Assembly: GCA_016235815.1 (NCBI GenBank) | Contig: JACRIM010000010.1 | Location: forward strand, 1-64,000 | Direction of reading: 5' to 3' | Length of the DNA stretch: 64,000 nt | From: Planctomycetota bacterium | GTDB lineage: Bacteria; Planctomycetota; Phycisphaerae; UBA1845; UTPLA1 | In this document: piece after piece, positions 1-64,000 of the stretch | Layout: every line of letters begins with the position of its first letter | How positions within the stretch are numbered: position 1 is the first letter of the stretch | Notes under the pieces: model-generated | Told to the model about the DNA's origin: nothing | The model's input: the letters and a program-made list of their open reading frames with translations, nothing else | Databases searched by the model: none | Position numbers and translations under genes: made by a program

Positions 1-1
1 C

Positions 2-181
2 GAACTGGGTGTGCTCTCGCGGCAGTGCATGGGAGATCGTGTTCCCGACAAGCCGACGCTGATGGCAGCCGTGGACCGTTGGCAAAGAAATCGCAACACC
101 AGCCGAGCGACAATCGACTGGCAGTTCACCACGGCCGATGCAAGGATCAAGCTCCGACGGCTATACCCAAAGATTCAATAG
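2..181 (+). CDS. IS630-family transposase, C-terminal fragment (5' end outside window)
   Basis: Frame 2 is open from the window edge to a TAG at 179-181 and gives 59 residues. They end in WQFTTADARIKLRRLYP, the characteristic C-terminus of IS630/Tc1-type DDE transposases, where the motif lies just after the catalytic glutamate region. The upstream residues (about ELGVLSRQCMGDRVPDK) also fit the alpha-helical tail of this family. The catalytic DDE residues would lie to the left, so it cannot be said whether the element is intact. No terminal inverted repeat could be fixed to its right. Family recognition is from the C-terminal motif only. Confidence 0.8.
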   Translation, partial: ELGVLSRQCMGDRVPDKPTLMAAVDRWQRNRNTSRATIDWQFTTADARIKLRRLYPKIQ

Positions 182-487
182 AGACAAGGCACTAGACACA
201 TCCTACCCCAATCGGCCTTCGTTTCTCAAGCTATTGGCGACCAAATCTAAATTAGTTTGGCAAGAGAGCGGCACGCTCATTGCCCGCTTTTGGGGCACGA
301 CCCAGCTTTCAAGGCCAGCTCCAAAATTCGTAATATGCTGTGAAATAACAAGTTATGACGGGTCACGCGGCATTTGTGGGTGCGGAGACCCTAGATCCTC
401 GTGGTAGGTCTGAAGGTGAGTTACCGGGTGTATTATGCGTTTCGCCGCTACTGCAAGCTCCAATTAGGGCGATCGCTTCACCATAGA
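182..487. other. Intergenic stretch between transposase tail and uvrB
   Basis: No credible gene was seen. The stretch contains the 20-bp AT-rich motif at 338-357 (listed separately), and presumably the right end of the insertion element and the uvrB promoter. The short open frames here have no ribosome binding site and no recognisable protein pattern. Confidence 0.5.
338..357 (+). promoter_or_regulatory. Recurrent AT-rich 20-bp motif, copy 1 (upstream of uvrB)
   Basis: CTGTGAAATAACAAGTTATG lies 130 bp before the uvrB start. Near-identical sequences lie upstream of leuS (4543-4562) and rpsJ (21988-22007). They stand out in an otherwise GC-rich background. They could be promoter elements or a protein-binding site; the function is inferred only from recurrence and position. 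Confidence 0.45.
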
Positions 488-2485
488 ATGGCCTTTGTGG
501 ATCGTTTCGAAATCGTCTCAGAGTTCAATCCTGCCGGGGATCAGCCGGCGGCCATTGCGAAATTGGCTGACGGGTTCGCGTCGGGCAGGCGGGACTTTCA
601 GACGCTCCTGGGCGTCACCGGGTCGGGCAAGACCTTCACGATGGCGCATGTCATCGCCACCCTCAATCGGCCGACGCTGGTCATCAGCCACAACAAGACG
701 CTCGCGGCGCAGCTTTACGAAGAGTTTCGCGAGCTGTTCCCACGGAATGCCGTCGAGTATTTCGTCAGCTACTACGACTACTACCAGCCCGAGGCGTACA
801 TCCCCGCGCGAGATATCTACATCGAGAAGGATTCCTCGCGCAATGATGACCTTGACCGGCTGCGGCTTTCGGCGACGAGCGCGGTGGTTTCCCGGCGGGA
901 TACGATCGTGGTGGCCAGCGTGTCGTGCATTTTCGGCCTTGGCTCGCCAGATGAGTACAAGGCCAGCGTCATCAATCTGCAGAAGGGGCAGACCATTCCG
1001 CGGGATGAGCTGTTGCGGAAGTTCGTCGATCTGCAATACAGCCGGAATGATTTCGATCTGAAGCGGGCGACGTTTCGCGTGCGCGGCGACGTGATCGAGC
1101 TGCACCCGGCCTATGACGAGACGGCCTATCGCATCGAGTTGTTTGGCGACGAGATCGACAAGCTGGCGATGATCAACCCGCTCACCGGGCAGACGCTGGA
1201 AACGCTTGGGCAACTCTATGTGTATCCGGCGGTGCACTATGTCATGCCGCAGGAGCGTATCGAGGCGGCAGTGGGAAACATTCGGGCGGAGTTGGAGGAG
1301 CGGCTCGATTATTTTCGGCGGCAGGGGAAGTTGCTGGAGGCGCAGCGGCTTGCGGCGAGAACGAAGTACGACATCGAGATGATGCTGGAGGTCGGCTACT
1401 GCTCGGGGATCGAGAACTACTCCCGTCATCTTGTCGGTGGCAAGCCGGGGATGAAACCGTACACGCTGGTCGATTACTTCCCGGAAGATTTTCTGCTCAT
1501 CGTTGATGAATCGCACGTGACCATTCCGCAAATCGGGGCCATGTACAACGGCGACCGGGCACGGAAGGAAGTGCTCGTGGAGCATGGGTTCCGCCTGCCC
1601 AGTGCATTGGACAATCGGCCGATGAAGTTCGAAGAATTCGAAGGCATGTGGGACGATGTGCTGTTCGTGTCCGCGACGCCGGGGCCGTATGAATTGCGAA
1701 AGACGGGGGGCGAGGTGGTCGAACAGGTGATTCGTCCGACGGGGCTGCTCGACCCCATCATCACGATCAAGCCGGCGCGGGGTCAGGTGCCGGATCTTTT
1801 GCACCATATTCAAGTTCGCACCGCTGCCGGGCAACGTACGCTGGTCACGACCCTCACCAAGCGCCTCGCCGAAGACCTCGCGGGCTACCTCCAGCAATCG
1901 GGAATCAAAGGGGCCTATCTGCACAGCGAGATTGACACCATCGAGCGTGTGCAAATACTCCGCGAACTGCGCGAAGGCAAGTATGACTGCCTCATTGGAG
2001 TCAATCTGCTGCGCGAAGGGTTGGATATGCCCGAGGTGTCGCTCGTTGCCATACTCGATGCCGACAAGGAAGGATTCCTGCGCAGTGCGACGAGCCTCAT
2101 CCAGACCATCGGCCGCTGCGCGCGAAATGTCGATGCCGAAGTGTTCATGTACGCCGACAAAATCACGCCATCGATGCAGCAGGCCATCGACGAAACCGCC
2201 CGTCGTCGCACCTTGCAGGAAGCGTACAACAAAGAGCACGGCATCACGCCCGAGACGATTCGCAAGGCGATCCGCAAGGGACTGGAGGGCATGGTTGCCT
2301 CGCGCAAGACGGCCCGTGAGGCGATCAAGGCGAGCGAGGAGGATTTCGACCTCACCGAATCCATCGCGGATTTGGAGAAGGAAATGCTGGAGGCGGCCGA
2401 GGCGCTGGAGTTCGAAAAGGCGGCGGCGCTGCGCGATCGGATCAAGAAACTGAAGGAAGCGCCGACGCTTTTCTCAACACCGTGA
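488..2485 (+). CDS. uvrB: UvrABC system protein B (excinuclease helicase subunit)
   Basis: UvrB receives damaged DNA from UvrA, verifies the lesion and recruits UvrC for dual incision in nucleotide excision repair. The 665-residue product matches the usual length (E. coli 673). Visible: Walker A GVTGSGKT at residues 42-49, the damage-probing beta-hairpin region [12 protein letters not shown] at about 96-106, the Walker B-type DESH box at 340-343, helicase motifs ending in QTIGRCARN, and a C-terminal UVR (UvrC-binding) domain [23 protein letters not shown]. The open frame extends 29 codons upstream, but family members begin at the equivalent of [15 protein letters not shown], so ATG 488 was chosen. 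It converges with the downstream metallo-hydrolase gene, with only 14 bp between the stop codons. Confidence 0.97.
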
Positions 2486-2499
2486 GGGTTCGTTGCAGG

Positions 2500-3927
2500 T
2501 CATTTCGTCGTTTTGAGTTCTGCCCCGCTTAATTCATAGCTGTCCCCCGGCGATGGCGTTTCTACGCGGGCGAAGCCGTCGCCGCGAAGCGTGTCGCGAA
2601 GGGTGTCCATTTGGTCGGGTTCTCCGTGGACGAGGAAGATCCCTTTGCAGCGTCCGACGAGGGGCTTGGTGAGTTTCTCCAGATCATCGCGGTCGGCGTG
2701 GCCGGAGAAGCCGTTGAGGGCGACGACCTTGGCGCGAAGCTTGAGCTGCTTTCCGAAAATCTGAACGTGCGGCTGTTTCTCCACGATGCGACGGCCGAGC
2801 GTGTGGGCCGCCTGAAAGCCGACGATGAGGATGGTGTTCTTGGGGCTTTCGATGTTGTTCGCCAGATGATGCACGATGCGGCCGGTTTCGCACATGCCGC
2901 TGGCCGAGATGATGATGCACGAGGATCGTCGCGTGTTGAGGCGTTTGCTCTCCTCGGCGTCGCGAATGTAGGTGCAGCATTGGGCCCCGAGGATGTCGCC
3001 GGTCTGTCGCATGAAGTTGCGGGCCTCGCCGTCGAAGAGGTCGGGGTGCAGGCGGAAGACTTCGGTGGCGTTTACGGCGAGGGGGCTGTCGACAAACACG
3101 GGAATCTTCGGGATGCGGCCTTCGACTTGCAGTTGATGGATCACATAGACGACGGTTTGCGTGCGCCCGACGCTGAACGCGGGGATGATGACCTTGCCTT
3201 TCCGCGCGACCGTGTCATTGATGACCGCGGCGAGTTCCTCTTTTAGATCACTCGTTGGTGGATGGCGACGAGCGCCGTAGGTGGACTCCAGGATGAGATA
3301 GTCACACGGTGGAAACGAATGCGGATCCTGAAGGATCGGGAGTTTGAATCGTCCGACGTCGCCGGAGTAGACAAGCGTAATCGGCGCGGCCCCGTCTGGC
3401 GGCGTGTAGGTCAATTCAATCATGCAGGCCCCCAGCATGTGTCCGGTGGTCAGGAATCGCGCGGCGACGCGTTTGGTGACCCAGAATTTTCGATCCTCCG
3501 ACGCTGTATGGAAGAGTCGAAGTGCGTTGGCAGCGTCTTCGGCGTCGTAGAGCGGTTCGACGGGCGGCCGGCCGTTGCGGGCGAGTTTTCGGTTGATGTA
3601 GTGGGCGTCTTCCTGCTGGATGTGGGCCGAGTCGGCCATGAGCAGGGCGGCGAGGTCGCGCGTCGCGGAGGTGGAGTGGATCGTTCCTGAAAAACCGTTT
3701 TTTACGAGATAGGGGATGCGCCCGCAGTGGTCCACGTGGGCATGCGACAACACAACGGCGTGAAGCAGTTTTGGATCGATGGGAAATCGGCGGTTTTTTT
3801 CAGCGGCGTCGGAGCGCTTGCCCTGGAAGAGGCCGCAGTCGAGGGCGATGAGTTTGCTGTCGGCCTCGACGAGGTGCATCGAGCCGGTGACTTCCCGGGC
3901 CGCGCCGTGAAAGGTGAGCCGCATCAT
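2500..3927 (-). CDS. Beta-CASP metallo-beta-lactamase-fold hydrolase (RNA-processing exonuclease type)
   Basis: A 475-residue metallo-beta-lactamase-fold protein with the zinc motif HAHVDH at residues 62-67, an early GAAREVTGS strand, DCGLFQG, a TTGHMLGA histidine motif and the C-terminal NGFSGHADRDDL block followed by VHGEPDQMDTL. This is the signature of the beta-CASP group related to CPSF73/RNase J, known as zinc-dependent RNA nucleases or RNA-maturation factors. Whether this one acts on RNA is inferred from family. Length is normal. The start has two adjacent ATG codons (3925-3927 and 3922-3924) and no convincing ribosome site, so it is approximate. The gene is monocistronic and faces uvrB. 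Confidence 0.9.
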   Translation of the reverse strand: MMRLTFHGAAREVTGSMHLVEADSKLIALDCGLFQGKRSDAAEKNRRFPIDPKLLHAVVLSHAHVDHCGRIPYLVKNGFSGTIHSTSATRDLAALLMADSAHIQQEDAHYINRKLARNGRPPVEPLYDAEDAANALRLFHTASEDRKFWVTKRVAARFLTTGHMLGACMIELTYTPPDGAAPITLVYSGDVGRFKLPILQDPHSFPPCDYLILESTYGARRHPPTSDLKEELAAVINDTVARKGKVIIPAFSVGRTQTVVYVIHQLQVEGRIPKIPVFVDSPLAVNATEVFRLHPDLFDGEARNFMRQTGDILGAQCCTYIRDAEESKRLNTRRSSCIIISASGMCETGRIVHHLANNIESPKNTILIVGFQAAHTLGRRIVEKQPHVQIFGKQLKLRAKVVALNGFSGHADRDDLEKLTKPLVGRCKGIFLVHGEPDQMDTLRDTLRGDGFARVETPSPGDSYELSGAELKTTK

Positions 3928-4129
3928 GGGGGTGTGTCATACGGCGTTGGGGTGAACACGGCAAGCGGAATCGCACTTTGTAAAAATGCCGAAGGCCGAC
4001 CCTCGCGTGGACGTGTCACCCTTTCCCCCCGGTGGATGGCACGCGTCGCAACAGGATCGCCCTTCGGCAGCGAGTCACTGGATTCTTGTTCGCAGGCATC
4101 CCCCTGCGATGGGTATCCGGGCCAACGAA

Positions 4130-4393
4130 TCAACTTTCAGGTTCTTCTTCGAGCATCTTTCGAAGATACCCGTTCTCCCGACGGGTCGCTTCGAGATCGA
4201 ACAGCAGATACTTGATGGACAGCCGCAGGTAATCGAGTGAATCCTGCAGGCTGCTCACCGTGGCTTTCAGCTTCTCGTGCCGCTGCTTGGATTCGGCGGC
4301 AAGCGTTTCAAGCTTGACGCGTTCTTCGGCAGGCAGGGTGTCGATTTCGCACACCAGTTCGGCAAGTTTTCGCTGGAATGTCGTCTCGTCCAT
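4130..4393 (-). CDS. Small coiled-coil protein, unknown function
   Basis: An 87-residue acidic and basic helical protein beginning MDETTFQRKLAELVCEI. It is almost wholly predicted helix, with heptad-like spacing from about 25 to 80 (KLKATVSSLQDSLDYLRLSIKYL...) and ending in EEEPES. I have a general impression of similar short proteins in Planctomycetota but no named family. The start was moved in from the longer open frame because GGGGTAGGAATCGCC lies directly upstream of ATG 4391-4393. No membrane segment, signal peptide or metal motif. It is divergent from leuS. A DNA- or ribosome-associated adaptor role would be a guess. Confidence 0.6.
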   Translation of the reverse strand: MDETTFQRKLAELVCEIDTLPAEERVKLETLAAESKQRHEKLKATVSSLQDSLDYLRLSIKYLLFDLEATRRENGYLRKMLEEEPES

Positions 4394-4769
4394 GGCGATT
4401 CCTACCCCTCTTTTCTTGTGGTGCGTTGTTCGCCGGTTCAACCGTAGAAGCGGCACCAACACTCTCTCTCGCTGGTGTTATGAGCAAGAGTGGTGCCGCG
4501 CCGGCGGTCTGTGAAACGCGCGAGGCCGCCGCTCGTAAACTACTGTGAAATAATTAGTTAAGTGATATAGTCCGAGAATCGAAGACGGCGGTTGCGTATC
4601 GGCTGTGACAGCATGTTGAGTGGCGGCAACATCCGTGTTGATTGAGTGCACAGAGGAGCCGCGGTTTTATGGAATCTCGTGATCGAAATCGCGTCGATTG
4701 GCCGGGCTTGGTCGAAAACAATAAACTCGCGGGTTTTCCGCAGTCGAATCGCGCAGCCCGAGGAACATC
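4394..4769. other. Divergent regulatory region between coiled-coil gene and leuS
   Basis: About 375 bp without a credible gene. It holds the AT-rich motif at 4543-4562 and a TATAGT hexamer at 4566-4571 that fits a -10 box for leuS. The rest is unremarkable; no tRNA or T-box leader was recognised. Confidence 0.45.
4543..4571 (+). promoter_or_regulatory. Recurrent AT-rich motif copy 2 with candidate leuS promoter
   Basis: CTGTGAAATAATTAGTTAAG (4543-4562) matches the motif upstream of uvrB at 17 of 20 positions. It is followed by TATAGT at 4566-4571. CTGTGA and TATAGT are 17 bp apart, so the motif may double as a weak -35 element here. The start of leuS is about 200 bp downstream, giving a long leader if this is the promoter. 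Confidence 0.4.
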
Positions 4770-7688
4770 ATGACCGGCGAATACAACCCGGCCGCCATCC
4801 GTGAGAAGTGGCAGGCCTACTGGGACCAGCACAAAACCTTTCGCACCGCGAACCCGGGCGACGCCGGCTTCGACGCGGCTAGACCCAAGTGCTACATCCT
4901 CGACTTCTTCCCCTATCCCAGCGGCGCGGGCCTGCATGTCGGCCACCCCGAGGGTTACACCGCCACGGATATTCTCGCGCGTTACAAACGCATGAAGGGC
5001 TTCAACGTCCTGCACACGATGGGCTGGGATGCCTTCGGCTTGCCTGCAGAGCAACACGCGCTGGAGACTGGTCAGCATCCCGCCGTCACGACGACCAACA
5101 ACATCAACACGTTTCGGCGGCAGCTCAAGATGCTCGGCTTTTCCTACGATTGGGATCGGGAGCTGTCGACCACCGACGCGGATTATTACAAGTGGACGCA
5201 GTGGATCTTCCTGCAGATCTACAACAGTTGGTTTGATGATACGCAAGAGAAGGCGCGGCCGATCACGGAATTGCCGATCCCGGCGGACGTGAAGTCGCGC
5301 GGCGAGAAGGCGGTGCGCGAGTTCGTCGATTCTCACCGACTCGCATACCTCGCGGAGGTGCCGGTGAACTGGTGCCCGGCACTGGGCACGGTGCTGGCGA
5401 ATGAAGAAGTCACCAATGAGGGTAAGAGCGAGCGCGGCAATCACCCGGTCTTCAAGCGGCCGCTGAAGCAGTGGATGCTGCGGATTACGAAGTATGCGGA
5501 TCGGCTGGCCGATGAGTTGGAGGAGCTGCACTGGCCCGAGGCCGTGAAGCTGATGCAGCGGAATTGGATCGGCCGAAGCGAGGGGGCGCAGGTGCGCTTC
5601 AAGCTGGACGGCCACGCCGAGGAATTGGAGATTTTCACGACGCGGCCGGACACGCTGTTTGGTGCGACGTACATGGTGCTCGCGCCGGAGCACCCGCTGG
5701 TGGCGAAGATCACCACGCCGGGGCAGCGCAGTGCGGTGACGGCGTATTGCGAGGCGGCGATCAATCGATCGGAGCTGGCCCGCACGGCGGAGACGAAGGA
5801 AAAGAGCGGCGTCTTCACGGGGGCGTATGCGATCAACCCGGTGAACAATGAGCGGATACCGGTGTGGGTCGCGGATTACGTGCTGATTGGATACGGCACA
5901 GGCGCGATCATGGCGGTGCCTGCACACGATGAGCGCGACTTTGAATTCGCAATGCAATTTGGTCTGCCGATTCGATGCGTCGTCTTGCCGCCCGATCGAT
6001 CCTATATTGATGCCAATCACACTCAGCAAGTTGGTTGGAGTTCTCGTTACGACGAGTTGCGGGATGCCGGCGCGGAGTATAAGGAAGCAAAGCAACAAGT
6101 CTACGATGAGATGTTCGACGTTAGGCTCATAAAGGCATTTTGTGACGAGGGAATGGCAATAAACTCGCGGCCCGCCACATTAGACCGACTCCTGCCAAGC
6201 CTGAACATCAATGGAAAAAAGACTCCGGCCGCAAAGGACCAAGTTATTCGGGCTCTGGAACGCCGCGGCCTCGGCACTCGCACTATCAATTACAAAATCC
6301 GCGACTGGCTTTTCTCACGTCAGCGCTACTGGGGCGAACCGTTTCCGATTCTGCACGGGCCGGATGGCGAAGTTGTTGCGCTGGATGAAAGCGAATTGCC
6401 GCTCACGCTGCCGGAGATCAGCGACTATCACCCGACCGTCACGCACGAAGGAAACGAGGAAGTCCCTGCGCCGCCGCTCGGACGGGCGACGGAGTGGGTC
6501 ACGGTCACGCGCGGCGGCAAGTCCTATCGCCGCGAACTGAACACCATGCCGCAGTGGGCCGGCTCGTGCTGGTATTACCTGCGATTCTGCGATCCGAAGA
6601 ATGCGATGCGCTTCGTGGGCAAAGAGGCGGAGCGGTATTGGATGTTGTCGAAGAAAAAGGACGGCACCTACCACGTCGGCGGGATAGATCTTTATCTCGG
6701 CGGCGCGGAACACGCGGTGCTGCATCTGCTTTACGCGCGATTCTGGCACAAGGTGCTCTACGACCTCGGGCATGTCTCGACCATTGAGCCGTTCGGGCGG
6801 TTGTTTAATCAAGGGATGATTCGTGCGTTTGCCTATCGTGACAGTCGCGGCATTCCGACGGGATATGAGGATATTGACTTCCGCGAGGACGGCGCGATTC
6901 ATAAGGCGACGGGAGAAAAGCTCCACGCCAGCGTCGAGAAGATGTCCAAGAGCCTCAAGAACGTCATCAATCCCGAGCAGGTGGTGAACGAATACGGGGC
7001 GGATTCGCTGCGGCTGTACGAAATGTTCATGGGGCCTTTGGAGGCCAGCAAGCCGTGGAACCCGCGCGACGTGCCCGGTGTCTTCCGCTTCCTGCAGCGT
7101 GTGTGGCGACTCCTGGTCGACGAAACCACCGGTGGATTGTCGAGTTACATCTCCGCCAACGAGCCGCACCCGCCAGTCGAAGAGTCGCATGGGAGACCAA
7201 GCGGCCCGCCGGATGCGCTGGAGCGCCTCCTCCACAAGACGATCAAGAAAGTCGGCGAAGACATCGAACGGCTCGCCTTTAACACGGCGATCTCCACGAT
7301 GATGGAGTTTGTGAACGAGGCCTATCGTGCCAAGAGCATTCGCAAGGATCAGGCCGAACGGTTTGTGCTCGTGCTGTCGGCCTTCGCTCCGTTCATCGCC
7401 GAGGAACTCTGGCAGCGCGTGCGCGGACCGGCGTGGAAGACAAGCATCGCCTACGAACAGTGGCCCGCGTTCGATCCAAAGCTCGTCGAGGATGACGAAG
7501 TCGAAATCCCCGTGCAGGTCAACGGCAAACTCGCCGGCCGCCTCGTCGTGTCAAAGTCGGCCCCGCAGGACGCCGTGCAGACGGCGGCGATGGGCGATCC
7601 GAAAGTCGCGGAGAAGCTCGGCGGCAAGCCGGTGGTGAAGGCGATTTATGTGCCGGGGCGGATGTTGAACTTGGTTGTCAAAGGCTAA
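4770..7688 (+). CDS. leuS: Leucine--tRNA ligase
   Basis: Charges tRNA-Leu with leucine. The 972-residue class I synthetase has the HIGH-type motif HVGH at residues 56-59, the zinc-binding/editing (CP1) domain with [17 protein letters not shown], and KMSKS at 724-728, followed by the anticodon-binding domain. It is about 100 residues longer than E. coli LeuRS. Extra length includes a segment near 5990-6260 between editing and catalytic domains that is more AT-rich than its surroundings. ATG 4770 begins the conserved [18 protein letters not shown]. The next gene begins 3 bp after the stop, so translation is probably coupled to the zinc-ribbon membrane protein gene. Confidence 0.97.
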
Positions 7689-7691
7689 GAC

Positions 7692-8321
7692 ATGGCTCGT
7701 CGGCCCGCGGCATTAGCGCCGGTCCTCACATGTCCCAATTGCGGGAGCGACTCGCTTACGAATGCGGAATCGCCACTACATGGCGCAATCCCACGGCGGA
7801 CAATGGTATGCCGCCTCTGTGGGCATGAATTTCATCTTTCGAAGGACGAAGAGATGGCGCTCACAAGGGAAAGGCGCGCGGGGGATGTCATCCACGAGAA
7901 AATGAAATGTGGTTCCTGCGGTTACATCCTCAAATCGCTGAGAGTCGGCGATCAATGCCCAGAGTGTGGAGATCCAATTGCTCCAGTCGAGATTGCATCG
8001 CATTGGTCAGACCGGATTCTTCCCTGGGAGCATATCGACAAGCTAATTCTCGTTGTTATTGTGGCAGCGTTGGTTGTCCCATTTGCCTTTCACACCAAAG
8101 CGAAGACATCCGTCATCACTTTCTTGGTAGCCGGTGCAACTGTGTTCTTGCTAATTGGTTTGCGCGGGCTGAAGTCCGGCGTCTTGGTGTTGAAGCCTCG
8201 CTACGCGGAAGAGAAATTGCTTACCGGTAGGGCCGCCAGACTGGGTTCGCTATTTCCGCTGGCGCTCTCACTATGTTTCATCATCATCGCTCTTCTGTTT
8301 TTCATGGATATCATTCACTGA
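7692..8321 (+). CDS. Zinc-ribbon membrane protein, paralogue A
   Basis: A 209-residue protein with an N-terminal half built of cysteine pairs: CPNC (about 14-17), CRLC (about 39-42), CGSC followed by CPEC about 15 residues later. The motif CGSCGYILKSLRVGDQCPEC is a double zinc-ribbon. The C-terminal half has at least three hydrophobic membrane segments (about 113-131, 138-155, 188-205). It is probably an inner-membrane protein with a cytoplasmic metal-binding head; the function is unknown. It starts 3 bp after leuS. The next gene encodes a protein of exactly the same length and design, so the two arose by tandem duplication. Confidence 0.7.
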   Translation: MARRPAALAPVLTCPNCGSDSLTNAESPLHGAIPRRTMVCRLCGHEFHLSKDEEMALTRERRAGDVIHEKMKCGSCGYILKSLRVGDQCPECGDPIAPVEIASHWSDRILPWEHIDKLILVVIVAALVVPFAFHTKAKTSVITFLVAGATVFLLIGLRGLKSGVLVLKPRYAEEKLLTGRAARLGSLFPLALSLCFIIIALLFFMDIIH

Positions 8322-8355
8322 AGAATTGCGTGTCGCCAGATGGTTTCGACGAGCT

Positions 8356-8985
8356 ATGCATCCTTCTGAACCCGCCAACTCCTTCAACTGCCCTGAATGC
8401 GAATCATCCTTCATCGAATACCTCAAAGACGCCCAGACCGGCGACATCGTTCGGCCCGATGATCGGCGGCTGTTTGTCTGCATGATCTGCCGACATATCT
8501 TCCCGGTGTTTGCCGATGAGTCGCCGTCGATCATGCGCGATGCGGTCGGGACGGCGATCGAGGGCGATCGGAAATGTCCGTCTTGTGGTTACAACCTGCG
8601 GACGCTGAAGATTGGCGCGAGATGCCCGGAGTGCGGAGTGGGCATTAAGCCAGCCGCCGAATTGAGAATGCCTCACGATGGCTACAGGTGGACTGGTTGG
8701 CACAGTGCAATGGCGATCTTGATTGGTGCGGGGCTCCTGGCGCTATGGCGGTTCCGAAATCACTCGCCCAATCGAGATACGGCCTCACTTTTTCTCGCGC
8801 TGGTTGCGTCCGTGCTCATCCTCCGCGGAAGTGGTGGGCTTGCAACAGGTCGCATTGGGGTTGGCGGGGGTTTTGTTCGTAGAACGGCGACTGGTCGCGA
8901 GGGCGTAATCAATAGTCTCTTGAGCATCTTCTTGGGTATACTTGCCGCAATGCTGGCCGCTGTGGGATATTTTCGCTGGTTTTGA
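8356..8985 (+). CDS. Zinc-ribbon membrane protein, paralogue B
   Basis: A 209-residue partner of the preceding gene. It has cysteine pairs CPEC (about 13-16), CMIC (about 42-45) and a CPSC...CPEC double ribbon, then hydrophobic segments at about 120-136, 143-161 and 188-206. The longer open frame starts at a TTG (8326); ATG 8356 was chosen because it gives the same length and register as paralogue A, although neither start has a strong ribosome site. Function unknown. Divergence from A is large outside the cysteine motifs, so the duplication is not recent. Confidence 0.65.
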   Translation: MHPSEPANSFNCPECESSFIEYLKDAQTGDIVRPDDRRLFVCMICRHIFPVFADESPSIMRDAVGTAIEGDRKCPSCGYNLRTLKIGARCPECGVGIKPAAELRMPHDGYRWTGWHSAMAILIGAGLLALWRFRNHSPNRDTASLFLALVASVLILRGSGGLATGRIGVGGGFVRRTATGREGVINSLLSIFLGILAAMLAAVGYFRWF

Positions 8986-9123
8986 TGCGTTGGAGTACGC
9001 TGCTTCGAGTTTCACGATTCAGCCAGTTTCATTGCGCGGTTCGCTTAGCAATCATATTCCCAGATTGTGACAGGGTTTGAAGAGGCTACACTATCGCCGT
9101 GGGTTATACGGAGGACGTTTGCC

Positions 9124-9693
9124 ATGCCGTTGGATGAAATCGAATTCGAAGCCGAAGAGGCGATGGAGAAGGCGGTTGCCTTCTTGAAGCAGGAGTTTCG
9201 GGGTGTGCGGACCGGCCGGGCTTCGCCTGGGTTGGTGGAGCACGTGCGCGTGAAGGTGCCGGCCTATGGGGAGGCGCCGATGGAACTCAAGGCACTGGCG
9301 ACGATTTCGGCACCGGACCCGAGCATGTTGCTGGTGAAGCCATTTGATCCGACGACGCTGAAGGACATCGAGCGGGGGCTGCAGGAGGCATCGCTCGGGA
9401 TCAATCCGCAAAGCGATGGCAAGGTCATTCGGCTGCCGATTCCGGCGTTATCGGGGGAGCGCCGTCAGCAGATCGCGGGGCAGATCAAGAAGATGGTCGA
9501 GGGCCAAAAGGTCACGTTGCGAAACGCCCGGCGCGATGCGATTCAGAAGATCGATGCCGAGAAGAAGAGCGGAACGCTGCCAGAAGACGACGCCAAGCGT
9601 GGGCACGACGTCATAGACAAGCTGCAGAAGAAGTACGAAGGCACCATTGACGAGATGCTTGCGGCCAAGACCAAGGAAGTAACCGAGGCCTAA
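9124..9693 (+). CDS. frr: Ribosome recycling factor
   Basis: Splits post-termination ribosomes together with EF-G. 189 residues (E. coli 185), with the family pattern FRGVRTGRASPGLVEHV..VPAYG near the N-terminus, PFDPTTLKDIERGLQEASLGINPQSDGKVIRLPIP in the middle and the C-terminal helix KLQKKYEGTIDEM. ATG 9124 is preceded by CGGAGGAC at 9109-9116. The longer open frame beginning at 9067 adds residues not seen in the family. It is alone here; in many bacteria frr follows tsf and pyrH, which are absent. Confidence 0.96.
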   Translation: MPLDEIEFEAEEAMEKAVAFLKQEFRGVRTGRASPGLVEHVRVKVPAYGEAPMELKALATISAPDPSMLLVKPFDPTTLKDIERGLQEASLGINPQSDGKVIRLPIPALSGERRQQIAGQIKKMVEGQKVTLRNARRDAIQKIDAEKKSGTLPEDDAKRGHDVIDKLQKKYEGTIDEMLAAKTKEVTEA

Positions 9694-10051
9694 GGTTATG
9701 GGGACTTCAGCTTTCGTAAGGGGTTGAGTAACTCGTTCTCGCGATTTCAGGGTCGGAGGGGCCCAGAATGGGGTGCTCCAGCCGGTTTTTTGATCTGTCG
9801 TATTACCGTAACCGTTTTATTCTCATATGCTTAGGGCTGGTTTGCCACCTTTTGAGTTTTCGCCCCATGGATTTGACTTTGGAACGTGGATGGTGTATCC
9901 TAACGGCTTGATTCCTTGGTGTGCGTGCAGGAATTGCGCGTACAGGGGAACCCGAGTTCTAAGTAAGAAGTAGCTCGGGCCAGAAGCAAAGTTTCCTTTT
10001 TTGGAACCTCGCAATGCGTTCCCAGAGGATGCAATAAGAGGAGAGGGATTT
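9694..10051. other. Intergenic region between frr and first PEP-CTERM gene
   Basis: No gene. It contains a poor hairpin ending in a six-T run near 9783-9790 that may terminate frr, and a good promoter at 9873-9901. The rest of the leader up to the ribosome site at about 10036-10047 shows nothing recognisable. Confidence 0.5.
9873..9901 (+). promoter_or_regulatory. Sigma-70-type promoter of PEP-CTERM gene 1
   Basis: TTGACT (9873-9878), 17-bp spacer, TATCCT (9896-9901). The sequence TTGACTTTG at the -35 is repeated exactly at the promoter of the paralogous gene (11051-11059). The leader would be about 145 nt. Confidence 0.55.
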
Positions 10052-10750
10052 ATGAAGTATTCTCGATTAGTTGTGGCCGTGGTTGCCTGTCTCTGCGTGT
10101 GCAGTGCGGCGATGGCGGACTCTTACATGGTGAGCGGGTCGACCTCGTTTCAGAGTTCGCTCCAGCCCTCCGTAATCGTCAGTGTTCCCAAGTTTGACGA
10201 TATGGGCGGCGCCCTGACGCTGACGAATGTGTTGGTGCAGTTCTGTCACAACGGTGCCGTGGAACTCCAGGGCGACAACGACGATCCGTTCGATCATGGT
10301 CAGAGCCTGTTTGTCCGCGGCCAAATGATTCGATCGTGGTCCGTAACGGGTCCTGCGGGCCTGAACAGCGGCGCGACGAAGATCGTCAATACGGCCCTTG
10401 TTCCGCTCAGCCCGGACGATGGGGACGGCGGCAACAATGACCTGTTCGACCCCACGGGTCCGGACGGCCATAATTTTGGCACGGTCGGCTATTCGACGTT
10501 GATTGTCTCCCATCCGGGTGAGCCGACCGGCGCGTATAGCGGCGTTGGCACTGCGGACTTTGAGTTTTTCCCAGATGTGCTGTCGCAGACGCTTGAGTTC
10601 ACGCCGTACGTTCCGGATGCATGGCAGTTGATGGTTGAGAATCCGATTCTCAATCTCGAAGTCAAGGTCACTTACACCTACACGCCCGAGCCTTCGACAC
10701 TTGCCCTGGTCGGTCTGGGTGCACTGGCCCTGATCCGCCGCAAGCGGTAG
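10052..10750 (+). CDS. PEP-CTERM-anchored secreted protein 1
   Basis: 232 residues. It has a Sec signal peptide at 1-23 (cleavage expected after AMA), a beta-rich exported domain with an acidic patch GDNDDPFDHGQ and repeated NSGATKIVNTALVPL, and a C-terminal sorting signal: PEPST, a short hydrophobic helix and RRKR. In PEP-CTERM systems an exosortase cleaves the tail and the protein is transferred to the envelope or extracellular polymer. The exported domain is not a family I recognise. ATG 10052 has AAGAGGAGAGGG upstream. It is a tandem paralogue of the next gene, with which it shares promoter and terminator design. Confidence 0.85.
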   Translation: MKYSRLVVAVVACLCVCSAAMADSYMVSGSTSFQSSLQPSVIVSVPKFDDMGGALTLTNVLVQFCHNGAVELQGDNDDPFDHGQSLFVRGQMIRSWSVTGPAGLNSGATKIVNTALVPLSPDDGDGGNNDLFDPTGPDGHNFGTVGYSTLIVSHPGEPTGAYSGVGTADFEFFPDVLSQTLEFTPYVPDAWQLMVENPILNLEVKVTYTYTPEPSTLALVGLGALALIRRKR

Positions 10751-10796
10751 TACGCTCTGTGCGGGGTTTTTGGCCCCTTAGTTTTGACACTATCGA

Positions 10797-10831
10797 GGGT
10801 CGTCAGCAACTTTGCTGGCGACCCTTTTTTT
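10797..10831 (+). terminator. Intrinsic terminator of PEP-CTERM gene 1
   Basis: Arms gggtcgtcagcaa and ttgctggcgaccc pair over 13 positions with one G-U, followed by a run of seven or more T. Located 46 bp after the stop codon. Confidence 0.9.
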
Positions 10832-11034
10832 GTCGATTCGAGGTCTGTGGGGGAAATTCATTGATTATTAGGCCGATCGCCGATTCCAGTTATAGGACTA
10901 TGTTTTGGTGAAAATAGGACCTATTTGGTCCAAGAATGGTGTGCCCCGGTCAATCCGAGAATGGTTGTGTCATTCATAAGGCATTTATTGGCAATGTCTT
11001 AGGAGCGATTGGCTCGTTACACTCATTGTAATCA

Positions 11035-11046
11035 CAAGTCGACTTG
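11035..11046. promoter_or_regulatory. Perfect 12-bp palindrome, possible operator
   Basis: CAAGTCGACTTG reads the same on both strands and ends 4 bp before the -35 box of PEP-CTERM gene 2. No counterpart is present at the paralogous promoter, so it could confer different control, or be chance. Confidence 0.3.
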
Positions 11047-11050
11047 TTGA

Positions 11051-11080
11051 TTGACTTTGCCGGGAAATCATGACTATGGT
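11051..11080 (+). promoter_or_regulatory. Sigma-70-type promoter of PEP-CTERM gene 2
   Basis: TTGACT (11051-11056), 18-bp spacer, TATGGT (11075-11080). It shares TTGACTTTG with the promoter of the first paralogue, which supports both calls. Confidence 0.5.
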
Positions 11081-11228
11081 TGATGTCTGACTGGCGGTTT
11101 GCCATGCGTGGTGAGCCTGCCGCCAAGTCCGATGTAAATGGGTGGGGACGATTTTCCACAACTCGGTGGGTCGGCAGAAGCGACTTCACCACCGTTCCCG
11201 TGTGAATGAAAAAAGGGGAGAGAGAGAT

Positions 11229-11927
11229 ATGAAAGTTTCCAGATTGATGGTCGCCGCGGTTGCCTGCCTCTGTGTGAGCGGTGCGGCCATGGCGGATTCA
11301 TACATGGTGATGGGGTCGACCTCGTTTCAGAGTGCGCTCCAGCCTGCGAGCGTTGTGAGCGTTCCCAAGTTCGACGACATGGGCGGCTCCTTGACCCTGA
11401 CGGGTGTCCTGGTTCAGTTCTTTCATGATGGCGCGGTTGAACTGCAAGGCGATAATGACGACCCGTTCGACCATGGTCAGCAGTTGTTCGTCCAGGGCCA
11501 GATGATTCGGTCGTGGTCGGTTGCCGGCCCCGCCGGCCTCAACAGTGGCGCAACGAAGATCGTTAATACCGCGCTTGTTCCACTTGCCCCTGATGATGGC
11601 GACGGCGGCAATAATGACGTTTTCGATGCATCAGCTCCGGACGGCCATGATTTCGGCTTGGTTTCGTATGCCACTTTGACGGTGTCGCACCCCGGCCAGC
11701 CGCTCGGCGGGTACACGGGCGCGGGCACGGCCGATTTCACGTTCACGCCCGATGTGATTTCCCAGACGCTGAATTTCGGGCCTTATGTTCCTGATGCGTG
11801 GCAGTTGATGGTGGAGAACCCGATTCTCAACCTGAAGGTGAAGGTCACCTACGAGTACACGCCGGAGCCTTCGACGCTGTCGCTGCTCGGATTGGGCGTC
11901 GTGGCTCTGATCCGTCGCAAGCGATAG
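11229..11927 (+). CDS. PEP-CTERM-anchored secreted protein 2
   Basis: 232 residues, the same length as its upstream paralogue and alignable without gaps, with most positions identical. Signal peptide at 1-24 (AMA cleavage), exported domain with the same GDNDDPFDHGQ patch, then PEPST, hydrophobic helix and RRKR. Differences are spread through the exported domain rather than clustered. ATG 11229 follows AGGGGAGAGAGAG. Own promoter and own terminator mean the pair can be expressed independently. Exosortase-type sorting is inferred from the C-terminal motif; no exosortase gene lies in this window. Confidence 0.85.
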   Translation: MKVSRLMVAAVACLCVSGAAMADSYMVMGSTSFQSALQPASVVSVPKFDDMGGSLTLTGVLVQFFHDGAVELQGDNDDPFDHGQQLFVQGQMIRSWSVAGPAGLNSGATKIVNTALVPLAPDDGDGGNNDVFDASAPDGHDFGLVSYATLTVSHPGQPLGGYTGAGTADFTFTPDVISQTLNFGPYVPDAWQLMVENPILNLKVKVTYEYTPEPSTLSLLGLGVVALIRRKR

Positions 11928-11976
11928 TTGATGTCGCGAAGCAGGGGTGCACCCCCTCGATAATCAAGGATTTTCA

Positions 11977-12017
11977 AGGGTCGCCAACTTTGAGAAAGGT
12001 TGGCGGCCCTTTTTTTT
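11977..12017 (+). terminator. Intrinsic terminator of PEP-CTERM gene 2
   Basis: Arms agggtcgccaac and gttggcggccct pair with a single wobble around a loop, followed by seven or more T. Located 50 bp after the stop codon. The arm sequence resembles the terminator of gene 1, consistent with duplication of the whole unit. Confidence 0.9.
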
Positions 12018-12250
12018 CTGTGAATCCTTTCCTCGGATAAGGCAGGCAAAATAAACATTTAGGCCCATAAGATTTGATTTTCCTGGCTCTATTTCGTAGG
12101 TTAAAAAGGGGTGGTGCGGTAGAGTAGTTTGCCGGAGCGAATGAGCGGCGCTCCGGTGGGAGGCGGCAAATTCAGTGCACCACGTTCCGCTTTGGGAACC
12201 TGGGTCGCAGCGCGCCCTATGAAGGGAGCTGTGGCCGGAGTGGGAACCGA
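12018..12250. other. Leader/intergenic region before beta-helix gene
   Basis: No gene. AT-rich first half, where a promoter probably lies though none is clear, then a strong hairpin at 12132-12156 and the ribosome site GGAGTGGG just before ATG 12251. Confidence 0.4.
12132..12156 (+). promoter_or_regulatory. Leader hairpin upstream of beta-helix gene
   Basis: CCGGAGCG and CGCTCCGG pair perfectly around a 9-nt loop. The flanks tttgcc and ggcaaa can extend the structure out to about 12129-12170. No T-run follows, so it is more likely a leader structure than a terminator. It lies about 95 nt before the start codon. Confidence 0.4.
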
Positions 12251-14041
12251 ATGTCGTCTCGCTTTCGTGCGCCCAACCTCGCCCTTTCCGCGCTTCTTGC
12301 GTTGGCATCGGGCTCGTCCGTGGTGCTTGAGGGGAGTACGTTTTTCGTCGATCCGACGGCCACCGGGCTGAACAACGGGACCAGTTGGAACGACGCATTC
12401 GCGGATCTTCAGTCGATTCTTCCGATTGCTCCGACCGGCTCGGAGATTCGCGTATCGGGGGGCGTCTTTCGGCCCGATTCAAACAGCAACAACCGCACAG
12501 TGTCATTTCAATTGCGCAGCGGCATCACCGTGAAAGGCGGCTACGCAGGTCGATCGCAGCCGAACCCGGATTTGCGCGATCCGATGCTCTTCGTGAGCGC
12601 GTTGGATGGCGATATCGGTGTCATGGGTGGGTCGGTCGACAACTCTCATCACGTGGTCGAGGCGATCGGCGTGGATGCGAGTGCCGTACTGGATGGATTC
12701 ACCATTCGGCGCGGCATGGCGGATGGCGGGTTTCCGTATGATCGCGGCGGCGGGATTTATGTCTCCACGGCAAGCCCGACCATCGTCGCTTGCTCGATTT
12801 CATCGAACACGTCGTCATCCAATGGCGGCGGCGTTGACGTTTCCAGCAACTCCAGCCCGAGTTTCACGAATTGCAGTTTCGTGAACAATGCGACAACGGG
12901 TAATGGCGGCGGAATGTTCAGTAACGGCGGAACGCCCTTGCTGACGGGCTGCGTGGTCAGCAACAACTCGGCCGATGTCAACGGCGGCGGGGTCAGCGTG
13001 CTGAACGGCGTTGCGACCATCACGAATTGTGAGTTTGCATTCAACCTCGGCGTAATCGCCGGTGGCGGGCTGTTCCTGCAGAACTCGGGTTCGCAGGTCA
13101 CGGGTTGCAACTTCCACGACAACGTGGTGCTCAATTCAAGCGTGACGTTCAACGACGGCGGCGGGGCCATACTCAATAAGACCAGCAGTCCGTTGATCAA
13201 GAGTTGCCTGTTTCTCAACAACACCTCGAGCGATGACGGCGGGGCCATCCTCAGCACCGGCGGCTCGCCTTCGATTGTCGGTTGCGTGTTCGGCAATAAC
13301 ATCGCGGCTGATTTCGGCGGCGCGATTTACAGTGGCGGCGGAAGCATGACCGCTCTGAATTCAGTGTTTACCGGCAACCGGGCCCTCGATAATGGCGGAG
13401 CGATCTACACCTCGGCGACCATTACAAACGTCGGCAGTTGCACGCTCGTTGCCAATCAGGGAAACGTTTTGGCGGGAGGAATTCAAGTCAACGGCGGGCA
13501 GCTCACGTTGAATCAATCCATCGTGTGGGCCAATCACGACTTGAACGGCTGGACGGAGGGCGCCCAGATCACCCTCGGAGGCGCCACCTGGATGCTTCGC
13601 TTCAATTGCGTGATGGGGTGGTCGGGGGTATTCGGCGGGATGTCGAATTTCTCGTCACCGCCACAAATGGCCGATGCCGATGGCGCGGACAATGTGTATG
13701 GGACGATTGACGACAATGTCCACCTTTTGCCGTCGTCGCCGTGCATCAACACCGGCGATCCGCTCTTCGTGGCACCACCTTCCGATACGGATTTCGATGG
13801 GCAGGCGCGGGTCATGGGATGCCGGATCGATGTCGGCGCTGATGAGTTTGTCACGGGATTGCCGAATTCGGGCGACGTAAACGGCGACGGCGTCGTCAAC
13901 GGATTGGACATTTCGCTCTTCACCAAGGTCTTGCTGGGAACCGCTCCTGTTGCGGTAAGCTGCGTTGCGGATATCAACGGCGATTTGATGGTTGACAATA
14001 TTGACCTCTCCTTGTTCATCAGTCTGACGCTTACGCCGTAG
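12251..14041 (+). CDS. Secreted right-handed beta-helix protein with dockerin-like calcium repeats
   Basis: 596 residues. Signal-like hydrophobic N-terminus to about residue 28, then FVDPTATGLNNGTSWNDAFADLQ, typical of secreted parallel beta-helix proteins (the Pmp-like group). Multiple GG-G turns such as SNGGGVDVSS, GNGGGMFSN, VNGGGVSVL, DDGGAIL and DFGGAIY mark successive coils over about 165-390. The C-terminus has two EF-hand-like repeats, GDVNGDGVVNGLDISLF and DINGDLMVDNIDLSLF, the dockerin type I pattern. Such proteins in Planctomycetota are large surface or secreted proteins, perhaps sugar-binding; the ligand here is unknown. ATG 12251 has GGAGTGGG upstream. It is likely a client of general export and possibly of the type II-like system at 48-59 kb. 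Confidence 0.8.
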   Translation: MSSRFRAPNLALSALLALASGSSVVLEGSTFFVDPTATGLNNGTSWNDAFADLQSILPIAPTGSEIRVSGGVFRPDSNSNNRTVSFQLRSGITVKGGYAGRSQPNPDLRDPMLFVSALDGDIGVMGGSVDNSHHVVEAIGVDASAVLDGFTIRRGMADGGFPYDRGGGIYVSTASPTIVACSISSNTSSSNGGGVDVSSNSSPSFTNCSFVNNATTGNGGGMFSNGGTPLLTGCVVSNNSADVNGGGVSVLNGVATITNCEFAFNLGVIAGGGLFLQNSGSQVTGCNFHDNVVLNSSVTFNDGGGAILNKTSSPLIKSCLFLNNTSSDDGGAILSTGGSPSIVGCVFGNNIAADFGGAIYSGGGSMTALNSVFTGNRALDNGGAIYTSATITNVGSCTLVANQGNVLAGGIQVNGGQLTLNQSIVWANHDLNGWTEGAQITLGGATWMLRFNCVMGWSGVFGGMSNFSSPPQMADADGADNVYGTIDDNVHLLPSSPCINTGDPLFVAPPSDTDFDGQARVMGCRIDVGADEFVTGLPNSGDVNGDGVVNGLDISLFTKVLLGTAPVAVSCVADINGDLMVDNIDLSLFISLTLTP

Positions 14042-14143
14042 CGGCCTGCCAAGCGTTTTTATCCTCTGGCTTCGAATCGATTATTATTCATGGGCTAGCG
14101 AGCCTGCAGAAAGTTGTTTCGGCGGTCTGTCGGAGGTGGTTTC

Positions 14144-15748
14144 GTGGATATGACTTTTCGTGTTCGGTTCGAATCGAGCGTTCGATCCTGTGTGTTGCTT
14201 CTTGGGACCATGGGTCTGATTGCGATTGGCAATCTCTCCGCGGACTCCTGCCGTGCGCAAGTGCCCGCGTCGCAACCCGGCGCGGGACCGGCGTTGGAGC
14301 CAATTGATCCCGTTCATGATTTCGGGAAGATCGTCGAAGGCACCAAGGTGACGCATCGATTCACCTTTCGGAACGCGGGGACCATGCCGTTGGAGATCAT
14401 CCGCGTCGCGCCGGCCTGCGGGTGCATGACGGTGGGGGAGTACACCAAGAGCGTCGGTGTCGGCCAGACGGGCGGCGTGACCATTACGCTGGATACCTCG
14501 CGCCTGCTGGGCGCGTTCATGAAGACAGTGAACCTGGTGACGAACGACCCGACCACCGAGATTCATACCTTCACCGTGCGCGGAGACGGACGGCGACTGG
14601 TGGAGGTCAGTCCGACGGTCGCGGCATTCGGACGAATCGTTGCGGACAAGACGCGCGAGAACATTCTGACGATCACGAACCGCTGGGAACGGCCGATGAC
14701 GATTTCGATCGGGGAGATGCGGCGGGCAGCGCCGTTCCAGGCGGAGCTTTTGGAGACGATTCCGGGGTTTGAGTATAAGCTTTGTGTCGTACTGCGTCCG
14801 CCCTTCAGGGAAGGGACGCTTTCCGGCACCATCGAGCTGCTCACCAATGTTCCCGGGCAGGAAAAATTCACCGTCACCGTGTCGGCCGTTGCTTTGCCAC
14901 GGCTGGAAACGCTTCCGAACACGCTGTATTACGGCGGCGCGGCGAGTGAAGCGGATGCACGATCCGGCGACAAGGTCTTTGAGTTTCTTAATCACGGATC
15001 GAAACCTGTCGCGGTGAAGGATGTGACGTGCGATGATCCGGCGGTTACCTTTGTTCGCAAGGATGTCGAGCCGGGTTTTCTGTATCGGTTCCAGGTTCGA
15101 ACGCCGAAGGACTATCGCCCGCCGAACGAGGGACGGATGGTCACGCTGATTACGGATGATTCCGAGCGACCGAAGATCGAAGTGCCGGTTCGCCTGGTTG
15201 GCTCGACCAAGGCGCCGAACTTCGTTGCGCCGGCGTCCGCGGTAACGCCTGCGACCACGCAAAAGGCCGAGGTGAAGCCGGTGATGGAGTTGGTCGGCAA
15301 GCCCGCTCCGCAGATCGCATTGAACACGGGAATGGGGATGCCGGTGACCAACGGTGAATTCGCCCGCTACCCGGCGACGGTGTTGAACTTCGTTGCTCCC
15401 AACTGCCCGTATTGCAAGAAGCAGATTCCATGGGTGGAGAAGGTTCGGGCCGATTATCAGGAACGCGGCGTGCGGTTTGTGAACGTCGGCGAGACGATGG
15501 GGAACAAGGCGTTTACCTTCGACGAAGCCATGGTCGTGATGAATCAACTCGGTTCGCGGCTTGAACTGGCGATGGATTCGGGCAACGCCAACGGCGTGCG
15601 CTACAAGATCACGAGCTTTCCCGCGATGGTAGTGGTCGGCAAGGATGGCTCGGTGGTCGAGGCGTTGCCGGGGGCGCGGGAAACGAACTCGGACAAGCTT
15701 CGCAAGACGCTCGACGGCCTGCTGGCGAAGGAAATGGGCGGGAAGTAG
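14144..15748 (+). CDS. DUF1573 repeats fused to a thioredoxin/redoxin domain, exported
   Basis: 534 residues. N-terminal hydrophobic segment (signal or anchor) at about 14-35, then DUF1573-type immunoglobulin-like repeats starting HDFGKIVEGTKVTHRFTFRN with the typical VAPACGCM cysteine pair, then two or three further beta-sandwich repeats, a linker, and a C-terminal redoxin with CPYC at residues 421-424 (TlpA-like) and the cis-proline region SFPAMVVV. A periplasmic thiol-disulphide role is inferred. GTG 14144 gives a 6-bp spacing from GGAGGT; ATG 14150 is the alternative. The gene converges with the radical SAM gene. Confidence 0.8.
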   Translation: MDMTFRVRFESSVRSCVLLLGTMGLIAIGNLSADSCRAQVPASQPGAGPALEPIDPVHDFGKIVEGTKVTHRFTFRNAGTMPLEIIRVAPACGCMTVGEYTKSVGVGQTGGVTITLDTSRLLGAFMKTVNLVTNDPTTEIHTFTVRGDGRRLVEVSPTVAAFGRIVADKTRENILTITNRWERPMTISIGEMRRAAPFQAELLETIPGFEYKLCVVLRPPFREGTLSGTIELLTNVPGQEKFTVTVSAVALPRLETLPNTLYYGGAASEADARSGDKVFEFLNHGSKPVAVKDVTCDDPAVTFVRKDVEPGFLYRFQVRTPKDYRPPNEGRMVTLITDDSERPKIEVPVRLVGSTKAPNFVAPASAVTPATTQKAEVKPVMELVGKPAPQIALNTGMGMPVTNGEFARYPATVLNFVAPNCPYCKKQIPWVEKVRADYQERGVRFVNVGETMGNKAFTFDEAMVVMNQLGSRLELAMDSGNANGVRYKITSFPAMVVVGKDGSVVEALPGARETNSDKLRKTLDGLLAKEMGGK

Positions 15749-15753
15749 CGGCT

Positions 15754-16461
15754 CTAGCCGACGCCGAAGTCGGTGTTGTGCCAGAGCACATTGATGTTCG
15801 GCTCGTTTTCCAGCGCGGCGAATTCCTCGCGGAACCACGACTTGATCTCGTCGTCCATCAGCCCCTCGGACAGCCGATTCTCCGTGAAGAGATTGACGAT
15901 TCCGTACTTGAATTTCGTCAGCATCAGGTCCACATCGCGCCGGATGATCTCGCGCGTCTGGCCGCGAAAGCCGACCATGAGACAGATCGAATCCGTGAGC
16001 GCGGCGACCTCGTCCGGGCTGTCCCACTTCATGCTCTTGTTGAGCACGACGTTTCGCAGGTGATCGTCAAACGTCTCCACGCCGAGGAACAGGTGTGTGG
16101 GCACCTCGAAAAATGCACGGGTCTGTGCATAGTCCTTGCGGTAGGCCCAGTAGGATTCCGTCCAGAATTCGGTGATTCCGCGCTGTTTGATCAGGTCGCG
16201 GATTTGCTCCTGCAGGAAGCGCGGCAGTTCCTGGATCGACCCGCTGTTAATCACCTGCAGACGGCCGAATTCGCCCGTGACCTTTACCAATTCTTCATGT
16301 GCGACCTGGCGTATCTGCGCCTGATCGGTGGTGTTGTCATCGATGTAATCGCAGAAGGTGCAACGGCTCCAGACGCAGGGCAGCCCTTTTAGCAGAACCA
16401 CTTCGCGGGGGTTTTTCCCAAGATACTTTGCGTAGCGAACGAGGCCCATGCGGCCTATCAT
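15754..16461 (-). CDS. Radical SAM protein with CX4CX2C cluster motif
   Basis: About 235 residues. Near the N-terminus LLKGLPCVWSRCTFCDY supplies cysteines at about 29, 34 and 37, a CX4CX2C arrangement in place of the usual CX3CX2C, binding a 4Fe-4S cluster. Downstream are INSGSIQELP, TESYW and FLGVETFD, typical of the radical SAM barrel (beta-strand glutamates and the GVET motif). It is short for the superfamily, so the C-terminal part of the barrel is abbreviated. The substrate cannot be read from sequence. Start uncertain: ATG 16461 and ATG 16449 are both possible; the longer frame to 16506 would overlap the divergent gene. Confidence 0.75.
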   Translation of the reverse strand: MIGRMGLVRYAKYLGKNPREVVLLKGLPCVWSRCTFCDYIDDNTTDQAQIRQVAHEELVKVTGEFGRLQVINSGSIQELPRFLQEQIRDLIKQRGITEFWTESYWAYRKDYAQTRAFFEVPTHLFLGVETFDDHLRNVVLNKSMKWDSPDEVAALTDSICLMVGFRGQTREIIRRDVDLMLTKFKYGIVNLFTENRLSEGLMDDEIKSWFREEFAALENEPNINVLWHNTDFGVG

Positions 16462-16489
16462 AATGCAACCACACAGGGCATTCCACGCG

Positions 16490-18355
16490 ATGTCATCCAC
16501 CGGCAATCAGCCTCTATCCGTTCTTGATTCACGAACGATGGCGCAGGAGCGAGTTTCGACCGTTGGCGTGAGTGACATCGCCGCGCGGCAACCGGTGCTG
16601 ACGGATTTCGTCGACGTGGAGACGTTGCAACTCCTGCAGGACGGCTTCGCCGCGCTAACGGGCATTTCCACCAGCATTCGCGACGCGGCAGGAAACCCGC
16701 TGACGCGTGCCTCGGCCCGTTCGGAGTTCTGCGATCTCGTCGGATCGACGGCGTCGGGGGCGGCGGCCTGCCGGATGAGCCACGCCAACGCGTCGGCCGT
16801 CGTGCGCGGCGAGGAACGGCCCTGCCATCACGAATGTCACGCCGGTTTGTCGCAATTCGTGGCGCCGATCGTCGTACAGGGGCATCATCTCGGCACGATC
16901 ATCATCGGTGACCGGCCGGCCAAGCCGTTGACGAAGCTGGGAATGAGCACGCTGGCCGAGACGCACGGTTTTTCGGCCGATGCGCTGTCACGCGCGGCGA
17001 AAGAATTGGACCCGTGGGATGAATCCGCGATGTCCTCGGCTGCGGCGTTCGTGCATCAGCTCGCGAGCACGATTGCCCAGCTTTGCTATCAGTCGTTTCA
17101 GTTGCAGCGGCGCATCGATGAACTGGCGACGGTGTATGACATCGCCGCGATGCTGACCAGCAAGGCCAGTCTGCAGGAAATCCTCGACATGGCCACGCGG
17201 CAGCTTGTCGAGACGATGCACCTGAAGGCGGCCAGCCTGCGGCTCGTCGATGAAGACACGGGCGAGTTGAAGCTCAAATCCGTTGCGAATCTTTCACCGA
17301 AGTATTTGAGCAAGGGACCGGTGCGACTGGCGGACAGCGCGATCGATCGATTGGCGCTGGAAGGCAAGACGGTTTATGTTGAAGACTGCCGCACCGATCC
17401 GCGAATTATCTACAAACGAATGGCCCGCGAAGAGGGACTGGGCAGCGCGTTGGTGACGGCCGTCTCTTTTCGGGGCAAGCGCGTTGGCGTGCTCTGGGCT
17501 TACATGGGCGAGCGCCATGCGTTCTCGCCGTTTGATGTGTCTCTGTTGGAGGCCATCGCGTCGCAGCTTGCCGGTGCGGTGATCAACGCCCGGCTGCGCA
17601 CCGAGGTGCGCGAGGCCGAGCAGCTTGAGCGACAGGTCAAGCACGCGGCCGACGTGCAGCGGCGCATGATTCCGGCGCGGCCGCCGGCGAATCCGCGATT
17701 TCAGTTCGGCTGCATCTATCAGCCGAGTCACGAATTGGGCGGTGATTTCTACGACTTTATCGAGTTCGACAACGGCGATGTGGGCCTGGTCGTGGCGGAC
17801 GTGGTGGGCAAGGGAATCCCCGCGTCGCTGATGATGGCCAGCGCCCGGTCGGCGCTGCGGTCGCACGCGCGGCGCGTGACGGACATGGGCGAGATCATGC
17901 AGTCGGTGAATCGGCGATTGCACCACGACACGCTCCCGAGCGAATTTGCGACGGCGTTTTATGTGGAGTTGGCGGCCGATGGGTCGCACGCGAAGTATTG
18001 CAACGCGGGGCACGAGCCTCTGCTCTTGCTGCGGCGCGGGGAATTGCATGAGTACGACGTCGGCGGCATGGCGCTGGGGATCGATCCGGACGAGGCGTAC
18101 CCGTGTGAGGAGATCCGGCTGGAGCGCGAGGATGTGCTGCTGCTCTTCACCGACGGCGTGACCGAAGCGCGCGATTTTCACGACAAGGCCTATGGTCGCA
18201 ATCGCCTGCACCAGTCGCTGCGGCTGCACGGCTCCATCGCGCCGGATATTCCGGTGGAGTTCATCGCCAAGCAGGTGCTGTGGGACGTGCGGCGTTTTGT
18301 CGGCCTCGCGCCGCAGGGGGATGATATTACGATTGTGGTGGTGCGGGTGAAGTAG
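16490..18355 (+). CDS. PocR sensor - GAF - SpoIIE-type protein phosphatase
   Basis: A signalling protein of about 621 residues. Order: a PocR ligand-binding domain (about 40-190: LTDFVDVETLQLLQDGFAAL, EFC...C, CHHECHAGL, IIIGD), a GAF domain (about 215-380, ending GVLWAYMGERHAFSPFDVSLLEAIA), then a PP2C-like SpoIIE/RsbU domain (about 390-621) with HELGGDFYDFIEFDNGDVGLVVADVVGKG, CNAGHEP and LLFTDGVTEARD, all metal-binding motifs intact. It probably dephosphorylates an anti-anti-sigma or similar partner in response to a ligand. No partner gene lies beside it. The start is uncertain (ATG 16490 or ATG 16538). The 5' end overlaps the divergent radical SAM gene region. Confidence 0.85.
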   Translation: MSSTGNQPLSVLDSRTMAQERVSTVGVSDIAARQPVLTDFVDVETLQLLQDGFAALTGISTSIRDAAGNPLTRASARSEFCDLVGSTASGAAACRMSHANASAVVRGEERPCHHECHAGLSQFVAPIVVQGHHLGTIIIGDRPAKPLTKLGMSTLAETHGFSADALSRAAKELDPWDESAMSSAAAFVHQLASTIAQLCYQSFQLQRRIDELATVYDIAAMLTSKASLQEILDMATRQLVETMHLKAASLRLVDEDTGELKLKSVANLSPKYLSKGPVRLADSAIDRLALEGKTVYVEDCRTDPRIIYKRMAREEGLGSALVTAVSFRGKRVGVLWAYMGERHAFSPFDVSLLEAIASQLAGAVINARLRTEVREAEQLERQVKHAADVQRRMIPARPPANPRFQFGCIYQPSHELGGDFYDFIEFDNGDVGLVVADVVGKGIPASLMMASARSALRSHARRVTDMGEIMQSVNRRLHHDTLPSEFATAFYVELAADGSHAKYCNAGHEPLLLLRRGELHEYDVGGMALGIDPDEAYPCEEIRLEREDVLLLFTDGVTEARDFHDKAYGRNRLHQSLRLHGSIAPDIPVEFIAKQVLWDVRRFVGLAPQGDDITIVVVRVK

Positions 18356-18364
18356 GGGCCCGTT

Positions 18365-19741
18365 TCATTCGCCGCGAGGCTTGCTCGTCGCACTCGGCGT
18401 GTCTTGCACGGGCCAGAAAACATAGTCGCCGCCGCCTTCGCTTTCGCCCCATTTGGGGTCGTGGCGGCCCTTGTCGTCTTTGCCGTCGGCCCCAATTGAA
18501 TAAAGCGTGAATCCGTTTTCCCGGATGGAATAGCGGAAGTCCTTTTCGGAATAAGGGTCGGTGCGAAGCGCACTGAGATTCTTGATCTTAAGTTCGCTTA
18601 GACTCTTGGGCCAGTTGCCATGCTGGCTCCTGAAATCATGAACTCCGAGTAGCAGGATCGTACCCTTTCTTTCAGTGTAAACACGAAGCATGAGTTGGTA
18701 CGATCTTGTCAACTTCGGGATCGTGATCCGCAACAATTGGAACTTGGCAAAACGCATCTGCGCTTCGTCGTCCAGGCTTTCAAACGCGAGGCAGTTCTGA
18801 AGGCTGTAGGGTCTCTTGGCAATCGCCATCATATCTTCAAAGTATTTGTTCACCGCGTTTCGTGCCTGCACCGGATCAAAGACTTGTTCACCCCCCTCGA
18901 CTGATGCCTTTGCGATTTGATTTACAAAGAAACTGTATCGATCAGGGTCGAGCTTCGCCTTTGTGCAGACGAATTGGATCGCATCAAGTTGGCGAGCCCA
19001 TTCGACGGGAACAAAGGTTGAGTACGGAGGTGGGCAATTGCCATGTTTGGCTAGCAGGCGCTGGCACGTTGATATCTCGGCTCCTCCTAATAATCCATGG
19101 CCAAGGCACGACATCACCTGGACATCGACAAGGTTTGTTTGCCCTGCCGCGACGAGACCGAGGATCAATTGCCTCCCTTCATTCAAATGGTCGGCGTGGC
19201 GCAACAGTGTGTCCCAAGTAGCCAAAAGATGGGTGCTTTGATTGTCCCGCATCAAAGTGCTCTGTGCGGTGAGCGCTCTTGCGATGGTCCTGCAATTCGT
19301 GGCATACTCAGTCGGAACCTGCCACAGCGCCAATTCGTCCGTGGTCAATGGTTGCCAAAAATGTTTGTGCCGAGCGGCTCGTTGTAAGGCAGCAATTTCT
19401 GCTGAGTGCGCATCCAGGTACTTGAATACGTCCGGGAATTCTTCTCGGTCCCAGACTCTGCTACCGGCGATCTTGAGGTTTTTAGAAAGGGATTCATCAA
19501 GCTCGCCGAGCGCGGCCGCCGGGTCGCCATTTGGACACAATTTGGTGTACTCGGCGAAGGCATTGTCCGTCTTCCTGTCACTGACGTGCCGGGTGTACCA
19601 AGCAACATAATCGACATGTCTGTCAAACGTCAGCGGTGGGGGGCGGTCTCCATCGTCCCCGAGGCCGAATGTTGCCCGAGAGATACCAAGCAGGACCGCA
19701 ACCGAGTAGAACAACGAACGGGTAATGATGCGGTTCGCCAT
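18365..19741 (-). CDS. Exported protein of unknown function with a pseudopilin-like C-terminal motif
   Basis: 458 residues. N-terminal signal-like segment about 8-25, then a helical body with no recognised domain, rich in lone cysteines. Near the C-terminus DPYSEKDFRYSIRENGFTLYSIGADGKDDKG resembles the end of type II pseudopilin-like proteins (the DPxxG...xYSxGxDGxDDGG pattern), a feature often seen in Planctomycetota exported proteins. Start ATG 19739-19741 was chosen for AAGGACG upstream. Base composition is lower in G+C than neighbours. It faces the phosphatase gene, with 9 bp between stops. Confidence 0.6.
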   Translation of the reverse strand: MANRIITRSLFYSVAVLLGISRATFGLGDDGDRPPPLTFDRHVDYVAWYTRHVSDRKTDNAFAEYTKLCPNGDPAAALGELDESLSKNLKIAGSRVWDREEFPDVFKYLDAHSAEIAALQRAARHKHFWQPLTTDELALWQVPTEYATNCRTIARALTAQSTLMRDNQSTHLLATWDTLLRHADHLNEGRQLILGLVAAGQTNLVDVQVMSCLGHGLLGGAEISTCQRLLAKHGNCPPPYSTFVPVEWARQLDAIQFVCTKAKLDPDRYSFFVNQIAKASVEGGEQVFDPVQARNAVNKYFEDMMAIAKRPYSLQNCLAFESLDDEAQMRFAKFQLLRITIPKLTRSYQLMLRVYTERKGTILLLGVHDFRSQHGNWPKSLSELKIKNLSALRTDPYSEKDFRYSIRENGFTLYSIGADGKDDKGRHDPKWGESEGGGDYVFWPVQDTPSATSKPRGE

Positions 19742-19771
19742 TTGTCGTCCTTGCACTCAGCACACTATAGT
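19742..19771 (+). promoter_or_regulatory. Candidate promoter of the EF-G gene
   Basis: TTGTCG (19742-19747), 18-bp spacer, TATAGT (19766-19771), 23 bp before ATG 19795. It sits in the short divergent gap before the EF-G gene. Confidence 0.45.
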
Positions 19772-19794
19772 ACCGCCCACAAAGGGCAGGAACT

Positions 19795-21909
<2,115 letters not shown>

Positions 21910-21910
21910 A

Positions 21911-21958
21911 CGTCGAAAGCCGAAACGCCGAAACGTCGAAAAGTCGAAAAGTCGAAAT
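21911..21958 (+). repeat. Short array of 7-8 bp NNYCGAAA repeats
   Basis: Six copies of a CGAA-containing 7-8 bp unit begin 2 bp after the EF-G stop codon. The same unit makes up the long array at 62014-62319, including the shared end GTCGAAAAGTCGAAAT. Confidence 0.8.
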
Positions 21959-21987
21959 ATCCACCTGCGCGGCATTCTTGTAACTTG

Positions 21988-22007
21988 CTGTAAATAATAA
22001 GGTTATG
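21988..22007 (+). promoter_or_regulatory. Recurrent AT-rich motif, copy 3 (upstream of rpsJ)
   Basis: CTGTAAATAATAAGGTTATG aligns with the uvrB and leuS copies with one gap and few changes. It lies 136 bp before the rpsJ start and 40 bp upstream of the candidate S10 promoter. Confidence 0.45.
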
Positions 22008-22047
22008 CTTATTCTGCCGCGTGGATGCGGTGGTGCCGGTGATCGTG

Positions 22048-22075
22048 TTGACACGGCATCGCTCCGTGGTAGGAT
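22048..22075 (+). promoter_or_regulatory. Candidate promoter of the S10-spc-alpha superoperon
   Basis: TTGACA (22048-22053, consensus -35), 16-bp spacer, TAGGAT (22070-22075). The leader would be about 60 nt and contains a small hairpin CCGCC-GGCGG near 22097-22112 before the ribosome site GAGGA. Confidence 0.6.
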
Positions 22076-22142
22076 TGCCGGTCTTCGCTATTAGCCGCCC
22101 GGTTGGCGGTGTTGGTGATGTTGAGAAACGAGGATTTCAGCG

Positions 22143-22451
22143 TTGGCACTGGACCGCATACGAATTCGGATGGAAGCCTACGACTCCCGGGCGTTGGAAA
22201 TTTCCGCCAAGGAAATCGTGGAACATGCAAAGCGGACCAGCGCTCGCGTTCGCGGGCCGATTCCGCTTCCCACCCGGATTGAGCGGTACACGGTGCTGCG
22301 AAGTCCGCACGTGGACAAGAAGTCTCGTGAACAATTCGAGATGCGCACTCATAAGCGCGTCATCGATATTTTTGAGCCGACGGCACGGACCGTCGAGGCG
22401 TTGAACCGGCTTGTGGTGCCGGCAGGCGTGTTTGTCAAGATCAGGGCATGA
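22143..22451 (+). CDS. rpsJ: 30S ribosomal protein S10
   Basis: First gene of the superoperon; S10 sits in the 30S head and also serves in Nus antitermination. 102 residues, [40 protein letters not shown], then the usual C-terminal [19 protein letters not shown] and [15 protein letters not shown]. The start is TTG 22143, chosen because it gives the family N-terminus, lies at proper distance from GAGGA, and no ATG is available before the internal RMEA. Followed by a 137-bp gap with hairpins before rplC. Confidence 0.95.
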
Positions 22452-22588
22452 ACATGAACCGGCGGCCGTTGTTGCCGCCCGTTCCTCTATTCTGATCCGG
22501 TCAAACCCTTGAGACATGTTGGTAAAGCGCGTGAGCTTTATCGCGCGCCAGTAGTTCCCCCGCGAGGGTGACAGGGACATTGTGCCTT
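22452..22588 (+). promoter_or_regulatory. rpsJ-rplC spacer with three hairpins, two of them mutually exclusive
   Basis: GGCGGC (22461-22466) pairs with GCCGCC (22474-22479). Further on TAAAGC (22523-22528) pairs with GCTTTA (22535-22540), or alternatively GCGCG (22527-22531) pairs with CGCGC (22542-22546). The last two cannot form together, which is the geometry of an attenuator or ribosomal-protein-responsive leader. No T-run follows. In E. coli the L4-controlled leader lies before rpsJ, not here. Confidence 0.35.
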
Positions 22589-23239
22589 ATGCAAGCGGCA
22601 ATCTTAGGCAAAAAGATCGGAATGACGCGGGTCTTTGACGAGGCCGGCAGCTCGATCCCCGTAACGATCGTGCAGGCCGGACCGTGCCCGATTCTTCAGA
22701 TCAAGACACAGGAATCGGACGGCTACGAAGCCGTTCAGCTTGGATTTCAGAACGCGAAGCCCAGCCGGACAACGCGTGCGGAGATCGGCCACGCCCGTGA
22801 GGCGAAGTCCGTTCCGCAGAAGTTTGTCCGCGAGATTCGCCTCGTGAAGCCGACCGACAAGCAGCGCGGCGACATGGTGACGGTCGAATTGTTCGAGGAG
22901 CAGGGCATCAAGTTCGTCGATGTGGTCGGCACGTCGATCGGCAAAGGTTTTCAGGGCGTTATGAAGCGCCACAACTTCGGCGGCCAGGGCGCCTCGCACG
23001 GAACAGAGCGTAAGCATCGTTCGGCGGGCGGCATCGGCGCGGGTGGAAACCGCGGTTTCGGCCGTTGTATCAAGAAGGGCAAGCCCATGCCCGGCCATAT
23101 GGGCCACGAGCGCGTGACGGTTCGCAACCAGCGACTCGTCTCGGTCGACAAAGATCGAAATCTTCTTCTGATTAAGGGCGTGGTCCCGGGTCCGAAGGGT
23201 GGTTTCGTGATGGTCTGTAAGGCAGTAACGAAGGGATAA
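22589..23239 (+). CDS. rplC: 50S ribosomal protein L3
   Basis: One of the first proteins to assemble on 23S rRNA. 216 residues (E. coli 209): AAILGKKIGMTRVFDE, GTSIGKGFQGVMKRHNFGGQGASHGTERKHRSAG and the loop containing the conserved glutamine/histidine region, then PGPKGGFVMV at the end. ATG 22589 gives the standard start; an in-frame GTG at 22568 would add seven residues. There is no strong ribosome site at either. Confidence 0.95.
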   Translation: MQAAILGKKIGMTRVFDEAGSSIPVTIVQAGPCPILQIKTQESDGYEAVQLGFQNAKPSRTTRAEIGHAREAKSVPQKFVREIRLVKPTDKQRGDMVTVELFEEQGIKFVDVVGTSIGKGFQGVMKRHNFGGQGASHGTERKHRSAGGIGAGGNRGFGRCIKKGKPMPGHMGHERVTVRNQRLVSVDKDRNLLLIKGVVPGPKGGFVMVCKAVTKG

Positions 23240-23294
23240 GACAAGGGTCGGCGCGGCATGGCCGCGACGGCCCGTTTTTTTGGTGTGATGCGTC

Positions 23295-23942
23295 ATGATT
23301 GAGATACCGGTAGTCAACACCGAAGGCAAAAAGGTCGGCAGCGAAAAGCTGGACCCCGCCATTTTTGGCGAGTGCGTTCGCGTCGATCTGCTCAAGCAGG
23401 CCGTCGTGTCGTATCGCGCGAATTTGCGGCAGGGCACCGTGCAGACGAAGAATCGCAGCATGGTGGCCGGCTCCACGCGAAAGCTCTATCGCCAGAAGGG
23501 CACCGGCAACGCTCGAGCGGGAAACGTTCGCACGCCGGTTCGCGTCGGCGGTGGCCGCGCCTTCCCGAAGAGCACGCGGGATTTTTCCAAGAAGTTTCCT
23601 CGGGCCATGCGACGGTTGGCGAGGAACTCGGCGATCCTGGCAAAGGCCAAATCCGGCACGGCCATGATTGTCACCGGAATGAAGTTTGATGCACCGAAGA
23701 CGAAGGCCCTGGCGACGATGCTCCGGACGCTCAAGATCGAGCGCGGCACGCTGCTGGCGACCATGACCAAAGACATGAATCTCGTAAAGAGTGGACGCAA
23801 CATCCCGACTTTGGCGATGAAGCCGGTCACGGATGTGAACGCCTATGACGTGCTGAAGGCGCGCCATCTGGTGTTCACGCAGGATGCGTTCGCTGCACTG
23901 GTGAAGGATCCGCTGACGGCCGGACGCGAGGCCAAGGCTTAA
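23295..23942 (+). CDS. rplD: 50S ribosomal protein L4
   Basis: 215 residues. Conserved VSYRANLRQGTVQTKNRSMVAGSTRKLYRQKGTGNARAGNVRTP covers the extended loop that lines the peptide exit tunnel. In E. coli L4 also represses its own operon. Start ATG 23295; 55 bp follow rplC. Confidence 0.96.
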   Translation: MIEIPVVNTEGKKVGSEKLDPAIFGECVRVDLLKQAVVSYRANLRQGTVQTKNRSMVAGSTRKLYRQKGTGNARAGNVRTPVRVGGGRAFPKSTRDFSKKFPRAMRRLARNSAILAKAKSGTAMIVTGMKFDAPKTKALATMLRTLKIERGTLLATMTKDMNLVKSGRNIPTLAMKPVTDVNAYDVLKARHLVFTQDAFAALVKDPLTAGREAKA

Positions 23943-23954
23943 CAGGATACGGCG

Positions 23955-24266
23955 ATGGATATCTATCACATAATTCGCAGGCCGCTGGTCACCGAAAAGG
24001 GTACGCACCAGAGCCGACAATCGCACGACGCGTCGCGCACCCGGGAGGGTCGCGGCGGCGCTTACAGTTTTGAAGTGCATCCGGGCGCGAACAAGATCGA
24101 GATCCGGGATGCCATCGAGAAGATTTACAACGTCAAGGTTTCAACGGTGCGAACCATGGTTCGCGCCGGCAAGCCTCGACGCAGTCGGGCCAAGATGGGT
24201 TCGACACGACACTGGAAAAAGGCCGTGGTGGTCCTGAAGCCGGACTTCCACATTGACTTGTTCTAA
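23955..24266 (+). CDS. rplW: 50S ribosomal protein L23
   Basis: 103 residues at the tunnel exit, a docking site for trigger factor and SRP. YHIIRRPLVTEKGT at the N-terminus, YSFEVHPGANKIEIRDAIEKIYNVKVSTVRTM in the core. A polar insert (QSRQSHDASRTREGRGG) after the start is longer than in E. coli. 12 bp after rplD. Confidence 0.95.
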   Translation: MDIYHIIRRPLVTEKGTHQSRQSHDASRTREGRGGAYSFEVHPGANKIEIRDAIEKIYNVKVSTVRTMVRAGKPRRSRAKMGSTRHWKKAVVVLKPDFHIDLF

Positions 24267-24288
24267 GCATTGACGGGATGGGATCGCC

Positions 24289-25155
24289 ATGGGCGTGAAG
24301 ATCTATAAAAAGACGACCCCGGGACGCCGCCAGTCGAGCGTGAACGACTTCGCGGAAATCACGAGTCGCAGCCGCCGGCCGGTGAAGTCGCTGACCGAGG
24401 CGAAGATTCGCTCGGGTGGCCGGAATAATCAGGGATTCACGACGACGCGCTTCCGTGGCGGCGGCGCCAAGCGGTTGTATCGCGTCATTGACTTCAAGCG
24501 GAAGAAGGACGATGTCCCGGCCGCGGTCGAAGCGATCGAATACGACCCGAACCGAAACGTGTTTATCGCCTTGCTGAATTATCAGGATGGCGAGAAGGCC
24601 TACATCCTTGCACCGAACGGCCTCAAGGTCGGCGATGTGGTGATGAACGGCGCGAACGTTGAGCCGAAGCTCGGTTGCTGCCTGCCGCTGAAGAATGTTC
24701 CGGTCGGCATGAGCATTCACAACATTGAACTGACGGCCGGCAAGGGCGGACAGATGGTCCGCACGGCCGGTGGTCAGGCCCGCCTGGCCGCCCGCGAAGG
24801 TGCCTGGGCGACGGTAATTTTGCCTTCCGGCGAAATGCGACAGGTTCGCGTCGAGTGTCGGGCCACGATCGGTCAGCTCGGCAACACGGAATTCAAGAAC
24901 ATCATGCTCGGCAAGGCCGGGCGCACGCGATATCTCGGTCGCCGTCCGCACGTTCGCGGTACGGCCCAGAACCCGGTGGCGCACCCGCTGGGTGGTGGCG
25001 AAGGTCGCAGCGGCGGCGGTCGCCATCCATGCAGCCCGACCGGTGTGTTGGCCAAGGGCGGCCGAACGCGAAATCCGCGTCGAAATTCAAACAAGCGCAT
25101 CCTGCGACGACGCCGCAGCGTGCGGTACGGCCAGGTCTCGATGCCGGGTCGGTAA
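24289..25155 (+). CDS. rplB: 50S ribosomal protein L2
   Basis: 288 residues. Needed for subunit association and peptidyl transfer. [20 protein letters not shown] at the start, [29 protein letters not shown], and the C-terminal [30 protein letters not shown] containing the histidine region near the catalytic centre. Length and motifs normal. Confidence 0.97.
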
Positions 25156-25184
25156 CGAGTGAAGCATAGGAAACGGAACGCGAC

Positions 25185-25490
25185 ATGGGACGCAGTTTAA
25201 AAAAGGGACCGTTCGTCGATCCTCGGTTGTACGAGAAGGTGACGAAGGCGATTGACGCAGGCAGCCATGAGCCCATCAAGACATGGGCGCGGCGCTGCAC
25301 GATTCCGCCGGAGTTCGTCGGTCGTACGTTCGAGGTGCACAACGGCAAGGCCTTCAAGCGCGTGTTCGTGACGGAAGACATGGTCGGTCACAAGCTGGGT
25401 GAATTCAGCCTGACGCGAACGTGGAAGGGTCACGGCGGCACGAAGAAGGCCGAAGCGGCAACCGCGAGTGCGGCGCCGGCGGCGAAGTAG
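25185..25490 (+). CDS. rpsS: 30S ribosomal protein S19
   Basis: 101 residues. [43 protein letters not shown] and [24 protein letters not shown] are all standard. A short alanine-rich tail ([13 protein letters not shown]) is added. Confidence 0.96.
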
Positions 25491-25511
25491 TCGTAAGGAA
25501 GAAGTCGAATC

Positions 25512-25853
25512 ATGGCGACATGGACCAGCATACATCGATACGTCCGGATGAGCCCGTACAAGGCTCGCCTGGTGACGCAATTGATCGCCGGGCGGCACGT
25601 GAACGAGGCGTTGGACCTGCTCAAGTATACGCCGAAGCGAGCCTCGCAATTCGTGGACAAAGTTCTGCGAACGGCGATCGCCGACGCGGACGAGCAGGAA
25701 GCCGACGTTCGCAAGCTGTATGTGCATGAGGCCCGCGTGGACGGCGGCCCGACGATGAAGCGGTTTCACCCGAAGGATCGAGGCCGGGCGCATTCAATCA
25801 AGAAGCGGACGAGCCACATTGTGGTGACGGTGGGCGAAGGCCCGAGGAAGTAA
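25512..25853 (+). CDS. rplV: 50S ribosomal protein L22
   Basis: 113 residues. IHRYVRMSPYKARLVTQLIAGRHVNEALDLLKYTPKRASQFVDKVL and the tunnel hairpin region GGPTMKRFHPKDRGRAHSIKKRTSHIVV. 3 bp before rpsC, so probably translationally coupled. Confidence 0.96.
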   Translation: MATWTSIHRYVRMSPYKARLVTQLIAGRHVNEALDLLKYTPKRASQFVDKVLRTAIADADEQEADVRKLYVHEARVDGGPTMKRFHPKDRGRAHSIKKRTSHIVVTVGEGPRK

Positions 25854-25856
25854 CGA

Positions 25857-26615
25857 ATGGGACAGAAAGTACATCCACTGGGTTTCCGCCTCGGTGTCAC
25901 CGAGGACTGGCGTTCGCGCTGGTTCGCGCCCAAGGCCGCTTATGCCGAGTTCCTGATTGAGGATCACAAGATCCGCAACATGGTCGAGCAAAAGCTGAAC
26001 CGCACAGCCCCGTTTGCCGGTGTCTCGAAGATCGAGATCGAGCGAACGCGCAACGAAGTGAAGGTTGTTCTCTCAACGGCTCGCCCCGGCATGGTCATCG
26101 GCCCGAAGGGCGCCGAAGTCGACAAGCTCCGCGAAGCGCTGGAAGAACTGATCGACCGCAAGGTCGCCGTGAACATCAAGGAAATCAAGAACCCCGACAT
26201 CGACGCGCAGCTCATTGCCCTCGACATCGGTGAACAATTGAAACGCCGCGCCAGTTTCCGCCGGGCCATGAAGGCCAAATGCGAAGCGGCGATGGCCTCC
26301 GGCGCCCTGGGCGTGAAGATCATCTGCAACGGCCGGCTGGGCGGGGCTGAAATGTCGCGCATGGAAACGCAGAAGACCGGCTCGATACCGCTTTCACGAT
26401 TGCAGGCCTGCGTGGATTACGGTTTCTCGGCCAGTTTCACCACGTATGGCGCGATCGGCATCCGTGTGTGGGTCTATCGCGGACTGTATGCAGAAAAGGG
26501 CGAGGATTCGCAGTTGATCGATACGACGCAGGCCCCGCCGGGTGAAGGCGGCGCGCCGCGTGAGGATCGAGGTCGTCGTCCCCGGGGCGGCGGTGATCGA
26601 GGTCGCGGACGTTAA
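25857..26615 (+). CDS. rpsC: 30S ribosomal protein S3
   Basis: 252 residues, forming part of the mRNA entry channel. MGQKVHPLGFRLGVTEDWRSRWFA, a KH-type core with VIGPKGAEVDKLREAL, and GAIGIRVWVYRG near the end. The C-terminal tail GGAPREDRGRRPRGGGDRGRGR is basic and glycine-rich, longer than E. coli (233). Confidence 0.97.
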   Translation: MGQKVHPLGFRLGVTEDWRSRWFAPKAAYAEFLIEDHKIRNMVEQKLNRTAPFAGVSKIEIERTRNEVKVVLSTARPGMVIGPKGAEVDKLREALEELIDRKVAVNIKEIKNPDIDAQLIALDIGEQLKRRASFRRAMKAKCEAAMASGALGVKIICNGRLGGAEMSRMETQKTGSIPLSRLQACVDYGFSASFTTYGAIGIRVWVYRGLYAEKGEDSQLIDTTQAPPGEGGAPREDRGRRPRGGGDRGRGR

Positions 26616-26664
26616 ATGACATGGTGCGGACCGTCGGAGGGGACGGCCCGCAGGAGTGAGTGAT

Positions 26665-27084
26665 ATGGCGTTGATGCCGGCACGAGTGAAGTATCGAAAG
26701 CACCACCGCGGGAAGGTTCGCGGCGTGGCCACGCGCGGCAACACGGTGTCGTACGGCGAGTACGGCCTTCAGGTGTTGACGGCGGGTTGGATCAGCGGCC
26801 GTCAGATTGAAGCCGGCCGAATGTCGGCGAGCCACTTTCTGCAGCGGCAGGGTCGGGTGTTTATCCGAATCTTTCCGCACAAGAGCGTGTCGTCGAAGCC
26901 GCTGGAAACGCGCATGGGTAAGGGCAAGGGCGAGCCGGAATACTGGGTCGCCGTCGTGAAGCCCGGAACGGTTTTGTACGAGATCGGCGGTGTCGAAGAG
27001 ACCGTGGCCCGCCAGGCGCTCGCGATCGTGGCACACAAGATGCCATTCCGCTGTCGATTCGTGAAGCGACGACACGGCCTGTAA
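26665..27084 (+). CDS. rplP: 50S ribosomal protein L16
   Basis: 139 residues at the A-site side of the 50S. LMPARVKYRKHHRGKVRGVATRGN, RQIEAGRMSASHFLQRQGRVFIRIFPHKSVSSKPLETRMGKGKGEPEYWVAVVKPG. ATG 26665 preceded by CAGGAG; a GTG nine bases earlier is also open but adds non-family residues. Confidence 0.96.
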   Translation: MALMPARVKYRKHHRGKVRGVATRGNTVSYGEYGLQVLTAGWISGRQIEAGRMSASHFLQRQGRVFIRIFPHKSVSSKPLETRMGKGKGEPEYWVAVVKPGTVLYEIGGVEETVARQALAIVAHKMPFRCRFVKRRHGL

Positions 27085-27102
27085 GGATGAGGTGAGGCGA
27101 CG

Positions 27103-27351
27103 ATGAAGATTACGGATCTTCGAGAATTGAAAACGGACGAGTTGCACATGGAGCTGGATCGGCTCCGTCGGCACATGTTCGATCTGCGCAGTCAGCGTGT
27201 CACGGAGAAGCTCGAGGACCCGTCGCAGATTGGCAAGACCAAGCGCGATATCGCCCGCGTCTTCACCGTCATGAAGGAGCGCGGCGAGACCGACGTCGAA
27301 CAGAAGCAGTATCACTTGGAATCCGTCGGTACCGGCGGCAAGAAGAAGTAG
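27103..27351 (+). CDS. rpmC: 50S ribosomal protein L29
   Basis: 82 residues, two-helix protein near the tunnel exit: LRELKTDELHMELDRLRRHMFDLRSQRVTEKLEDPSQI, then KRDIARVFTVMKER. A 12- to 15-residue basic tail exceeds the usual 63-70 length. Confidence 0.92.
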   Translation: MKITDLRELKTDELHMELDRLRRHMFDLRSQRVTEKLEDPSQIGKTKRDIARVFTVMKERGETDVEQKQYHLESVGTGGKKK

Positions 27352-27363
27352 AGGTAGTCAGTG

Positions 27364-27651
27364 ATGGCCCAGCAAGGCACGGCAACAGGCGAGACGACCC
27401 GGACATTGCGTCGGACGCGCGTATGCGTGGTGGAAAGCCACGGTCGGGCAAAGACGATCAAGGTTCGAATCGACCGGCAGCTTAAGCATCCGAAATACGG
27501 CAAGTACCTGAAGCGGCGCAGCTTCCTGCACGTGCACGACGAGAAGAACGAAGCCAAGGCCGGCGACACCGTGGAAATCATGGAGTGCCGTCCGGTGAGC
27601 AAGACGAAGACGTGGCGGCTTGTGAAAGTGGTTCGATCGTCCGGCAACTAA
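27364..27651 (+). CDS. rpsQ: 30S ribosomal protein S17
   Basis: 95 residues: [73 protein letters not shown] 27364 directly follows a GTG in the same frame; GAGGT lies 8 bp upstream of the ATG. The N-terminal 15 residues are an extra polar extension. Confidence 0.95.
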
Positions 27652-27682
27652 CGCCGCGACCTAAGAGACAGGTGATTGCGTC

Positions 27683-28096
27683 ATGATTCAAGCGGAAAGC
27701 GTGGTCGACATAACAGACAACACCGGCGCGAAGCGGGCGCTGGTGATTCGCGTCATCGGTGGATCGACGCGACGAAAGGGCTTCACGCGGCGAACGGCCA
27801 GCGTGGGCGACATCATCGTGTGTTCCGTGAAGAAGGCATTGCCGAACAGCGACTACATGCACGGCAATACCCGCAAAGAACGCAGCAGCAAGCGAAAGGT
27901 CAAGTGTGTGATCGTTCGAACCAAGCAGCCGGTCCGACGGGGCGACGGCAGCTATGTGCGGTTCGACACAAATGCCGCGGTGATTATTGATGACGAGAAG
28001 AATCCGAAGGGGACCCGCATTTTCGGGGCCGTGGCCCGCGAGCTTCGGGACAAAGGCTTTATGAAGATCGTGTCCCTGGCGAGCGAAGTGGTGTAA
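27683..28096 (+). CDS. rplN: 50S ribosomal protein L14 with insertions
   Basis: 137 residues against 122 in most bacteria. The core is standard: [45 protein letters not shown] and [14 protein letters not shown]. Extra residues lie at about 33-40 (FTRRTAS) and 57-72 ([16 protein letters not shown]). L14 contacts helix 14 of 16S rRNA, so the basic inserts may make added rRNA contacts; that is inference. Confidence 0.96.
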
Positions 28097-28138
28097 AGGC
28101 GGACGCGAGCAAGGCATTCGCAAGGTAGGAAACAGACG

Positions 28139-28483
28139 ATGGCGGCGAAGATACGAAAAAATGATCGCGTCGAAGTGATCACGGGCGACCACAAGGGCGC
28201 CCAGGGTCGCGTGTTACGCGTCGATCCGGAAATCCAGAAGGTGGTGATCGAGGGCGTGAACCTCGTGTATCGCCACCTGAAGCCCAGTCGGGCGAACCCG
28301 CAGGGCGGCCGCATTCGGAAGGAAGCGCCGATCCACATTTCGAACGTACTGGCCGTCGATGCGAAGACCTCGCGCGGCAGCCGGGTTCGATTTCAGGTCG
28401 AGCGAGATTCGACCGGCAAGATCGCATCCAAGAAGCGCGTGACCAAGGGCGGCACCGTACTGGAAGAAATCAAGTCGGCTTAA
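28139..28483 (+). CDS. rplX: 50S ribosomal protein L24
   Basis: 114 residues. KOW motif at about 10-35 ([33 protein letters not shown]), then [25 protein letters not shown]. An assembly initiator protein on 23S rRNA. Length normal. Confidence 0.96.
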
Positions 28484-28510
28484 ACGACTTGCAGCAAGTG
28501 AGATGAGCAG

Positions 28511-29065
28511 ATGGCTCGGATGATTGAACGCTATAACTCGGAAATCGTGCCCTCCCTGATGAAGGAGTTCGGCCGGACGAATCGCCTTTCGATCCCCAAG
28601 ATCGAAAAGGTCGTGGTGTCCATGGGTGTCGGAAAGGCGCTTCAGGAGAAGAAGCGCATCGAACACGCCCAGAAGGAGCTGACTCAGATCACCGGGCAGA
28701 AGCCGTTCCTGTGCCGGGCAAAGAAAAGCGTGTCGAACTTCAAGCTCCGCGAGGGCTACGAAATCGGCATGAAGGTTACGCTCCGCGGCAAACGGATGTA
28801 CGACTTCCTCGAGCGGTTGATCGCGATTGCGATCCCGCGTATTCGCGACTTCCGCGGATTGAATCCGCGCGGGTTCGACGGCCGCGGGAATTTCAACATG
28901 GGATTGACCGAGCAGACGGTTTTCCCGGAAGTGGATGCCGACCGCGTCGAGTTTCAGCAGGGAATGAACATCACCATGGTGACGACGGCCCGCAACGACG
29001 CTGAAGCGCGAAAGCTGCTGACGCTCCTCGGTCTGCCGTTCCGCAAGGATGAAAAGGATAACTAA
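28511..29065 (+). CDS. rplE: 50S ribosomal protein L5
   Basis: 184 residues, part of the central protuberance binding 5S r[61 protein letters not shown]. Length normal (E. coli 179). Confidence 0.97.
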
Positions 29066-29124
29066 CACGCGAAGCCGAATGTCGGCCGCGTCGGGTAAGG
29101 ACAGCGACGGGAGCAAGGGAATAC

Positions 29125-29310
29125 ATGGCACGCAAATGCTGGATCATCAAGGCCAAGGCCAAGCCCAAGTTCAAGGTGCGGGGCTACACGCGGTGCGCTG
29201 TGTGCGGGCGTTCGCGGGCGGTGTATCGCAAGTTCATGCTTTGCCGCCTTTGTTTCCGCAAGATGGCGCTCGAAGGCAAGATCCCAGGTATTCGTAAGGC
29301 CAGTTGGTAG
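29125..29310 (+). CDS. rpsN: 30S ribosomal protein S14, zinc (type Z) form
   Basis: 61 residues, the short form with a zinc ribbon of four cysteines at positions 24, 27, 40 and 43 (CAVC and CRLC). The C-terminal IPGIRKASW is standard. The long zinc-free form is used by many proteobacteria. 59 bp after rplE. Confidence 0.97.
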
Positions 29311-29329
29311 GAATTGAGGATCGCTACGT

Positions 29330-29725
29330 ATGTGGACTGACCCGATTGCAGATCTCCTGACGCGCATCCGAAACGGCGTGCGCAATGGCTCCAAGCAGGT
29401 TTCGCTTCCGCACAGCCGCATGAAGCAGGCCGTGAGCGAAGTCCTGAAGCAGGAAGGCTATATCGCGGACGTCGAACGCATCGAGGGCAAGCCCCGCGAC
29501 GTGCTCCGTCTGACGCTCAAGTACGGCCCGCGCGGCGAGCGCGTCATCAGCTCGATCCGCCGCGAGAGCAAGGCCGGCTGCCGGAAGTACGTCAGCGTGG
29601 ACAAGCTTCCGAAGGTTCTCAATGGCATGGGGATCTCGGTCGTGTCGACGAGCCGGGGTTTGATGAGCGATCGAAAGTGCCGCGAGATGAAGGTCGGCGG
29701 CGAACTGGTTTGCACGGTGTATTAA
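29330..29725 (+). CDS. rpsH: 30S ribosomal protein S8
   Basis: 131 residues: DPIADLLTRIRNGVR at the start, LKYGPRGERVISSIRRESKAGCRKYV, and the end GISVVSTSRGLMSDRKCREMKVGGELVCTVY. In E. coli S8 also represses the spc operon; no equivalent site was checked here. Confidence 0.97.
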   Translation: MWTDPIADLLTRIRNGVRNGSKQVSLPHSRMKQAVSEVLKQEGYIADVERIEGKPRDVLRLTLKYGPRGERVISSIRRESKAGCRKYVSVDKLPKVLNGMGISVVSTSRGLMSDRKCREMKVGGELVCTVY

Positions 29726-29767
29726 TCGGAAGCCCCGCGATTGATCGCGGGAGAGCGAGACGAAACG

Positions 29768-30340
29768 ATGTCGCGAATTGGAAAAAAACCCATTGCCCTC
29801 CCCAGCGGCGTGAAAGCTGAGTTGAAGGGCAACGTCATTACCGTGACCGGCCCGAAGGGGACGTTGTCATGGCCCCATGCCAGGGGTGTTACGGTCAAGG
29901 TCGACGGTGGCGCGATCCACGTGACGCGCGACTCCGATCAATCTTCCCACCGGGCATTGCATGGCACGACGCGGGCATTGCTCAACAACATGGTGGTTGG
30001 AGTGTCACAGGGTTATACGCAGAAGATGGAAATATACGGAACGGGTTATAGCTGTTCGCTTCAGGGGCAGTCCCTGGATCTGAATGTCGGCTATTCCCAT
30101 CCGATCAAGCTGCCGGTGCCTCAGGGACTGAAGGTAACGATCGACGTGCCACAGACCAAGGGCGACGAAACCCCGGCAAGGCTGACATTGACGGCGATCG
30201 ACAAGCAGGTGATAGGCTCGTTCGCCCGTGCCATTCAGGATGCCCGACCGCCTGAGCCATACAAGGGCAAGGGCGTTCGATACGAAGGCGAGCAGATCCG
30301 ACGCAAGGCCGGCAAGGCGTTTGCGGGAACGGGTGCATAA
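29768..30340 (+). CDS. rplF: 50S ribosomal protein L6
   Basis: 190 residues. MSRIGKKPIALPSGVKAEL, VTGPKGTLSWPHARGV, then the second domain ending PPEPYKGKGVRYEGEQIRRKAGKA. The open frame begins 27 bp earlier, but ATG 29768 gives the family start. Confidence 0.97.
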   Translation: MSRIGKKPIALPSGVKAELKGNVITVTGPKGTLSWPHARGVTVKVDGGAIHVTRDSDQSSHRALHGTTRALLNNMVVGVSQGYTQKMEIYGTGYSCSLQGQSLDLNVGYSHPIKLPVPQGLKVTIDVPQTKGDETPARLTLTAIDKQVIGSFARAIQDARPPEPYKGKGVRYEGEQIRRKAGKAFAGTGA

Positions 30341-30356
30341 GGACTGTGAGACTACG

Positions 30357-30725
30357 ATGAACGTGCGAGAATTGAAAAAAGTCAGGCAGGTTCGGCGGAA
30401 GCACCGCGGCCGGCGCAAGTTGTTCGGCACTCCCGAGCGGCCGCGGCTGTCGGTCAATCGCAGCCACCTGAACATCAGTGCCCAGATCATCGACGACATT
30501 TCCGGCAAGACCCTCGTCTCCGCCGGTACGAACAGCAAGTCGATGTCCGATCAGGTCAAGACCGGCGCCAACATCAAGGCCGCCGAGGCCGTCGGCACGA
30601 TGCTCGCTGAGCGGGCTCGAATGCAGGGCATCACGAAAGTCTGTTTCGACCGCGGCGGTCGCAAGTTTCACGGCCGCATCAAGGCACTGGCCGAGGCGGC
30701 GCGAAAAACAGGATTAGAGTTCTAG
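30357..30725 (+). CDS. rplR: 50S ribosomal protein L18
   Basis: 122 residues, 5S rRNA-binding. RRKHRGRRKLFGTPERPRLSVNRSHLNISAQIIDD and the C-terminal ITKVCFDRGGRKFHGRIKALAEAARKTGLEF. ATG 30357 chosen: the much longer upstream frame overlaps rplF and has no family homology. Confidence 0.96.
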   Translation: MNVRELKKVRQVRRKHRGRRKLFGTPERPRLSVNRSHLNISAQIIDDISGKTLVSAGTNSKSMSDQVKTGANIKAAEAVGTMLAERARMQGITKVCFDRGGRKFHGRIKALAEAARKTGLEF

Positions 30726-30773
30726 GCGATCGGGCGTGTGCCCGGCGTGTTCGACGGATAGCAGGTGTAACAC

Positions 30774-31283
30774 ATGGCCAAAGGCCGATCAGGCAGTTCG
30801 GATTTCAAGGAAAGCTCCGGCTACGACGACAACGTCGTCAAAGTCTATCGCTGCGCGAAGGTCGTGAAGGGTGGCAGACGATTCTCGTTTGCGGCCCTCG
30901 TCGTCGTCGGCGATCGAAACGGTCGCGTGGGTCTTGGCTACGGCAAGGCCAACGAAGTGCCGCAGGCCGTGGAGAAGGGCCGCAAGCAGGCCTCGCGCTC
31001 GATGCGCTCGGTTGTGCTGACCGGCTCGTCCATCCCGCATACGGTGATGGGCAAGTTTGGCGCGAGCCAGGTGAAGCTGCTTCCGGCCAGCGAAGGGACC
31101 GGCGTTATCGCCGGCGCGAGCGTTCGGGCCGTGTTGGAGTTGGCCGGCGTGAAGGATTGTCTGACAAAGGTGTACGGTTCGAGCAGCCCGAAAAATCTGG
31201 TGAAGGCCACGTTTGCCGCCCTGGAGTCGCTGCGAGACCGAACGATGATCGAAAATCTCCGCGGCGTAAGCGTCGCGAGCTAA
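30774..31283 (+). CDS. rpsE: 30S ribosomal protein S5
   Basis: 169 residues. VVKGGRRFSFAALVVVGDRNGRVGLGYGKANEVPQAVEKG in the dsRNA-binding-like domain and GTGVIAGASVRAVLELAGVKDCLTKVYGSSSPKNLVKA in the second. Followed by rplO after 22 bp, with no rpmD between. Confidence 0.97.
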   Translation: MAKGRSGSSDFKESSGYDDNVVKVYRCAKVVKGGRRFSFAALVVVGDRNGRVGLGYGKANEVPQAVEKGRKQASRSMRSVVLTGSSIPHTVMGKFGASQVKLLPASEGTGVIAGASVRAVLELAGVKDCLTKVYGSSSPKNLVKATFAALESLRDRTMIENLRGVSVAS

Positions 31284-31305
31284 GAAAAGGTGCGTTGAGG
31301 ACGTC

Positions 31306-31926
31306 ATGAATATTACGCAAATCACTACGCGTGCCGGCGCTCGACCCAAGCGCAAGCGAGTCGGTCGCGGCGAGGGCAGCGGCCTTGGAAAGACCTCCGG
31401 TCGAGGTCACAAAGGCGAAGGCTCACGCTCGGGCGGCCTCAAAGGCAAGCTTTATGAGGGCGGCGTGTTTCCGCTCTTTCGTCGCGTGCCGAAGGTCGGC
31501 TTTAACAACGCCAACTTCCGCACCGAATATCAGGTCGTGAATGTGTGCGACCTGAATGATCGTTTCAAGGATGGCGACCACGTCACGGCTCCGATGCTCT
31601 GCGAAATGGGCCTGATCCGCGATGAGAAAGCGCCCGTGAAGATCCTCGGCGATGGCGAGCTGAAGAAGAAGTTGACGATCGAGGCACAGCGATTCAGCGC
31701 CCGCGCCTTGCAGACGATTGAGAAGGCCGGCGGAACGGTTAAGAAGCTCGGCCCTCAGCCCAAGAAGAAGTTCATCAAGCGACCGGCGCCGCCGAAGCCA
31801 AAGGCCGAGGCCGAAGCCGTTGAGCCAAAGAGCGAAAAGAAGAGTGAGAAAAAGGGCGGCGAAGACAAAGCGCCCGAAAAGAAGAAGTCGAAAAAGCCTG
31901 TCGGCGGTGAGTCGGCCGGCGAATAA
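31306..31926 (+). CDS. rplO: 50S ribosomal protein L15 with charged C-terminal extension
   Basis: 206 residues (E. coli 144). GRGEGSGLGKTSGRGHKGEGSRSGG and FPLFRRVPKVGFNN are standard. From about residue 155 the chain becomes a lysine-glutamate-proline tail (KKKFIKRPAPPKPKAEAEAVEPKSEKKSEKKGG...) that is probably disordered. Its function is unknown. Confidence 0.96.
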   Translation: MNITQITTRAGARPKRKRVGRGEGSGLGKTSGRGHKGEGSRSGGLKGKLYEGGVFPLFRRVPKVGFNNANFRTEYQVVNVCDLNDRFKDGDHVTAPMLCEMGLIRDEKAPVKILGDGELKKKLTIEAQRFSARALQTIEKAGGTVKKLGPQPKKKFIKRPAPPKPKAEAEAVEPKSEKKSEKKGGEDKAPEKKKSKKPVGGESAGE

Positions 31927-31973
31927 TTGGGGGTTGTTTCAGCCGGACATCGGTCCCGGTTTGAGTGTTTACC

Positions 31974-33368
31974 ATGCTGAAGACGTTTGCAAACATCTTC
32001 AAAGTTCGGGAGTTGCGGAACAAGATCCTGTTCACGCTCGGCCTCTTGGCCGTGTATCGGGTCGGGTTCTATGTACCGTTGCCGGGCGTCGATCAAGGCG
32101 CGCTGAGCAGCTACTGGTCCAAGACGCCCGGCAGCGATACCGGCGGTGCCCAGCAACTGGCGGAAGCCTTTGCCATGTTCACCGGCGGCAATCTGCAACA
32201 GAGCACCATTTTCGGTCTCGGCATCATGCCGTACATCTCGGCCTCCATCATTTTCCAGCTCCTCGGGACGGTGGTTCCGGCGCTGGAGAAACTGAAACAG
32301 GAGGGCGAGGCCGGCCGCAAGAAGCTGCAGGAATACACGCGCTACGCGACGGTGGCGATTTGTCTGATTCAGGGCGCGTTTTGGCTCAACCACATGAGCC
32401 GATCGGGCCTTGTACACAATGAATACAACGACTTCAGCGCCAACTTTTTTGGAACGCTCTGTTTCTGGCTCATCGGTGTAACCGCCATGACCGCCGGCAC
32501 GGTATTCCTCATGTGGCTCGGCGAACAAATTGATGAATATGGCATCGGCAACGGCGTCAGCCTCATCATCATGTCCGGCATTCTCGCGCGTATGCCGAAT
32601 GCCGTCTTTTGGGTTGCTGAAAATGCGTCCATCGACGTCGGCGGCGATGCCCAAATGGGGCCTGCCAAGATTGTGTTCCTGATCGTCGCGTTTGTCGCGG
32701 TGATTGCAGGCTCAATTCTGATCACGCAGGGCCAGCGGCGCATCCCGATCCAGCAGGCCAAGCAGACCCGCGGCCGAAAGGTCTGGGGCGGCCAGCGCCA
32801 TTATCTTCCGCTTCGGGTGAATCACGGCGGCGTCATGCCGATCATCTTCGCGAGCAGTCTGCTCATCTTCCCCGGCATCATGCTCGATTGGCTGGCGAAC
32901 TTCTTTGAGAGCAGCGGCTTCCTGCGAATGCTCGCGTCGGAGTACGGCCGCTCCGGCTTCCTGTATTCGGTCTCGTACATCGCACTGGTCTATTTCTTCG
33001 CGTACTTCTGGACGACGGTTCAGTTTCAGCCCAAGGAAATGGCCAATCAGCTTCGCGACTACGGTTCGTTTATTCCCGGTCTTCGCCCGGGCAAACGGAC
33101 GGCCGACTACCTCGAAACGGTCATGACCCGCATTACCTATGTCGGCGCGGGCTTTCTGTGTTTGATCGCGTTGATCCCGCAGATCATCGCGAGCGCCATG
33201 AATATTCCGATCCAGGTGTCGTCGTTCCTTGGCGGCACGGGATTGTTGATTGTGGTCAGCGTCGGTCTCGATCTTGTTCAGCGCGTTGAGTCGAACCTGA
33301 TCATGCGAAATTACGGCGGATTCCTCGGCGATTCCGGAGGGTCTCGTATTAAGGGAGCCTACGCGTGA
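31974..33368 (+). CDS. secY: Protein translocase subunit SecY
   Basis: Channel subunit of the SecYEG translocon. 464 residues with about ten membrane segments. LFTLGLLAVYRVGFYVPLPGVD in TM1, the plug region, TIFGLGIMPYISASIIFQLL, and the cytoplasmic loop KQTRGRKVWGGQRHYLPLRVNHGGVMPIIFASSLL. ATG 31974 was chosen over an in-frame GTG at 31965; neither has a strong ribosome site. Its stop overlaps the adk start by 4 bp. Confidence 0.96.
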   Translation: MLKTFANIFKVRELRNKILFTLGLLAVYRVGFYVPLPGVDQGALSSYWSKTPGSDTGGAQQLAEAFAMFTGGNLQQSTIFGLGIMPYISASIIFQLLGTVVPALEKLKQEGEAGRKKLQEYTRYATVAICLIQGAFWLNHMSRSGLVHNEYNDFSANFFGTLCFWLIGVTAMTAGTVFLMWLGEQIDEYGIGNGVSLIIMSGILARMPNAVFWVAENASIDVGGDAQMGPAKIVFLIVAFVAVIAGSILITQGQRRIPIQQAKQTRGRKVWGGQRHYLPLRVNHGGVMPIIFASSLLIFPGIMLDWLANFFESSGFLRMLASEYGRSGFLYSVSYIALVYFFAYFWTTVQFQPKEMANQLRDYGSFIPGLRPGKRTADYLETVMTRITYVGAGFLCLIALIPQIIASAMNIPIQVSSFLGGTGLLIVVSVGLDLVQRVESNLIMRNYGGFLGDSGGSRIKGAYA

Positions 33369-34009
33369 ACCTGATGCTGCTCGGCCCGCCCGGCGCGGGA
33401 AAGGGCACTCAGGCCGCACGGATCGCGGCCGACTTCGGCCTCTTGCATCTGTCCAGTGGAGACATCCTCCGGGCGGAGCGCAAGGGTCAGACCGAGCTGG
33501 GTCGAAAGGCCCAGGACTATATGGATCGCGGCGCGTTGGTGCCGGATGATCTGATCCTCGCCATGATGGTGGATCACATCAACCGTCCCGAGGCGCAGAA
33601 GGGATTCTTGCTGGATGGTTTTCCGCGGACGGTTCCGCAGGCCGAAGGGCTGGACCAGCGTCTGGTCGCCTCCGGCAAACGAATCGACGCGGTGATTAAC
33701 ATCGTCGTGCCCGATGCCGAGGTGACTCGGCGGCTGACTGGACGATGGTCCTGCCCGAAGGATGGCAGGATTTATCATGAAGTGTTCTCGCCGCCCGCGA
33801 AAATCGGTGTGTGCGATGACTGCGGAACCGCCCTGACTCGTCGCAAGGACGACGAGCCGGGTGTCGTGTCTCAGCGTTTGGTGACCTACCACACGGAGAC
33901 CGAGCCGCTTGTGGAATATTACGGCCGACGCGGCGTGCTGCGGACGGTCGATGGCAGCGTAGATGCGGACGTGGTCACGGCGTCCATTAAGAAGGCGTGC
34001 AAGGAATGA
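33365..34009 (+). CDS. adk: Adenylate kinase
   Basis: Converts ATP + AMP to 2 ADP. 214 residues. P-loop GPPGAGKGTQ at 7-16, AMP-site LDGFPRTVPQAEGLD, and a long LID region. In the LID the usual first CXXC is CPKD and the second is CDDC, so a zinc site of three Cys and one Asp is possible. The start is GTG 33365 inside the last codons of secY, giving a 4-bp overlap (GTGA) and coupled translation. It overlaps map similarly. Confidence 0.96.
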   Translation: MNLMLLGPPGAGKGTQAARIAADFGLLHLSSGDILRAERKGQTELGRKAQDYMDRGALVPDDLILAMMVDHINRPEAQKGFLLDGFPRTVPQAEGLDQRLVASGKRIDAVINIVVPDAEVTRRLTGRWSCPKDGRIYHEVFSPPAKIGVCDDCGTALTRRKDDEPGVVSQRLVTYHTETEPLVEYYGRRGVLRTVDGSVDADVVTASIKKACKE

Positions 34010-34842
34010 TGAGGCAGTCGTGGTCGAATTCGGCGACGGCCTCGCGCGGCGGGCAGAGTGTGGCGATTGTTCTGAAAAGCCCGCGCGAGATTGATTTGAT
34101 GCGGTCGGCCGGTCGCGTGGTGCGGCAGGTGCTGAATCGAATGGGCGAAATGGTTCGCCCCGGCGTGACGACCGGTGAACTCGGTCGCGCCGCGGAGGAA
34201 ATGATCGCTGCCGTGGGCGGCGAGGCCCTGTTCAAGGGCGTGACGACAAGTAAGACGAAGTATCCGTTCCCGGCCGCGATTTGTTCGAGCGTGAACGAGG
34301 AAGTGGTCCACGGCGTCCCGGGTGACCGGGTGCTGAAGGAAGGTGACATCGTCAGCGTTGATTGCGGTGTTCGGCTCCGCGGCTATTGCGGTGATGCAGC
34401 GATGACGTATGGCGTCGGTCGCATCACGCCGCAGGCGCAGCGGCTGCTGGACGTGACGTCCACGTCGCTCGAAATCGCCCTCCGCGAAATGCGGCCGGGG
34501 CGATGGTGGAGCGAGGTGGCCGGTGCGATACAGAGCTATGTGGAGTCGCATGGGTTTTCGGTGGTTCGGGAGTTCGTGGGTCATGGCATCGGCCAGGGCA
34601 TGCACGAAGAACCAAAGGTGCCGAACTACACGGACCGCAAGCAGCGCAAGCAGGACTTCCGGCTTGACCCCGGTCTGGTGATCGCGGTTGAGCCAATGGT
34701 GAACATGGGTTCACCCGAGGTGAAATCGGGCGATTGGTCCGGTTGGCCGCAGGTGACGAAGGATGGTCGCTGGTCGGCTCATTTTGAGCATACCGTGGCG
34801 ATCGTGCCGGGCGGCATCGCGGTGTTGACGGATGGAAACTAA
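34006..34842 (+). CDS. map: Methionine aminopeptidase, type I
   Basis: Removes N-terminal methionine from new proteins. 278 residues. Metal ligands are all visible: DCGVRLRGYCGDAAMTYG (two Asp), GHGIG (His), AVEPMV (Glu) and HFEHTVAI (Glu). ATG 34006 overlaps the adk stop as ATGA; the first 18 residues (MMRQSWSNSATASRGGQS) are an extra polar segment, so a GTG at 34060 is an alternative start nearer the family N-terminus. Confidence 0.95.
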   Translation: MMRQSWSNSATASRGGQSVAIVLKSPREIDLMRSAGRVVRQVLNRMGEMVRPGVTTGELGRAAEEMIAAVGGEALFKGVTTSKTKYPFPAAICSSVNEEVVHGVPGDRVLKEGDIVSVDCGVRLRGYCGDAAMTYGVGRITPQAQRLLDVTSTSLEIALREMRPGRWWSEVAGAIQSYVESHGFSVVREFVGHGIGQGMHEEPKVPNYTDRKQRKQDFRLDPGLVIAVEPMVNMGSPEVKSGDWSGWPQVTKDGRWSAHFEHTVAIVPGGIAVLTDGN

Positions 34843-34860
34843 CGCACAGGAGTTGGTGCG

Positions 34861-34977
34861 ATGAAAGTGCGAAGCAGCGTTCGACGGATTTGTGAGAATT
34901 GCAAGATTATCAAGCGCAAGGGCGTGGTCCGCGTGATTTGCTCGACAAATCCGCGTCACAAGCAGCGCCAAGGCTAA
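34861..34977 (+). CDS. rpmJ: 50S ribosomal protein L36
   Basis: A 38-residue zinc-ribbon protein. [17 protein letters not shown]...[14 protein letters not shown] carries the C11, C14, C27, H33 ligand set. AGGAG lies 8 bp upstream of ATG 34861. It follows map after 18 bp; in most bacteria infA lies between these two, and it is missing here. Confidence 0.96.
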
Positions 34978-34990
34978 GGAGTACGGTTCG

Positions 34991-35374
34991 ATGCCACGTA
35001 TCGCGGGTGTTGACATTCCGAATGACAAGCGAGTGGTGATCTCGCTGGGCTACATTTACGGCGTCGGGCCGAACAATGCCAAGGCCATCCTGAAAGAGGC
35101 CGGCATCGACGAGAACGTTCGTTCGAAGAATCTGACGGAAGACGAAATCAGCCGAATTGCGACGATCATCGACCGCAACTACGTGGTCGAGGGTCAGCTT
35201 CGCCGGCAGATTACGCAGAACATCTCCCGTCTGAAGGAGATTCAGTGTTACCGGGGTTCGCGTCATCGTCGCGGCCTGCCGGTTCGGGGTCAGCGCACGC
35301 GCACGAATTCGCGCACCCGCAAGGGGCCGCGCAAAACGATCGCCGGCAAGAAGAGCGTCAAGGAAATGCGGTAA
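34991..35374 (+). CDS. rpsM: 30S ribosomal protein S13
   Basis: 127 residues. [81 protein letters not shown]; the C-terminal tail reaches toward the P-site tRNA. Length normal. First gene of the alpha part of the superoperon. Confidence 0.97.
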
Positions 35375-35398
35375 TCCGCGACAGGAGCGAGGTCCAAC

Positions 35399-35785
35399 GT
35401 GGCAAAAGCGGCTGGTGCGAAAAAGAAAATACGACGCAACATCTCGAAAGGGATTGCGTACGTGCGGGCGACCTTCAACAACACGATGGTCACCATCACG
35501 GATATGAACGGCGAGACGCTGTGCTGGCAGTCGGCCGGCACGGTCGGCTTCAAGGGCACGCGAAAAAGCACGCCCTTTGCGGCCCAGCGCGCCGGCGAGT
35601 CGGCGGCCTCGCAGGCAAGAAAGTTCGGCCTCAGCGAAATCGAAGTTCGCGTGAAAGGCCCGGGCAGCGGTCGCGAGTCGGCCGTATCAGGTTTGCAGTC
35701 GGGCGGCCTTCGCGTTGTGTCCATCGAGGACATCACGCCCTTGCCGCATAACGGGTGTCGTCCGGCGCGAAAGCGGCGCGTCTAG
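35399..35785 (+). CDS. rpsK: 30S ribosomal protein S11
   Basis: 128 residues. [50 protein letters not shown] and the C-terminal [17 protein letters not shown]. The start is GTG 35399 with GGAGCGAGG upstream. Confidence 0.97.
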
Positions 35786-35798
35786 CAGGTAAAGGTCT

Positions 35799-36434
35799 AT
35801 GGGAAGATACATCGGTCCAGTATGTCGGAAGTGTCGGCGCGAAGGCATCAAGCTGATGCTCAAGGGTGCGCGTTGCGAAAGCGCGAAGTGCCCGATGGAG
35901 AAGCAGAATCGCAGCCTGCCCCCCGGCCAGTCGCGCGCGTTTCGCCGCGGCCAGGCCAGCGAATATGGCAAGCGCCTCCGCGAGACGCAGAAGGTCAAGC
36001 GCTATTACGGGCTGTGGGACGCGCAGTTCCGCAAGTATTTCAGTCATGCACAGCACGCCTCGGAGAACACCGGGCAGGCGCTGCTCGGCCTTCTGGAGCG
36101 CCGGCTGGACAACGTAATCTGCAAGCTTGGATGGGCGGCATCGCGGAAGTCGGCGAGAATTGCCATCGCCCACAAGCATTTCATGGTCAACGGCAAACTG
36201 GTGAATAAGCCCGGTTATCTTGTGAGCCAGCTTGACAAGATCGAGGTTCACAAGCGCGAGGCCAGCCGAAAGCTGGTCCGGGCCCTTGTGGATGCCGATC
36301 CGAATCGCCCGGTTCAGCCGTGGCTGAAGGTCGACACGGCCAATCTGGTCGCGGGCGTTGTGTCGCTTCCGACGCGCGACGATGTTCAGATCCCGGTGGA
36401 AGAACAACTGATCGTGGAATTTTGCAGTCGATGA
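35799..36434 (+). CDS. rpsD: 30S ribosomal protein S4
   Basis: 211 residues. It has a zinc-binding N-terminus (CRKC at 9-12, then Cys at about 26 and 31) and the S4 RNA-binding domain LERRLDNVICKLGWAASRKSARIAIAHKHFMVNGKLVNKPGYLV. Primary assembly protein of the 30S. The stop codon overlaps an ATG that would begin a longer rpoA frame. Confidence 0.96.
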   Translation: MGRYIGPVCRKCRREGIKLMLKGARCESAKCPMEKQNRSLPPGQSRAFRRGQASEYGKRLRETQKVKRYYGLWDAQFRKYFSHAQHASENTGQALLGLLERRLDNVICKLGWAASRKSARIAIAHKHFMVNGKLVNKPGYLVSQLDKIEVHKREASRKLVRALVDADPNRPVQPWLKVDTANLVAGVVSLPTRDDVQIPVEEQLIVEFCSR

Positions 36435-36562
36435 TAACGAGCACGGAAGACAATGCGGTCTACACGAGTGCGTCGCTGCCGCGCGAGGGCGTCTTGCCCC
36501 GTTCGGTACCGGCTCCGACGTTGGTCGGCGAAGGGCACTCGCGGTTAATGGAGGTCAACACT

Positions 36563-37741
36563 ATGCGTATTCGGTGGCGAGGATTGGAATTGCCCACTCG
36601 CGTTTTGCGAGATGACGCTGCAAGCACTCCGACCTACGGACGCTTTACGATCGAACCTTTTGAGCGGGGTTTCGGCACCACGGTCGGGAACAGTCTGCGC
36701 CGAATTCTCCTCTCCAGCCTGGAGGGAGCGGCCGTTACGGACGTTCGCATTAAGGGCGCCGATCACGAGTTCATGTCGCTTCCGGGCGTCATGGAGGATG
36801 TGACGGTCATCATTCTCAACGTGAAATCGCTGATCGTCCGGCTGGCGAGCGATACGCCCAAAAAGATGCGTATCACCGTCCGCGGCAAGGCCAAGGGCAT
36901 GACGCCCATCACGGCCGCCCAGATTGACTGCGATCCGGCGATTGAGATCATCAACGAGGATCAGTTGCTCTGCACCCTGACCGACGATGTCGAGTTCGAC
37001 ATGGAAATGACGGTCGGCGCCGGGCGCAGCTATGTCACGGCGACGGAGCATCGCGCGGAAGGTGAAGACCAGATCATCGGTGTCATTCCGGTGGACTCGG
37101 TCTATTCGCCGGTCACGCGCGTTCGATATCGCGTGGAAGACACCCGCGTCGGCCAGCGAACGAACTACGACCGCCTTGTGCTGGAGGTCTGGACCAACGG
37201 CACCATCGCCCCCGATATGGCCGTGGTCGAAGCCGCCAAAATCCTCCGCAAGCACCTGAACCCCTTCGTGCAGTACTTCGAGCTTGGCGCGAGCCTTGCC
37301 CTCGAAGGCGCTGTCGAAGACTCCTCCGGGTCCGGCGGTCACACCGACTCCGCGCGCATGGAGATGAGCGTCGACGAACTCGATCTCTCGGTTCGTTCGC
37401 GTAACTGCCTCGCCTCGGCGGATATTCGCACGGTCGGCCAGTTGACGCAGATGGACGAGAGCAGCCTCCTGAAGCTTCGCAGCTTTGGCAAGACCTCGCT
37501 TCGCGAAGTCAAGCGAAAGCTCGCCGACATCGGCCTGTCGCTTCGTATGGATCCGGGCGTCGCGCCGCTGGATCTGAGCGGTGACGACGACGAAGTCGAA
37601 GACATGACCAGCAGCCCGCCGGCATCGGCCGTTTTGCCTCGACCGACGAGCTATACCGGTGCGGCATTGGACTCTGGTTCGATGGGTCCGCTTCCCCCGT
37701 TCAACCCGCCGTCTGCCGATGCGACGGCTGGGAATCCGTAG
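36563..37741 (+). CDS. rpoA: RNA polymerase alpha subunit
   Basis: 392 residues. N-terminal assembly domain (GRFTIEPFERGFGTTVGNSLRRILLSSLEGAAVTDVRI), alpha-CTD after a linker near residue 255 (MSVDELDLSVRSRNCLASADIRTVGQLTQMDESSLLKLRSFGKTSLREVKRKLADIGLSL), then a 70-residue acidic and proline-rich tail not found in E. coli (329 residues). ATG 36563 was chosen: MRIRWRGLELP fits the planctomycete start as I know it, and GGAGGTC lies just upstream. An in-frame ATG at 36431, overlapping the rpsD stop, would add 44 residues of non-conserved sequence. Confidence 0.96.
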   Translation: MRIRWRGLELPTRVLRDDAASTPTYGRFTIEPFERGFGTTVGNSLRRILLSSLEGAAVTDVRIKGADHEFMSLPGVMEDVTVIILNVKSLIVRLASDTPKKMRITVRGKAKGMTPITAAQIDCDPAIEIINEDQLLCTLTDDVEFDMEMTVGAGRSYVTATEHRAEGEDQIIGVIPVDSVYSPVTRVRYRVEDTRVGQRTNYDRLVLEVWTNGTIAPDMAVVEAAKILRKHLNPFVQYFELGASLALEGAVEDSSGSGGHTDSARMEMSVDELDLSVRSRNCLASADIRTVGQLTQMDESSLLKLRSFGKTSLREVKRKLADIGLSLRMDPGVAPLDLSGDDDEVEDMTSSPPASAVLPRPTSYTGAALDSGSMGPLPPFNPPSADATAGNP

Positions 37742-37796
37742 ATTACTTAACGAGCGGCGCAGGTTGCCGGCTCAGCAAGACAGGTAGAGTAGGATC

Positions 37797-38495
37797 ATGA
37801 GACACAAACTTGCCGGACGTCATCTTGCCCGTACGCCCGCTCACCACCTGGCGATGCGCCGTAACCTCGCGCAGAGCCTGTTTCAGTATGGCGAAGTAAC
37901 GACCACGTTGCCCAAAGCCAAGGAAGTCCGTTCGTTTGTTGAGAAGCTCATCACCCTTGCACGCAAGAATGACCTTCGCAGCCGCCAGCGCGTGATCAGC
38001 ATCCTTAATGATCGCTCGGTGATTTCGCGCGAGGAACAGGAACAGTTCGACGCCATGTCCTCGACACAGCAGGACCGCGTGCTTCGTAATCGCTCCGGCC
38101 GCCGCCACCGAACCGGCACGGTCCCGGCGAGTTACAACAAGAAGACCTATCCGTTCGTGGCCCGCTCCGTCGTTCACGTGCTCATCAATGAAATCGCCCC
38201 GCGCTACAAGGATCGGCCGGGTGGATACACCCGCATCATTCGGCTCGCCAAGCGCCGAGTCGGGGACAACACCGATCTCGCAATTTTGCAACTCGTCGGT
38301 TCCGCCGGCGAACAGGCCGGCGATACCGGCAAGAAAACCATGGGCCGCCGCCGACAGCGTACGGCCGATCGCGTCGCCATCCTCGAAGGCAAGCAGCCCA
38401 AACGCAAGCCGCGCGGCAAGTCAACCGCCAAGGCCGCTGCTCCCAAGAAGGACGACAGCGCCGGCGAGACCGCTGCAGGCGAACAGGGAACCTGA
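37797..38495 (+). CDS. rplQ: 50S ribosomal protein L17 with insertion and tail
   Basis: 232 residues (E. coli 127). MRHKLAGRHLARTPAHHLAMRRNLAQSLFQYGEVTTTLPKAKEVRSFVEKLITLARKND is standard. A 40- to 50-residue insert follows (about 80-122), then GGYTRIIRLAKRRVGDNTDLAILQLV, and a basic tail rich in K, A and E. Last ribosomal gene of the superoperon. Confidence 0.95.
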   Translation: MRHKLAGRHLARTPAHHLAMRRNLAQSLFQYGEVTTTLPKAKEVRSFVEKLITLARKNDLRSRQRVISILNDRSVISREEQEQFDAMSSTQQDRVLRNRSGRRHRTGTVPASYNKKTYPFVARSVVHVLINEIAPRYKDRPGGYTRIIRLAKRRVGDNTDLAILQLVGSAGEQAGDTGKKTMGRRRQRTADRVAILEGKQPKRKPRGKSTAKAAAPKKDDSAGETAAGEQGT

Positions 38496-38530
38496 TTCCG
38501 CGTTCATCCGCGCGACATGAGGCCAACCGC

Positions 38531-38953
38531 ATGTCGGACTGCATCTTCTGCAAAATCGTGTCCGGCCAGATTCCGTGCACACGCGTACACGAGACGGCCG
38601 ACTGTCTTGCCTTTCTCGACATCGGCCCGCTTGCACCCGGCCACACGCTCCTCATTCCCAAGAGTCACGTCCGCGACATCACCGAGGCATCGCCGGAGCT
38701 TGTCGCCACCCTCTCCCGTGAAATCCCGACCCTGAGCCGCGCCATTCTCGGGGCGACCGGGGCAACCGGGCTGAACATCCTGCAGAACACCGGCCCCTCC
38801 AGCGGCCAGGTTGTCATGCACCTCCATATTCATCTGATCCCGCGTCTCGAAGGCGATTCCCTTGGATTCCGTTGGAATGCAGGGAGCTATGCCGCTGGGC
38901 AGGCCGACGCGATGCGCGACCGCATCATCGCCGCCCTCCAGCACACCGCTTAA
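38531..38953 (+). CDS. HIT-family nucleotide hydrolase/transferase
   Basis: 140 residues. The histidine triad HLHIHLIPR has His at 97, 99 and 101. The start MSDCIFCKIVSGQIPC resembles Hint-type nucleoside phosphoramidases, with the CIFC zinc pair. Substrates of bacterial Hint proteins include aminoacyl-adenylates; which one is not decidable. It follows rplQ after 35 bp and may be read through from the superoperon. Confidence 0.93.
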   Translation: MSDCIFCKIVSGQIPCTRVHETADCLAFLDIGPLAPGHTLLIPKSHVRDITEASPELVATLSREIPTLSRAILGATGATGLNILQNTGPSSGQVVMHLHIHLIPRLEGDSLGFRWNAGSYAAGQADAMRDRIIAALQHTA

Positions 38954-39000
38954 AGTGTCATTCGCTTGCCTTTGGTAGAATATTCCGCAGGAGTCAGTCT

Positions 39001-41871
39001 ATGCGCGCCCATCACGTTCTCGGACTTGTCATCGGAATTGTTGCGACGTCCGCCTTCGCCCAGCCCCGTTCGACATCAGGCGACACGGACGACGGACTTT
39101 TTCCCTATCGCCTCGAACACGGCGACCTCAACTACGTGGACATCGTTACGCTCGGCAATGGGGCAAAGCTGCAAGGCAAAGCACTGGAATGGGCCGACCA
39201 GGTCCTGATTTATGACGCCGCGGGCACTATGAAGTCGATCGACACGGCGTATGTCGAGAAAGTCGATTTCCGCAGGGGTGCGCGCCACACCGACCGCCCA
39301 AAGCTCCCTGACTTGACCGTTGCGTATGTCGAAAGGCTGCCGCGCGATCTGAGTTGGCACGGTCACGTGTCGCTGGAAGGCGGCGTGCCCAAGCCCGACA
39401 TCACCATCGACCCCGCGACGATGAAACTCGCCAATGGCGCCAAGACGACATTTCGCGTTCACGTGCTCAACGCAGGCGCGGTGAAATCGGAGCCGGTCTC
39501 ATGGTCGGTCTCGATCGCAGGTGAGAAGGTTGGCAATGGTACGCTTAATGCGATTGAGCCTAACGCGGAGCAGGTCATTGAAGCATCGTGGGCTTGGAAG
39601 TCCGGGTCGCATCGACTGCGCGTGGATCTCGATGCCGAGGCGACGCAGAAGGAATCGCTCCGCTGGAACAACTCATTTGAGGAAATGACGGATGCCCAGT
39701 CCGTCGCGCTCGTCGTGGCCCGCGACCGCTACGAATCGTTCCGCGAGCACCCCAACATGGTGGATAGTTTCTGCTTCGAGGATTGGGCGCAGTACCAACT
39801 TCGATGCATGAACGGGCTGTTCCGGGCGTCGGTCTATCCCTCCGCTCCGGAGGGAATCCGGGAGCGCGTCCGCTGCGACCGCATTATCATCGTCAACGAC
39901 CCAGCCACTCCCGCAACGCGCGATGCGTTGGCGCTCACGCTTCGCCGCGGCGGAAAGGCCGATGCACCAGCCGAAGAGGCCGCCTTGCTTGCCTATGACA
40001 CGTTGGGTAACGGTGCGATCCCTCGCTATGACAATCTCCGCGTCGATTGGGAGGCATTGAAAAAACTCGGCATCGAACTGGGCCTTATCGACCTTCGTGC
40101 GACCGACACGCAGCCCAATGACTGCCAGGTGGTGGATCAGTTCGAGCGATACGTGATTCGCCACCATCTTTATCCGATGCCGCGCACGTTGATGCACACG
40201 CCCGGAGGCGCGAAACTCGATGAGTTGTCAGCGGCGTATCTAAACGATTCGAAGGGAAAGCCCCGCGGTTTCCGTGGCGAGATGCTCTATCGCCTGCCCG
40301 AGAAGATTGGACTCCTGATTCGATCCAATACCGGCAGGCCGCTCGAGGGCATCCAGGTTGATGCGTTTCAGTTGCAAAGCGGGGGAGAGTTCTCCGGTCA
40401 AATCGCCGGGACAGGCCGCGACCCGTTGTATTCGGCGACCACGAATTCGGAAGGCCGGCTTGAACTGCCCGCGCTGGAGGCGCCCGCGGTCCAGACTCCC
40501 AACGGTTACTTCCTCCGGCCAAATCCCTTCGGCAGAATTTCAACGGACGGCAGCAACGGGCTTCTTTTGTTTCGGCTGCGCCACGTCGTCGAGAATGCAA
40601 CGCGCGAGGAGTTTCATTTCGTTCGCCTGGGAGAGTGTTGCCTTGCCGCGTTTCGGTCTCCGGGTAAACCGCATGAGATCGTGATGGAGACCCGGTTTGC
40701 CGATCCAGACACGCCTCCCGCACCGCCGTACACGCTGATCGTGATGGAAGATCGCAGCAGCCCCACGGCTGGGGTAAAGCTCCGGTGGAAGACACCCATG
40801 TCACTGCTCATGGTCGAGGAGTTTCGCGTTTATCGAAAGCGCGGATTCGGCGGCGAGGATGCCACACCATGGACGCTGACGCAGTGCCTCCGAAAAAACG
40901 GCAAACGCTGGACGCCTGAAGTCAATGAAGCCGGCCTGTCCACCGCATGGCTTCCCGGCGAATACACCCCCGACACGTTCTTTGCCCTCACGACCGTCGA
41001 CAAACAGGGTCGCGAGAGCGGCCTTTCCAACACGGCCTACATGGCGTGGAACAAGCAGTGCGAGAAGTTCGCCATCGACACCGACGCCGCATACATGACA
41101 CTGAGCGGTGCCGGCCCGGTGCAGATGCTTCGATGGGACGCCGTCGCGGGGACGCAGCCATTTGCGGTCAAGACCGGGGCGTTTCGTGGGTACAAGCCCG
41201 GCTTTGGCGGCATTGCCATCAGCCCCGAGCATCGCGTCGTCGTCAGCGACACGATTAACCATGTAATCGCCACCTACGATCTCAATGGAAACCTTGAGGA
41301 CATTATGCCGCGCCGGGCCTATTGGCCGGGCTTCCCCAGCGATGATCCGGGTGAATTTTACGATCCCGTGGATATCGCCATCGACAAGGGTGGTCGAATG
41401 TACGTCGCAGACCGCGGCAATAACCGCGTTCAGATTCTCGATGCCCAGGGCCGCTTCGTGTCCATGCTCGATCCGGATTTCAAGTTCGCTGCGCCGCACG
41501 CCGTCGCATGTTCCAACAACCGCATCTGCGTGACGGACAAGGCCGGAACACGCGTTCGAATCTACCAGCGCGATGGCGACACCCTCTCGCTCGAACGGGA
41601 GCTGCCTGCGATCACCGGGGCTGATCGTTTCATCGTCAGCACCACGGGAAAAATCTACGGCACGGGCTATGACCCGGTCAGCAAGGAAAACCGAGTCCTC
41701 GTGTTTACCGCCGAGGGCAACTCCGCTCGAATGGAGCCATCCCTGCTTCTGGGCGAGATGGGCAATGTCTATGACCCGCACGGTGCATACTTATATGACT
41801 ATCTTGCGGATAACTACTTATACGTCGTGAACAAGTTTCCCTTCGACGTGCGCCGTTTCAAGATGGACTGA
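39001..41871 (+). CDS. Large exported protein with CARDB-like and NHL-repeat domains
   Basis: 956 residues. Signal peptide MRAHHVLGLVIGIVATSAFA. Residues about 105-220 look like a CARDB-type beta-sandwich (LPDLTVAYVERLP..., KTTFRVHVLNAGAVKSEPVSWSVSIAG). The middle part is unrecognised. From about 715 to 930 are NHL-like six-bladed propeller repeats (GFGGIAISPEHRVVVSDTINHVIATYD, YDPVDIAIDKGGRMYVADRGNNRVQILDAQGRFV). A secreted or envelope binding protein of unknown ligand. ATG 39001 has CAGGAG upstream. The longer open frame reaches back into the HIT gene and is not used. Confidence 0.75.
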   Translation: MRAHHVLGLVIGIVATSAFAQPRSTSGDTDDGLFPYRLEHGDLNYVDIVTLGNGAKLQGKALEWADQVLIYDAAGTMKSIDTAYVEKVDFRRGARHTDRPKLPDLTVAYVERLPRDLSWHGHVSLEGGVPKPDITIDPATMKLANGAKTTFRVHVLNAGAVKSEPVSWSVSIAGEKVGNGTLNAIEPNAEQVIEASWAWKSGSHRLRVDLDAEATQKESLRWNNSFEEMTDAQSVALVVARDRYESFREHPNMVDSFCFEDWAQYQLRCMNGLFRASVYPSAPEGIRERVRCDRIIIVNDPATPATRDALALTLRRGGKADAPAEEAALLAYDTLGNGAIPRYDNLRVDWEALKKLGIELGLIDLRATDTQPNDCQVVDQFERYVIRHHLYPMPRTLMHTPGGAKLDELSAAYLNDSKGKPRGFRGEMLYRLPEKIGLLIRSNTGRPLEGIQVDAFQLQSGGEFSGQIAGTGRDPLYSATTNSEGRLELPALEAPAVQTPNGYFLRPNPFGRISTDGSNGLLLFRLRHVVENATREEFHFVRLGECCLAAFRSPGKPHEIVMETRFADPDTPPAPPYTLIVMEDRSSPTAGVKLRWKTPMSLLMVEEFRVYRKRGFGGEDATPWTLTQCLRKNGKRWTPEVNEAGLSTAWLPGEYTPDTFFALTTVDKQGRESGLSNTAYMAWNKQCEKFAIDTDAAYMTLSGAGPVQMLRWDAVAGTQPFAVKTGAFRGYKPGFGGIAISPEHRVVVSDTINHVIATYDLNGNLEDIMPRRAYWPGFPSDDPGEFYDPVDIAIDKGGRMYVADRGNNRVQILDAQGRFVSMLDPDFKFAAPHAVACSNNRICVTDKAGTRVRIYQRDGDTLSLERELPAITGADRFIVSTTGKIYGTGYDPVSKENRVLVFTAEGNSARMEPSLLLGEMGNVYDPHGAYLYDYLADNYLYVVNKFPFDVRRFKMD

Positions 41872-41877
41872 ATGCGG

Positions 41878-41911
41878 GCGGCCTCGACGGTGTCTACACC
41901 AGCGAGGCCGC
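41878..41911. terminator. Hairpin between convergent genes, possible bidirectional terminator
   Basis: GCGGCCTCG and CGAGGCCGC pair perfectly (9 bp), with an inner GGTGT-ACACC extension. It lies just after the NHL-protein stop and before the convergent lipoprotein stop (41944). No T-run follows on either strand, so termination is plausible but not certain. Confidence 0.5.
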
Positions 41912-41943
41912 ATTGCATTTCAATGGTGCTTCGAAAGCAGCGA

Positions 41944-43335
41944 CTACTTTCCGTCCATCCACCCTTCACGCATCTCATCGGTCCAGCCGTCGCTCAACGT
42001 TCGTGTATTCCCGTTGGACCAGATCATCACTTCATTGGTCGCTTTTGCTCCGTCGGCCGAAGCGACCGGCGCCACCATGCTGATCTCGGTATCGCTCTTC
42101 CACGACGGGATGCATCGGAACTTCCCGTCGGGATCATCCTGTCCCTGAATGATCGTCGTCGAGCCGCTGCGGAAGTTATACGAACTCACACGGCCCTTCG
42201 GACTCGGAAGCAGTACGGACTCTTCATTCGGGCTGACCTCAAACATCGCCAGTCCGGGATCAAGTGCCTCTGAAAAATCGCGCCCGAGTGCCCGGCCCAC
42301 GCTTGCCGGCATTCGCGGATCGTACGAAAACAGGGACCACTGCCTCGGCATGTCGCGACTCGTCGCCGGAAGCGTCACTTCGATCGACGCGAACAAGATC
42401 CGTCCGTCGCGCAGCCACCGCACGCCCAGCACGGGGTTAAAGAGCATCCCGACAAGGTCATTGCGTGGACCCCACTGCGGAAGCACCTTTCCATCGGCAT
42501 CCGCCACCGCCATCGTTGTAAGGGAGCCGAGTTGAATCGACTCATCGTTCTTGTTCGCCGCCTGCGACGTAGAGCGAACAAACGCCAGTTCACGCCCATC
42601 CGGACTCCAGTCAAAATCAATCCCAACCGGCGACGCCACCAGCTTCACCTGCGGATCGGTGATGCTTACGATATGCAGCGCCACATCGTCATTCTTCGCG
42701 TCGGCCGCCGTCATCGGAAAGGCGACCAGTGTCTCCTTCGGCGAAATCTTGGGCGTACGAATCTCATCAAGACTTCGCGTAAGCACGATGCCGGGCGACA
42801 ACGCATGAGGCGTTACGGTGAATAGCTGCGCCTGCCAGATGGAGGCCGTCGCTTTGGCAATCCCATCCCATTCTTCCTTGAGCTTTTCGGCAAGCCCCGC
42901 GCTTTCTTTGTCGCGGAGGTACAACACAATGGCGATTTCCTGTCCCGGCGAGAACCGATTCGTCGCATCAAGCTCGAATTGGTTCCACGGGCCGTTGTGA
43001 GCAAGAACTCGCTCGCGAACAGCCCTGGCCTCGGTCGCGATCATCGCACGCTGCGCATCGTCGAAGAGCGGGGCGATGTCGTCCCATCCCTTGGCCTGCG
43101 CTGCGTGAACAATGACCATCCGTTTCCCATCCTTAAACCACGCGCAGCGAGTGGGTGAACCGGTGATCTTGCCCGGGAGCGGCGTACCCTTGTCGTCAAT
43201 GACAAACAATCCGTTGGGCGTGCAGACCGCGGCATGGTCGCCGCTCGGAGACCAGACAATTCGCTTTTCTGGAATGCAGCCTGCTGCAAGCCCACAGGCG
43301 ACGGCGGTGATGAGTAGAGTTTCTCGGCGATTCAT
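41944..43335 (-). CDS. WD40/PD40-like propeller lipoprotein
   Basis: 463 residues. Type II signal peptide with lipobox LAAGC (Cys at 20), then a beta-propeller of PD40-type blades (VWSPSGDHAAVCTPNGLFVID, DFDWSPDGRELAFVRS, GVRWLRDGRILFAS). It is the last gene of a leftward operon: kinase-like protein, sigma factor, membrane protein, this lipoprotein. Its ATG overlaps the stop of the membrane protein gene by 4 bp (ATGA), so the two are translationally coupled. Role likely in the envelope as a sensor or scaffold for the pathway; inferred from position. Confidence 0.7.
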   Translation of the reverse strand: MNRRETLLITAVACGLAAGCIPEKRIVWSPSGDHAAVCTPNGLFVIDDKGTPLPGKITGSPTRCAWFKDGKRMVIVHAAQAKGWDDIAPLFDDAQRAMIATEARAVRERVLAHNGPWNQFELDATNRFSPGQEIAIVLYLRDKESAGLAEKLKEEWDGIAKATASIWQAQLFTVTPHALSPGIVLTRSLDEIRTPKISPKETLVAFPMTAADAKNDDVALHIVSITDPQVKLVASPVGIDFDWSPDGRELAFVRSTSQAANKNDESIQLGSLTTMAVADADGKVLPQWGPRNDLVGMLFNPVLGVRWLRDGRILFASIEVTLPATSRDMPRQWSLFSYDPRMPASVGRALGRDFSEALDPGLAMFEVSPNEESVLLPSPKGRVSSYNFRSGSTTIIQGQDDPDGKFRCIPSWKSDTEISMVAPVASADGAKATNEVMIWSNGNTRTLSDGWTDEMREGWMDGK

Positions 43336-43829
43336 GATCGTTCTCCCAAAAGAGGCTTCGCCACCGGCGAAGTCCATTGAATGTGAGTGGCCACTGAGTT
43401 TCGATTCGAGCCTGGCCGCGACGAATGATGTCGAAGCGACCAGACATTTTCCGGCGACGCGTCGGAAATCTGTGTTATTGGTGGAATGGCATCGGAATTA
43501 ATCCGGGGCAACGGCGCATGTAGGCGACCGCCGAGCCAAAAGCTGAGGACAATCGCCGCGGCCACCGCGAACCGCCGCGCGAGGCTCGTTCGAAAAACCA
43601 ACGGCGGCAAATCAGCGGGCAACGATGCCAGCGGCGGCAGGGGGGCGGACTCGTTCGGATGTACGCTCATCGCGCGGGCGGCCGTTCGCAGCGTCGCGCT
43701 GATGGCGACGGCCGCCGCTTGTGCCTCCGGCGAGTTGGAAATGAACTCATCGAGCAGGCACTCCGCGTCGTCTGAAAGCTCGCCGAGGTGCCGGTCAATC
43801 AGGAGTCGTTCCAGTGATTCAGTATTCAT
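43332..43829 (-). CDS. Single-pass membrane protein in anti-sigma factor position
   Basis: 165 residues. N-terminus MNTESLERLLIDRHLGELSDDAECLLDEFISNSPEA is like the cytoplasmic part of anti-sigma factors. One membrane helix at about 85-105 (RRFAVAAAIVLSFWLGG), then a short external part. It lacks the full HXXXCXXC zinc motif of the ZAS class. It begins 25 bp after the sigma factor gene and overlaps the lipoprotein gene. Identification as an anti-sigma rests on position and topology. Confidence 0.6.
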   Translation of the reverse strand: MNTESLERLLIDRHLGELSDDAECLLDEFISNSPEAQAAAVAISATLRTAARAMSVHPNESAPLPPLASLPADLPPLVFRTSLARRFAVAAAIVLSFWLGGRLHAPLPRINSDAIPPITQISDASPENVWSLRHHSSRPGSNRNSVATHIQWTSPVAKPLLGERS

Positions 43830-43854
43830 GTAATTCTCCTGCATACGTGTCGCC

Positions 43855-44367
43855 TCAGCGCTTCGCGGCGAAGGACGAGGCATCGACGGTTCGCTCCGCC
43901 CAATCCCGGAGTGCCACCACCGCGTTGTGAATCCGGGATCGAACCGTGCCGATGGGTATTTGGAGCGCTGCGGCGATCTCTTCATAACTCAAGTCGTGCG
44001 CCAGTCGAAGATCGAGCGTTTCCCGAAGCGCCTCAGGAAGCCGGGCAATCGCCCGCCGCATCTCGTCCAGTCGATCATCCTCGGAATGCTTCGCGGCGGC
44101 AGCCACATCCGGGTCGAGTGGAACAGTGCGACGAACCTTCTGTGCGCGTAAACGATTGCGAATGACATTTCGTGCGATTCCTATGAGCCACGCCTTGCGC
44201 GAATGCGACCTTGAAAATTCCGTCGTGTTTCGCGCCACGGCGAAAAACGTCTCTTGAAGAACCTCGTCAGCCTCGTGCAAGTCGCCAAGCCGTCCGAGCG
44301 CGTAGGCCCGCACCAAGGGGCCGTATTCGGCATAGGCTTGCGTCAACTCGCTCCGCGGCTGGCTCAT
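43855..44367 (-). CDS. ECF-type RNA polymerase sigma factor
   Basis: 170 residues with sigma-2 (YGPLVRAYALGRLGDLHEADEVLQETFFAVARN..., KAWLIGIARNVIRNRLR) and sigma-4 (LPEALRETLDLRLAHDLSYEEIAAALQIPIGTVRSRIHNAVVALR) domains, the minimal group IV structure. ATG 44367 is preceded by GAGGAAGG. Upstream of it is an ECF-type promoter (44386-44411), so the factor may activate its own gene, anti-sigma and lipoprotein. Confidence 0.9.
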   Translation of the reverse strand: MSQPRSELTQAYAEYGPLVRAYALGRLGDLHEADEVLQETFFAVARNTTEFSRSHSRKAWLIGIARNVIRNRLRAQKVRRTVPLDPDVAAAAKHSEDDRLDEMRRAIARLPEALRETLDLRLAHDLSYEEIAAALQIPIGTVRSRIHNAVVALRDWAERTVDASSFAAKR

Positions 44368-44385
44368 ACCTTCCTCATGGTACAA

Positions 44386-44411
44386 GTGACGCGAAGGGCG
44401 GTCGAAGTTCA
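44386..44411 (-). promoter_or_regulatory. Candidate ECF-type autoregulatory promoter
   Basis: On the minus strand TGAAC, 15 bp, CGTCA, with an A-tract just upstream of the -35. The AAC/CGT core and spacing match typical ECF promoters. The start codon of the sigma gene lies about 19 bp after the -10. Confidence 0.45.
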
Positions 44412-44457
44412 GTTTTTTTGTTGATTTCGTAAGTCGAGAGGGGAGGGGGGCTTATCG

Positions 44458-47049
44458 TCAGGGAACTTTGGCCTTGGCCCGGATCAGATTATCCTCGACG
44501 GCCTGGTCGTACCCAAGTCGTTGGGCCTCGGTCAGAAACTCGACGGCCGCCTGCCATTCCTCGCGTTTGATGGCCCGTTCACCCTTGGCAATCGCGTCGC
44601 GGCGTCTGGCTTCCTTGAGCTTTTTCATGGCGATCTGATCGGCCGGCGCGGGAAGCCGGAGGATCGCGTCTTCATAGAACTGAATCGCCTCCGCCCAGTG
44701 TTCGATATCCATGGCCCGATCACCGTTTCGCGCGATTCGCGCGGCCTCAAAGGCAGGCTGCATTTTTTGCAGTCTGATTTGTGCGTCGTAAAGCGGATGA
44801 TTCCAGATGGAGCTGTTGAGTTTGTCCTCGGCCAGAAGTAATTCGCCCTTGTCAATCAGTGCCCGAGCTTGCTGGAAGAGCAAATGGGCGCGAGCTTCGC
44901 GAACCTTCTTTTCAATCTCGGCCCCGGGCAGCTTTAAGTTCGCCTGTTCATAAGCGTCCAACGCCGCCTCGTAATCCCGGTCAATCAGTGCCTTGTCGCC
45001 CTGGACCAGGAACTCACGTTGCCGTTGGGCATCCGTAATCTGCTTGCGCAGGTCGCGCGTATCCGATGTGACCTGAAAGTCTTCGGCACGCGCCAACATG
45101 GTGAATGCCTTGTCGAACTCCTTGGTTCTCAGTGCTTCCCTGGATGCCTTCATCCATTCGTCATATTCTTTGCGCCGTCTCCCCTCCGAAAGCTTGTCGC
45201 GAAGCGAATCCGGGTCGAGGCCGGACCCTTTGGCGCTCTGTTCGAATTGTTCCAGAGTCTTCTCCACCCGCTCGAACTGGCCGCTCTTGATTCCGTCATA
45301 GCCGGCCGCGGCGATCTTGTATGCGTCCTTTTTGCTCCAGATCTTGGCTTGCACTTCCTTGAGCTTCGATGGGTTGATGTCGCCGTATTTCTCCAAATCC
45401 ATTGTGATCTGAAACGCGCGGTCAAACTCGTCGGCATTCAGCGCGGCCACGGCGTCGATGAGTTGCATCCAGTGTTGAGCCTCGGCCCGATGACGCCGCT
45501 GATCGCGATTATCGCCGACCAGATCCGATGCCTCGCGGAAGAGCTGTCGTGCCCGCGTCATATCGCCCTGGTCGAATGATTGTTCACCACGAATCATGAG
45601 CGCCTCGACCGGGTGCTCGTACAGTGATCTGGAGATCTCGCGCCATCCAACGAATCCACCGACGCCGATGCAGATCATCACCGTTGCGGCCAGAATCGCG
45701 TTTCGGATGGGATGGCCGCGTCGTGCCCGCGGCTTGCGACTCGCCCGTGGAATGATGGGCGCCGGCATCACGCGCGGGACCGCCGTCGGCGCGGTCACAC
45801 GCGATCGCGGCATTTCTGCTCGCGGGCTGCGGAACGGGCTTACTCGCTCGAACGGGGTCGTTGACGCCGGTGCGTCGTAGTCTGTCGCCCGCCACGCGGC
45901 CGGTCGCACGTTTTGTGTGTGCGTCCCTGCAGGAATCGGTCGATAGGTCGGCTCGGGCGTTGTTCGTGCACCAGGGGCATCGGCGCGCGGCGCCGGTTGA
46001 ATTCGGGGTGGTTGAACTGTGGTGGCACGCTCCGCGGGCAGTGTCCAGCGCGTCGCGGGGGCAGCCTTCGGGCGCGCCGCTTTCCGTGAGTGGCGTGAGA
46101 TTGCCGCCAGCACTTCCTCGGCGCAGGTAAACCGCTCTTCAAGACGTTTCGCCGTCAGTTGCCGCAAGATCATCGATAGCGGCGGCGGAACGGCCGGGTT
46201 CAGACGCTCCGGCTCCGGCAGCCGCGTCGAGAGATCGGTGTGCCAGCGGTACCACCCGCTGATCGGCATGCGCGAATCAACGATTTCATGGAAGTACCGG
46301 TCAATCGCCGCACGGCCGACGGAGACCTCGTACAACACCATGCCGAGCGAATAAAGATCAATGCGGTCGTCGTACGATTTCTCAAGCAGCAACTCGGGCG
46401 CGGAGTATTTCACCGTCACCACGGGCGGCGAAACGATGTCCCCTTCCTGCGCCGCGGAATAGAAATTGGCGATCTTGGCCGCTCCGTTGACGACCATGAT
46501 GTTTCCGGGGTTCAAATCGCGGTGCACAATCTTCTGAGCGTGCAGATCACGGAGGCCGATGATCGCGGACTTGAGCAGTTTGTAGGTATGTTCGATTCCC
46601 ACGCGCCGTTTGCTGATCAGCGACTCCAGCCAGTCCCCGTGAATGTACTCTTCGACAATGAACAGCCCGCGCTCATCCTCGATGAGTTCATGCACGTTCA
46701 GCACATAGCGAGCGTCTTTCGGAACGCGCGCCAGCAACTGCGCTTCTTTCTTGAAATTGCCGCACGCCGTCGGGCTGTCCATTAACTCCGGCGTCATCTG
46801 CTTGAGCGCCACGAGGCGGTCGAGCATGGTGTCGCGGGCCTTATAGACCACCGCGTTGTGATAAGTGCGGATGCGTTCGAGAATGCGATATTTGCCCAGT
46901 CCGGTGCCGGTGGGCAGCGCCAACGCAGGGTCCTCTCGGCGCGCAAGGGCATCCGGCGGCGCAGGAAACGCCTCGGACGCCTGCTCGGGCAGTGGTTCGC
47001 CTTCGTTGTTCATGGCTTCGGTCCGGCGCGATCGGCGGCCATTCGTCAT
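44458..47049 (-). CDS. Membrane-anchored serine/threonine kinase-like protein (probable pseudokinase) with TPR-like C-terminus
   Basis: 863 residues. The kinase fold occupies about 52-320: beta-3 Lys (VALK) at 83, helix-C Glu near 102, HRD at 176-178 and Asn at 183 are present, but the glycine-rich loop is degenerate (ERIRTYHNAVVYKA) and DFG is replaced by NFY at 195-197, so the metal-binding Asp is lost. The APE motif is intact (218-220). After a proline-rich linker comes one membrane helix at about 451-468 and a periplasmic helical region of TPR-like repeats. First gene of the leftward operon with the ECF sigma factor. ATG 47049 was chosen because AAGGTGG precedes it and a TATAAT lies 23 bp upstream. 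Confidence 0.85.
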   Translation of the reverse strand: MTNGRRSRRTEAMNNEGEPLPEQASEAFPAPPDALARREDPALALPTGTGLGKYRILERIRTYHNAVVYKARDTMLDRLVALKQMTPELMDSPTACGNFKKEAQLLARVPKDARYVLNVHELIEDERGLFIVEEYIHGDWLESLISKRRVGIEHTYKLLKSAIIGLRDLHAQKIVHRDLNPGNIMVVNGAAKIANFYSAAQEGDIVSPPVVTVKYSAPELLLEKSYDDRIDLYSLGMVLYEVSVGRAAIDRYFHEIVDSRMPISGWYRWHTDLSTRLPEPERLNPAVPPPLSMILRQLTAKRLEERFTCAEEVLAAISRHSRKAARPKAAPATRWTLPAERATTVQPPRIQPAPRADAPGARTTPEPTYRPIPAGTHTQNVRPAAWRATDYDAPASTTPFERVSPFRSPRAEMPRSRVTAPTAVPRVMPAPIIPRASRKPRARRGHPIRNAILAATVMICIGVGGFVGWREISRSLYEHPVEALMIRGEQSFDQGDMTRARQLFREASDLVGDNRDQRRHRAEAQHWMQLIDAVAALNADEFDRAFQITMDLEKYGDINPSKLKEVQAKIWSKKDAYKIAAAGYDGIKSGQFERVEKTLEQFEQSAKGSGLDPDSLRDKLSEGRRRKEYDEWMKASREALRTKEFDKAFTMLARAEDFQVTSDTRDLRKQITDAQRQREFLVQGDKALIDRDYEAALDAYEQANLKLPGAEIEKKVREARAHLLFQQARALIDKGELLLAEDKLNSSIWNHPLYDAQIRLQKMQPAFEAARIARNGDRAMDIEHWAEAIQFYEDAILRLPAPADQIAMKKLKEARRRDAIAKGERAIKREEWQAAVEFLTEAQRLGYDQAVEDNLIRAKAKVP

Positions 47050-47071
47050 GCCACCTTGCGCGGAGCACCCG

Positions 47072-47077
47072 ATTATA
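47072..47077 (-). promoter_or_regulatory. -10 box of the kinase-sigma operon
   Basis: On the minus strand TATAAT lies 23-28 bp upstream of ATG 47049, a consensus housekeeping -10. No good -35 was found at 16-18 bp. It supports the chosen start and suggests the kinase-like gene has a different promoter from the sigma factor gene. Confidence 0.45.
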
Positions 47078-47258
47078 CCGCGTCCAATGCGTGGAATCTG
47101 CCATGAACAGGGCCGGTGGGGGATGAATTCACGCCGTCCGGTGTCTGTTATCACACGATCATTGCGGGGTGCCCGGGGTATGGCTCGGTGAGGGCCGGTT
47201 CCGATATCCTATTCGCCCAGGCCACGTTTACTTGTGTCAGGACGAACGGAGAGGGCTT

Positions 47259-48059
47259 GTGAAGATCATTCGGTTTTCGGATCAATCGGGTGCGGTTCGC
47301 TGGGGCGTTCCATCCGGCGAAGGCCAGGCCGTCGTACTTGCCGGCGGTCTCTTTGATGCCCGACCTTCCGGCGCAACGCCAATACCCATCGCCAGCACCC
47401 TTGCCCCGCTCGATCCGCCCAACGTCATCGCCATCGGTCGCAACTACCGCGAACACGCCAAAGAGATGAAGGCCGAGCCGCAGGACGCGGAGCCGCTCAT
47501 TTTCCTAAAGGCCACCAGCGCGGTCACCGGTCCGAATGATGACATCATCCTCCCGCAATCCGCGCCGACGGAAGTCGACTACGAAGCCGAATTGGCTGTC
47601 ATTATCGCGCGTCGCTGCAAGAATGTGCCCGAGCGCGATGCAATGAGCGTCGTACTCGGCTTTACCTGTGCCAACGACGTTTCCGCCCGTGATTGCCAAA
47701 AGCGTCGCGACAAGCAATGGGCCCGCGGAAAAAGCTTCGACACGTTCTGCCCGCTCGGGCCGGTCATCGTGACGCCTGACGAGTTTCCGGCATCGGGGGC
47801 ACCGATTCGCTCGTTCCTGAACGGCCAACTCATGCAAGACGGCCACACCTCGGACATGATTTTTTCCGTCGCCCAACTCGTCAGCTATGTCTCCCACCAA
47901 TTCACCCTGCTACCCGGAACGGTCATACTGACGGGCACTCCCGCCGGAGTCGGCGCGGCCCGTACTCCGCCGATTTTTCTGCGCGATGGCGACGAGATGG
48001 TGGTTGAAGTCGAGGGTATCGGGCGGTTGTGCAATCGCGTCAGGACATTCTCGGCCTGA
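47259..48059 (+). CDS. Fumarylacetoacetate hydrolase (FAH) family protein
   Basis: 266 residues. Family motifs: IAIGRNYREHAKEM, VDYEAELAVII (metal ligands Glu-x-Glu), GFTCANDVSARD, KSFDTFCPLGP and TVILTGTPAGVG. Members hydrolyse or decarboxylate 2-oxo acid-type substrates (for example acylpyruvate hydrolases, oxaloacetate decarboxylase); the substrate here cannot be given. GTG 47259 was selected for the GGAGAGGG ribosome site. Divergent from the kinase operon. Confidence 0.92.
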   Translation: MKIIRFSDQSGAVRWGVPSGEGQAVVLAGGLFDARPSGATPIPIASTLAPLDPPNVIAIGRNYREHAKEMKAEPQDAEPLIFLKATSAVTGPNDDIILPQSAPTEVDYEAELAVIIARRCKNVPERDAMSVVLGFTCANDVSARDCQKRRDKQWARGKSFDTFCPLGPVIVTPDEFPASGAPIRSFLNGQLMQDGHTSDMIFSVAQLVSYVSHQFTLLPGTVILTGTPAGVGAARTPPIFLRDGDEMVVEVEGIGRLCNRVRTFSA

Positions 48060-48149
48060 CCCCGCACCGTGTCGCGGCGGTAGCGTCGTTCTCGGACACG
48101 TGGCCGCCGATTATCAACCACGCCTGCAATCCACCCGATAGCAATCCGC

Positions 48150-48575
48150 ATGACTGTCGAAACCTATAGCGCCCACGCGCGCCAATTCAAGCGTCACGCC
48201 GCCCAATTTTCCGCGCGGATCGAGCCACACGCCGATCACGCCGAGCAGTTTCGGCTTTCCTTTCCGGATGCGAAGTCCGGCCTCGCGGTCAGCGACGTCA
48301 GCAAGGGCGGCATCGGACTGATCGCCGGGATCCTTGTCCCGCGAAACATGAGGCTCGAAGTACACATCGACCCGTGTGAGGCGACGGGAAATCAGCCTTT
48401 GGTCGTGCGGGTCATTACGCGCCGATGTGTTCTTCTGGATCACAAGCCGAGTTATCAACTGGGATTGCAGTTCATCGATGCAAACGGCCCGGCGGAACAG
48501 ACCCTGGTAAAGGCGGCCCTCGCCGCCGAGAAGGCCGCTGCATCCGAAGAAACGGAGGCGTCCAATGGGAATTAG
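48150..48575 (+). CDS. PilZ-domain protein
   Basis: 141 residues. DVSKGGIGLIAG supplies the DXSXXG motif, followed by a beta-barrel pattern ending GLQFIDANGPAEQTLV. The upstream RXXXR motif is not clearly present, so cyclic di-GMP binding is uncertain. It overlaps gspE by 11 bp and so belongs to the secretion operon, where a PilZ protein could regulate the ATPase. Confidence 0.75.
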   Translation: MTVETYSAHARQFKRHAAQFSARIEPHADHAEQFRLSFPDAKSGLAVSDVSKGGIGLIAGILVPRNMRLEVHIDPCEATGNQPLVVRVITRRCVLLDHKPSYQLGLQFIDANGPAEQTLVKAALAAEKAAASEETEASNGN

Positions 48576-50229
48576 CGCCTCCGACGAGCTGCGCGATCAG
48601 ATCCTGATCTCCGGCATCCTCTCCGCGCAGGATGTCATGAAGGCGCTCGAACAGGCCCAGGAAGCGGCCACGGACCTCGAGACCATTCTGAAGAAAAACC
48701 GCGTCCTGACGGATTCGCAGGTCGTCGCACTGGGGGCCATGCGGGCCGGTGTGCCGTTCATTGCCATATCCGATTACATCCCCAAGCTTTCCAATGCGGA
48801 GCTGGTGCCCGAACAATTCGCCCGCGAGCACTGCGTTTTCCCCATCTTCGTGTGCGACGGAATCATCACCCTCGCGGTGCAGGATGTGAACGACCTTGCC
48901 GCCGTCGACCAGATTCGTCGCCAGACCAAGATGGAGGTCGACGTCTGCCTCGCGAACAAGAACGAAATCCTCGGCCTGATCGAACGGGCCTATGGCGCCA
49001 GCGAGTACCTTCAGCAATCCTCGGTGCTCGAATCGCTGCAGGAAGCGACGGTCTCCACCGCCGATGAAACGCAGCCCGTCATACGTCTTGTTGATCTCAT
49101 GATTCTTGAGGCCATACGGCAAAACGCCTCTGATATTCATATTGAGCCGGGGGAGTCCGAGCTGCGCCTTCGCGTTCGCGTCGACGGTGTTCTGCGCGAA
49201 GTCCCGTCACCGCCCCTCGGTCTCCATAAGGCCATTGTGTCGCGACTGAAAGTTCTTGCCCGCCTTGATATTTCCAAGAATCGCTCGCCGCAGGATGGCG
49301 CGATTCACTTTCGCAGCGGAGACACCGAAGTGCTGCTGCGTGTGTCGGTGCTTCCATCCGTCTATGGCGAAGCCGTCGTACTTCGAATCCTCCGCAATGA
49401 AGCCGAAGCGATTTCGCTTTCCGATATGGGGATGAATGACGAGCTTCGGTCGCGTTTCCAGCAGGTCGTATCCAACGCCCATGGGATGGTCCTTGTCTCG
49501 GGGCCTACGGGTTCCGGCAAGTCCACGACGCTCTACGCCGCGATCAAGGCCATCATTTCGCCGCAAAAGAACATCATCACCGTCGAAGACCCCGTCGAAT
49601 ACCGCAACAGCCAGATTCGTCAGGTGCAGGTGAACGCGGAGGCCAACCTGACCTTCGCCACGGGGTTGCGCTCCATCCTTCGCCAGGACCCCGACGTGAT
49701 CATGGTCGGTGAAATTCGCGATCGTGAAACGGCGCAGATATCCGTGCAGGCGGCCCTCACCGGCCACTTGCTGTTGAGCACGGTTCACACCAACGATTCG
49801 ATCAGCGCCATCGCTCGACTGCGCGATCTGGGCGTGCCGGAGTTCCTGATTTCCTCATCGCTTCTTGCGGTACTCGCCCAGCGACTGTGCCGCCGCATCT
49901 GCCCCGACTGTATTACCGACGACCGCCCGCCCGAATTCCTGGTGAAGGCCGTCGGGCTTGATCCCGGGAATCTCGATTTTCAACCCCGGCGAGGAAAGGG
50001 CTGTCGTCGTTGCGTTGGCACAGGCTACGTGGGGCGCGTTGGCGTGTTTGAGCTGTTCGAACTCACCGAGAATTTCAGCAAGATGATCGTTGCCGGTGAA
50101 TCGACCGAAGCGGTTCGTGCCGCCGCACGGAATGCGGGCATGAAGTTCATCGTCGAAGACGGCGTACGAAAAATTCGCGAAGGACAAACAACGGTCGAAG
50201 AAGTGGCGCGCGTCGCGGGTCGCTGCTAG
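48565..50229 (+). CDS. GspE/PilB-type secretion ATPase
   Basis: 554 residues. N-terminal MshE-like (T2SSE_N) domain to about 150, then the catalytic domain: Asp box DIHIEPGESELRLRVRVDG, Walker A GPTGSGKST at 313-321, Walker B-type DPDVIMVGEIRD, His box TGHLLLSTVHTNDS, and a C-terminal zinc element CRRICPDC...GCRRCVGTG. It powers pseudopilus assembly. ATG 48565 lies inside the end of the PilZ gene. Confidence 0.95.
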   Translation: MGISASDELRDQILISGILSAQDVMKALEQAQEAATDLETILKKNRVLTDSQVVALGAMRAGVPFIAISDYIPKLSNAELVPEQFAREHCVFPIFVCDGIITLAVQDVNDLAAVDQIRRQTKMEVDVCLANKNEILGLIERAYGASEYLQQSSVLESLQEATVSTADETQPVIRLVDLMILEAIRQNASDIHIEPGESELRLRVRVDGVLREVPSPPLGLHKAIVSRLKVLARLDISKNRSPQDGAIHFRSGDTEVLLRVSVLPSVYGEAVVLRILRNEAEAISLSDMGMNDELRSRFQQVVSNAHGMVLVSGPTGSGKSTTLYAAIKAIISPQKNIITVEDPVEYRNSQIRQVQVNAEANLTFATGLRSILRQDPDVIMVGEIRDRETAQISVQAALTGHLLLSTVHTNDSISAIARLRDLGVPEFLISSSLLAVLAQRLCRRICPDCITDDRPPEFLVKAVGLDPGNLDFQPRRGKGCRRCVGTGYVGRVGVFELFELTENFSKMIVAGESTEAVRAAARNAGMKFIVEDGVRKIREGQTTVEEVARVAGRC

Positions 50230-50246
50230 TCCGTGGGGAACAGGCC

Positions 50247-51482
50247 ATGCCGAAGTTCAGCGTTCAATATGCCGGAGCGGACGGTCGCGTCCACAGTGAA
50301 GAGATGGACGCTGCCACGGAGCGAGCCATACTCGCCAGACTGGAGGCCGGTGGTTTTACCCCGATCAGTGTCATTTCGGGAGGCGCCGCGGGCAAAACCA
50401 AGTCCGCCACGGGTTCGACGCCACGAACAACTCGGCGGGCGCGCGGCTCCCGGCGGGCGGTGCTCGATTTCACTCACCAGCTTGCCGCCATCGCCGAAAG
50501 TGGAATACCCCTCATCGCCGGGCTGAAAGCGGTCGCGGAACAGACCGGCCATCCCGAACTGCGCGCCGCCATTGCCCGAATCGCAGGGCGCATCGAAGGC
50601 GGTCGAACGCTGGCTGATTCCCTGGACGCCGAACCGGCGTTTTTTCCGCCGATCTTTATCAAGACCATCGCGGCCGGCGAGACAGCCGGAAAGATCCCGG
50701 AAGTATTGAATTCCCTTGCTCATTATCAGGAGCAGGAAGCCGAGACCCGCGCCCAGATTCGCTCGGCCATGACATACCCGTTGCTCGTCGTCATCGCGCT
50801 GGTGTCCGCGATTGCATTTATGCTGGTTTTTGTAATTCCTCAATTCGCCATCATGTTCGAGAAGTTCCAGGGCCAATTGCCCTTGCCAACGCGATTGCTC
50901 ATGGCGACGAGCAAGGCCATCACGCAGCACTATGTAATGGTTCTTGTGGGCATCGTTGCGGCCTGGTACGCCGTGAAATCGTTGTTCGCCTATTCGTTCG
51001 CCAGGAACTGGCTCGATCATCAGGTATTGAAGTTGCCCGTCTTCGGCAACCTCTTTCTTGGTGTGTACATGGTGCGACTCATCGAACTGCTTGACCTTCT
51101 CACGCAGGCCGCGCTTCCCATCGTTCAGTCGCTACGTGTCACGGCCGACAGCATGACGAACACCGCCATCGAAGCCGATGTTCGCAAAATGGGTCGGGCG
51201 GTGGAAGGCGGCCGCTCGTTGACCGAAGCGTTCAGCGAGGCTTTGTGGCTGACGCCGCTGGTCAAGCGCATGCTGGCCATTGGAGAACAGGCCGGCCGGA
51301 CAGACCAGATCTTCTCATACCTTAAGCAATACTACGCAAAACAAACTCATCGCAGCGTCAAACTGTTATCGACCCTGATAGAGCCGGTAATGGTGACCTG
51401 CCTTGCGGCGGTCGTTCTTTTCTTTGCGCTGGCCATTTTTTTGCCGATGTGGAAGTTATTGAAGGTAATTGGAACCGCTTGA
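50247..51482 (+). CDS. GspF/PilC-type inner-membrane platform protein
   Basis: 411 residues. Two GspF domains around 68-190 and 275-400, with FTHQLAAIAESGIPLIAGLKAVAEQ and ALPIVQSLRVTADSM; three membrane segments (about 170-195, 225-243, 380-402). It anchors the ATPase to the pseudopilus base. 17 bp after gspE. Confidence 0.94.
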   Translation: MPKFSVQYAGADGRVHSEEMDAATERAILARLEAGGFTPISVISGGAAGKTKSATGSTPRTTRRARGSRRAVLDFTHQLAAIAESGIPLIAGLKAVAEQTGHPELRAAIARIAGRIEGGRTLADSLDAEPAFFPPIFIKTIAAGETAGKIPEVLNSLAHYQEQEAETRAQIRSAMTYPLLVVIALVSAIAFMLVFVIPQFAIMFEKFQGQLPLPTRLLMATSKAITQHYVMVLVGIVAAWYAVKSLFAYSFARNWLDHQVLKLPVFGNLFLGVYMVRLIELLDLLTQAALPIVQSLRVTADSMTNTAIEADVRKMGRAVEGGRSLTEAFSEALWLTPLVKRMLAIGEQAGRTDQIFSYLKQYYAKQTHRSVKLLSTLIEPVMVTCLAAVVLFFALAIFLPMWKLLKVIGTA

Positions 51483-51550
51483 CGGGGGTCCGTTTCCGGA
51501 ACCAATTGGGGTGTTTGGGCCGAAGCGAGATTACGAAGGAGTTACGATAT

Positions 51551-51985
51551 ATGTCGCGAACGAATCGAAAAGGCTTCACGTTGATTGAACTGGTCACCGT
51601 CATTGTGATCCTCGGCATTTTGTCGGCCGTGGCGTTGCCGGTGTACCTGGATTACCGCCAGGATGCGAAGATTGCAGCATGCAAGGGCGTCCTCGGTGCG
51701 GTTCGTGCCGCCGTCGCCAACTACTATGCCAGGTCCGCGACCGACAGTGGCGGTGGCGTGTTGAAGTATCCGGCATTGACGGACCTCACCACGGTCGGCA
51801 ACGTCATGCTCGACACGATGAACGACAATCCGTTCGACACCGACTCGACGAAAAACAACGTCGTGGCGTCGTCGTCCGCCAAGGGTACGGTCTCCGGAAC
51901 GAGCGGCGGTTGGTGCTACAACGCGACCAACGGTCAGTTCTGGGCCAACACCAATACCAGCGGCGTCGGCGAGAATGGTTTCTAA
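51551..51985 (+). CDS. Major pseudopilin (GspG-like)
   Basis: 144 residues. Prepilin peptidase site KG^FTLIELVTVIVILGILSAVALPVYLDY at 7-8, then a soluble domain with DNPFDTDST and a GGWCYN tail. ATG 51551 preceded by AGGAG. It is followed by an intrinsic terminator, so it is probably the most abundant product of the operon. Confidence 0.85.
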   Translation: MSRTNRKGFTLIELVTVIVILGILSAVALPVYLDYRQDAKIAACKGVLGAVRAAVANYYARSATDSGGGVLKYPALTDLTTVGNVMLDTMNDNPFDTDSTKNNVVASSSAKGTVSGTSGGWCYNATNGQFWANTNTSGVGENGF

Positions 51986-52038
51986 AACACAACCCGTGGA
52001 TTCTCATGTGAGTCCGCGAGTCTCGTGAGTATTCGACA

Positions 52039-52071
52039 AGGCCCTGGTCGGTGACGGCCGGGGCCTTTTTT
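52039..52071 (+). terminator. Intrinsic terminator after the major pseudopilin
   Basis: AGGCCCTGGTC and GGCCGGGGCCT pair with two wobbles around a 6-nt loop, followed by TTTTTT. It lies inside the operon, 53 bp after the pseudopilin stop and 13 bp before the next start codon. Confidence 0.85.
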
Positions 52072-52084
52072 AATCGAGGATACG

Positions 52085-52606
52085 ATGCCGCGCTGTAGGT
52101 CGAGATCCGGCTTTACGCTGATCGAACTCATCACCGTCATGGCCATCCTCGGAATCACCGGTGTGGCCGTGGTCGGGGGGACGCTCAGCTACCTGGGCGA
52201 AATCCGCTCGCGCGCCGCCGCCTCGCGTCTTGCCGCGGATATTCGTTACGCCCAGCGAACCGCCCTCGCCGCGGGTTTGCGAACGTGGATGGTGTTCAAC
52301 GTTGGTGCAAATTCGTATCAGCTGCACATCGAAAATGCGGCCAATCCAGGCAAGGCCAACCGCGTCGCGTTGGAACGCCCGATCGATCAGACGTCGGCCC
52401 AGATGACCTTTGGCTCCGGCCCGTTCTCCAAAGTCTCGATTTCTTCCGTCAATATCAACTCCACCACCGAACTGGAGTTCGACAGTTTCGGAACGCCCTA
52501 TGACGGAAATAGTGCGGCCTTATCCACGAGTGCCGTGGTAACGCTCTCCAACGGAATCACCGCCACCATCTACCCGGTCACAGGTTTTGTGGAGCGCGCC
52601 GGATGA
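52085..52606 (+). CDS. Minor pseudopilin (GspH-like)
   Basis: 173 residues. SG^FTLIELITVMAILGITGVAVV at the N-terminus, then a beta-rich domain with RLAADIRYAQRTALAAGLRTWMVF, typical of the GspH/FimT group. ATG 52085 is 13 bp after the terminator, and its stop overlaps the next start (ATGA). Confidence 0.85.
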   Translation: MPRCRSRSGFTLIELITVMAILGITGVAVVGGTLSYLGEIRSRAAASRLAADIRYAQRTALAAGLRTWMVFNVGANSYQLHIENAANPGKANRVALERPIDQTSAQMTFGSGPFSKVSISSVNINSTTELEFDSFGTPYDGNSAALSTSAVVTLSNGITATIYPVTGFVERAG

Positions 52607-53016
52607 GACGACCACGCCGCCGATGCACCACCATCATTGAGGTCGTCATGGCCCTCGCGGTCCTGTCGATCTCGCTGCCGTCGCTCATGGTCGCATTCGC
52701 CAATGCCGCGAATCAGGGCATCCTTCCATCGAACACCACCGTCGCATCGTTCCTCGCAATTGGCAGGATGGAAGAGATCATTGCCCGGCGCTATCGCGGC
52801 ACGGATGGATATGCCGCGATTACCACGACCAACTTTCCCGCCGAATCGCCCGTGTCGGGGTACTCCATGTTCAATCGTACGGTCGCGGTCGACTTTGTCA
52901 CGCCGGCGCTTGCCGCTGCGGGAAGCGATCAGGGTTACAAGAAAGTGACCGTTACCGTCAGTTGGAATAGCGGAACGCAGCGCATCAAGATCGAACGGGT
53001 TTTCGCGGATTTCTGA
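52603..53016 (+). CDS. Minor pseudopilin (GspI-like)
   Basis: 137 residues. The N-terminal CTTIIEVVMALAVLSISLPSLM is a pilin-type helix with the +5 Glu, but the residue at -1 is not a clear Gly. ASFLAIGRMEEIIARRYRG and a short beta part follow. Assigned from operon position and length. Confidence 0.7.
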   Translation: MRRPRRRCTTIIEVVMALAVLSISLPSLMVAFANAANQGILPSNTTVASFLAIGRMEEIIARRYRGTDGYAAITTTNFPAESPVSGYSMFNRTVAVDFVTPALAAAGSDQGYKKVTVTVSWNSGTQRIKIERVFADF

Positions 53017-53020
53017 GATA

Positions 53021-53626
53021 ATGATGATGGTCGAAGTTCACCAATCAATTGCCCGGCGCAAGACCGCGAAGCGCCCGCGCGCCGGCTTCACGTTGATCGA
53101 GCTTGTCGTCTCAATTACCGTCAGTGTCATTATCTGCGGCCTGGCCGGCTCTCTTTTGTGGAACGCCACGCAACAACGCTCCGAAATCTCCGCTCGTGGA
53201 GAACTCATCGACATGGGCGCCTCGGCGCTCGAAATCATGACTCGCTACCTTCGTGAGATCCCGCAGAACGAGTGCGTCGGGAACCCCACACCCTGCCTCG
53301 CCGGTCACGCCCAGGTCACGACGGCGTCGAGTACTCAGATTCGTTGGGGCACTTATGGGTTTCGCAAGAGCGGCACCGATTTGGAGATGACCACGAATTC
53401 GGGAACGACGTGGTACAAGCTTTGCGGGGATGTGTCGTCCCTGACCCTTTCATACTACAACCGCACCGGCCAGAATTTGCTGTCGTTGATCTCACCCGCC
53501 GACGACCCTCAAAACATGCGCCGAATCACCATTTCGTTGACACTCGTGCGTTCAAGCCAAACCGCCAAGCTCACCACCGACATCTACCTCCGCAATTTTA
53601 TGAACGAGGTGACCAGTGACCCGTAA
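53021..53626 (+). CDS. Minor pseudopilin (GspJ-like)
   Basis: 201 residues. AG^FTLIELVVSITVSVIICGLAGSLLW at about 22-47, then RGELIDMGASALEIMTRYLREIPQNECVGNP and beta-rich remainder. Order and size fit GspJ. Confidence 0.75.
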   Translation: MMMVEVHQSIARRKTAKRPRAGFTLIELVVSITVSVIICGLAGSLLWNATQQRSEISARGELIDMGASALEIMTRYLREIPQNECVGNPTPCLAGHAQVTTASSTQIRWGTYGFRKSGTDLEMTTNSGTTWYKLCGDVSSLTLSYYNRTGQNLLSLISPADDPQNMRRITISLTLVRSSQTAKLTTDIYLRNFMNEVTSDP

Positions 53627-54035
53627 TCGGCCCCTTCACTTATCCCGCCGCGGCGTCGCCGTTATCGCATTCGTGGCTGCAATGCTCGTTATTGGGACCA
53701 TGGCGCTCTGGATGCTCCAGGTAACCGCGGCCTCCAGTACGTCGTCCCTTGCCCATTTTTATAGCACCGGCGCAGTTTATGCAGCAGAAAGCGGGCTCGA
53801 AATGGCCATGCGCGAATTGAACGCCACGCCGCCAATTGATTCCGACAGTGACGGGGTCATCGGGACGATAAGTGACGACGGAAGCGCCGGAACGGACCCG
53901 CAATTGGGAACCGGCGCCTTCTACGTGCAGAAGGTCGGCGCGTCGCCGCCAACGTATCGGGCATACGGAAGGCCCGTACAGGCAACGTCGCCCTGGAACT
54001 CGTTCACGCGAACGCTCGAGATCCAGTTGCAGTAA
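53616..54035 (+). CDS. Membrane-anchored pseudopilin-like protein (GspK/PilX-like)
   Basis: 139 residues. RRGVAVIAFVAAMLVIGTMALWMLQV gives a pilin-like helix, then YAAESGLEMAMRELNA, which is the PilX/GspK N-terminal pattern. It is shorter than typical GspK (about 300), lacking the large tip domain. Start GTG 53616 overlaps the previous gene and follows GAGGT. Confidence 0.65.
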   Translation: MTRNRPLHLSRRGVAVIAFVAAMLVIGTMALWMLQVTAASSTSSLAHFYSTGAVYAAESGLEMAMRELNATPPIDSDSDGVIGTISDDGSAGTDPQLGTGAFYVQKVGASPPTYRAYGRPVQATSPWNSFTRTLEIQLQ

Positions 54036-54077
54036 GTCGGCGCGACAGACCGTCGTTTGGCCGACCCGGAGACAGGG

Positions 54078-55751
54078 ATGTCGAAGAGTCGAGAGTTTCT
54101 AATCCTCGAAGCATTCCCGGATGAGCTTCGCCTGGCAACCGCCCGTGAGTCGCAGGGCGTTGTCACGGTTTCTCATTTGTCATCGTTCTGGTGCCGCTCG
54201 AAGTCGGACGACACCTCGGCCCTCTGTGACCAGACGACGCTTGACGCCCTGGTCGCGTATGTCGAAGAACGCGGCTGGGCTGGAAAGAGTCTGATCTGTC
54301 TCGTCGGCGGCCCCGGCGTTTCCTGCCAGCATTACGATCTGCCCCCGCTCAAGGGACCGGCCCTTCGACAGGCCGCGCTTCTGAAACTCAAGCAGCAGCT
54401 TCACTTCGAAGTCACCGACGCCGTTGTGGCCATCGACGCCGTATCGCGCGCCGAAGGCGTGACCGGCAATCAACAGCGCGTGAATGCCACCGCAATTCAG
54501 AAAGATATTGCACAGGCTGCCATTGCCCTCGCCGGCGCCGCGCGATTGAAGCTCATGGTCCTCAGCGCAGCTCCGGCTGCCTGTGCCAGGCTCGCCGCCG
54601 ACCGACATTCCGACGCGGGATCCTGCCGGGCCATTCTCTCGGTGGACGAAAGCTCCAGCACTTTGGTGGTCCTGAATGGCGCCACGCCGTTTGTTACGAC
54701 GGAGTTGCCGTTCGGGGCAAACGACCTCACCACCGCGCTGATGCGTCCAATCATCAATGGCGAAAATGTCATTCAACTTGATGAGACGGCGGCTCGCGCG
54801 CTTCGAAATGAAATCGGTATTCCCGCACCGCAGCAGGATGTCGTTTCCCTGCAAGTGCGCGGCGATAAGCTTCTGCCGCTCATGGAGCCGGTGCTGCAAA
54901 AGCTCTCGAAGAACCTCACACAGTGGTTGGCATTCGCCGGTACTTGCTCGGGCGGAGGCGCCATTTCCTCCGTCATCCTCACGGGTGCGAAAGGCACGAT
55001 CAACGGCCTCGCTCCGTCCTTGGGCTCGCGAACCGGCATTGCCGTGACGTCGGCTCGATCGCTTGACGGCATGGTGTCCTTGGGCGATGGAATGGAAAAC
55101 GTCGAGCCGGAATCGCTCGGGCTAATCGTTGCGGCCATCCGTTGGGGGCGGACACTTCCCGATCTGATTCCTGACGACACAAAACGAGCCGTGCGTGCGG
55201 CGCGAATACGCAAGTACATTACGTACGCAGGTCCCGTTGCCGCCGTCATCATGCTGAGTCTCGGCGTGGTGTTTGATCGCACTGGAAAATCACTCGCAGG
55301 CGAAATCGATGCCAACTCGCAGCACCTTGCAGCCGCGCAGGAAATCCTGACGAAACGGACCCAGCTCGCCGCCGACGCGCAGGTCACCAAGAAACTGATG
55401 GCCCAGGTTGAATCGTTTCTGGCGGATTCGCCTTCGTGGACCGGCGTCTTCAAGGAACTCTCGTATCGGCTCCCGTCGCAATTGCGGGCGCTGGATTACT
55501 CCTGCCGGATCAATGGTCGCAAGACGACGCTCGTCGTAAAGGCCGGTGTCCATCTTCAGGGCACCCCGCACACGTTTGATGATCTTGTTACCCAAACGCT
55601 CAACTCGCTCGAACGCGGCGGCATCTTCCAGCGCGTGGAGGTCTCGGTCGACCGATCTCCACAAACCGAAGATCCCGGCGCCGACGGCATACTCAGCATC
55701 GAGTTGGTCTTGACCCGTGCGTCCCGGCTTCCGGTGGAGGCTGCAAAGTGA
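54078..55751 (+). CDS. PilM-PilN fusion (GspL-like assembly protein)
   Basis: 557 residues. N-terminal actin-like PilM-type half (about 1-350, with LSVDESSSTLVVLNG, a phosphate-type loop, and VILTGAKGTINGL), one membrane helix at about 381-399, then a PilN-type coiled coil and ferredoxin-like periplasmic part. In type IV pili these are separate proteins; in type II secretion one protein, GspL, has this layout. ATG 54078 was chosen for GGAGACAGGG. Confidence 0.75.
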   Translation: MSKSREFLILEAFPDELRLATARESQGVVTVSHLSSFWCRSKSDDTSALCDQTTLDALVAYVEERGWAGKSLICLVGGPGVSCQHYDLPPLKGPALRQAALLKLKQQLHFEVTDAVVAIDAVSRAEGVTGNQQRVNATAIQKDIAQAAIALAGAARLKLMVLSAAPAACARLAADRHSDAGSCRAILSVDESSSTLVVLNGATPFVTTELPFGANDLTTALMRPIINGENVIQLDETAARALRNEIGIPAPQQDVVSLQVRGDKLLPLMEPVLQKLSKNLTQWLAFAGTCSGGGAISSVILTGAKGTINGLAPSLGSRTGIAVTSARSLDGMVSLGDGMENVEPESLGLIVAAIRWGRTLPDLIPDDTKRAVRAARIRKYITYAGPVAAVIMLSLGVVFDRTGKSLAGEIDANSQHLAAAQEILTKRTQLAADAQVTKKLMAQVESFLADSPSWTGVFKELSYRLPSQLRALDYSCRINGRKTTLVVKAGVHLQGTPHTFDDLVTQTLNSLERGGIFQRVEVSVDRSPQTEDPGADGILSIELVLTRASRLPVEAAK

Positions 55752-56338
55752 ACTCCTTACGAACGAAAATTCGAATGTGGGCGCCGCCGGTTGCTGTGAT
55801 TGGCGCCGTCCTCGCTTCCGCAAACTATGGCTTCTCCAAGCGCGGAATCGCGGCCGAGCGTGTGCAGGAACTCAAGCAGATTGGGTCGCGCCTGAGTCAG
55901 GCCTCCGAACTAATAACGCTTGGCACCGTCCGCCCTGAAACACTGGCGGAAATCAAATCGCTCCGCCAGGACGTCGAACTCCGCATGAGCGAGTCGGCCA
56001 AGCCCGGTGTCGTTCAGGGTCAACTGGTTGCATCGGCTCGCTCAACCGGCCTCGAACTGCGCGAAGTGCGCCCCATGACTGAACATTCCGGCCCGCAAAC
56101 TTCCAGCGCCGCGGTCTTTCCGGCATATCGAGTGACTGTTGAGGGGTCGTACCGGCAGATCGCTGAATTCATGCAGGCCTGCAAGGTTCAACGTGTTCCA
56201 GCCCGGGTTGCATCGTTCCAGATTGCACCGGCGGTCGACATGCAGGGTAAGCCAAAGGGACGGTTGAAGGCCGATTTGGTCATGGAGTCCTTCTTGCCCA
56301 AGCCCACGACACAAACAAATGCGACGGGGTCAAAATGA
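55748..56338 (+). CDS. PilO/GspM-like assembly protein
   Basis: 196 residues. N-terminal membrane helix (about 9-24), coiled coil, then a ferredoxin-like domain with FPAYRVTVEGSYRQIAEFMQA, the PilO pattern. GTG 55748 overlaps the previous stop; its own stop overlaps the next gene. Confidence 0.75.
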   Translation: MNSLRTKIRMWAPPVAVIGAVLASANYGFSKRGIAAERVQELKQIGSRLSQASELITLGTVRPETLAEIKSLRQDVELRMSESAKPGVVQGQLVASARSTGLELREVRPMTEHSGPQTSSAAVFPAYRVTVEGSYRQIAEFMQACKVQRVPARVASFQIAPAVDMQGKPKGRLKADLVMESFLPKPTTQTNATGSK

Positions 56339-56883
56339 CCAGGCCAACCAGGAAACAACTCACGATCATCGCGCTTGGCATCGCCTTTGTAGGCTGGCGC
56401 GCATCCGGCATGGTGCAGAAATACTTCCCGGCGGCCACCATCGCCGAATCACCCTCAGTGGATAAGCCCGACGAGACTGTGACAGCGGTTGGAGCGTGCG
56501 CGGACCCAACCCCGGAGCCGATCTCGGAGGCAGTTGTGGAGGCGCAGCGCGCGATCGAAGCGCGTTCATGGGGGCGAGACCCGTTTGATCCTGCACCGTT
56601 CATGGAGAAACCACAGGCGGTAACGACGAATGCAGACACCGCGTCTGAGAAACCTGCCCCGCCGGCGCCAACCGTCAAGTTCAATGGCGTGTCGCGCAAG
56701 GGAGCGCGGTGGCTGGCGGCCGTCGATGGTTCCATTGTTGGGGTGGGGGATGTCCTTCAGGGCAAGTATCGCGTAGCTGCCATTACGAACAATTCGCTCA
56801 CGCTGGTAAGTGATGGGTGGATGTTTCATTACGACTTGGGAGAAAAGGTCGCCCAGGTTCGACCATGGACGGTGAACCCATGA
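56335..56883 (+). CDS. PilP/GspC-like inner-membrane to secretin linker
   Basis: 182 residues. Hydrophobic N-terminus (about 8-25), a proline-rich linker, then a small beta-domain VKFNGVSRKGARWLAAVDGSIVGVGDVLQGKYRVAAITNNSLTLV like the PilP/homology region. It probably connects the platform to the secretin. Confidence 0.65.
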   Translation: MTRPTRKQLTIIALGIAFVGWRASGMVQKYFPAATIAESPSVDKPDETVTAVGACADPTPEPISEAVVEAQRAIEARSWGRDPFDPAPFMEKPQAVTTNADTASEKPAPPAPTVKFNGVSRKGARWLAAVDGSIVGVGDVLQGKYRVAAITNNSLTLVSDGWMFHYDLGEKVAQVRPWTVNP

Positions 56884-58859
56884 TGCGTTGGAAGAGAGAT
56901 ATCATGCTTGCATTAACACTACTCGCATTAATTGGTTGGTCCGGTTTCGCGGATGAGCCGGACAAGTCCGGCCCGAACGACAAGCGGACCATCTCGTTAA
57001 ACATCAAGAAGGGCGAAATCGGCGACGCCCTGCGCCTGGTCGCCGAGCAGGGTGGTTTGAACCTTGTCATCGGCCCCGAGGTAAAGGGCGAAGTGTCGGT
57101 GTACCTCACCGAGGCGACGCTTGAAACCGCGCTGAAAGCGATCGCCCAGAACAACGGGTTCGCCTACAGCATGAACGATACCGTCATTTCCGTCGCCAAG
57201 GCGTCGGATAAGACCGGTCCCGAAGTCACCCCGCCCGTCATTACCAGGATTTTCACCCTCCGCTCGCAAGACGCCGAGCGCGTCAAAGACGCGCTGGAAT
57301 TCGCACTCTCCAAGTGGGGAAAAATGAAGGTTCTGAACCAGAACAGCCAGGGCGGTTATGGCGTTCAACGATTGAGCAGTCTTGGCGGCGACCTGAACGG
57401 CAGCGGTTCGTCGGGTGGCGGCGCCTCCGGCGGTTCGTTTAATAACAACGGCAGAAGCAGCGGATTTGGCGGCGCCAGCGGTCTCTCGGGCGGTCCTGCT
57501 CAACAGCAGCAGCCCATGACGCAGGATAGCGCCCGCAACGCCCGAACGCTTGTCGTGACAGACCTTCCCGAAAACCTCGAACTCATCTCCGGCCTCATTG
57601 CCGATCTGGATCGACTCCCGCCGCAGGTGTTGATTGAAGCACGCATCGTTGAAATGAGCACCGATCTCCAGCGCCGCCTCGGCATCGACTGGAACATCAG
57701 CGCCCTCGCCAACGGCCCCGTGCTCAATCATGGATGGCCGCTGCGAAACAGCGCCGGCTTCGCGTCCGGCTCGCAGATTCAGCGAACCTTTACCGGAGCA
57801 CCGTATCAGACCGCCGGCCTCGCGCTCGGCACGGTGGATTTCTCGCAGTTCACCGCCCTCGTGCAGGCCAATCAGAGCGACACGGCCATCCGTCTCCTCG
57901 CGAACCCGCGCCTGCTTGTGTACAACAATCACAGCGCGAGCATCCTCGTCGGTGAGCGATACCCGATTCTGCAGGCCAACATCTCCAACTTCGGTACCGC
58001 CACCGAATCGTTGCAGACGTACATCCCCGTCGGCGTGCAGCTTGAAGTCACGCCCACCATCATGATGGATGGCGCGATCTCCCTGCTGGTCCACCCCGCG
58101 ACCAGTGCCCTCGGCGATGACGTCGTCGGCACCACCGGCCTTCACGTCGCCCGCATTCGCACCCGCGAACTCGATACCCGCGTCATCATGCAGGATGGCC
58201 AGACCATCGTCCTCGGCGGACTCATCAGCGACCGCAAGACGCACCAAGCCAACAAGGTTCCGGGCCTTGGCGATGTGCCGGTGCTCGACTGGGTCTTCCG
58301 ACAGGAAAGCCCGCGCTCCGAACGCGTGGACCTGCTGATCTTCCTGACCGCCCACGTGGAGAACGCCACGCAGGTCACCGAGCGGGATCAAAAGGTCTAC
58401 GACATGTACAAGCCGCACTTCAAACACGTCGAGCGGCTGCAGGATGTACCGCTGCACTTCGAGATTCCGACGGAGTACGAGCCGCCCAAGCCCATGTTCA
58501 CCGATCCGCCCGCGTCGCACGATGGCGACGAGGAAATGAGTGAATCAACCGACGAGGATGCATCGCCCGCCAAGAATGAAGCGAGCCAGCCCGCCAAGAC
58601 CGGCTCCATGAAACGTCCGCCCGTCATTCGCGAAGAGACGAGCAAGACCAAGCCCGTCGCGAACGCGGAGTCCGAAACCGACTCCCGCGCAGAAGTCGAA
58701 GAGGTCCCGGGCATGCCGGACGATGAACCCGCCGCCAAGGGGTTGAACTACCCGGAGATGGAACCCGTTGGCCCGCCGGTGTCGGCGAATACGAATCCGT
58801 ATCGTGTCTACGGTCCGCTCATTTACGCGTTAACCGGCTCCGACCTCCTTGAAGAGTAA
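56880..58859 (+). CDS. Secretin (GspD/PilQ-type outer-membrane channel)
   Basis: 659 residues. Signal-like segment about 8-24; an N-terminal STN/N0-like domain (about 35-110); an N1-like region; a glycine-serine-rich loop (about 178-216); and the secretin domain (about 225-500) with LPPQVLIEARIVEM and VPGLGDVPVLDWVFRQ, the strand pattern of the channel. The last 160 residues are an acidic and proline-rich tail of unknown role. ATG 56880 overlaps the previous stop as ATGA; an internal ATG 56904 with GGAAGAGAG is an alternative. Confidence 0.92.
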   Translation: MMRWKRDIMLALTLLALIGWSGFADEPDKSGPNDKRTISLNIKKGEIGDALRLVAEQGGLNLVIGPEVKGEVSVYLTEATLETALKAIAQNNGFAYSMNDTVISVAKASDKTGPEVTPPVITRIFTLRSQDAERVKDALEFALSKWGKMKVLNQNSQGGYGVQRLSSLGGDLNGSGSSGGGASGGSFNNNGRSSGFGGASGLSGGPAQQQQPMTQDSARNARTLVVTDLPENLELISGLIADLDRLPPQVLIEARIVEMSTDLQRRLGIDWNISALANGPVLNHGWPLRNSAGFASGSQIQRTFTGAPYQTAGLALGTVDFSQFTALVQANQSDTAIRLLANPRLLVYNNHSASILVGERYPILQANISNFGTATESLQTYIPVGVQLEVTPTIMMDGAISLLVHPATSALGDDVVGTTGLHVARIRTRELDTRVIMQDGQTIVLGGLISDRKTHQANKVPGLGDVPVLDWVFRQESPRSERVDLLIFLTAHVENATQVTERDQKVYDMYKPHFKHVERLQDVPLHFEIPTEYEPPKPMFTDPPASHDGDEEMSESTDEDASPAKNEASQPAKTGSMKRPPVIREETSKTKPVANAESETDSRAEVEEVPGMPDDEPAAKGLNYPEMEPVGPPVSANTNPYRVYGPLIYALTGSDLLEE

Positions 58860-58882
58860 ACAATCTCGATGAATGGTGAGGA

Positions 58883-59413
58883 ATGATGATCTCCAAGAAA
58901 TATTCACTGGCGTTTGCTGCACTCGTCGCCCTTCCGCTTGTCGCGGGGTGCGGCTCGATGTTCAGGAAGGACAACTCCACGCCGGCCGCTCAATTGGACC
59001 CGGCCGATCAGAGAAAGCCGCTTTCGCCGCTTGAAGCGGAAGAGGCCTTTGCGCGGGCGCAGGGCGAAGCCGTGCAGTATGTGCAGGCGGGCCGCTACGG
59101 CCTGGCCATCGGCGCGTACGAAGCGGCCTTGCAAGTTCAACCCGATTCGACCGACGCCTTGTTTAACCTCGGCGCCTGTCACGAGGCGATCGGCGACCCG
59201 CTGCGAGCCATCAACTATTACCGGCGAGTCCTGGCGGTGACGCCGGATGATCCGGATTGTTATCGCAATCTCGGCACCAGCTTTATCAAACTTTACCACC
59301 GGGAACAAAGCCCGGCGTGGAAGAAGATGGCCGAGGATTCGTGGCGCCGGTCGCTGCAACTGCAGCCGGATCAGCCCGAAGTGAAAGCGTTCCTCGCCTC
59401 CGTGGCGAAGTAG
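58883..59413 (+). CDS. TPR lipoprotein, possible secretin pilot or assembly factor
   Basis: 176 residues. Type II signal peptide with lipobox LVAGC (Cys 23), then three to four TPR repeats (AVQYVQAGRYGLAIGAYEAALQVQPDSTDALFNLGACHEAIGDPLRAINYYRRVLAVTPDDPDCYRNLG). Last gene of the secretion operon, right after the secretin; PilF-type lipoproteins assist secretin assembly in other systems, and this is inferred by position. GAGGA lies just upstream. Confidence 0.75.
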   Translation: MMISKKYSLAFAALVALPLVAGCGSMFRKDNSTPAAQLDPADQRKPLSPLEAEEAFARAQGEAVQYVQAGRYGLAIGAYEAALQVQPDSTDALFNLGACHEAIGDPLRAINYYRRVLAVTPDDPDCYRNLGTSFIKLYHREQSPAWKKMAEDSWRRSLQLQPDQPEVKAFLASVAK

Positions 59414-59446
59414 GATCGATCACACCGGTCGACAGGGGCACCTGCC

Positions 59447-60379
59447 GTGCATTCACCCGCGCAGATCATCGAGGTGATTCGCAAGAATCCCCGCATCCCT
59501 GCGCCGTCGCAGACGGTCTTCAAGATTCTCTCCCTCACCCGCGACCCCTCATGCGACATGAACAAGGTCGCAGCGCTGATCGCCAGTGACGCGGGCTTGA
59601 CGGCCCAGTTGCTTCGCGAGGTGAACAGCGCGCTCTACGCCGGCACCAAGGCGACCTCGTCCGTGGCGCAGGCCTGCGTGCGCATCGGCATGAAGCGCGT
59701 TCGCTCGGCCGTTATCAATCAGCATGTCGTCAGCGGCCTCGGCAAGAGCTGTCCGCCGGGCTTCGACGCGAATCGACACTTCCAGTCGGCCCTCGCCACC
59801 AGTGTGGCGGCGCACGACCTCTGCAAGGACATCTGCCCCGCGCAGGCCGACGACGCCGGAACGGCGGGCCTGCTCTGCGACTTCGGCATCGGCCTGTTGG
59901 CCTATGGCGTTCGGGAGGACTACCAGCCAGTCCTCAATGAGTTGAAGAGGCAGCCCACCGCGCAGTTTCACACGCTGGAGCAGCGAATACTGAAGGTGAC
60001 GCACTGCGAGGTCGGCGCCGCGGTGCTGACCGACTGGGGTTTGGATGCGCACATCATCGATGCCGTGCGGCACCATCATTGCGAGCCGTCCACTGCCGCC
60101 AGGCAGGACCTCGCGGTCTTCTCACGCATCATCACGGCCGCGGTCACACTGGCGCGCCTCGCGCTCGATGGGTCGGACATGGACGTGGTGACGACGCTGT
60201 TCGAACAAGTGGAGTCGATCACCAAAAACGCCGATGCCGTGGTGTCGCGTTTGCTGGATTCGCTGGTCGGCCACCTGCAGGAGTCGGCGCGGATGCTGTC
60301 GGTGGAGATCGGCGAGACCAGCGACATGGAAGACAACTTGCAGAGCATCATGAACGATCTTCAGTCGATCGTTGGATGA
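59447..60379 (+). CDS. HDOD-domain signalling protein
   Basis: 310 residues, with the HDOD fold over about 10-230: IPAPSQTVFKILSLTRDPSCDMNKVAALIASDAGLTAQLLREVNSALY, the HHH stretch near 205 (VRHHHCEPS). HDOD proteins are HD-related domains lacking most catalytic residues, found in signalling and motility clusters. A C-terminal acidic coil follows. Start GTG 59447. It follows the TPR lipoprotein by 33 bp. Confidence 0.85.
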   Translation: MHSPAQIIEVIRKNPRIPAPSQTVFKILSLTRDPSCDMNKVAALIASDAGLTAQLLREVNSALYAGTKATSSVAQACVRIGMKRVRSAVINQHVVSGLGKSCPPGFDANRHFQSALATSVAAHDLCKDICPAQADDAGTAGLLCDFGIGLLAYGVREDYQPVLNELKRQPTAQFHTLEQRILKVTHCEVGAAVLTDWGLDAHIIDAVRHHHCEPSTAARQDLAVFSRIITAAVTLARLALDGSDMDVVTTLFEQVESITKNADAVVSRLLDSLVGHLQESARMLSVEIGETSDMEDNLQSIMNDLQSIVG

Positions 60380-60417
60380 GCGGTGCTTTCCGTCAGGGGA
60401 TTTTTTTCAGCGCAAGT

Positions 60418-60450
60418 AAAAGGCCCCGCCAATTTCATGGCGAGGCCTTT
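60418..60450. terminator. Bidirectional terminator between HDOD and bactofilin genes
   Basis: AAAGGCCCCGCCA and TGGCGAGGCCTTT pair with a single C-A mismatch, with A-run on the left and T-run on the right, so it can terminate both convergent transcripts. Confidence 0.8.
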
Positions 60451-60472
60451 GCATTTTCTTGATTCACATCGA

Positions 60473-60955
60473 TCAGCCCGGAACGCGAATCTCGGTCGGG
60501 CGCGGGCGCGGGGCCGCGGGGGCCATGGGCTGCGCCGGGCGCATGCCTTCGGGGGCCACCGGGGATGGGCTGCTCATGGAGATCTCCGAACCCGGCGATC
60601 GGCGGGCGGGCTGCTCGGCGGCACCCTGACCGACGACGACGTTGCCGACGAAGATGGCTCCATCGGCGATCTCCAGTCGCGTGGTGCGCAGGTCGCCTTC
60701 CATCTTGGCCGTGGCCAGAAGGTGGAGCTTCTCGCTCACGAACAGGTTGCCCTTGCACTCGCCCTCGACGCGGACGTTGGCCGCCTCGACATTGGCCTGC
60801 ACGCGGGACCCTTCCGCGATGTGCAGGGTACCCTTTGATTTGATGTGCCCGTCGAAGCCGCCCTCGATTCGGACGCCTTTTTCGAAGGACAGTTCCCCCT
60901 TGAATTTCGCATCGGCCCCGATGACGGTCGGGAATTCGCCGGTTGCTTCCGCCAT
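60473..60955 (-). CDS. Bactofilin (polymer-forming cytoskeletal protein)
   Basis: 160 residues. Bactofilin domain about 10-115: VIGADAKFKGELSFEKGVRIEGGFDGHIKSKGTLHIAEGSRVQANVEAANVRVEGECKGNLFVSEKLHLLATAKMEGDL, the short beta-coil repeats that self-assemble into filaments. A proline-alanine-rich tail follows. ATG 60955 with a strong GGGAGGAG upstream. The frame stays open far upstream into the repeat cluster, but the ribosome site and family start support 60955. Confidence 0.92.
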   Translation of the reverse strand: MAEATGEFPTVIGADAKFKGELSFEKGVRIEGGFDGHIKSKGTLHIAEGSRVQANVEAANVRVEGECKGNLFVSEKLHLLATAKMEGDLRTTRLEIADGAIFVGNVVVGQGAAEQPARRSPGSEISMSSPSPVAPEGMRPAQPMAPAAPRPRPTEIRVPG

Positions 60956-60970
60956 GACAATCTCCTCCCA

Positions 60971-60987
60971 GCGCCCAATTGGGGCGC
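60971..60987 (-). promoter_or_regulatory. Leader hairpin upstream of bactofilin
   Basis: GCGCCC (60971-60976) pairs with GGGCGC (60982-60987) around AATTG, about 16 nt before the start codon and just before the ribosome site. It could affect translation of bactofilin. Confidence 0.3.
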
Positions 60988-61147
60988 CTTTACGCTTAGA
61001 ACGATGCCAGTATGAATCCCTCCCTGGAAAGTCGAGCCAGTATAGCGGGACGGGGGGGCGGGAGCGAGGGGATGGGAAAGGCAAAATGTCGAATAGCGAA
61101 TGATGAACGTGGAAGGGGTCGCTGCGCGACGGCTGGATGTAAAAAAA

Positions 61148-61260
61148 CTGGGACAAACTGGGAAAAAGTGGGACGGGAGCGGGGAGCGGGGAGCAGGGAA
61201 CAGGGACCGGGGATCGGGGGACAAGGGGATCGGGGGACAAGGGGATCGGGGGGCCGAGGG
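61148..61260 (+). repeat. Purine-rich GGGGANC-type degenerate array
   Basis: About 16 degenerate units of the type GGGGAGC, GGGACCG, GGGGGACAA, spaced 7-10 bp. No strict register, so it is an imperfect low-complexity tract. Confidence 0.7.
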
Positions 61261-61270
61261 TATATAGTTG

Positions 61271-61390
61271 GAGCGACGGAGCGACGGAGCCACGAAGCCA
61301 CGAAGCCACGAAGCCACGTAGCCACGTAGCCACGGAGCGACGGAGCCACGAAGCGACGGAGCCACGAAGCCACGTAGCCACGAAGCGACG
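61271..61390 (+). repeat. Octamer array RAGCSACG, fifteen copies
   Basis: Exactly 120 bp = 15 copies of an 8-bp unit, alternating GAGCGACG, GAGCCACG, AAGCCACG, TAGCCACG and AAGCGACG. The regular register throughout makes it the clearest array in the region. Confidence 0.9.
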
Positions 61391-61445
61391 CAGGGGAGGG
61401 TGGGGGCGCTTTGCGACGATGGATGCGCAAAAAAAAGTACCCCCC

Positions 61446-61494
61446 GCAAAATAGTGCAAAAGCCCGCAAAAGGCCGCAAAAGGCCGCAAATAAG
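61446..61494 (+). repeat. GCAAAAGGCC-type array, about five copies
   Basis: GCAAAA units separated by CC, GGCC or TA at a spacing of about 10 bp. It begins 6 bp after the spacer copy at 61402-61440. Confidence 0.75.
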
Positions 61495-61495
61495 T

Positions 61496-61538
61496 CTTGA
61501 GTCCTGAGTCCTGAGTCCTGAGGCTTGAGGCGCGAGGG
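61496..61538 (+). repeat. Heptamer array TCCTGAG, about five copies
   Basis: Three exact TCCTGAG units then GCTTGAG and GCGCGAG, spaced 7 bp, preceded by CTTGAG. Confidence 0.8.
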
Positions 61539-61615
61539 ACTTGGAACCGCGGATTGTGCGGATTGGCGGAGGTTTTTTGAAAACAGCCGGCGTGCTTCCA
61601 TGGGGGCGGTGGGGT

Positions 61616-61650
61616 TGAGTCGCAGAGCCACGGAGCCACGGAGCGACGAA
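61616..61650 (+). repeat. Second octamer array, same family as 61271-61390
   Basis: About four copies (GAGTCGCA, GAGCCACG, GAGCCACG, GAGCGACG). Confidence 0.8.
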
Positions 61651-61683
61651 GGGGATGATGAGGTGGCTTCGCAACGTGAAGCA

Positions 61684-61736
61684 GAGGGAACGGGGAACTG
61701 GGAAGAGGGAATGGGGAACAGGGAACTGGGAACAGT
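61684..61736 (+). repeat. GGGAACW-type degenerate array
   Basis: Units such as GGGAACG, GGGAACT, GGGAAGA, GGGGAACA and GGGAACA spaced 7-8 bp. Confidence 0.7.
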
Positions 61737-61740
61737 GGAA

Positions 61741-61772
61741 GGCACAGAGGCACGGAGGCACAAAGGCACGGA
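61741..61772 (+). repeat. Octamer array GGCACRRA, four copies
   Basis: GGCACAGA, GGCACGGA, GGCACAAA, GGCACGGA in strict 8-bp register. Confidence 0.85.
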
Positions 61773-62013
61773 GGGGACGACGCGGCGGCTGCGCAGCGAT
61801 GCTTGCAAATAAATCTGAGTTGTTACAAAGGGGATTTGGGTTTTTTGTCCGACTATCGCGATGGGGCGGGCGCGAATGCGGATTGGGGTGGTGGGGGCGC
61901 GGGATGTCCGGGGTTCTCTCCATACGCCTATCAATCTTGCTCGGTGTTTCGCACGCGGCTGTGATTTGTTGTAGGTATTTGTTAGGTAAGGGGTTGGGGA
62001 CGGAGACGGGCAA

Positions 62014-62319
62014 GAAAAGTCGAAACGTCGAAACGTCGAATGCCGAAAGCCGAAAACCGAAACGCCGAAAGCCGAAAGCCGAAACGCCGAATGCCGAATG
62101 CCGAAAGCCGAAAGCCGAAAGCCGAAAGGTGAAACGCCGAAAGCCGAAAGCCGAAAGGTGAAACGCCGAAAGCCGAAAGCCGAAAGGTGAAACGCCGAAA
62201 GCCGAATGCCGAAACGCCGAAACGCCGAAAGCCGAAAGCCGAAAGCCGAAAGGTGAAACGCCGAATGCCGAAACGCCGAAAGCCGAAACGCCGAAAGGTG
62301 AAGCGTCGAAAAGTCGAAA
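62014..62319 (+). repeat. Long heptamer array of NNYCGAAA units, about 40 copies
   Basis: About 306 bp of 7-8 bp units, mostly GCCGAAA with ACGCCGAA, GCCGAAT and AGGTGAA variants, flanked on both sides by AAGTCGAAA-type units. The same unit occurs at 21911-21958, 40 kb away, sharing GTCGAAAAGTCGAAAT at the end. Probably a dispersed repeat family. Confidence 0.9.
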
Positions 62320-62553
62320 TGAGGCTGATGGGAGCATTCGCAGATTTCGCGGATCGGGACCGAGGGATCGAGGGGTTTCAGGGGCTGAGGGCAGGTAGGG
62401 GTCGCTGCGCGACGATGGGGAGTCGGTGGCCGTGCTCTACATGGTGGCGCGGGCGGAGGCCTGAGCGAGGGCCTTTTGGATTCGGGCGATGACGTGGCCT
62501 GGGGATTTGAGTCTATTGCCATCAATTGCGGTCATTAGTCTGCTGTAGTCGAA

Positions 62554-63228
62554 TCATTGGCACATAAATATTACCGAAGGGTTTGTCGGAAATGCGATAC
62601 CGGGCCATATCTTTCTTGCCAAGTTACTTGCTTCTGAATACGTCTCGCGAGTAGAAATGACCTCTATCAAGGCATCATCTGCGATGCCGCTCAATGTGTA
62701 ATAGGGTTCCTCGAAGGCTTCATCAAATGGATAGTCCTCGCAGGAGTAGGCAATCCCGATGTTCCCATCAACCGAATCACGAACTGACTGAACGCGAATA
62801 TGCGTAAATGGCGAGCCTCGACCGGGATTGACTGACGTGACATTGACGGGGGCTCTAAGTTCGTCAGATACAAATATCGGTAGCTTGAGGTTAACCGCGA
62901 TCCTTAGGCAGTCGTCGTAATCGAACCCATCAATCGCGAGGATGTCAATTTCATCGACACAAGCCTTACCAAAGACTTCTTCCAAGAGATATGGCCACAC
63001 TTCGTCAGTTTCCGCGAATGCGACGTGGCGGCAGGCCCACAGCTCAAAGTGGTTTGCAACTCGCATGCATACTCGCATCAACTCATCATATCCGTTGTAA
63101 TGCTCGTTCAGTTGGATGCTTGGATTTTGCTTCTCGAACTCTTCAAACGATCGCCAAAGTGAAAGTGCAGCGGCGAATACTGCAGCTGGATCAATCTGAT
63201 CTTGGATGTTATCACCAATTGTGCTCAT
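62554..63228 (-). CDS. Protein of unknown function (acidic, 224 residues)
   Basis: 224 residues, acidic, no signal peptide or membrane helix. Starts MSTIGDNIQDQIDPAAVFAAALSLWRSFEEFEKQNPSIQ; notable FELWACRHVAFAETDEVWPYLLEE and IDILAIDGFDYDDCLRIAVNLKLPIFV. I do not recognise the family. It is more AT-rich than the rest of the window and lies between the repeat cluster and an HNH nuclease gene, which suggests an accessory region. ATG 63228 has CGGAGC upstream. Ends 8 residues after VIFMCQ-like C-terminus at 62554. Confidence 0.6.
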   Translation of the reverse strand: MSTIGDNIQDQIDPAAVFAAALSLWRSFEEFEKQNPSIQLNEHYNGYDELMRVCMRVANHFELWACRHVAFAETDEVWPYLLEEVFGKACVDEIDILAIDGFDYDDCLRIAVNLKLPIFVSDELRAPVNVTSVNPGRGSPFTHIRVQSVRDSVDGNIGIAYSCEDYPFDEAFEEPYYTLSGIADDALIEVISTRETYSEASNLARKIWPGIAFPTNPSVIFMCQ

Positions 63229-63379
63229 GGTAGCTCCGATTTCGTCTAAGAGTTCTCAATTCGCATGCCAATGGACGCGGTAGATTTCAGTTGTTAAGTT
63301 CAGATACGTGTATCGCGAATCGAAGAGTGTGTGCTGTAAGTAGATGACTGACCGTGCGAAAGTCTAGGAGGATCACTCG

Positions 63380-64000
63380 ATGTCGACTGCTCGACGAGTC
63401 TTGTGGAGTCGGGCGCACTCCCTGATCGCGCTTAACCTGTATTGCAAACTTCCGTTTGGTAAACTCCATAAAGGCAATCCGCTGATCAAGGAAGTTTCCG
63501 CACTGATGGGACGCACCCCAAGCAGTTTGGCGATGAAGTTGTGTAATTTTGCATCGCTTGATCCTGTCTTGCGAGCGCGCGGCATCAAAGGACTGCCGCA
63601 AGTCTCGAACAACGATAAAGCGATCTGGTCCGAGTTTCATAGAGATATTGAAACGCTCGCGCCAGAAAGCGAGCAACTTCTTCATCGACTCTTTACCGAC
63701 AACGATGACCTTGAAATTGACTTGCTTGAGCGCGATCGTGTTCGTTTCGAACCCACGCAGCGCATCCCAAGCGGAATGAGGGTTACGGAGGCCACGGCGA
63801 CAACTCGGGTTCGTCGCGGACAACAGTTTTTTCGGCAATCTATTCTTAATGCCTATGGTGTGCGGTGCTGCATCAGCGGCATCAACGTTCCGCGATTGCT
63901 TATCGCGAGCCATATCAAGCCGTGGAATGCGTTTCCCGACGAGCGGCTCAATCCCAAGAATGGTCTGTGCCTTTCGAGTATTCATGATGCTGCTTTCGAT
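63380..64000 (+). CDS. HNH endonuclease, C-terminus cut by the window end
   Basis: The frame is open from ATG 63380 (AGGAG upstream) to the window end, 207 codons. The N-terminal part (MSTARRVLWSRAHSLIALNLYCKLPFGKLHKGNPLIKEVSALMG) is a helical domain seen in bacterial HNH nucleases near restriction or defence genes. The HNH site is visible: Cys pair CCISG, His 178 (ASHIKPW), Asn 194 (NPKNGLCL) and His 202 (SSIHDAAFD). It probably cuts DNA; target unknown. Confidence 0.85.
   Translation, partial: MSTARRVLWSRAHSLIALNLYCKLPFGKLHKGNPLIKEVSALMGRTPSSLAMKLCNFASLDPVLRARGIKGLPQVSNNDKAIWSEFHRDIETLAPESEQLLHRLFTDNDDLEIDLLERDRVRFEPTQRIPSGMRVTEATATTRVRRGQQFFRQSILNAYGVRCCISGINVPRLLIASHIKPWNAFPDERLNPKNGLCLSSIHDAAFD

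Follow-up and report, generated by a model that had tools for sequence, protein, structure and literature searches.

At the right end of the window, by which we mean the whole stretch of 64,000 nucleotides that was analysed, a block of short tandem repeats separates a bactofilin gene from a gene of unknown function (Table 1). Tandem Repeats Finder resolves the block into ten tandem arrays between about 61145 and 62319, with units of 7, 8 or 10 bp that belong to about eight sequence families. The copy numbers and families of the original prediction are right, as is the purine-rich strand which it described as shared by most of the arrays; this is the + strand for every array. The extent given there, 60956-62420, holds in part: the block is real, but 60956-61050 is the 5' region of the bactofilin gene with its conserved promoter. 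The non-array pieces between the arrays consist of short hairpins and a conserved core of 220 bp. Near the end of the window (63380-64000, + strand) lies a gene whose C-terminus, HIKPWN...NGLCLSSIHDAAFD, appears by eye to be HNH-nuclease-like.

Table 1. Features of the repeat block, its neighbours and further repeats of the window, by position
Feature	Position	Strand	Basis or remark
Separate array AAACGTCG x6.4	21908-21957	+	Starts 4 bp past a stop codon
Bactofilin gene	60473-60955	-	Open frame; left neighbour of block
Conserved bactofilin promoter region, CCCTCCxTGG...AGTATAGC	61018-61046	-	Left boundary of block
Hairpin spacer GTCGC-TGC-GCGAC	61118-61130	+	Sequence reading, folding; hairpin spacers follow arrays in many blocks
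Array AAACTGGGAC x3, 10 bp	61145-61174	+	Tandem Repeats Finder
Module F, G-rich heptamer/16-mer arrays GGGAGCG, GGGAACA, GGGGATCGGGGGACAA	61175-61260	+	Tandem Repeats Finder (61175-61219 and 61209-61252, periods 7/16 bp, G-rich); potential G-quadruplex cluster 61150-61260
Module A, array AGCSACGR x14.9, 8 bp	61272-61390	+	Tandem Repeats Finder
Hairpin spacer GGGCGCTTTGCGACGATGG	61402-61422	+	Sequence reading, folding, block comparison
Module D, array GCAAAAGGCC x3.5, 10 bp	61456-61490	+	Tandem Repeats Finder
Module C, array AGTCCTG x4.3, 7 bp	61493-61522	+	Tandem Repeats Finder
GCGGATT repeats, 2-3 imperfect units	61546-61571	+	Sequence reading
Second AGCSACGR array x3, 8 bp (module A)	61625-61648	+	Tandem Repeats Finder
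Hairpin spacer GGCTTCGCAACGTGAAGC	61660-61682	+	Sequence reading, folding
Module E, array GGGAACW x7.9, 7 bp	61685-61740	+	Tandem Repeats Finder; potential G-quadruplex (motif match)
Module B, array AGGCACRR x4.4, 8 bp	61740-61774	+	Tandem Repeats Finder; unit in many phyla
Hairpin spacer CGGCTGCGCAGCG	61780-61800	+	Sequence reading, folding
Non-array conserved core, about 220 bp	61800-about 62020	+	39 own-genome matches
Promoter-like motif GAAACRCYGAGCAAGATTGATAGG inside core	61923-61951	-	About 25 distinct copies
Module G, array CGAAA-NN(N), about 40 units	62016-62319	+	Tandem Repeats Finder (62016-62297, 7/8 bp, 38.6 copies)
Hairpin spacer GTCGCTGCGCGAC	62400-62413	+	Sequence reading, folding
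Gene of unknown function, 224 aa	62554-63228	-	Open frame; right neighbour of block

Exact-period runs (period 7 plus 8 combined) cover 224 positions of the block. In 300 first-order Markov simulations the mean was 0.1 for period 7 and 0 for period 8; the remainder of the window has 0-0.25 per kb. Head-to-tail short units are well above chance in the block, as expected of a long simple sequence repeat. By motif match, five potential G-quadruplex clusters are found on the + strand of the block and none on the - strand, and two in the other 61 kb. The suggestion that the purine strand could form unusual DNA or RNA structures thus stands in silico, in the form of these motifs.

Other classes of element were considered. 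A CRISPR array is ruled out, since the units are of 7-10 bp without spacers, as compared to repeats of 20-40 bp with unique spacers. The minus strand is open in several frames at once (426, 533 and 509 aa), a by-product of units of 7, 8 and 10 bp and not a coding function. The block has no match in Rfam. Finally, an assembly artefact is unlikely, because the block sits inside a contig of 110 kb, has about 60 related loci and shares its families with single-contig relatives (G304).

Bactofilin orthologues were detected in 14 of 16 same-family genomes (E<=1e-20), and most of the same-family genomes examined keep the promoter element ahead of the gene. In none of the 14 relatives with an orthologue is there a block at the site. 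The block is therefore a lineage-specific addition which ends short of the promoter.

The search of the genome and related genomes that had been suggested as a check finds the same families elsewhere. In the own genome, Blast yields 126 matches to the window block, and Blast together with pattern searches places the block families at at least about 60 places, tallied by hand. Of the 120 contig ends, at least 16 have a block within about 1 kb, which indicates that the blocks break the assembly. Forty own-genome block stretches were taken for array comparison; they contain the same families, with units of 7 bp in 47, 8 bp in 41 and 10 bp in 21 of 115 arrays. After normalisation of block orientation, neighbouring modules are co-oriented in 133 of 134 pairs. 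The modules follow a preferred order: G-rich heptamers, AGCSACG, hairpin, GCAAAAG, AGTCTTG, GGGAAC, GGCAC, (hairpin), core and CGAAA. This order is clearly asymmetric, with 12 versus 3 cases for GGGAAC before GGCAC, 11 versus 1 for GCAAAAG before AGTCTTG, 9 versus 0 for AGCSACG before the hairpin and 8 versus 1 for AGTCTTG before GGGAAC. Most copies lack some parts, and in many blocks both ends are truncated in various ways. Moreover, segments of up to about 390 bp that include non-array DNA recur between pairs of blocks at 86% identity, and the core, with 39 own-genome matches, is shared between copies at 93% over 221 bp. Independent growth of arrays could not produce such order, co-orientation and shared non-array DNA, so the composite must have been duplicated. 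As judged from their sequences, the blocks did not arise as independent accidents but as copies of a single dispersed composite repeat.

The motif GAAACRCYGAGCAAGATTGATAGG inside the core occurs at about 25 distinct places of the own genome (including L026, L027, L067, L070 and L098), in several cases a few tens of bases ahead of gene starts, and is absent from 48 kb of relatives' DNA. It looks like a putative lineage-specific promoter of one sigma factor. At four places (L009 about 1904, L012 about 1752, L025 and one further site) an identical sequence, GAAACTATGAAGCGGAGGTCGCG...ATGCACTTCATCGGCGCAGACC, meets the motif after CTATCAATCTT, each time at the same base, and the contig then ends in at least two of these cases. 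This sequence is probably a site-specific insertion sequence. Three further structures were noted in the own genome. At L063 2719-9769, GGCAC, GGGAAC and AGTCTTG arrays fall within an open frame of 7 kb that runs on the other strand and may be a gene or read-through of the arrays. Tandem palindromic units of about 24 bp, CACTGGTTGGAAACCAGTGCCACAG, are present in more than ten copies near a block at L007 2830-3220 and form a distinct repeat type. A REP-like hairpin, GTCCACCCAGGCGGACCTTCGGTTTGCCGGC, is inserted between or within arrays at L009 1330-1400 and L012 1440-1510.

The core is missing from all 16 same-family genomes. Two of the tested unit families are shared: among 17 family genomes, 7 have AGKCYTG arrays and 6 have GGCACNNA arrays, and the number per genome ranges from 0 to 152. 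Whole genera are without the unit families, and unit sequences turn over quickly. CGAAA, GGCAC and GGGAAC arrays lie side by side in other genera (G294, G305, G308). By sequence, it is thus several unit families and not the composite that occur in other genera of the family. Among 294 genomes of the phylum, GGGAAC x3 is present in 6, GGCACNNA x3 in 15 and CACGGANN, the reversed control of the AGGCAC octamer, in 30. The AGGCAC octamer was therefore rejected as a special unit. Since the reversed control is itself a common octamer family, many octamers expand and no single unit is privileged. CACGGANN arrays were seen in the control genomes G044, G110, G171, G256 and G291, with up to 188 matches in the planctomycete G044, more than the searched unit itself reaches. 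Four-unit GGCACNNA arrays occur in at least 118 stretches of named genomes from many phyla; record titles name Planctomycetota, Bacteroidota, Verrucomicrobiota, Desulfobacterota, Nitrospirota, Chloroflexota, Cyanobacteria, Spirochaetota, Elusimicrobiota, Omnitrophota, Gemmatimonadota, Acidobacteriota, Actinomycetota, Pseudomonadota, Bacillota and others. Additional arrays of 7-9 bp are common around these matches, so mosaics are not unique to the UTPLA1 genome. The prepilin-type proteins and the kin of the latter suggest a planctomycete.

The arrays have a polarity with respect to genes: a gene edge, either a stop codon or a promoter, adjoins the purine strand at its 5' end. Distances between arrays and genes are those given by simple gene finders. 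The nearest gene edge in the own genome lies at a median of 115 bp from the purine-strand 5' end, as compared to 404 bp from the 3' end, and it is nearer to the 5' side in 23 of 28 blocks (p=0.0009). Stop codons and start or promoter edges both contribute. Among the 118 stretches listed from other genomes, 36 have a stop codon no more than 60 bp from the purine 5' end, and 11 have one that close to the 3' end (p=0.0003). For this test the arrays were masked symmetrically, because GTG in the array unit otherwise biases it at starts; after masking, the start-codon side of the cross-phylum stretches shows no asymmetry (19 versus 22). Neighbouring arrays of opposite orientation are convergent in 27 and divergent in 9 cases among the stretches listed from other phyla.

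The window arrays belong to the heptamer-dominated long simple sequence repeats, a class with units of 5-11 nt. Short tandemly repeated repetitive (STRR) heptamers of cyanobacteria likewise comprise several heptamer families in one genome. To our knowledge, STRRs have not been described as ordered mosaics with octamers and hairpin spacers. The heptanucleotides of Calothrix, one of these STRR cases, are cited in PMC4692102. That study describes GGGNATC heptamers of Xanthomonas and Nostoc, which follow the stop on the coding strand, precede the start on the non-coding strand and form convergent pairs (Rehm et al. 2015). The UTPLA1 arrays share this gene-edge geometry, and the convergent pairs have a counterpart in the stretches from other phyla; placement after stops and before starts holds in the own genome, and on the stop side only in other phyla. 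The GGGGATC (61209-61252) and GGGAACW (61685-61740) arrays resemble the GGGNATC/GGGGA(C/T)T unit, whereas the other families do not. Moreover, one unit family per genome was described for GGGNATC repeats, in contrast to about eight families of 7, 8 and 10 bp in ordered composites here, most of which cannot form G-quadruplexes. TAACTGA heptamers of marine Beggiatoaceae, Cyanobacteria and Bacteroidetes (MacGregor 2015, PMC4679880) are also intergenic, occur in distant phyla and reach many copies per genome, but they are a single family, lie mostly just upstream of start codons and were suggested to be regulator-binding sites. The tandem repeats of archaeal Borg elements (PMC9879509) are similarly fast-evolving, seeded from partial repeats and strand-biased in composition; they differ in having longer perfect units, half of them in genes, on linear extrachromosomal elements. 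A literature search with the unit sequences found no paper on bacterial repeats. The earlier statement that no named element has this design must therefore be narrowed: heptameric long simple sequence repeats, STRRs, GGGNATC and TAACTGA repeats are a known kind, while the mix of units and the ordered multi-family composite with its spread are, as far as we found, not described in the literature searched.

How an array grows can be followed between two genomes of the same genus. At one locus the array holds about five AGGCTTG units in G304, as compared to a single unit and a partial copy in G303, and both flanks align up to it. This is the one locus with a clean change of copy number in place between relatives, and it belongs to another genus of the family than the window block. 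An increase of about four 7-bp units that started from a single seed speaks for replication slippage rather than for template addition or insertion. At a second locus of G303 and G304 a short GGCACGRA-type sequence follows the same stop codon in both while the neighbours differ, which points to turnover at a conserved site. The CGAAA array (module G) has higher-order periods of 15, 22 and 29 bp, such as would result from slippage or unequal exchange involving several units. Both the in-place growth and these periods support a common generating process such as slippage, as had been proposed. With regard to unit length, Mrazek's proposal, as relayed in PMC4679880 and PMC4692102, is that 7 nt corresponds to a polymerase contact length.

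We consider it fairly probable that the arrays are heptamer and octamer repeats which grew by slippage at gene edges, were subsequently copied as blocks and probably have no dedicated function. First, one or two seed units at a gene edge would grow in place by strand slippage, as seen at the G304/G303 locus. Arrays and intervening pieces would then be joined into a composite of preferred order and one orientation, as the block sequences suggest, and its copies or fragments may have reached about 60 intergenic places by recombination or a mobile process. Finally, in line with the distance statistics, copies would persist where genes stay intact, with the purine strand pointing away from the stop codon or promoter; transcription leaving the gene may be responsible, its purine-rich RNA favouring R-loops and slippage, or else selection. 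Slippage by itself does not account for polarity, preferred module order or spread. No dedicated function has to be assumed; the arrays may passively affect transcription at gene borders. A carrier copying the blocks was not found: IS110 was hinted at by a short open frame starting with MHFIGAD at contig ends, and a search with PF01548 finds nothing in the bin.

Alternatively, the arrays may be selected at gene borders as transcription insulators or terminators, with outgoing RNA that is purine-rich and prone to G-quadruplexes and R-loops, and incoming C/U-rich RNA that is stopped, e.g. by Rho. Such a role agrees with the polarity seen at stop codons and at promoters, with the excess of convergent over divergent pairs in other phyla and with the confinement of G-quadruplex motifs to the purine strand, and the GGGNATC repeats have the same geometry, are mostly transcribed and form G-quadruplexes in vitro (Rehm 2015, PMC4692102). 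We nevertheless think it unlikely, given that many families (CGAAA, AGCSACG, AGTCCTG) cannot form G-quadruplexes, that units turn over fast with whole genera lacking them, and that Rfam gives no match. It is rather improbable that a transposase acting in trans moves the whole composite as a non-autonomous mobile element, with the arrays as cargo: its preferred order and orientation and the long shared segments would fit, but inspection of the block copies by eye revealed neither terminal inverted repeats nor common ends nor target-site duplications, both block ends are truncated in many ways, and arrays also occur singly and in genera without the composite. Telomere-like 3'-end addition, in which intergenic breaks are trimmed to a gene edge and their 3' ends receive purine-rich units from an enzyme that uses a template before they are rejoined, leaving outward and facing arrays, would explain polarity and convergent pairs as G-strands running toward an end, but this template-based mechanism, also named in the original prediction, is very improbable and was rejected as the main cause, because the sole clean filled/empty pair (G304/G303) retains both flanks and the seed unit, units vary freely within arrays and no enzyme was identified.

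Slippage-grown repeats at gene edges, later duplicated as blocks, are thus the reading that we prefer. A more far-reaching version, which we regard as doubtful, is that some directional process acting at gene edges, either 3'-end addition at breaks that have healed or growth driven by R-loops, makes heptamer and octamer arrays in bacteria generally, and that the UTPLA1 genome has assembled the products into a spreading composite. If true, polarity toward the intergenic side and convergent pairs across phyla would mark such a process. In practice, the blocks lead to broken assemblies and long spurious open frames. Heptamer and octamer repeats are widespread yet little-studied intergenic DNA of bacteria, and the UTPLA1 genome indicates that several unit families can join into an ordered, spreading composite. 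The polarity that had been published for a single heptamer extends here to further units, and in many phyla it is seen on the stop-codon side. This turns the question of why units are of 7-8 bp with the purine strand outward into a testable one.
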